Source: a virus. From it: a DNA stretch of 22,435 bases. The notes beneath the pieces are model-generated. The model saw only the letters and a list, made by a program, of their open reading frames with translations. It was not told where the DNA came from and did no database searches. The position numbers and the translations under genes were made by a program. The first letter of the stretch is position 1. Every line of letters starts with the position of its first letter. The stretch spans positions 1-22,435 of the IMG/VR virus record IMGVR_UViG_3300025073_000176; one strand, 5' to 3'. Positions 1 to 22,435 of this stretch are shown piece by piece.

Positions 1-141
1 CGGACCCGTCCCCGTACCCGTACCCGTACCCGTCCCCGGACCCGGACCCGTACCCGTCCCCGTCCCCGGACCCGGACCCGTACCCGTCCCCGTCCCCGGA
101 CCCGTCCCCGGACCCGGACCCGTACCCGTCCCCGGACCCGG
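1..141. repeat. Hexamer tandem repeat (CCCGNN)n, about 23 units
   Basis: From base 3 to 140 the plus strand is an uninterrupted run of 23 six-base units made of a constant CCG and one of only three triplets, GAC, TCC or TAC. Units 7-16 form a higher-order 30-base repeat present twice (GAC, GAC, TAC, TCC, TCC). On the minus strand every unit presents a run of at least three G separated by three-base spacers (TCC, GAC, TAC), a textbook pattern for G-quadruplex formation. The repeat ends exactly where the stop codon of the 468-142 gene begins, so for the leftward transcript it is a 3' flank and could act as a structured terminator. The other reading is that it is the 3' end of a convergent plus-strand gene encoding Asp/Ser/Tyr-Pro dipeptides. 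It reaches the window edge, so its true length is unknown. Confidence 0.95.
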
Positions 142-468
142 TCACGACAGCGCCTCGATGCTCGCCCTGGAGACAGGCGTGCATGTGAGCACCTCGCAGA
201 CATCCGCGATCACACTGTCCACCGCAGGGCCCGTGATGCCGCATTGGGGACGATGACCCAGCACGGCGAGGTGGGACAGCGTGCCTTTGCCAACGGCGTA
301 CCACTGCCAGAGGCGTCGTGACTCGCGCAGCACAGCGTGTCGTGTCGCTCGGTCGTAGGACACCAAGATACCGGCATGTACGCCGGCCTGGCTTGAGCGA
401 ACGATCACGTACGTCGTCGTTTCTGCCTTCACCGCCGCCTTCGTCTTCATCTTCGATTGCGCTTTCAT
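142..468 (-). CDS. Small phage protein, DUF6948-like
   Basis: This is a 108-residue protein of unknown biochemical role. The ATG at 468 is chosen over the ATG at 507 because an excellent Shine-Dalgarno sequence (AGGAGG, four-base spacer) sits directly before it. The N-terminus is Lys-rich (about residues 1-16). A core follows with the pattern IVRSSQAGVHAGILVS, then RRLWQWYAVGKGTLSHLA, and a C-terminal segment ending in VSRASIEAL. As I remember it, this spacing of a short beta-rich start, an Arg-Arg-hydrophobic-Trp motif and a late helical tail is typical of the phage family DUF6948. It is the last gene before the tandem repeat, and a 66-base gap follows the preceding gene (start counted from 468). 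The family call is from pattern memory only. Confidence 0.8.
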   Translation of the reverse strand: MKAQSKMKTKAAVKAETTTYVIVRSSQAGVHAGILVSYDRATRHAVLRESRRLWQWYAVGKGTLSHLAVLGHRPQCGITGPAVDSVIADVCEVLTCTPVSRASIEALS

Positions 469-534
469 CTTTCCTCCTGCTTCGCAGATCACTAACGCCT
501 GAGACATTCAGACATAAGCGTTCTGCTCGGTCCC

Positions 535-810
535 TTACTTGCCTTCCCATAGATGCCAAACGAACGGAACACCACGAGTCGAACTGGCCACATGTCGGAA
601 ATTTTCTCCGACAGGGTGCCCGGTTCCCGTGACGCAGAACTTATGCTTCTTCATCGCTCTTTCGGTCTCAACGTCCATCCACAGCAAGAACGCCCGCCCG
701 CCCATTTCAGTTCCGACCAACTCTGCATGAACCGGAACCAACCCGATCGGGGCGTCGATCTCTGTCACGTCATCGTTGACAGGAACAATGTACTTGTAAA
801 CGGTTCGCAT
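535..810 (-). CDS. Small phage protein, DUF7352-like
   Basis: This is a 91-residue protein of unknown function. It begins MRTVYKYIVPVNDD and ends GVPFVWHLWEGK, with a central LLWMDVETE strand and a GTGHPVGENFRHVAST-like segment. This order (RTVYKY start, Leu-Trp-Met strand, GTGHP motif, terminal VWHLWE) is what I associate with the DUF7352 family that is scattered through phage genomes. The start at 810 is supported by an AAGGGTG Shine-Dalgarno-like sequence a few bases upstream. It lies 13 bases downstream of the integrase stop, so the two are probably co-transcribed. No catalytic motif is evident. Confidence is high that it is a gene and moderate on the family. Confidence 0.85.
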   Translation of the reverse strand: MRTVYKYIVPVNDDVTEIDAPIGLVPVHAELVGTEMGGRAFLLWMDVETERAMKKHKFCVTGTGHPVGENFRHVASSTRGVPFVWHLWEGK

Positions 811-823
811 CGGTTTTCACCCT

Positions 824-1795
824 TCACGCCGCCACGAACGGCACATGCAGAAGTTCGGCAGCCCGCGCTTTCGCGGATTCCCCGCGACGGTCGTACCGGG
901 CCGTCGTCGTCACATTCGCGTGTCCCGCCATCTTCTGGACGGTCGCAATGTCCGCGCCTGCGTCGAGCAGATCCCCAATGAACGTACGTCGAAGGTCATG
1001 CGGCGAAAACGCCTTCACCCCTGCGGCCATCGCACGCTTCCGCAAAGTAGCGTAGACCGCTTGCGTGCTGAGTGCATGTGCTGTCGAATCGACGGTCCCG
1101 TTCTTCAGGACCGAGCAGAAAAGGGCCCCCGGGGCATCGCCACGAGCAGCAACCCATGCCGTCAGGGCAGCACGCCCCCCGTTGGTCGCGTACACAAGAC
1201 GAGCCTTGTTGCCCTTGCCGTGTCGCACCGAGACGACGCCAGTGTCAACATCGAAATCTTCGACATTGAGGTTCACCACCTCGGAGCGCCGAAGGCCAGC
1301 GCCGTAGAGGAGCGCCAGCACGGCAGCGTCGCGAAGACCACCAACGCCGTCGCGTGCGCAGTCGTCGAACAGCGCGCGGAGTTCACCAGCCGCCAGCGCA
1401 CGCCCCGCCGGAAGCGTCTCGCCCTTGACGGGAGGCAGATCCACGGCTCGGGCGAGGTCTTCTGCCGTCATGTACCCTAGCCTCCACGCCTCTTTCAGCA
1501 CACCCCGCAGAGCCGACAGGATCTTGTTGCACGTTGCAGGGGCGTACTTCTTGGACAAGCCCGAGCGAACCGCCGCAGTGTGCTGGTAGCGAACCTCGCC
1601 CCACCCTGCGCCGATGTCGACGGCGCGCATCGAATCCGAACCCGAGAACAGACGCGCGATCACGTCGAGCGCCTGCGCCTGGGTCGTACGCCCGGTCGGA
1701 GCGAGTTTCGCGAGGTAGACCGCAACCGGGTTGCGATCCAACGGGACCATGGTGGTCTCGGAAACCGTCGCAAGCGCTGTGTCTGTCGTGTTCAT
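824..1795 (-). CDS. int: Tyrosine recombinase / phage integrase
   Basis: This 323-residue site-specific recombinase would cut and rejoin attP and attB through a 3'-phosphotyrosyl intermediate to integrate the phage. The N-terminal half (about residues 20-120) fits a SAM-like core-binding domain. The catalytic domain (about 130-315) has the full set of active-site residues: Arg169 in GLRRSE, Lys194 in HGKGNK, His266 and Arg269 in SPHDLRRT, His292 in MAGH and Tyr301 in TTTARY. It therefore looks functional. The ATG at 1795 has no obvious ribosome binding site, and a 72-base intergenic region with a GTGTACAT box lies just upstream, so it may have its own promoter. It is unusually close to a tandem repeat (1-141). 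No attP core is identifiable without the host sequence. Confidence 0.97.
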   Translation of the reverse strand: MNTTDTALATVSETTMVPLDRNPVAVYLAKLAPTGRTTQAQALDVIARLFSGSDSMRAVDIGAGWGEVRYQHTAAVRSGLSKKYAPATCNKILSALRGVLKEAWRLGYMTAEDLARAVDLPPVKGETLPAGRALAAGELRALFDDCARDGVGGLRDAAVLALLYGAGLRRSEVVNLNVEDFDVDTGVVSVRHGKGNKARLVYATNGGRAALTAWVAARGDAPGALFCSVLKNGTVDSTAHALSTQAVYATLRKRAMAAGVKAFSPHDLRRTFIGDLLDAGADIATVQKMAGHANVTTTARYDRRGESAKARAAELLHVPFVAA

Positions 1796-1867
1796 GCTTT
1801 AGATGTACACTACAACGATCCGTCGCGCAACAAGAAAATAATCGGATTCGTCGTTTTTCTGCGCTGC
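1796..1867 (-). promoter_or_regulatory. Intergenic region upstream of the integrase, candidate promoter/operator
   Basis: This 72-base gap is one of the few real intergenic spaces in the window and is locally AT-richer than its surroundings (ATTATTTTCTTG on the minus strand). Reading leftward, TTGCGC is followed after 17 bases by TACATC, a weak match to a sigma-70 -35/-10 pair. The -10-like part overlaps GTGTACAT at 1803-1810, seven bases before the integrase ATG. The integrase has no visible Shine-Dalgarno sequence, which would fit a leaderless or very short leader transcript. The promoter assignment is an inference. Confidence 0.45.
1803..1810 (-). promoter_or_regulatory. GTGTACAT box before the integrase start
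   Basis: On the minus strand GTGTACAT ends seven bases before the integrase ATG. A nearly identical GTGTACAC lies eight bases before the RNA-ligase ATG (5538-5545). The palindromic TGTACA core would suit a small dimeric repressor, or the box may contribute a -10-like element. It is rated on the resemblance of the two sites alone. Confidence 0.35.
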
Positions 1868-2332
1868 CTACTTCTCGACAACGACAACGGAGGCCACCGA
1901 CGTGCTTTCGGCGTCGAATCCGAACACCGTCTGCAAGTCCTCTTCGGGCCGGTGCCCACAGTGAGGGCAGGGCTTCCCGGTGCGCACGCGTGGCCGACCG
2001 AAGTAGGCCGCTTTCGCTGCGCCCTTAAACGCACGCGTGCTTCCTCCAAGCGCGTCGTTCAGCGCATGCTGGCGACCTGCCTCGTTCGTGTACAACTTCG
2101 CGTCGTCTGGATGGCACTTGGCGAGACCTCGGCGCACGACAGCAGAATCTTCGTCCAGCGGCAACGACTTGTCGCGGTCGTCGAGATCCACGATCCAGCA
2201 GAACGTAGCGCGACGGGTGTGCGTCTCGGTCGTTTCGTGGCCATCGCGGTCGAAAGTGGTAGCCTTGTACATGTGTTTCGCGTCCCGCTTGAACACGATC
2301 CCGTACCATTTTCCTTCGTACTCAAATCTCAT
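1868..2332 (-). CDS. Hypothetical protein with C-terminal CxxC zinc-binding motif
   Basis: This 154-residue protein is not recognised. It starts at an ATG that shares ATGA with the stop of the upstream P-loop gene. The N-terminal half reads as alternating beta strands (MRFEYEGKWYGIVFKRD). The middle (about residues 60-110) is charged and helical. The C-terminal region contains CPHCGH (Cys122, Cys125, His127), half of a zinc ribbon, with no second pair visible, so metal binding is uncertain. It is the last gene of the long coupled run before the integrase's intergenic region, so it may close that transcription unit. Confidence 0.85.
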   Translation of the reverse strand: MRFEYEGKWYGIVFKRDAKHMYKATTFDRDGHETTETHTRRATFCWIVDLDDRDKSLPLDEDSAVVRRGLAKCHPDDAKLYTNEAGRQHALNDALGGSTRAFKGAAKAAYFGRPRVRTGKPCPHCGHRPEEDLQTVFGFDAESTSVASVVVVEK

Positions 2333-2550
2333 CGAAGTTCCCCTTTTGATGTCATCTTGGTCATAACTTTGATATGCGGGTCTCTCTGCATCAAAGCCGC
2401 CAGCCGTTGCGAATGGTCGCTTGGATGGGTGTCTGGTTCCAAGTCTTCCAATTCGACAACGAATCCAGCAGCAGCCAGGGAGTTCTTGACGAGCGTTGCC
2501 ACTGTCGTTTTCCCCTCCGCTGCCGATCCTGTCACGACGATAGAAATCAT
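2329..2550 (-). CDS. Mini P-loop nucleotide-binding protein
   Basis: This is a 73-residue protein starting at the ATG at 2550, which overlaps the previous stop (ATGA). It opens MISIVVTGSAAEGKTT, a beta strand followed by a Walker A loop (Gly8 to Lys14-Thr15), then a helix and a second strand (FVVELEDLEPD). The rest is short and charged. There is no room for a complete kinase or ATPase fold, because a normal P-loop NTPase needs well over 120 residues. It may work as an oligomer or as a subdomain, or be a degenerate remnant fixed in the gene array. The starting frame runs open further upstream to 2724, but that would overlap the neighbouring gene heavily and lacks a better start. Confidence 0.8.
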   Translation of the reverse strand: MISIVVTGSAAEGKTTVATLVKNSLAAAGFVVELEDLEPDTHPSDHSQRLAALMQRDPHIKVMTKMTSKGELR

Positions 2551-2771
2551 CTGGTTATTTCCACCTTTCTGTTGGCCATGTCTTCTCTGGATTGATGCAA
2601 AAATCCGAGAACCGTTCCGCGTGGAACGTTCCCGTGCTGGTGTCGAGATCCGTCTGCGTTCGTGATGGCCATCGCTGCGACAGCCACGCATGGGTGCGCC
2701 GGCTTCGCCCCGCACGCGGGGCATTTCATTTCAAGCGCCCTGGCGTCGCGGGCCTCGAATTGCGTCATCAT
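2547..2771 (-). CDS. Small zinc-finger protein (CPxCGA type)
   Basis: This 74-residue protein has the pattern CPACGAKPAHPC (Cys17, Cys20, Cys28) followed by His44 and His46, resembling the short phage zinc finger CPxCGAxPGxPC...HxxR. Such proteins are usually assumed to bind nucleic acid or a protein partner, but their role is not known. The start at 2771 overlaps the preceding stop (ATGA), and its stop overlaps the P-loop gene in the same way. An alternative ATG lies one codon further in (2768). Confidence 0.82.
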   Translation of the reverse strand: MMTQFEARDARALEMKCPACGAKPAHPCVAVAAMAITNADGSRHQHGNVPRGTVLGFLHQSREDMANRKVEITR

Positions 2772-3403
2772 CGCGCAACCCCGCGATTGCAAAACGGCCA
2801 GAGCCGCCGAAACAGGGAACGCTTCGACGATTGCCCAGATCCGGGCGCGTCCACAGGAGGAGAATTTTGGCGCCAAGACTCCATCGCAGCGGCGTATCCC
2901 GCGATGACTCTTTCAGCGGCATCCATGGCAGTCGCCGAGACGGGGCGAGCCTGCCCCGCGTCGAGGACTTCGCCACGAAGCACCAGAAGCGCGTCAACCG
3001 CTTCCGCCCGCAGCGTCAACGGAGACTTCTTCCCGCCGCGCGTGATGCTCAGAACCCCCTCTCGCTTGTTGCGATCTTTGAACCTGATCTCAACGCAGTT
3101 CATTCCGTCTGGGACCATGTCCGCGAAGCACCTGAACACCTCGCCCATGAGTTCGCTCGAAAACACGAAGTCGAACCCGTCGCCGTCATCCGAAGGGCCA
3201 GCACGCACCAACCTGTTGTCGCAGGCAGCCGCGATTCGATTCTTCAGCGTGGCGTCGGCTTCGGACACCAGCAAACGCTGGATCTCGCGTTCGATGTTCA
3301 CGCGAGTTTCCTTTTGTGAATCCAAACCAGCAGCGTCGTCTCCGCCGCAGGCGATCACGTACTTGTAGATCGCATCCCACAGCGCCACATGAGGTTTGCT
3401 CAC
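2768..3403 (-). CDS. Hypothetical protein, 211 aa
   Basis: The start is a GTG at 3403 that overlaps the previous stop (GTGA). It is chosen over an ATG at 3526, which would bury about 120 bases of the upstream genes. The protein is mixed alpha/beta and rich in Asp, Glu and Arg, with IEREIQRLLVSEAD (helix, about residues 34-47) and a central FDFVFSSELMGEVFRCFADMVP stretch (split here: FDFVFSSELM then GEVFRCFADMVP). A strand/turn segment RGGKKSPLTLRAEAVDALL follows. The C-terminus is basic (RRLWPFCNRGVAR). I do not recognise a family. There are no membrane segments and no catalytic motif I can identify. Confidence 0.82.
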   Translation of the reverse strand: MSKPHVALWDAIYKYVIACGGDDAAGLDSQKETRVNIEREIQRLLVSEADATLKNRIAAACDNRLVRAGPSDDGDGFDFVFSSELMGEVFRCFADMVPDGMNCVEIRFKDRNKREGVLSITRGGKKSPLTLRAEAVDALLVLRGEVLDAGQARPVSATAMDAAERVIAGYAAAMESWRQNSPPVDAPGSGQSSKRSLFRRLWPFCNRGVAR

Positions 3404-3495
3404 GCCAGGTCCCCTTCCTTCACGACCACCGTCGACCATCCGTATGCCAACGCACAGCACGCAACGAGTTTCGCCAGCAGCACGATCAACGTCAC
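3400..3495 (-). CDS. 31-residue predicted membrane peptide
   Basis: This very short gene starts at a GTG (3495) overlapping the previous stop as GTGA. It is preceded by GGGAGG with a four-base spacer, one of the best ribosome binding sites in the window. The product begins VTLIVLLAKLVACCALAYGW and ends with a short charged tail (VKEGDLA), so it looks like a single transmembrane helix with the charged end probably exposed. Its own stop overlaps the next GTG start. The combination of a strong RBS and two 4-base overlaps makes a chance frame unlikely. Function is unknown; a small holin-like or membrane-modulating peptide is a possibility only. Confidence 0.75.
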   Translation of the reverse strand: MTLIVLLAKLVACCALAYGWSTVVVKEGDLA

Positions 3496-4106
3496 TTGGC
3501 CTCCCATTCGTCCCAGTGGATCGCATTGATCCGCACGCACTCCGGGCACATGAACCCGACAGAAAACCCGGGATGGTTTTCGTCGGCTGCCCCGCAAAGC
3601 GCCCTCAACACCATCTTGCCGTCAACGAGCGCGTGCCCGTGTGGGATGTGCTGAACGTGAGAATGGACAGAACGGTTGCCGTCCTGGTTCACAACAACGC
3701 GCCCATCGACCCAGCGTTCTTCGACCCACTCGGCGCCCCAAAGACCGCGCGCTGCGTCCGCATGCGCCTCGGAACAGCCCAGCCGCCAGCCGTCGTTGCG
3801 CACGAAAACGACAGCGACCCGAACCGCGTACTCTTCCACCGCGCGCTTCAGCGTCGTGGATTCCATTGCGTCGTTGAACACCACACGGTCGACGCCCTTG
3901 GTGAAGCACTCCTTCTTCGTCGCGTTCCCCGAAATCCCGTCGCCTTCGGCGTCGAGGTCAATGAGCGCTTCGCATCCGCACGCCCGGCAATGGGTCGCTG
4001 CGACGCGATCACCCATCACGCCCCACGGCAGTTGCAGCATGTGGGCGAAGCTCGTTGCCCGCACCGTTGCGTCGTGTTGCGCAAGCACCATCCCGTGAGA
4101 AATCAT
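3492..4106 (-). CDS. Hypothetical protein with two Cys clusters
   Basis: This 204-residue protein starts at the ATG at 4106 (ATGA overlap). A first cluster, Cys40, Cys43 and Cys45 (HCRACGC), lies near the N-terminus. A second lies near the C-terminus (CGAADENHPGF, then FMCPECV). Together they could hold one or two zinc ions. Between them is a beta-rich, Val-rich segment (VRVAVVFVRNDGW). I see no recognised catalytic motif. It sits among small phage genes downstream of the RNA ligase. Confidence 0.82.
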   Translation of the reverse strand: MISHGMVLAQHDATVRATSFAHMLQLPWGVMGDRVAATHCRACGCEALIDLDAEGDGISGNATKKECFTKGVDRVVFNDAMESTTLKRAVEEYAVRVAVVFVRNDGWRLGCSEAHADAARGLWGAEWVEERWVDGRVVVNQDGNRSVHSHVQHIPHGHALVDGKMVLRALCGAADENHPGFSVGFMCPECVRINAIHWDEWEAK

Positions 4107-4336
4107 CTTCCATCCCCTTCACGTGGGAAAATTCGCAGTTGCCCACGGTCTTCGAGCGCATGCCGCATCTCGACTTTTTTGCATGCGTCCAATGTTTCCG
4201 TGGACCTGCCGCGCGCAATCAAAAGCTCGCGTTTCCAAGCCCAGAACGCCTTGCGCTTGGCGCGACGACCCATCCACTCGGTGATCGCTTCGCGAGCCCA
4301 TTCTCGGCTGCCGAAGTATTCTTTTTTCCGGCTCAA
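4103..4336 (-). CDS. Small basic hypothetical protein (TTG start)
   Basis: This 77-residue, strongly basic and helical protein is not recognised. Its start is taken as the TTG at 4336 because it overlaps the preceding stop as TTGA, the arrangement used at most junctions here. An ATG at 4381 is possible but lies inside the previous gene. Residues about 10-35 (WAREAITEWMGRRAKRKAF) form a basic amphipathic helix, and the C-terminus is Arg/Glu-rich. The charge pattern would suit nucleic-acid binding. That is inference only. Confidence 0.7.
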   Translation of the reverse strand: MSRKKEYFGSREWAREAITEWMGRRAKRKAFWAWKRELLIARGRSTETLDACKKVEMRHALEDRGQLRIFPREGDGR

Positions 4337-4554
4337 TCGAACGTCCCGTACGCTTCGTTCGCGCGTCGGCACGCCATGCACAGGCGCGCCCCTCCGACCG
4401 ACAGAAACGCGCGGTCACACTTCAGGCAAGTGCGCTTCTTCGACGCACCGAAAAGGTTTCGGTCGAACGGAACTACGGGGATTTTCATCCTCCGATAGAC
4501 GCGATCTTTCGCATCCACCTCGTCAGCCACGACGATGTCGATCTGGCTCGCCAT
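4333..4554 (-). CDS. Small zinc-ribbon protein
   Basis: This 73-residue protein starts at an ATG whose first base is the last base of the RNA-ligase stop (TGATG). The C-terminal half is a clear zinc ribbon: CLKC (Cys43, Cys46), a 12-residue loop RAFLSVGGAR, then CMAC (Cys59, Cys62). The N-terminal part includes VVPFDRNLF. Similar CxxC-F-S-x-G-R-x-CxxC ribbons are common in phage and bacterial DNA-binding regulators. It is probably co-produced with the ligase. Its partner is unknown. Confidence 0.85.
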   Translation of the reverse strand: MASQIDIVVADEVDAKDRVYRRMKIPVVPFDRNLFGASKKRTCLKCDRAFLSVGGARLCMACRRANEAYGTFD

Positions 4555-5528
4555 CAACCTTTTCTTCCGATGTAGTCGTCGCTCACGACCTTCAGCACCA
4601 GCCGCCCGATCTCGTCGTTGCGCGTCTCGTTGGCAGGGTGGATCACGATGCCTTCCCGCAAGTGCGACGCGCCGGGGACAAGCGATGGCCCGGAAGCCAA
4701 CGCCGCAACGAGTTCGAAATCGTACGGTCCAGTCCAGACCAGAGGCGCCAAATGCCCGGGCGCCATGCAATCATAGAGATCCACCGCGTGGAGCCAGCCA
4801 TGGGGGCACATCACGTCGAACACGCGGATGAACAAATCGCTCTTGCCTGCGCCGTACTTGAGGTCTTGGACCTGCCCGAAGACCTCTCCATAGGCGATGT
4901 GATTCGGATTCGCCCGGCACCACTTTTCGAGCCAAGGGTTCTGCGTCAGAGCGCGCCACCACATGATGCCCTGGTCTTCGCGCTTCCACTCGGTTCGAGA
5001 CCCACACCACATGCGCCCGTCGTGGAACACGAAACGACCGTTGGCGCCGTGGATCTTCTCGCTGACCAGCACGATTGTGCCGTTGAGAATCGCATGCGGG
5101 TACTTCCGTAGCGGCTCTACGTCGTAGCAGGGAGCGAAAACGCTGGGAGGCTTCTCGGCCTCGCCCCCGGAACCAGCAGCAGCCATCGGTGGTTCGTACC
5201 GTTCGATGCCAAGATCGGGGGCCGCGTTGTCGCCTTCCGCAAACCCCGCCGGCGCACGCACAAGCAGCCCCTGCGACATGACGCTGCGGAACTTTCGCAC
5301 GGTGATCCGCTCTCGGGTTCGCCCGTCCTTTGCCAAAAACGAGAAGATGGGCCGGTCGGTTGGTACAACATAATCTGGTTCCACGTACACAGCAAGGTCG
5401 CCCTCACGCCAGTCGTCGAGGCGCACCACGCACGTGTACCCACCGATGGACACGATCCCAAGCGAGTCCGCGTTCGGATGCTTTTTGATCTCGCCGAGAC
5501 GGACCACCTTCGCTTCGTGTTGGCTCAT
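4554..5528 (-). CDS. RNA ligase, Rnl5 (Deinococcus DRB0094) type
   Basis: This 324-residue ATP-dependent ligase would seal 3'-OH/5'-phosphate nicks through an adenylated lysine. The N-terminal ~110 residues (HPNADSLGIVSIGGYTCVV, then REGDLAVYVEPD) resemble the OB-like module that distinguishes the Deinococcus radiodurans Rnl5 family. The nucleotidyltransferase core carries motif I EKIHGANG (Lys158), a motif III-like IAYGEVFGQVQDLKYG (211-226), motif IV REGIVIHP (291-298) and motif V LVLKVVSDDY (Lys313). The catalytic set therefore looks complete. No polynucleotide kinase/phosphatase is encoded next to it. The ATG at 5528 lacks a clear Shine-Dalgarno sequence and is preceded by a GTGTACAC box. 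A role in repairing cleaved tRNA or nicked RNA/DNA is inferred from the family. Confidence 0.92.
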   Translation of the reverse strand: MSQHEAKVVRLGEIKKHPNADSLGIVSIGGYTCVVRLDDWREGDLAVYVEPDYVVPTDRPIFSFLAKDGRTRERITVRKFRSVMSQGLLVRAPAGFAEGDNAAPDLGIERYEPPMAAAGSGGEAEKPPSVFAPCYDVEPLRKYPHAILNGTIVLVSEKIHGANGRFVFHDGRMWCGSRTEWKREDQGIMWWRALTQNPWLEKWCRANPNHIAYGEVFGQVQDLKYGAGKSDLFIRVFDVMCPHGWLHAVDLYDCMAPGHLAPLVWTGPYDFELVAALASGPSLVPGASHLREGIVIHPANETRNDEIGRLVLKVVSDDYIGRKG

Positions 5529-5537
5529 GCAAAGACG

Positions 5538-5545
5538 TGTACACC
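5538..5545 (-). promoter_or_regulatory. GTGTACAC palindrome before the RNA-ligase start
   Basis: This perfect 8-base palindrome sits in the 23-base gap before the RNA ligase, eight bases upstream of its ATG. It matches the GTGTACAT before the integrase in sequence, spacing and lack of a ribosome binding site. It may be an operator or part of a -10 element. Confidence 0.35.
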
Positions 5546-5551
5546 CGAAGG

Positions 5552-5794
5552 CTACTTCTGCGCAAGAAAAATCTTCGCTACGGCATCAACGATCTTCGAC
5601 CGAAGATCACCGCAGAACCCTGCGTTCGTGAGGGCTTCGACCAATGATGCTTCGTCGATTTTCTGGCGCGATAGGAGCAACGCCAGCGTGCGCACAAGCC
5701 CGCCAACGGTTGCGGAATCTACGGGAACGTCAACGGTGGTTCCGCGCACGACAGAGGCGCGTGCGAAGTCGACTTGGATCACGCGGTCGTTCAC
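5552..5794 (-). CDS. Small hypothetical protein, 80 aa
   Basis: The GTG at 5794 overlaps the previous stop (GTGA). The product has a short beta-rich N-terminus (VIQVDFARAS, then TTVDVPVDSATV). A helical body follows (LVRTLALLLSRQKIDEASLVEALTNAG, here split as LVRTLALLLSRQ and KIDEASLVEALTNAG). The C-terminus is KIVDAVAKIF. No Cys cluster or membrane segment stands out. Family is unknown. It lies just upstream of the RNA-ligase promoter-like gap and may end a transcription unit. Confidence 0.8.
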   Translation of the reverse strand: MNDRVIQVDFARASVVRGTTVDVPVDSATVGGLVRTLALLLSRQKIDEASLVEALTNAGFCGDLRSKIVDAVAKIFLAQK

Positions 5795-5973
5795 TTTCGG
5801 CCATCCATACCGAAATCCTGCCGGATCACCGGAATGCGGTTTATCTCTCGCTTTGTTACATATTCGCCATTCAAAATACGACGACGCGCTTCGTCGTGTA
5901 CGACAATGAAGTCGATTCCACGTCGTACAAGACTACCGTTCAACTCAGATGGCGGGTCGGCTTGACCCGCCAT
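5791..5973 (-). CDS. Small basic hypothetical protein, 60 aa
   Basis: This frame is kept as a gene because its stop overlaps the next GTG start (GTGA), the signature of real junctions here. The first ATG (5973) lies inside the right arm of a strong hairpin (5948-5974) and has no Shine-Dalgarno sequence. Translation may therefore begin further in, for example at the TTG at 5943. The core reads GIDFIVVHDEARRRILNGEY, followed by VTKREINRIPVI. It is small, mixed alpha/beta and not recognised. Confidence 0.6.
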   Translation of the reverse strand: MAGQADPPSELNGSLVRRGIDFIVVHDEARRRILNGEYVTKREINRIPVIRQDFGMDGRK

Positions 5974-5985
5974 CGCTCAACTCAG
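5940..5985. repeat. 11-bp perfect hairpin bounded by 9-bp direct repeats
   Basis: GATGGCGGGTC (5948-5958) and GACCCGCCATC (5964-5974) are perfect reverse complements around a five-base loop. The block is flanked by the direct repeat TCAACTCAG (5940-5948 and 5977-5985), one copy of which contains the stop codon of the virion-type gene. The hairpin lies immediately after that stop on the transcribed strand, as a terminator or mRNA-stabilising structure would, but it is not followed by a U-run. The flanking repeats could also mark a small duplication or insertion footprint. Confidence 0.8.
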
Positions 5986-6465
5986 TCTTGCATTGTACGA
6001 AATTCTGATCTTGTCAATGCTGGTCTTATTGACCGGCGTGATGATCGCTCGCATCATGCATGATCCGCCCGGCGACGTGTGCTGATTCAGCAGGACCACC
6101 TCGACGATCCCCGACGCAGACAGCGACCCACCGCCGGACGGGTACGACACGACCCACTTCATCGTGCGGCCCACGTCCATCGTCATCTGATCCGCCGTGC
6201 GAATCGACGACGCGACCGGCGACAGAACGTTGGTGTGTGCGCTGTTCGCTGCGGCTGCCGAAGTCCCAAGCCTGAACTGGTCGAAGAGGTTGGTCTGCAA
6301 CCCGGCGACCATGCGCCAAATCTGTTGCTTGCCGCTGTTGACCACGAGGTTCGTCGTCTCGCGTCGCGCGATCACCTCGGGCCCGTTCTTGCCGTCGCGA
6401 AGCACCTCAACGACCAACTTGTTCGGGCCTACCTTCGGGAGATTGTCACCGATCGCTGAGTTCAA
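5977..6465 (-). CDS. Putative phage tail/virion-type protein
   Basis: This 162-residue protein starts at a TTG (6465) with an excellent Shine-Dalgarno sequence (GGAGG, six-base spacer). It overlaps the glycosyltransferase fusion by 20 bases, so the two are translationally coupled. The order of motifs is TTNLVVNSGKQQIWRMVAG, then FRLGTSAAAANSAHTNVLS, then a strand-rich body ending AIITPVNKTSIDKIRISY. This matches the general plan of phage tail-fibre or virion accessory proteins (T-x-N-x-x-x-N-x-G-K start, GTG/T-A-A loop, late I-x-I-x-Y strand). There are no Cys clusters. It is the only virion-like gene in the window, and a hairpin follows it. The structural role is inferred from pattern. Confidence 0.78.
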   Translation of the reverse strand: MNSAIGDNLPKVGPNKLVVEVLRDGKNGPEVIARRETTNLVVNSGKQQIWRMVAGLQTNLFDQFRLGTSAAAANSAHTNVLSPVASSIRTADQMTMDVGRTMKWVVSYPSGGGSLSASGIVEVVLLNQHTSPGGSCMMRAIITPVNKTSIDKIRISYNARLS

Positions 6466-8149
6466 TTGCTGCCTCCAGAATCGTCACGTTGCTTGCGGCT
6501 TCGTCTACCAAGGCACAAGAAGCGTCTTTTGGCAAGAGTTCTGCTACTTTCCTTGCCCAATCCAACGCTTCTTTTGCCAACCCGAGTTCCCCGCAGCATT
6601 GCGCCAGCCGTTGGGCTGGTAGGTAGCTGTAGGCTGCAACATCATACCAGAAACTCGAGAACGGCGGCTTGCCTATTCCGACCGCGAACAGTTCGTACCA
6701 CCGTTTTGCTTCCTCGAACAGTCCCGAGCCGAAGGCCAGATCCCCCAGGCGCATCCAATGCTCGGTACGGCTCCAATCGTCTTCGGCGCAGCCGAGAAGC
6801 ACGGTGCGAGCTTCCGCATGCTCCTTTTGCTCCATCAGAAGCCTCGAAAGGACTAGCCTCGCCTGGTATCGGGCGGGCCCATTGCCGGTGCGCCGAGCCA
6901 GGAATTGCTTGTATCGTGCGATGCTTCTCGTCGGATCCGTCACACGAAGTTCTTGAGCCAGGTAGAACAGGCTCTCTTCGTTGTCCCCGTGTACCCAATC
7001 GTCCAGCAGCGTGCGCCGGTTCTGCACCTTGCGCTGCCCAGCACGGGCCTTCGCGTTGTCCGCGCTGCGTGCGTGGAGCGTCACGATACCCTGGATTTTC
7101 ACGCTCAACGTGCCGTGCGGGATGACGAGCGCATTGTGGACCGCTCGAGCATACCGAAGATTGGCGTCTCGACGGAACAACCACGGGAACGCCCACCGCT
7201 GTCCATCGCCCTCGCGCAGCACGTATCCAACCTTCGCCTCTGGCGGCATCACCGATCCGAGCGCCAAGAGGATGTCTTGCCCCTCTTTCAACCCTTCGTG
7301 GGCCTCGGTCATGAAGATCCAATCGCTGGTACACCTCTCGAGGCACTGGTTCCTCAGCCACGAGAAGTGAACTCCTCCTTCGGGCATCCGTTCTTCCGGT
7401 GGGCCTTCGGGCTCAACGAGGTCGAACACCTCGTCTGCGTAGCACTCCGCGATTTCCCGTGTCCGGTCTTTGCTGCGAGGGTCGACACCGATCACCAGTT
7501 GATCCGCCACGCCCCGGAACGACGCCAACACGCGCTCGATGTCGGCAGCCTCGTCACGGGCAGGCATCGTCACCGAAAGCGTCGCGCGATCATGGCGGAT
7601 CTCGTTCACGATGCCCAGCAAGAATCCGTCGATCACCTCAACGCGCACGTCGTCGAAGTAGTCCGCAAGCCATCGCTTGAACCCGATGGCCGTCCACTTC
7701 CGCACATGTTGCGGCTCCTCATCGGGGCCGAGACGGTTGTTCGGAACCGAGAAAAACCCTGTTCGTGCGCCGGTTCGCGCAAGGATCCGCCATGCGAAGA
7801 TTTCGTTCAGGTGTTCGAGCACCTCGGTTGCAAGGACGGCCCCGACTTCCTGCGGGATTTCTGGGAGATTTTCCCCACACAGATCCACCAGATTCGTTTG
7901 CAAGCCGCCTTGCGTCGCCAGTTCCAACGCTGTAGCCGAATGGTCCCAAACGGCAACCGTGAAACCATGGTCGCAGAGAAACCGTGCGAGGTCCCCGCGC
8001 CCGCCACCGATGTCGATTGCAGGCACGGGCGGCATCAACTGCGCGATGCGTTGGTACACGTTCGCCATCGCAGACGCGCGCCACGACTGCCCCGGGTCAG
8101 ACCACAGAGCGTTCCATCGGTCTACGCTGTTGGCTTCTTGCGCGTTCAC
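6446..8149 (-). CDS. Methyltransferase - GT2 glycosyltransferase - TPR fusion protein
   Basis: This 567-residue three-domain protein starts at a GTG overlapping the previous stop (GTGA). Residues ~40-185 form a class I SAM-dependent methyltransferase: motif I AIDIGGGRGDLA (Asp46-Asp53) and ATEVLEHL (107-114). Residues ~190-360 form a GT2-type (GT-A fold) glycosyltransferase: LSVTMPARDE, VIGVDPRSKDRT (Asp223) and SWLRNQCLERCTSDWIF. The usual metal-binding Asp-x-Asp-Glu after W-I-x is replaced here by TEAHEG (Glu282, His284, Glu285). Residues ~390-560 are helical repeats of TPR type (for example HAEARTVLLGCAEDDW and EEAKRWYELFAVG). It could methylate and glycosylate a common substrate such as a virion protein, host surface sugar or peptide. 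The adjoining coupled gene encodes a virion-type protein. Substrate is unknown. Confidence 0.9.
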   Translation of the reverse strand: MNAQEANSVDRWNALWSDPGQSWRASAMANVYQRIAQLMPPVPAIDIGGGRGDLARFLCDHGFTVAVWDHSATALELATQGGLQTNLVDLCGENLPEIPQEVGAVLATEVLEHLNEIFAWRILARTGARTGFFSVPNNRLGPDEEPQHVRKWTAIGFKRWLADYFDDVRVEVIDGFLLGIVNEIRHDRATLSVTMPARDEAADIERVLASFRGVADQLVIGVDPRSKDRTREIAECYADEVFDLVEPEGPPEERMPEGGVHFSWLRNQCLERCTSDWIFMTEAHEGLKEGQDILLALGSVMPPEAKVGYVLREGDGQRWAFPWLFRRDANLRYARAVHNALVIPHGTLSVKIQGIVTLHARSADNAKARAGQRKVQNRRTLLDDWVHGDNEESLFYLAQELRVTDPTRSIARYKQFLARRTGNGPARYQARLVLSRLLMEQKEHAEARTVLLGCAEDDWSRTEHWMRLGDLAFGSGLFEEAKRWYELFAVGIGKPPFSSFWYDVAAYSYLPAQRLAQCCGELGLAKEALDWARKVAELLPKDASCALVDEAASNVTILEAAIELSDR

Positions 8150-8556
8150 TCTTCGAGTCCCTTCGCCATCTCGATGGCCTGTAACAGCGCATCCAATTTG
8201 TTTTGCAGCAAGACAACCGCTTCGAGCAACTTTGCTTCGTTCGTTCCCGGTGTCGGTAGCGGAACGAGAATTCTTTCGGCTGCGGCTATCGCGTCGCGTC
8301 TGCGACTCAGAAGTTCATGCAGAACATCAAGCAGGGCGCTGTCGTGGTTTGCTGCCTGATCCATCCACTGCGTCAAGTCTGGCCCAACCCACGCCGAACA
8401 CGGATGCTTGCTTGCGCACGCAGAAGAACAGACACAAGAACCGCAGATTCCACAAACGTATTCGATTTCGCCGTCATCGCGCGCCACCCCGCAGACCCTA
8501 CATGCGAACGGGTCTGGCACCGGGCCGTCGTACAACTCGAATTTGCCGTATTTCAC
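8146..8556 (-). CDS. Cys-rich zinc-finger protein with helical tail
   Basis: The start is a GTG at 8556 overlapping the methyltransferase stop (GTGA). The 136-residue protein has a dense Cys cluster: Cys19, Cys22, Cys35, Cys38, Cys41, Cys43, Cys47, His51 and Cys53 (CRVCG, CGICGSCVC, SSACASKHPC). The spacing is reminiscent of two interleaved zinc sites of the MYND/B-box kind. The remainder, from about residue 60, is helical and could form a coiled coil (ALLDVLHELLSRRRDAIAAA, then KLLEAVVLLQNKLDALLQAI). A protein-interaction or scaffold role is inferred. It lies between the adenine methyltransferase and the glycosyltransferase fusion. Confidence 0.82.
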   Translation of the reverse strand: MKYGKFELYDGPVPDPFACRVCGVARDDGEIEYVCGICGSCVCSSACASKHPCSAWVGPDLTQWMDQAANHDSALLDVLHELLSRRRDAIAAAERILVPLPTPGTNEAKLLEAVVLLQNKLDALLQAIEMAKGLEE

Positions 8557-9335
8557 GGAAGTACCCCCGCTTTTCGCATCTCGTTCTGCGCCACGAGTTC
8601 TGCCACGATCTCCGGGTTCGACGCATCCCACGCCGCACACGAAGCCGCAAACTCGTCTGCGCGGACCTTCGCTGGCGTGCTTTCAAGGACACGAACCTCT
8701 CCATGCGGTCGCGTGGAAGAGAACACCAGCCAAACGTAGTCTGCGCTGTCTGCCGTGCTTCGGTAGAGCACGCCCGTCCGTTGGTGCTTGCGAATCGACG
8801 GGTCGAACCTTGGCCTGTTCGGGAGCACGTAGACGCTTGGCGTGTGCTGGCGCATGAACATGCAGCGTTCTTCGCTTGCGAGGAACCCCAAGCGCACAAG
8901 AACCGCTACCTCGTGCGCCAAGCCCAGAGATGCTTGGATGAATTCGTACGCAAGAGAATACGGTGGATTCGTGATCACCGCATCGAACAACAACGATTTA
9001 CCCTGGGCTATCTCTTCCCTGTCACGCACTGCCCATTCGAGGAAGTTTTCGACTATGCAGCCTCCGACCAACTGCCGCAGAGCGATTTCGTATTTACGAT
9101 TGACTTCGACGGGAAGCCACGAATGCCATATCGCGTAATTCTTGTGCGCCTCCACTGCACGAATGATACTTCCGCTTCCTGCGCATGGTTCGAGGATTCG
9201 CGCCCCGAGCCCACATATGTTCTTCCCGCCGATGGTCGGTCGCCACACGTCGAGCAACCGATCCACGCACCATTTTGGCGTAGGATAATCGTCCAGCGGC
9301 TCAGAAGAAGAACCGGCCCTACCCTTCGCGCTCAT
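8553..9335 (-). CDS. DNA adenine-N6 methyltransferase (NPPY type)
   Basis: This 260-residue SAM-dependent DNA methyltransferase has motif I ILEPCAGSGSI (about 47-57) preceded by DDYPTPKWCVDRLL, and the catalytic motif IV AVITNPPYS with Asn123-Pro-Pro-Tyr126. Motif I before NPPY is the order expected of gamma-type N6-adenine enzymes, and the YPTP element is typical of phage Dam-like proteins. The start at 9335 (ATGA overlap, GGGG upstream) is preferred to an ATG at 9356. No restriction enzyme is next to it, so it is probably a solitary phage enzyme that hides DNA from host restriction. Its target sequence cannot be read from the gene. Confidence 0.9.
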   Translation of the reverse strand: MSAKGRAGSSSEPLDDYPTPKWCVDRLLDVWRPTIGGKNICGLGARILEPCAGSGSIIRAVEAHKNYAIWHSWLPVEVNRKYEIALRQLVGGCIVENFLEWAVRDREEIAQGKSLLFDAVITNPPYSLAYEFIQASLGLAHEVAVLVRLGFLASEERCMFMRQHTPSVYVLPNRPRFDPSIRKHQRTGVLYRSTADSADYVWLVFSSTRPHGEVRVLESTPAKVRADEFAASCAAWDASNPEIVAELVAQNEMRKAGVLP

Positions 9336-9766
9336 GTTGTTTCCCCTTTCACACATCGAACCAACGTCACTTCGATCCTTGGATTCTTCGGGTCATGGTG
9401 TCGCCGGCTGCCGTCATGATGCTCAATCAGCCCGTCATTTTCGATGACGCCGCAGTCCTGCATCGCATCTTCGATCCCTTGGTACAGGTTCGAGGCGTCT
9501 GGAAACTTCCGCGTCGGCAGGTACGATTGCAGATTCATCGAAACCGGGAAGTCGATTGCAGGCGCGCCCCTCCACTGGTTCATGATGATCAAGTCGGTCG
9601 TCTCGCGCCATCGCCGGTACAAATCACTCTTGCCGATGAACGGCTTCCCTGTTGGCTGCCCACACGCCTTGCATCTACCCCACCCTTTGCGCCGAATCGT
9701 GCGTCGATTCTTGGCGATGGCAGGAACGCCCAAGATCACAAAATGCGCCACAATGTCATCGTTCAT
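9332..9766 (-). CDS. RusA-like Holliday junction resolvase
   Basis: This 144-residue protein starts at an ATG sharing ATGA with the upstream stop. The C-terminal half follows the RusA pattern: KFPDASNLYQGIEDAMQDCG then VIENDGLIEHH, with Asp90, Asp100 and Asp111 as candidate acidic residues. Classical RusA has D-x-D-N where this protein has DASN, so one of the three catalytic aspartates is replaced by Ser92. Many phage RusA relatives appear to vary here, so this does not prove loss of activity. An extra CKAC motif (Cys32, Cys35) lies near the N-terminus. It would process four-way junctions made by the recombination module encoded further right. Confidence is moderate to good on the family. Confidence 0.82.
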   Translation of the reverse strand: MNDDIVAHFVILGVPAIAKNRRTIRRKGWGRCKACGQPTGKPFIGKSDLYRRWRETTDLIIMNQWRGAPAIDFPVSMNLQSYLPTRKFPDASNLYQGIEDAMQDCGVIENDGLIEHHDGSRRHHDPKNPRIEVTLVRCVKGETT

Positions 9767-11115
9767 GGGTTCGTCCTGAACAGCGGCAAAACTGCCTCTC
9801 GGATTCGGTGCCGAGCGATCTCTACATACTCATGCTCTCGTTCGATGCCAGTGAATGAAAATCCTTCGGCAACCGCAGCAACACCCGTCGAACCCGTCCC
9901 TGCGAACGGATCTAGAATCTTCCCGCATTTCGGCGTCACAAGGCGGCAAAGCCACTGCATCAAGCCCTGCGGCTTCACCGTGGGGTGAAGTACAAACACA
10001 ACGTCGTCTCGCCCGTGCCTGTGCTCCGTCGCTGAATCCATCGAAAAGACGCACTCGCACACACTGCAGTACCCCCAACGCTCACGCGTTGGCGCCTTGC
10101 TGCAATAGAAGAACCTGCTTGCGCTGCCGGAATTCGTATTCAAATCTGTCTCAGAAACGCGCATCCCCTTGCGCCCGCCAGAATACCCGCCATCGGTTGT
10201 CCGCAGCGTATCAGCATTCAACGCGCCGCTCGTTCGCACGCCACTTTGCATGCCCAGCATCGACACAGCGCAATCAGGGGCGCAGGTCCAGTTCTCGACT
10301 TCCTTGCGGCACTCTGGCCGATGCTCAAACGTCACATTTCCTGGCCGTCGACCAAACGGTTGCTGGAAACTCTCCGGTGGCAGCCTGCCACTGCCAAACT
10401 CGAGCATCGATCCGGCACCACCTGCCATTCCTGTCTGCCCTGTCATAGAAGATGGCCTAGAACCACCACTGTAAGCCCCGCCGTTGAGCGAATCATCTGT
10501 CTTCAGTAGGCACGCATCGGTGTTTAAAACCCCCGTGCCGTACTTCTCGACGTTGTCCTTCGCACTCCCATCAACGGCCTTTCTACAGACAATCCAATGT
10601 TCACCGGACGGTTTCAGCACACCCTTGCTTTTCGGCCACCCCTGCCCGAACAGATGCACGCCCACATCTCGGATTTCGAATCCTGCATCTTCGAGCGCCG
10701 TGGCCGTCCAATGGCTCGTTCGAGGAAGCGCCCACACAAGTCCGTGTGCCCCCGGTTTCAACACGCGAAGACACTCGCTGAAAATCGGCACAAGGAACGC
10801 TATGAATGCTGTGCGATCTCGAATCCTCCATTCCAAATCGTTCCAGTCTGGATCTTCGCACTCGCACATCTTCGTTGCAGTACCAGCGCGCTTGCGACCA
10901 CCACATGTGCGACACGATGGGTTTCGCGCTGCAGGAAGTCCGCTGGCTGGCAACCTCCCGGCAAGCGTTCCGTCCATCTTTCTCGGGTCATCCCAAGACT
11001 TAGACAAAAACGTAACGCCTGCGGGCGGGTCGCACACAAGCGCATCGAAACTCTCGTCATCGAACGTGGGCAACACGACGCGCGAATCGCCTTCGATGAT
11101 CGTCGCGTCGCTCAC
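9763..11115 (-). CDS. DNA methyltransferase, beta-type order, DPPA motif
   Basis: This 450-residue enzyme has the catalytic motif near the N-terminus (LVCDPPAG, Asp29-Pro-Pro-Ala32) and the SAM-binding motif near the C-terminus (LDPFAGTGSTG, then FTGIEREHEY), the order seen in beta-class N6-adenine/N4-cytosine methyltransferases. Ala replaces the usual Tyr of DPPY, a variant I associate with phage proteins carrying DPPAGxxFxxxxWD. The central ~250 residues are an insert rich in Gly/Ser with Cys pairs (CRTCG, CECED, CSVCEC) that may bind zinc and recognise the target. It starts at a GTG overlapping the upstream stop (GTGA). Methylation of DNA is likely, but target base and site are unknown. 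Confidence 0.88.
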   Translation of the reverse strand: MSDATIIEGDSRVVLPTFDDESFDALVCDPPAGVTFLSKSWDDPRKMDGTLAGRLPASGLPAARNPSCRTCGGRKRAGTATKMCECEDPDWNDLEWRIRDRTAFIAFLVPIFSECLRVLKPGAHGLVWALPRTSHWTATALEDAGFEIRDVGVHLFGQGWPKSKGVLKPSGEHWIVCRKAVDGSAKDNVEKYGTGVLNTDACLLKTDDSLNGGAYSGGSRPSSMTGQTGMAGGAGSMLEFGSGRLPPESFQQPFGRRPGNVTFEHRPECRKEVENWTCAPDCAVSMLGMQSGVRTSGALNADTLRTTDGGYSGGRKGMRVSETDLNTNSGSASRFFYCSKAPTRERWGYCSVCECVFSMDSATEHRHGRDDVVFVLHPTVKPQGLMQWLCRLVTPKCGKILDPFAGTGSTGVAAVAEGFSFTGIEREHEYVEIARHRIREAVLPLFRTNP

Positions 11116-11516
11116 GGATAACGCCTCTTCCCCGTACTGGACTTAGGTGGCGCTGCGTCCTTGTGTCTCAGTACGCGCCTTTCGATTTCTTCTCTCGCCA
11201 GTGGGCTGATCGTGCTGTTTGGGTAGATCAAATGCGCAGCCATGAGTTGACGGAACTTCGCCTCTGTTGCGTCCATGCACAACGACGCGCGATCCGCCAA
11301 GTCCAAGATCCGCACGTTCACGCCGCTCCACAGCCACTCCCACAGGTCGCTTTGTCGTTTGGGCGGCTCGCCTTCTGGACACTCCCAGCGCATAGGGAAG
11401 TTGCTCCATGCGCACAGTAGTTTCACGGCGTCTGGATCGTCGACGATTGCCGTCATCTCGATGCAGTCGCGATCCCTGAACTTCGCCACTTCGAGTTCGA
11501 ATTCAAGTTCGGTCAT
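11112..11516 (-). CDS. Hypothetical protein with helical C-terminal half, 134 aa
   Basis: The ATG at 11516 overlaps the stop of the small membrane-peptide gene (ATGA). A much longer frame upstream (to 11864) is antisense or out-of-frame to accepted genes and is not used. The N-terminal half includes DDPDAVKLLCAWSNFPMRW. The C-terminal half reads SGVNVRILDLADRASLCMDA, then TEAKFRQLMAAHLIYPNSTI and SPLAREEIERRVL. This could be a winged-helix-like DNA-binding unit with a basic tail (KSSTGKRRYP). I do not recognise the family, and a replication-initiator or regulator role is only a guess. Confidence 0.82.
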   Translation of the reverse strand: MTELEFELEVAKFRDRDCIEMTAIVDDPDAVKLLCAWSNFPMRWECPEGEPPKRQSDLWEWLWSGVNVRILDLADRASLCMDATEAKFRQLMAAHLIYPNSTISPLAREEIERRVLRHKDAAPPKSSTGKRRYP

Positions 11517-11614
11517 GCCGACCCCCAAACAGACAGCAGAATCACAGCAGCCACCGCAAGAGAAACCGCGCAGAGGCATAGCCACGGCACGAAACCAGGA
11601 TGTTCCTCGTTCAC
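11513..11614 (-). CDS. 33-residue predicted membrane peptide
   Basis: This is a very short gene with a GTG start at 11614 that overlaps the HNH-gene stop (GTGA) and has a GGAGG ribosome binding site four bases upstream. The product begins VNEEHPG and continues as a hydrophobic helix, FVPWLCLCAVSLAVAAVILL, ending SVWGSA. Its stop overlaps the next ATG (ATGA). With strong signals at both ends it is very likely translated. A single-pass membrane peptide of this size could modulate the envelope or be a spanin/holin relative. Nothing in the sequence decides this. Confidence 0.78.
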   Translation of the reverse strand: MNEEHPGFVPWLCLCAVSLAVAAVILLSVWGSA

Positions 11615-12090
11615 ACGCCCTCCATCGTCCGCGCGTAAGACGACAAGCACGCCAGCGACCGCACAAGGAGTGTTTCTCGAATCGCCTTGGGGTTGAAAAT
11701 CCCCGTCTGCGGGTCCTTCCCGACGTGAAACGAATCGTGGCACCTTCGGCACGTCGGAACGCAGGCGTAGTCAGACCCCTTGATGCCCATGCCCAGATGC
11801 TCGATATGGTGCGGCTCGCTTGGAGCGTCAGTGTCACACCCGGCACACGGGAGCATGCGCACATAAGCGAGGTATCGGGCCGACCGAATCACCGGATCTT
11901 TCTGCATACCGATGCGTCGGTCTGCGTCGTGGCGTCGAGACGAACGTCGAGCGACATACTCTCCGAGCACCTCGTCGAGCGCAAGTTCAGCCTTCGCCAC
12001 GGTCCCAACATGGCCGACGAAGATTTCCAGAAGTTCCCGCAGAGCGTCTACGGGCTTCTTGCTGTCGAGATTCACGCAGGTTTCAGGCAT
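11611..12090 (-). CDS. HNH-type nuclease, Ref/DUF968-like
   Basis: This 159-residue protein starts at the ATG at 12090, with GAGAAG upstream. Its C-terminal half is a clear treble-clef HNH motif: CAGC (Cys82, Cys85), PHHIEHLG (His94, His95) preceded by APSE, then CVPTCRRCHDSFHVG (Cys114, Cys117, His118, His122). The preceding RSARYLAYVRML is the lead-in typical of Ref/DUF968-like phage nucleases, the group that includes RecA-dependent Ref of phage P1. It probably nicks DNA during recombination. The N-terminal 75 residues are helical. Host RecA dependence is not visible in the sequence. Confidence 0.88.
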   Translation of the reverse strand: MPETCVNLDSKKPVDALRELLEIFVGHVGTVAKAELALDEVLGEYVARRSSRRHDADRRIGMQKDPVIRSARYLAYVRMLPCAGCDTDAPSEPHHIEHLGMGIKGSDYACVPTCRRCHDSFHVGKDPQTGIFNPKAIRETLLVRSLACLSSYARTMEGV

Positions 12091-12242
12091 GGTCGTCTTC
12101 TCGGGCAAGAACCTCGGCAATGTGCGAGGCAGTGTTTCTTGGCTGCAACATATGCATCACGTCTCTTCTCGACCGCAGACTCGAAGGCTCCAAGCATGGC
12201 GACGGGAGCGTTGTACGGGCACGCACGCGGATTGTGCAACAT
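12072..12242 (-). CDS. Small Cys-rich protein, 56 aa
   Basis: This small frame fills what would otherwise be a 180-base gap between two solid genes. The start is uncertain: the ATG at 12242 is taken, and the GTG at 12254 is possible. Neither has a good Shine-Dalgarno sequence. The product opens MLHNPRACPYNAPVAMLGAF and ends with KKHCLAHCRGSCPRRRPCLK. Its evenly placed Cys residues and Arg-rich tail suggest a zinc-binding module. It overlaps the HNH-gene start by 19 bases. Confidence 0.5.
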   Translation of the reverse strand: MLHNPRACPYNAPVAMLGAFESAVEKRRDAYVAAKKHCLAHCRGSCPRRRPCLKPA

Positions 12243-12268
12243 CGGCACAAGCACCGTGGAATCGTCTT

Positions 12269-12535
12269 TCAGTGTCGCCCCGTGTTCGAGTATCCATGCT
12301 CTCTTCGTTCTAGCAGCGATTCCAGCCACTCTATCTGCTTGTCGCTCACGTACGGATCGCCGCGCGACGCATACACGCGCTCGATGATGCTCGAAACGAA
12401 TTCATGAGACTTCGGATCTTTGCGTCGTATCCGATCCATGTCGTCAACGATCTCATGGAGAATCTCTCGCGCACGTTCCGTGTTCGCCGCATTCGGCAGT
12501 TTCGTTGCTAGCGGGTTGATCACTGCCACATGCAT
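12269..12535 (-). CDS. Small hypothetical protein, 88 aa
   Basis: The start is at the ATG at 12535, 15 bases after the preceding stop. The Shine-Dalgarno sequence is weak. The body is helical (ERAREILHEIVDDMDRI, then SHEFVSSIIERVYAS). It ends with VSDKQIEWLESLLERREHG, a short motif (Ser-Asp-Lys-Gln-Ile-x-Trp-Leu) that I have seen in small phage proteins near recombination genes, without a known biochemical role. It has no Cys cluster. Confidence 0.78.
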   Translation of the reverse strand: MHVAVINPLATKLPNAANTERAREILHEIVDDMDRIRRKDPKSHEFVSSIIERVYASRGDPYVSDKQIEWLESLLERREHGYSNTGRH

Positions 12536-12550
12536 CCCATTTCAGGCATA

Positions 12551-12946
12551 TCAATCCGCTGGCTTCATCGCGCGTGTTCGTGCGGGAGAAAACCGGACCA
12601 CGACTGGCTTCGACAGATTGTCCAACGCTTTTCGCGCCATGATGTCCATGGCTGCATCGGCCCGAGCCTTCCCGCCGGCAGCGCGATGGGCCTCTACCAG
12701 CGGCAGAATCTTGCAATCCAAACACGCCGGGTCCTCGCCCGGCTTCGTGCGCTGCCCCGCTTCGCACGCTTTCCAGCAGAAATCCGCCATCGCCTCGTGT
12801 GCCAGACTAACGCTGCGCTCGAACATGCCGCACTTCGCAAGCCCCATGGCGAACCCGGAGTAGTAGGATCTGTCGGTGTGGCTGCGTGATGCATCCTTGC
12901 TGCGCCTGTTCGCCTCCGTCGCCGCCTTGCGCCAGTCGAACATCAT
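12551..12946 (-). CDS. Hypothetical helical protein, 131 aa
   Basis: The ATG at 12946 overlaps the preceding stop (ATGA). The next codon is also ATG, and a GAGG lies just before it. The protein is helical and has Cys residues spread over its middle (KCGMFER, FCWKACEAG, CLDCKIL), some of which may bind metal. It includes TDRSYYSGFAMG, and the C-terminus ends SPARTRAMKPAD. I do not recognise a family. It sits in the run of small genes between the endolysin and the HNH nuclease. Confidence 0.8.
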   Translation of the reverse strand: MMFDWRKAATEANRRSKDASRSHTDRSYYSGFAMGLAKCGMFERSVSLAHEAMADFCWKACEAGQRTKPGEDPACLDCKILPLVEAHRAAGGKARADAAMDIMARKALDNLSKPVVVRFSPARTRAMKPAD

Positions 12947-13194
12947 CGCCTCACGATCTCTCGCCCACGGCCAACTGGACCTTCGTGGCGAACGGGCTTG
13001 CCGATCTTCGGCACCGACGACTCCGCTCGAACAACGCACCTCAGCACGTCTTTGCTCTCGAACGACGACGCTCGAATCGAAAGCTGCGCATCCTTCGCCA
13101 GCGCACGCGCAGATTCCTTCGCGGTATCCACGGTGTCTTGCGTCTCGATCTGCGAACGAAACTTCCCAGACATTTCGATGAAAACGATCTTCAT
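12943..13194 (-). CDS. Small hypothetical protein, 83 aa
   Basis: The ATG at 13194 overlaps the preceding stop (ATGA). The N-terminus is beta (MKIVFIEMSGKF), followed by a helix (DTVDTAKESARALAKDAQ), then strands (LSIRASSFESKDVLRCVVRA) and a basic disordered end (GPVGRGREIVRR). It reads as a compact single-domain protein with no catalytic motif I recognise. Confidence 0.78.
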   Translation of the reverse strand: MKIVFIEMSGKFRSQIETQDTVDTAKESARALAKDAQLSIRASSFESKDVLRCVVRAESSVPKIGKPVRHEGPVGRGREIVRR

Positions 13195-13508
13195 GGTTTC
13201 GCCTCTTCCGTGTATCCCGGGCACGTCAACTGCTTGCCCACATGGTCGCACTTCTTCGGTGTGATCGGCGCCGTCCGAACGGAACGCCAAACGCAAACTC
13301 CTTCACCGTCTACCTGCGAACAACACCCCTGTCGCGTCGCCCTCTCGTACAAACTTCTCAGTTTTTCAGACAACGACCGTGGAAGCATCCCGTGGGCGCT
13401 GTACATCTTCCGGGCGCGCACAACAAACGCCCCATATTCGGATTCCGGGTCTGCCTTCACCGCGCGCTCGAGCGTCGCAATGATATCGTTTTCGGTCAAA
13501 TCCATCAT
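13191..13508 (-). CDS. Hypothetical protein with C-terminal Cys cluster, 105 aa
   Basis: The start is ATG ATG at 13508/13505, the first overlapping the endolysin stop (ATGA). The N-terminal two thirds are helical (LTENDIIATLERAVKADPES). Near the C-terminus CCSQVDGEGVCVW and KKCDHVGKQLTCPGY provide several Cys and one His that could bind zinc. Its position directly after the endolysin would allow a lysis-related role, but it has no membrane segment, so it is not a holin. Confidence 0.78.
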   Translation of the reverse strand: MMDLTENDIIATLERAVKADPESEYGAFVVRARKMYSAHGMLPRSLSEKLRSLYERATRQGCCSQVDGEGVCVWRSVRTAPITPKKCDHVGKQLTCPGYTEEAKP

Positions 13509-14371
13509 GCTACCGAGAACCCGGAATAGATCAACGGCTTCCACAAGGACATTCCAGGATCGTTCTTGTTCACCTGGACGTGGTAGTGACCGCACACCCC
13601 CGAAAAACGCTGCATCGTCGCCCGCGCAACAGCCCCTCGGAACACGTCGGGTCCAACCCCGGGGAGACGCTTCGGGATGCCCAGCGCGTCGCAAACCGCA
13701 TGCGCAAGCAGCGGAATCGCCATCAACTGCTCAACCGTGTACCCGTAGCGATCCCATTCCTTCGCGCCGTTGGGCAACCACTCGCGCAGTTTCGGCCTTC
13801 CGCGACCGTCATCCGTAGTCACCGGGCAGTTGATTTCGACCCCAACCGAAATCGGATTCGCCCACGTCGCGTGGTACGCCATTGCGTCTTTCAGATCGAG
13901 CGCCTGATAGACCGTCCCGTCTGCATCGAGCATCATGTGAACTGACAACTGCCGCTCCAGCAGCGCGTTGAAGCACAGCGCGCTCGAACGGCATACGTCG
14001 TGGTGCAGCACGAACAACCGCGCTTCTGCGCCAGTCGGACGCTTCGCCCACGTCTTCGCCTGCTTCTGGAACCCCATGCCGCCACGCTCATCCCAGCGGA
14101 CAACGCGCAGGCCGCTGGGTGTCGGAACCAACTTCCCGCCGACAGCGAGCGCAGACGGTGCAGTCGGCGCCGGAGGCCCCATTTCGGCAACCATCACGGC
14201 TCGAATCGTGTTCGGCCCAGCCACCCCGTCACAAAGCAACCCGTGCTGCACCTGGAACAAACGGACCCCGTCCGTGTAGCCAAGGCTGCCCGGAAGGTGC
14301 GGCCCGAACGCTCTCATGAGCGCATCTTTCTCGATGGTGCTGGAGGCGTCGAAAAAGGTCCGGTTGTTCAT
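13505..14371 (-). CDS. Endolysin: peptidoglycan-binding plus N-acetylmuramoyl-L-alanine amidase
   Basis: This 288-residue cell-wall hydrolase would cleave the bond between muramic acid and the stem peptide. The N-terminal part carries a peptidoglycan-binding motif (VRLFQVQHGLLCDGVAGPNT, about 36-55). After a Pro/Ala linker comes an Amidase_2-like zinc domain: LFVLHHD (His123/124), SVGVEINC (Glu179), and GHYHVQVNKNDPG (His262, Lys269, Asp271), close to the standard GHxDxxxxKxDPG site. The start at 14371 (ATGA overlap) is preferred to an ATG at 14386. There is no signal peptide, so export needs a holin, not identified here. It sits among early genes, not in a classical lysis cassette. Confidence 0.92.
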   Translation of the reverse strand: MNNRTFFDASSTIEKDALMRAFGPHLPGSLGYTDGVRLFQVQHGLLCDGVAGPNTIRAVMVAEMGPPAPTAPSALAVGGKLVPTPSGLRVVRWDERGGMGFQKQAKTWAKRPTGAEARLFVLHHDVCRSSALCFNALLERQLSVHMMLDADGTVYQALDLKDAMAYHATWANPISVGVEINCPVTTDDGRGRPKLREWLPNGAKEWDRYGYTVEQLMAIPLLAHAVCDALGIPKRLPGVGPDVFRGAVARATMQRFSGVCGHYHVQVNKNDPGMSLWKPLIYSGFSVA

Positions 14372-14670
14372 CGTCGGAACCCCCATTCGTCTTCGCCGAA
14401 GTTCACCTTCTCCGCATCGAAGTCACCGCGCAGCAAGCGCACTTCTGCGGGAACCGCCGCCCGATAACGACGACACCCGCACTTCTTGCTGGAGAAATTG
14501 ACGCCCAGTTCTCCGTAGTCTTCGACAGTCTGCGAACAGTCTCCGAACCCGCTCCCGTGATCTCGCTTTTCGTGTCCGCATTCACAGTCAGGTATGCGCT
14601 CCGGTCGCAACACGCGGGCGAGCGGACCCGGTCCCAGATCGCGCGGTCGTTGTGCATTCTTCACGGTCAC
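14368..14670 (-). CDS. Small Cys/His zinc-finger protein, 100 aa
   Basis: This protein starts at a GTG overlapping the preceding stop (GTGA). It contains CECGHEKRDHGSGFGDC (Cys29, Cys31, His33, His38, Cys45) followed by KKCGCRRY (Cys64, Cys66), a pattern of small phage zinc-binding proteins (CxCGH, H, C, CxCxxY). An upstream Pro/Arg-rich segment may be flexible. It probably binds nucleic acid or a protein partner. Its role is unknown. Confidence 0.82.
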   Translation of the reverse strand: MTVKNAQRPRDLGPGPLARVLRPERIPDCECGHEKRDHGSGFGDCSQTVEDYGELGVNFSSKKCGCRRYRAAVPAEVRLLRGDFDAEKVNFGEDEWGFRR

Positions 14671-15155
14671 GCTGCACCCCCTTCTTCCTCGCCACCAGAA
14701 ATCTCATCAAGGCCAACATCGGCCAACGATGGAAGGGACGGGGCTTTTGTCCCCATGAGCACGCCGCACCCCGCCAGGAACTCGGCGCACACCATCTCGA
14801 GGCCCCAACCCTTGTATGCCTTCCCCTTGTCGCGCCCGGATTGCTCGATGGCCTTGTCGATTGCTGCCATCACCACATCGCGTTGGTCCAACGTGATTCG
14901 GAACCGCAGCGTGACGAATCCTTCCTCGATCTTCGGGTCGTGCGCCCGACGCGGATTTGCCTTGCGCGCCAACTTCCCCTGCACGTTCACGAGATCCGTC
15001 GCTGCCAAGAACTTTTGCCCCGCGTTCGCAATCTCGTTTTCCACCTCGTCTTGCCGCGGAACCGACTGCACGAACTGTTCGACTTCCGTTCGCACGGTCG
15101 CCAGCGCATTTGCGGTTGCGGCATCCAACGTCATCGTCATCGTTCCGTCGCTCAT
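14667..15155 (-). CDS. Hypothetical protein, 162 aa
   Basis: The ATG at 15155 is chosen over a TTG at 15161 because GGGG lies at a good distance before it. The N-terminal half is helical and could be a coiled coil (ALATVRTEVEQFVQSVPR, then EVENEIANAGQKFLAATD). The centre is beta (FVTLRFRITLDQRDVVMAAI). The end is acidic (ISGGEEEGGAA). It follows the primase-helicase by 12 bases, so it may belong to the replication unit. Family is unknown. Confidence 0.82.
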   Translation of the reverse strand: MSDGTMTMTLDAATANALATVRTEVEQFVQSVPRQDEVENEIANAGQKFLAATDLVNVQGKLARKANPRRAHDPKIEEGFVTLRFRITLDQRDVVMAAIDKAIEQSGRDKGKAYKGWGLEMVCAEFLAGCGVLMGTKAPSLPSLADVGLDEISGGEEEGGAA

Positions 15156-15167
15156 ATCCAACCCCTT

Positions 15168-17162
15168 TCAGTCTGCCGGTGCCGTCGCATCTGCGAACGA
15201 CAACGGTGCGGTTTCAGCACCACCACTTCGCTTTTTTCTGCCTGAACTCTTCTTCGACTTCGATGCATCGAGAATCTTCTGAATCGTCATCGCATCGAAT
15301 TCGTACCTCAGAGAATCCAGATCGAAAGCCAAAATCGTTGCGTCTGTCCTTCCGGCGTCATCCCTCACCTTCAGCGTCGCGATCTCGGCACACGGGCCAA
15401 CGTTACCGGGCAACGTCGCCTTCGGGATCTTGTATACACGAATCACGTTGTCCGCGTCTTGCTTAATCGCCGCTGCGCCGCGAAGATCGTTCATCTCGAC
15501 CTTCGTCGGGCGCCCGTCGACCACGCGAAGTTTCGTCGGATGCACTACCAGCACAACAGGCACCATCAAATCGTGCGCCAAATCTGAGAACCGACGCACG
15601 GCTGTCTCGATGGATCGCCGCTCGTCTTCCCCTGCCTCAAGAAAGAAGTGTAGGTGGTCAACCACCACGAACTTCACCGAAAACCGACGTACAGCGTACG
15701 TCACGGCGTCGCACAAATCCCCGATGGCCATCCGTCCATGCTTGTCGAGCAAGTAGACGTTGCTCGCCATCCTCAGAAGTGAAGTCTCGATCTCTTGTTC
15801 GGTCATTGCCGCGAACGACTTCCCAATGTCCATCTGCGCCAACTTGCGCGCGATGATGCGAGGCAACACCTCAAACGAAGCAATCAAAACCGACACAGGA
15901 CTCTGCGCATTCGTCGCCTGGTCCCAAGCTGCGCAGCAGCACCACGTCGACTTCCCATCGCCGGAATCGCCCGTTACAACCGTCAATTCACCATCACGAA
16001 ACCCGCCACCCATCAACTCGTTCACGCTCAACCACCGCGTGGGCCGACCAAACAACGTCTGCCCCTGCCCCTTCATCGCCTTCAAGTCTGCGATGTAGGA
16101 ATCAACAGACTTCAGCGGATTCGTAGCCACAGCAATCGACGCCTCGACGACACCGCGCAGACCCTTCCCGCCCATTTCTTGAAGGCATTGGTTCGCGTCT
16201 TTGATGCCCTTTGGCCAAACCACTGTACGACACCGGAACTTCCCCAACTTCTCTGCCAGTCGAGCCGTGGCCTTCGTCCCCGCCTCATCGTTGTCGTACG
16301 CAAGCACGATTTCGTCGAACATCGCAATGCGATCCAGCGTTTCGTCGTCTGGGTCGTTCGACGCCCCGCCGAGCGACAGCACCGCCGGATACCCCACCTG
16401 TCGCAAACTCCCTCCGTCCAACTCGGCCTCGCACATGAGTAGGCGCTTGTGTTCCCCGTCGAGCGTGTCCCGGCCCCAAGGCGCGGTAGGAGCTCCGGTC
16501 CACCGCTCAAACCTCTTCTCGCCGGCCAGAGACCGAAACTTGAAGTTCCGCACACGGCCATTCACAATGTACGGAATCGCCAGCATGTCATGTGCATTCG
16601 AGACGATCTCTCCGCACTTCGGGCACCCATCATCTGGCCTCAATGACGTTTGGATTTCGCATTTCTTGCAAAACCCGCGTCGCGCCATCCCGAAACCACA
16701 TTCGCGAATCGTCTCGTCTTCGAACCCGCGACCGTGCAGATAGGCCAAGCCGACAGAACCCTTGCCGTCATCGCCCCACAGTCGTTTCGCGTAGTAGGGC
16801 GCCGACGTGACCGGGGGGAGATTCGGATCCTTGTTCGTTCCGCGCATCTCCGCAAGGCGCGCAGCGAATGCGTCTACCGCTACCTTCCCCACGGTCCCGA
16901 GCGGAGATACCCCAATATCGCCCATCCTCTGGCGCAGCGTGAACAGGTTCCCCTTCTCTTCGCAGCAGTACGTCAACCACTGCCCTGTGCCCTCATCAAG
17001 GTAGAAGTTCCTGTCAGTTTTCGACTTGGCTTTCTTGCCACACAGAGGGCATTGTTCCAGCACGAGTTGCGGCCCGTTCTTGTGCTTCTCGATCTTGGAC
17101 ACCGCCCAGCCCTTGGACCGAACGTACGCCTCAACATCGCCCGGGAAAACGTCTGCCATCAC
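15168..17162 (-). CDS. Primase-helicase, T7 gp4/Twinkle-like
   Basis: This 664-residue replication protein combines an N-terminal zinc-binding primase part, a TOPRIM domain and a DnaB-like helicase. A first zinc site lies at Cys38, Cys41, Cys66/67. A second zinc ribbon, FCKKC plus CPKC, is at 165-183. TOPRIM features are CEAELDGG (Glu245) and AYDNDEAG (Asp290, Asp292). The helicase Walker A is TGDSGDGKST (398-406), Walker B is FVVVDHLHF (Asp502), and VVLVVHPTKL is a conserved later strand. Starts at GTG 17162 (GTGA overlap) and ATG 17159 are both possible. It would unwind the fork and lay primers. Whether the primase half is active cannot be judged from motifs alone. Confidence 0.95.
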   Translation of the reverse strand: MMADVFPGDVEAYVRSKGWAVSKIEKHKNGPQLVLEQCPLCGKKAKSKTDRNFYLDEGTGQWLTYCCEEKGNLFTLRQRMGDIGVSPLGTVGKVAVDAFAARLAEMRGTNKDPNLPPVTSAPYYAKRLWGDDGKGSVGLAYLHGRGFEDETIRECGFGMARRGFCKKCEIQTSLRPDDGCPKCGEIVSNAHDMLAIPYIVNGRVRNFKFRSLAGEKRFERWTGAPTAPWGRDTLDGEHKRLLMCEAELDGGSLRQVGYPAVLSLGGASNDPDDETLDRIAMFDEIVLAYDNDEAGTKATARLAEKLGKFRCRTVVWPKGIKDANQCLQEMGGKGLRGVVEASIAVATNPLKSVDSYIADLKAMKGQGQTLFGRPTRWLSVNELMGGGFRDGELTVVTGDSGDGKSTWCCCAAWDQATNAQSPVSVLIASFEVLPRIIARKLAQMDIGKSFAAMTEQEIETSLLRMASNVYLLDKHGRMAIGDLCDAVTYAVRRFSVKFVVVDHLHFFLEAGEDERRSIETAVRRFSDLAHDLMVPVVLVVHPTKLRVVDGRPTKVEMNDLRGAAAIKQDADNVIRVYKIPKATLPGNVGPCAEIATLKVRDDAGRTDATILAFDLDSLRYEFDAMTIQKILDASKSKKSSGRKKRSGGAETAPLSFADATAPAD

Positions 17163-17842
17163 GCCCCGCCCATTCTGGCGTGATCACGCGACGCAACGCT
17201 GAGAAGATCTCCCGTTTCCTTGGCGTTCTGCGGCTTGGTCTTCCACCCGTCCCGCTGGCGCTTGAACCAGTTGCGCAAGAACCTCCCAATATCGCGTTTC
17301 TTTCGCGATATGGGTTGACGCTTGATCCACTCCGCAGCGTCACGAATCTCGCCGCGAAGAGGAACGGTCGGGAAGTCCTCGAGACACCGAGCCGTGAACC
17401 TCCGAGGCTTTTCGAACGTCGGAAACGCCTCCAGCAACGCCTCGGCAACCCCCTCGCCAATCTCATCCAACTCCACCGTTTCGTCGTTCTCCACGCCCCT
17501 CGGATAGAGCGCCCGTCGCGCGGCCTCTGCGATGCTTCCCATCCTCCGCTGCCAGTCCGCAATCTCTTCGTGGTCGTCGACTTCGACAACAAACCCGTGA
17601 TTTCGTAGCGCAGCAGCAAACTTGGTTGGGTCTCCGTCCCAGCGAGCACCGCGAGACAAATCCTCATCATCGAATTGTTCGAGATTTCCAGACGGCGCCT
17701 GCCTCATCACGAAGAGGCAAAGCACCTGCGTCATCCCGAACGCATGCGGAATGCATACGCCCAAATCCCGAGCGATTCTGAACATGCACGAGCTATCAGG
17801 CTCGCTCTCGTCTGTCCGCATCCACATGGGGGGCCGCTCCAT
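17159..17842 (-). CDS. Putative replisome organiser / DNA replication initiation protein
   Basis: This 227-residue protein lies directly before the primase-helicase and overlaps it. The N-terminal ~95 residues look like the winged-helix domain of phage replisome organisers (MWMRTDESEPDSSCMFRIAR, then VLCLFVMRQAPSGNL and KFAAALRNHGFVVEVDD). The C-terminal half is basic and helical (WIKRQPISRKKRDIGRF, then WFKRQRDGWKTKPQNA), suitable for DNA or helicase contact. The ATG at 17842 is taken because GGAAAA lies at a good distance. Role as a helicase loader or origin binder is inferred from position and fold-like pattern. Confidence 0.75.
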   Translation of the reverse strand: MERPPMWMRTDESEPDSSCMFRIARDLGVCIPHAFGMTQVLCLFVMRQAPSGNLEQFDDEDLSRGARWDGDPTKFAAALRNHGFVVEVDDHEEIADWQRRMGSIAEAARRALYPRGVENDETVELDEIGEGVAEALLEAFPTFEKPRRFTARCLEDFPTVPLRGEIRDAAEWIKRQPISRKKRDIGRFLRNWFKRQRDGWKTKPQNAKETGDLLSVASRDHARMGGA

Positions 17843-17875
17843 CCGAGGGTTTTCCTATCGGCGTGGCGCCATGCG

Positions 17876-18403
17876 TCAGAACGGGGCATCTGCGTCGCCG
17901 AGCGGAGGCGGGCCGTAATCGAACGGGTCCGCGCCTCCCTGCGGAGTCGACTTCCCGGACGTGGACAAGCCGAGTTCCGCTGCCAGCGCAGCCCGCTCGC
18001 TCTCGGAAATCGTGATCGCCATGTCGATCGTCGTGCGATCCTTGCCGTTGTAGCTGTCGATCTTGGTCGTGAACTTCCCGAACGCGCCGACGAACAGACG
18101 CTTCATCGTTGCGTCGTCGTCGGTGTCGAACACGTCCACGATCCCGAGCGCCAGAGCCACCGCAGCGAGGCGCCACAAAGCGCCATCCGCGTGCCAGCAC
18201 GTGTCTGCGAACTGCGCGCCCACGTTGGTCTTGTCCTCCGGGTCCGTTCCGAACGGAACAGCCTTCCTCACACGGTACTGAATCTGCGTTCCGCTGCTCT
18301 TGTTCTTCGCGGGACGAAACTCCAGATCCTCCACTTGGAGAATGTACATCCCGGCAGGAACGAGTTCACTCTGATTCGAATCTTCGCGAGGATTGACAAT
18401 CAT
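17876..18403 (-). CDS. SSB-like / DUF669-like single-strand DNA-binding protein
   Basis: This 175-residue protein starts with an N-terminal beta segment (SELVPAGMYILQVEDLEFRP) and basic strands (IQYRVRKAVPFG), compatible with an OB fold. A Gly/Pro linker leads to a C-terminal tip ending GDADAPF, very like the acidic D-D-x-x-P-F tip of bacterial SSB that recruits partner enzymes. DUF669-type phage proteins with this tail usually sit beside Sak4-like ATPases, as here. Expected role: coat single-stranded DNA during recombination and replication. The 76-base gap before it holds GGAG nine bases before the ATG. Confidence 0.85.
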   Translation of the reverse strand: MIVNPREDSNQSELVPAGMYILQVEDLEFRPAKNKSSGTQIQYRVRKAVPFGTDPEDKTNVGAQFADTCWHADGALWRLAAVALALGIVDVFDTDDDATMKRLFVGAFGKFTTKIDSYNGKDRTTIDMAITISESERAALAAELGLSTSGKSTPQGGADPFDYGPPPLGDADAPF

Positions 18404-18479
18404 CTTCGTACGCTCCGAAACTCACACACGTGGTTCGAATTCGCCGCCGGTGGAACACCCACAGACAGCACCGACCACT

Positions 18480-19412
18480 TCACTTCTTCGCAGTCTTCTC
18501 GACCGCTGGAGCAGCGGGCTTATCGACCTTCGGCTCCGTCGACTTCGACACTTCGGGGGCAACCGCAGCGACATGGACCTGCGCAGCCGCAGCACCCGGC
18601 GCTGCCTTGTTGGCAGACATCTCGGCGAGAACCCCCGCAGACTTCAGCGGCTCAATCCCGAAACCAAGCTGCTTTTCCGCCGTGTCGAGAAGTTCTGCGC
18701 CGAGCGCGCTCGGACCTGCAACGCACGCCACGATGTGCGGCCAATGCGGCATCACGACCTTCGCGAGACTCCGATGCCCCTTGCTGTCGAACCCGGACGG
18801 CGCATCGAATGCGATGGCATGAACCACCCGCCCGTCATCGAGAATCTTCTTGGCCAAGAAGCCCTCGATGTTCACGATGCTCGCCATGTCGGTGTGGAGG
18901 TTCTTCCCGTTGAACGCAGGGTGCGTGCTCGCCGGAATGTCCTCTTCACCCGCCACCGTCACCGAAAGCGCCAGCAACAGGATGTGCATGTCGAGATCCC
19001 GGATCGCGCGACTCACGTTGAACGTGCGGTCGATGACGATCATCCACTCCGTCTGCGTGAGGTTTTCTTTCGCGTCGCCACCGTCGCGGATCTTCTTCGT
19101 CTTGAGGATCCGCTGATACTCCGAAACCGAATCCACAACCAACGTGTCGTAGGGACACTTCCCCGTCGCAATGAGCGACTTCAGGTGTGAAATCAGTTCC
19201 AGAAGATCGTTCGGCTCCTCGATGACCGCGATGGCAGCGTTCGGATTGATTGCCTGGATCACCGAAATCGCCTGCTTCTCGCAGACCGCAATGATCGGAT
19301 TCTTCGCAGTCGCACCGAAGTGCGTCTTCCCTGCGCCGCTCTTTCCGTAGACCAGCGCCTTCACCTTGCTTGCGCCCGGATGGTCGCCGGCTCTCGTGAT
19401 CGTCAATGCCAT
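18480..19412 (-). CDS. Sak4-like RecA-family ATPase (AAA_24)
   Basis: This 310-residue ATP-binding protein has the Walker A motif VYGKSGAGKTHFG (Gly23-Thr30) and the Walker B DTLVVDSVSEY (Asp94). A segment FNVSRAIRDLDMHILLLALS follows, which would be the next strand of a RecA-like core. The C-terminal ~60 residues are an Ala/Pro/Lys-rich flexible tail (KVDKPAAPAVEKTAKK). Sak4 proteins are phage single-strand annealing or recombinase-like ATPases that act with an SSB, and the SSB-like gene is next. The start is supported by AAGGGAG upstream. Confidence 0.88.
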   Translation of the reverse strand: MALTITRAGDHPGASKVKALVYGKSGAGKTHFGATAKNPIIAVCEKQAISVIQAINPNAAIAVIEEPNDLLELISHLKSLIATGKCPYDTLVVDSVSEYQRILKTKKIRDGGDAKENLTQTEWMIVIDRTFNVSRAIRDLDMHILLLALSVTVAGEEDIPASTHPAFNGKNLHTDMASIVNIEGFLAKKILDDGRVVHAIAFDAPSGFDSKGHRSLAKVVMPHWPHIVACVAGPSALGAELLDTAEKQLGFGIEPLKSAGVLAEMSANKAAPGAAAAQVHVAAVAPEVSKSTEPKVDKPAAPAVEKTAKK

Positions 19413-19446
19413 GGCTCAATCGCTCCCTTGCGTTGCAGAAACAGTT

Positions 19447-20658
19447 TCAGAAACAAACCTCGCGCATGGCAGAGATTTCCGCCAAACGCTCCTCTTCGGC
19501 CTTCCGTTGCTCGCGCGTCGTAAACTTGCTGCGCGCTGTCGGATTGTTCTCGAGACACAGACTCCTGAACGGGCACCGACGCCCCGGGGTGTCGCATGCT
19601 TCGAGATTCCGATAGTACCGACCAGACCGTTCCGCCTCCATGATGTCACGAGTCGTCTGGTACGCCTCGAGCAACCATTCGTTGATCTGTTCGTCGGTCA
19701 CGGAATGCTGTGCGCGCCAATAGAAATTGCTGCCGTCGCGCGATGTGAGTTTTGAGATCACATCAACATACTCGGCTGCATCCACATGCGGCAACTCGCG
19801 CAGCGCTGCGAGGTATTTCTCGAGTGTCGTGTCGGTCCCCTGCGACTTGCTCAGACCACTCGACCCGGTCCCAACGCACGCATCGCACGGGGCACCGCCC
19901 TTTTCCTTCGTGCCCTTGCACTTCTTGCATTGGAGTCGATACGGTTCCGCCGGCAACTTCTTTCGCGCGACGTTGTAGAACAACCCAGAAATCGGCGTCC
20001 AGCCTTCCGACGCTGCGATCTCTCGCGCTGCGTACACGTACGGGATCGGCTGCGGAGACAGCACCATCTTGTGTGCAAACGTATCGAGGTCTGCGTCCGC
20101 TGAAGTCTTCGATTCGCACACTAGCGACACGCCCAGATCCTTGTCTCCCAAGATCAAGTCGATGTACCCGAGACAGTCCCACACAGGGCTTTTTCGCCCC
20201 ATCCCCGTCCCGGAACAAAACGCACACGGGGCACCGCCGTTATCTCCCGAAGCATCACACGACGAACACGGAACGCGCAGAGCGAAACGGAACTCGCGCT
20301 CGACGGCCAGCACCTCGAACCGCCTGTGATCGTCGGCATACTTCTCGACGTACCCACGCACCATGCCGAGAACGAGTTCTCCCATTTCTCGAAGTTCTTC
20401 TTCGGTGGTCCTGAACGAACTCGGATCGGCCTGAATCTGCAAAACCTGCTTGTCGAGCTCCGACGCAATGAAAGCATCGAAAACCACTTGCTTGTCGCAG
20501 TAGAATTTCTCCAAGCACTCGTGGAACAAGATTCCAGCGCGCAACGGCATCGCGCGATCCTTCGGCTGCAACCCCTCGACGCGCTCGTACTTGTACTGTC
20601 GCCGGCAGCGACGCCATTGGGCCAAAGCCGTCACGCTCGTGTGTCTTCGTTCGCTCAA
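19447..20658 (-). CDS. RecB/Cas4-like PD-(D/E)XK nuclease with iron-sulphur site and two zinc knuckles
   Basis: This 403-residue nuclease starts at a TTG (20658) that overlaps the HTH stop (TTGA) and has AGGGAG five to six bases upstream. Cys18 (WRRCRRQYKYERVEGL) together with Cys355, Cys362 and Cys368 near the end forms the Cas4/AddB-type 4Fe-4S set. The active site shows GYIDLILGD (Asp167), CESKTS (Glu182, Lys184) and PQPIPY (Gln203-xxx-Tyr207), with His46. Two insertions, at 131-148 and 244-261, each have CxxC...CxxCxGTG, like DnaJ zinc knuckles. They lie on either side of the catalytic residues. It would resect DNA ends for the annealing ATPase encoded next. Confidence 0.9.
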   Translation of the reverse strand: MSERRHTSVTALAQWRRCRRQYKYERVEGLQPKDRAMPLRAGILFHECLEKFYCDKQVVFDAFIASELDKQVLQIQADPSSFRTTEEELREMGELVLGMVRGYVEKYADDHRRFEVLAVEREFRFALRVPCSSCDASGDNGGAPCAFCSGTGMGRKSPVWDCLGYIDLILGDKDLGVSLVCESKTSADADLDTFAHKMVLSPQPIPYVYAAREIAASEGWTPISGLFYNVARKKLPAEPYRLQCKKCKGTKEKGGAPCDACVGTGSSGLSKSQGTDTTLEKYLAALRELPHVDAAEYVDVISKLTSRDGSNFYWRAQHSVTDEQINEWLLEAYQTTRDIMEAERSGRYYRNLEACDTPGRRCPFRSLCLENNPTARSKFTTREQRKAEEERLAEISAMREVCF

Positions 20659-20933
20659 AGAATCTCCCTGTAACTCGTTTCGACGCTTCGAGGAACAGCA
20701 TCGCGCAGTTCCCCGGCCAAAAGCCACTCGCCGCGCACTTCCAAGGCATCAGCAAGCCGAAGAAACCGCGGCAATCCGACTTGCGGAAGAGACTTCAAAA
20801 ACGCGCTCGCGTTGGCCCGCGACATTGCCATCTTCGTTGCGAGTTCAGCCGTCGTGCTGATTCCAAGCACAGCCATCCGAACCCGAACACGTTCACGGAT
20901 CTCGTCTCCAAGCGTTTTCATGTCGGTGTTCAT
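20655..20933 (-). CDS. Cro/CI-type (XRE) helix-turn-helix regulator
   Basis: This 92-residue protein starts at an ATG overlapping the preceding stop (ATGA). Residues ~10-70 form an XRE helix-turn-helix: LGDEIRERVRVRMAVLGI, then TTAELATKMAMSRANASAFL as the turn region, then GLPRFLRLADALEV. The last residues (GEWLLAGELRD) resemble a shortened CI-type extension. It has no oligomerisation or cleavage domain. As an orphan within the operon it may fine-tune early genes; which promoter it binds is not visible. Confidence 0.9.
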   Translation of the reverse strand: MNTDMKTLGDEIRERVRVRMAVLGISTTAELATKMAMSRANASAFLKSLPQVGLPRFLRLADALEVRGEWLLAGELRDAVPRSVETSYREIL

Positions 20934-21202
20934 TCTGAATCGAAATCCTCATCCACGCCGCCCGCCATACCGCCATCAGGAGACCTGACAATCGGTGGTC
21001 CGTTGAGAGCATCCGCCATGGCGTCTCGCGCGTCAATCGGGTTTTGACTCCCGATACAACGCATTACTGCCAGAGTTACGGCACATGCCTTCCGCTCCAG
21101 CACGCCACCGTCCAACGCTTCCTCGCACATGAGGACGCAAGTCGTATCTGAATGCTCGACTGCACTCTTCATGAGACTGACTATTTCGTGCTCTGCAATC
21201 AC
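20930..21202 (-). CDS. Small hypothetical protein, 90 aa
   Basis: The start is placed at a GTG (21202), 11 bases after the VWA stop. An in-frame ATG at 21172 is an alternative, and the open frame extends to 21310 only by overlapping the VWA gene. The protein has Cys in CVLMCEEALDGG and VMRCIGSQNP, and an acidic end (GGVDEDFDSE). I do not recognise it. Its stop overlaps the HTH start. Confidence 0.7.
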   Translation of the reverse strand: MIAEHEIVSLMKSAVEHSDTTCVLMCEEALDGGVLERKACAVTLAVMRCIGSQNPIDARDAMADALNGPPIVRSPDGGMAGGVDEDFDSE

Positions 21203-21213
21203 AGGCAACCCAA

Positions 21214-22435
21214 CTAAATCGAAAACACGAGGTCCGTCACACTCGCATCCTCTGTCAAGTCCTGAATCGCAACGCTTTCGTCGCAAAATGCTTTCATCGA
21301 ATCTGCGCAATCCGACCCAATCAGAATCCCGTACGTCACCACTCCGAGATTCTCAGACCGTTGGCGATAGCGCTCTGCGTAGTGGTCTCCAACGTACCCG
21401 TCCGACACCAGAATCACATCAGCGCGGGAGAACACACCATCCGCCTCGATGATGCCCAGAGCCTCTTTCAGCGCAGGCTCGAAGTCCGTTCCGCCACCTG
21501 AAAAAAACTCCATCGCTTCGAGAACTTCATTCCACCTCGCAGCAGCGTCTTCCGGCCCCATGATTCGCAACGTCATCCCGATTGCAGTGTCGAAGTGAAT
21601 CAACGCAAACGCGCGTTTTTGAATCCGCGCAACTTCCATGAGACCCAAGGCCACAGCCTTTGACCAAATCTCACGAGTTCCAGACATCGAACCTGAATTG
21701 TCAACACACACCACAATCGGACCGCGCTTCATCTTCTCGCGCCCGCGCAACTGGTAGCACAGCAGCGCACCTTCGTAGAGCCGCCGCGCAAACTCCCCTC
21801 GCGTTGCAGGACGCGCAAGCAGCGCCAATTCGCTCGGCAGCACTCGCGACAAGTCCGTACCCTGCTCGATGTCCGTCACTTCGTCCTGCGCGTTCGACAC
21901 CTTGCTCGCCTGCTTTTGCGCAGCCGTCGCGCGCATCCTTCCTGCAAGGTCCGCAATTCGCGCCAACTTCTTCGACCCTGCGATCTTCTTGATGACCTCC
22001 CTCTTCTTCGCGATGTCGCCGCCCTTCCCCGCGGCACCTGCACCACACCCGCAGCCGTACGATTCGATGCTGTCCTGCGCCTCTGTGATCTCTTCCTGGG
22101 CTTGCTCACAAGCTCGCCGGAAGGCTTGCCGAATCATCTCGGGAGCCATCCCGTTTGCCATCTGCTCGGCTGCGCCCTTCGCTTCCTCCATCGCGCCCTG
22201 AACACCCGATACATCGCCAGCCGAAACAGACCCCTCTTCCGCCATGCGTCGAAGTCCGTCCAGCGCCCGCGCGTATCGCGCAGCATCCGGGATCGGCTGA
22301 TCTCCTTTCGGTTCCGGCATGATCGCCAGCAACTGTTCCGTCACCGTCGTTGCAGCCATCCCGGACCACAACTGGTCTCCGACGCAACGGGCCTTCAATT
22401 GCTGAAATTCTGGCAACTGCTCGGCCACTTCGTGC
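21214..22435 (-). CDS. VWA-domain protein, ViaA/CoxE-like (5' end at window edge)
   Basis: At least 404 residues are present. The frame stays open to the right edge, so the GTG at 22428 may or may not be the true start. The N-terminal ~200 residues are helical (EEAKGAAEQMANGMAPEMIR and KKREVIKKIAGSKKLARIAD) with a CGCGAGAAGKGG insert. The C-terminal half is a von Willebrand A domain with an intact metal site: CVDNSGSMSG (Asp243, Ser245, Ser247), GGGTDF (Thr314), SDGY (Asp343). The run GPIVVCVDNSGSMSG resembles ViaA, the partner of the MoxR-type AAA+ ATPase RavA, so such an ATPase may lie just beyond the edge. Its role in a phage is unknown. Confidence 0.9.
   Translation of the reverse strand, partial: HEVAEQLPEFQQLKARCVGDQLWSGMAATTVTEQLLAIMPEPKGDQPIPDAARYARALDGLRRMAEEGSVSAGDVSGVQGAMEEAKGAAEQMANGMAPEMIRQAFRRACEQAQEEITEAQDSIESYGCGCGAGAAGKGGDIAKKREVIKKIAGSKKLARIADLAGRMRATAAQKQASKVSNAQDEVTDIEQGTDLSRVLPSELALLARPATRGEFARRLYEGALLCYQLRGREKMKRGPIVVCVDNSGSMSGTREIWSKAVALGLMEVARIQKRAFALIHFDTAIGMTLRIMGPEDAAARWNEVLEAMEFFSGGGTDFEPALKEALGIIEADGVFSRADVILVSDGYVGDHYAERYRQRSENLGVVTYGILIGSDCADSMKAFCDESVAIQDLTEDASVTDLVFSI

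Follow-up and report, generated by a model that had tools for sequence, protein, structure and literature searches.

The window, that is, the whole stretch of 22,435 nucleotides of virus record IMGVR_UViG_3300025073_000176 that was analysed, encodes a protein that joins a class I methyltransferase, a GT2-type glycosyltransferase of GT-A fold and a TPR-type helical domain, and that has a rare but strictly conserved E-x-H motif at the position of the usual metal-binding D-x-D. In the window and in nearly all related loci, its gene is paired with a gene encoding a tail-fibre-like protein. We propose, with a probability of roughly 0.55, that this protein is a bifunctional enzyme, which glycosylates a virion protein, most likely the tail-fibre-like partner, and then O-methylates the sugar. 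To our knowledge, glycosylation of phage virions is known in few systems, and the enzymes involved are mostly unassigned.

What we infer about the enzyme, from its activities, donor and acceptor to its use of metal, the sequence of its steps and its biological benefit, can be outlined as follows. The TPR domain would hold the acceptor, for which the product of the overlapping downstream gene, the tail-fibre-like protein, is the most likely candidate, and the GT-A domain would move a sugar from a nucleotide-sugar onto this acceptor. E282 and H284, which replace the usual D-x-D, would probably bind a divalent metal together with a C-terminal His. The N-terminal methyltransferase, with a putative metal site of E109, E112, H113 and H148, would then add a cap by O-methylating one of two vicinal hydroxyls, plausibly those of the transferred sugar. 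The benefit might lie in, e.g., receptor binding or shielding.

Domain organization and predicted fold of the enzyme

The enzyme gene (6446-8149, minus strand; 567 aa) starts with GTG at position 8149 and has its last codon at 6449. On the plus strand, this interval is broken up by stop codons and was rejected as non-coding. The TGA of an upstream ORF encoding a Cys-rich product (8146-8640, minus strand) overlaps the GTG start in the sequence GTGA; family searches with this ORF gave no match, and it is informative as operon context only.

The methyltransferase domain (residues 1-188; 7586-8149, minus strand) was delimited with Pfam and the structural model and contains a D46-x-G-x-G-x-G SAM loop; Methyltransf_11 matches residues 46-116 with 21.4 bits, at a cut-off of 21.2. 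The GT-A (GT2) domain (residues 189-362; 7064-7585, minus strand) is indicated by Pfam, by the alignment with GmaR and by the predicted structure, with Glycos_transf_2 (PF00535) passing its cut-off at residues 192-285 (26.1 vs. 23.3 bits). In the TPR-type domain (residues 363-567; 6449-7063, minus strand), several Pfam TPR models match residues 390-542; the best of them, TPR_16, does not reach its cut-off (26.4 vs. 32.7 bits), and a helical-repeat fold is predicted all the same. This domain is likely to bind a protein acceptor. In FlmG, protein acceptors are selected by TPR domains (PMC7591256). Pfam domains and predicted structure together bear out the methyltransferase-GT2-TPR fusion that had been claimed in an earlier note made from the sequence alone.

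The ligand- and metal-free AlphaFold2 model of the enzyme, obtained with 26 sequences, has a mean pLDDT of 91 and a pTM of 0.87. The GT-A fold, the presence of which at residues ~190-360 had been set as a test of the fusion, is seen in this confident model, and its best Foldseek matches in the PDB are SunS/ThuS (7msn, 7msk and 7msp, over ~300-395 columns), followed by methyltransferases and TPR proteins. The closest glycosyltransferase sequence in the PDB is that of the flagellin GlcNAc-transferase GmaR (22ao, E 6.5e-12).

The E-x-H motif

Residues 277-286 of the enzyme read W277-I-F-M-T281-E282-A283-H284-E285-G286, and in the model the motif follows a strand at 277-280 and precedes a strand at 285-289. 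In alignments with GmaR (PDB 22ao, WIVAIDADE) and SunS (7msp, WIYFIDADN), E282 and H284 fall on both Asp residues of D-A-D. The residues of the TEAHEG sequence that had been reported in place of Asp-Ala-Asp-Glu are thus exact, and the E282-A283-H284-E285 stretch (7295-7306, minus strand) lies at the D-x-D position. As E-x-H occupies this position in the alignments with GmaR, SunS and canonical relatives, these alignments leave no D-x-D elsewhere in the chain. Instead of the D-x-D canonical for GT2, all members of the enzyme family have E-[G/A]-H there. Other GT-A landmarks are retained (D199, E200, G221, D223, R266-N267, H338 and H359), in line with the earlier remark that GT2 landmarks besides the motif remain, and D223, R266 and N267 are kept across the groups with D-x-D, D-x-H and E-x-H. 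Both H338 (7136-7138, minus strand) and H359 (7073-7075, minus strand) are conserved in the alignment; the former is our candidate for the metal-coordinating C-terminal His (a role described in PMC7185993) and the latter is an alternative candidate.

E282, H284 and E285 are invariant in 32 of the 32 aligned members (~47-50% identity), whereas residue 283 is Gly in 25 and Ala in 7 of them. The codons of the invariant residues vary synonymously (E282, GAG 19/GAA 13; H284, CAC 19/CAT 13; E285, GAG 18/GAA 14), and therefore it is the identity of the residues that is kept by selection. One of the search patterns, [SG][DE]WIFMT, may bias the letters surrounding the motif but not E-x-H itself; two members reached via the tail-fibre-like gene, with no motif in the search (L059 and L070), also carry E-x-H, and so do L093, L114 and L117. 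The motif is a family-wide feature and not a local mutation.

The loss of D-x-D can mean either metal independence, as in GT14 and prokaryotic GT6, or lost catalysis, as in COSMC (PMC7185993). Accordingly, the glycosyltransferase domain might be metal-independent or dead and only bind or chaperone the tail-fibre-like protein, with the methyltransferase alone being active. We regard this as improbable, since the replacement residues are of metal-ligand types and invariant, with no sign of drift, the remaining GT-A residues are conserved, and some relatives have D-x-H. For the same reason of invariance, drift to a pseudo-enzyme is not favoured. It is more likely that the change from D-x-D to E-x-H retunes rather than abolishes the metal site of the glycosyltransferase, because Glu as well as His can act as a metal ligand and D-x-H is functional in GT27 and GT60 (PMC7185993), the former of which additionally uses a C-terminal His to coordinate the metal.

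Relatives of the enzyme and the origin of the motif

Searches of IMG/VR yielded relatives of the enzyme, full length or nearly so, at 6 loci at first and at 31 subsequently, on contigs of 6 to 452 kb. No relative of the enzyme or of its glycosyltransferase half was found among the isolated phages of the collection searched, and a divergent member (L038), when used as a query, reaches only gmaR-like and SunS-type glycosyltransferases there. The 84,980 species genomes contained no full-length relative; nine relatives of the glycosyltransferase found in them have D-x-D-type motifs. The carriers of the enzyme are a group of uncultivated tailed phages.

In a maximum-likelihood tree, the E-x-H proteins form a single clade (support 99/97). 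Four rows with D-x-H are placed just outside it, with a support of 91/80 for the joined group, although two of the D-x-H branches are long and their placement is unsure. A search with the glycosyltransferase domain, to which a pattern from another part of it was added (AD[EQ]...G[IV]D), brought in distant GT2 proteins; most of these have D-x-D-E, and the D-G-H-E/D form of the motif occurs in L124, L127-L129, L130 and L146. Because the nearest outgroups have D-G-H-E/D and the farther relatives D-x-D-E, the simplest order, and a likely one judging from these sequences, is D-x-D, then D-x-H, then E-x-H.

The proteins of L124, L127-L130 and L146 are GT2-TPR proteins without a fused methyltransferase, encoded apparently within head gene modules. 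L146 encodes two D-G-H-E/D proteins of this kind in tandem, and those of L127-L129 carry at the C-terminal end a long additional region resembling a second glycosyltransferase.

A putative metal tetrad in the methyltransferase domain

The SAM loop of the methyltransferase is conserved as D46-x-G48-x-G50-x-G52, along with D69 (G50 in 31/32 and D69 in 30/32 members). The loop had been described as extending from Asp46 to Asp53; the former residue is conserved in the 32-member alignment, but the latter is not. In addition, T108-E109-x-x-E112-H113 and H148 are invariant in all 32 aligned members. E109, E112 and H113 (within 7811-7825, minus strand) align with E130, E133 and H134 of UbiG and would be the first three residues of a metal tetrad of HEN1/UbiG type, with H148 (7706-7708, minus strand) proposed as the fourth. 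This putative tetrad is a new point, absent from the earlier note. The substrates of HEN1 and UbiG are vicinal diols or catechols, of which one hydroxyl is methylated. The match of the E-x-x-E-H...H pattern to these enzymes suggests that a vicinal diol, perhaps that of a sugar, is O-methylated by the methyltransferase.

In plant HEN1, Mg2+ is coordinated by Glu796, Glu799, His800 and His860 and by two hydroxyls of the substrate (2' and 3'), and in human HENMT1 the first three residues of the tetrad follow strand 4 and the last one follows strand 5 (PMC10781085). H148 sits after the corresponding strand (130-136) of the enzyme model and fits the HEN1 pattern (PMC10781085), although this match is by pattern only, as the aligner paired H148 with no His of UbiG. 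The domain scores well below the UbiG equivalog cut-off (20.1 vs. 102.95 bits).

The paired tail-fibre-like gene

The gene following that of the enzyme (5977-6465, minus strand) encodes a tail-fibre-like beta-sandwich protein of 162 aa. Its TTG start falls within the 3' end of the gene for the enzyme and is preceded, at a distance of 6 bases, by a Shine-Dalgarno-like GGAGG (6472-6476, minus strand). The predicted structure of the protein (pLDDT 80) matches an HFTV1 tail protein and, weakly, the arm segment of phi812; in a viral library it matches tail fibre and tail-collar fibre proteins. The protein of the window has no match in isolated phages. A distant version of it (L078) matches eight isolated-phage records, one of which is annotated as a tail fiber protein.

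A homologue of this gene is located directly 3' of the enzyme gene in 30 of the 31 relatives in which this could be tested, the exception being L117. A reverse search with the tail-fibre-like family alone gave 33 close copies (at least 49% identity), and the enzyme gene adjoins upstream in 29 of the 32 copies that have upstream sequence. The three copies without it (L054, L061 and L063) are at sites that look like tail modules; that of L054 is downstream of a baseplate wedge protein. The coupling to a virion-type gene that had been noticed in the window is therefore confirmed and proves much stronger than was apparent there, and the reciprocal search rules out a chance neighbourhood.

We propose that the tail-fibre-like protein is the acceptor or a partner of the enzyme. 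The coupling could also mean partnership or expression timing rather than an enzyme with its substrate. SunS-like S-glycosylation of the tail-fibre-like protein is not favoured, as this protein has no conserved Cys.

Genomic neighbourhood and alternative acceptors

Apart from the tail-fibre-like gene, the neighbours of the enzyme gene vary, and clusters of capsid-module genes are present in 10-11 of 25 loci. Genes around the pair in the relatives encode a portal, a MuF-like minor head protein, an XkdF-type protease, a capsid-type protein, a head-tail adaptor and a tail sheath. The window itself contains replication, lysis and integrase genes and, apart from the tail-fibre-like gene, none that was recognised as a head or tail gene, so the virion module of its phage is unseen.

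These surroundings bring in another acceptor for the same enzyme, namely, the major capsid protein or long proteins that are rich in Ser/Thr and contain numerous short repeats of S-D-x-V-x-V-T-D-like type, with the tail-fibre-like protein being a co-expressed partner only. The repeat proteins are possible alternative acceptors; in 12 of 28 loci (L010, L012, L014, L015, L019, L020, L023, L025, L026, L027, L029 and L034), they are encoded no more than 5 kb downstream of the enzyme. The enzyme gene of relatives is found among capsid genes, and D-x-H relatives without the tail-fibre-like gene also appear, by eye, among terminase/portal-like genes. Moreover, PMC12619734 states that the known glycosylated phage proteins are capsid and tail-tube subunits, and glycans on both are reported for mycobacteriophages in work that it cites. 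However, capsid or repeat genes are near in some loci only, while the tail-fibre-like gene adjoins in 30 of 31, and we consider such an acceptor possible but rather unlikely.

A target other than a virion protein, i.e., a host or small molecule (such as a surface polysaccharide, in superinfection exclusion) or phage nucleic acid, is in our opinion very unlikely. Glycosyltransferase clusters of jumbo phages have been linked to changes of capsule or O-antigen (PMC7824862), the tetrad is shared with HEN1, which methylates RNA, and an RNA ligase with an OB-fold (PF09414, PF21189) is encoded in the window two genes downstream of the tail-fibre-like gene (4554-5528, minus strand). Nevertheless, an RNA ligase gene did not show up among the conserved neighbours, and the TPR domain, the virion-gene surroundings in the relatives and the tail-fibre-like pair favour a protein acceptor.

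Comparison with known systems

GmaR, the flagellin O-GlcNAc transferase and antirepressor of Listeria, has in common with the enzyme a related GT-A domain followed by TPR, and it modifies a filament protein. It differs in having D-A-D-E and an extra antirepressor domain (PMC9638930), and no methyltransferase. The chain of the enzyme ends at residue 567 inside the helical repeats, which leaves little room for a GmaR-like C-terminal antirepressor domain. SunS and ThuS, the glycocin S-glycosyltransferases of Bacillus/SPbeta, likewise combine GT-A with a helical repeat domain of the type found in the enzyme and use a protein or peptide acceptor, but they have D-A-D, lack a methyltransferase and act on a glycocin peptide. 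The enzyme is far below the SunS equivalog cut-off of NCBIfam (TIGR04195; 12.6 vs. 350 bits).

GT27 and GT60 are polypeptide glycosyltransferases acting on protein acceptors. They share with the enzyme the GT-A fold and His at the second motif position (PMC7185993), but they are retaining CAZy families with Asp at the first position, where the enzyme has Glu, and no sequence match between them and the enzyme was found in this analysis. D-x-H as such is present only in the outgroup relatives. UbiG/COQ3 and HEN1 have the class I fold with the E-x-x-E-H...H tetrad, as appears to be the case in the enzyme, the domain of which is, in contrast, fused to a glycosyltransferase. In cluster O mycobacteriophages, O-methyltransferase and glycosyltransferase genes are also situated among head genes, between portal and protease, and capsid modification was proposed, but these are separate genes; the part of that report available to us describes no pairing with a tail-fibre-like gene (PMC4351075).

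GT2-TPR protein glycosyltransferases, methyltransferases of UbiG/HEN1 type and virion glycosylation are each already known singly. Our literature search, with many subscription papers outside its scope, found no description of a clade-level E-x-H, of its D-x-H relatives or of such a fusion paired with a tail-fibre-like gene. The natural series of D-x-D, D-x-H and E-x-H within one GT2-TPR lineage lends itself to the question of how the metal site of a GT-A enzyme can change, and the HEN1/UbiG-type domain of the enzyme is a candidate sugar methyltransferase. Tentatively, one may envisage that this lineage moved its metal site from D-x-D via D-x-H to E-x-H and acquired by fusion a diol O-methyltransferase, so that one enzyme would put a capped (O-methylated) sugar on the dedicated tail-fibre protein of a two-gene unit. 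This compact unit of enzyme and candidate acceptor could be expressed in E. coli and is directly testable.

Other features of the window

A long ORF at 19447-20727 (minus strand) contains two zinc-finger stretches of CxxCxGxG type with weak matches to DnaJ and anti-TRAP models, and its product is possibly a nuclease with inserted zinc fingers. The ORF at 21214-22428 (minus strand) encodes a VWA-type protein that resembles ViaA (NF008230, 94 bits, under the cut-off) and strongly matches phrog_24053. At the contig end, positions 4-141 are occupied by a G+C-rich tandem repeat of ~24 bases with a 6-base sub-unit.
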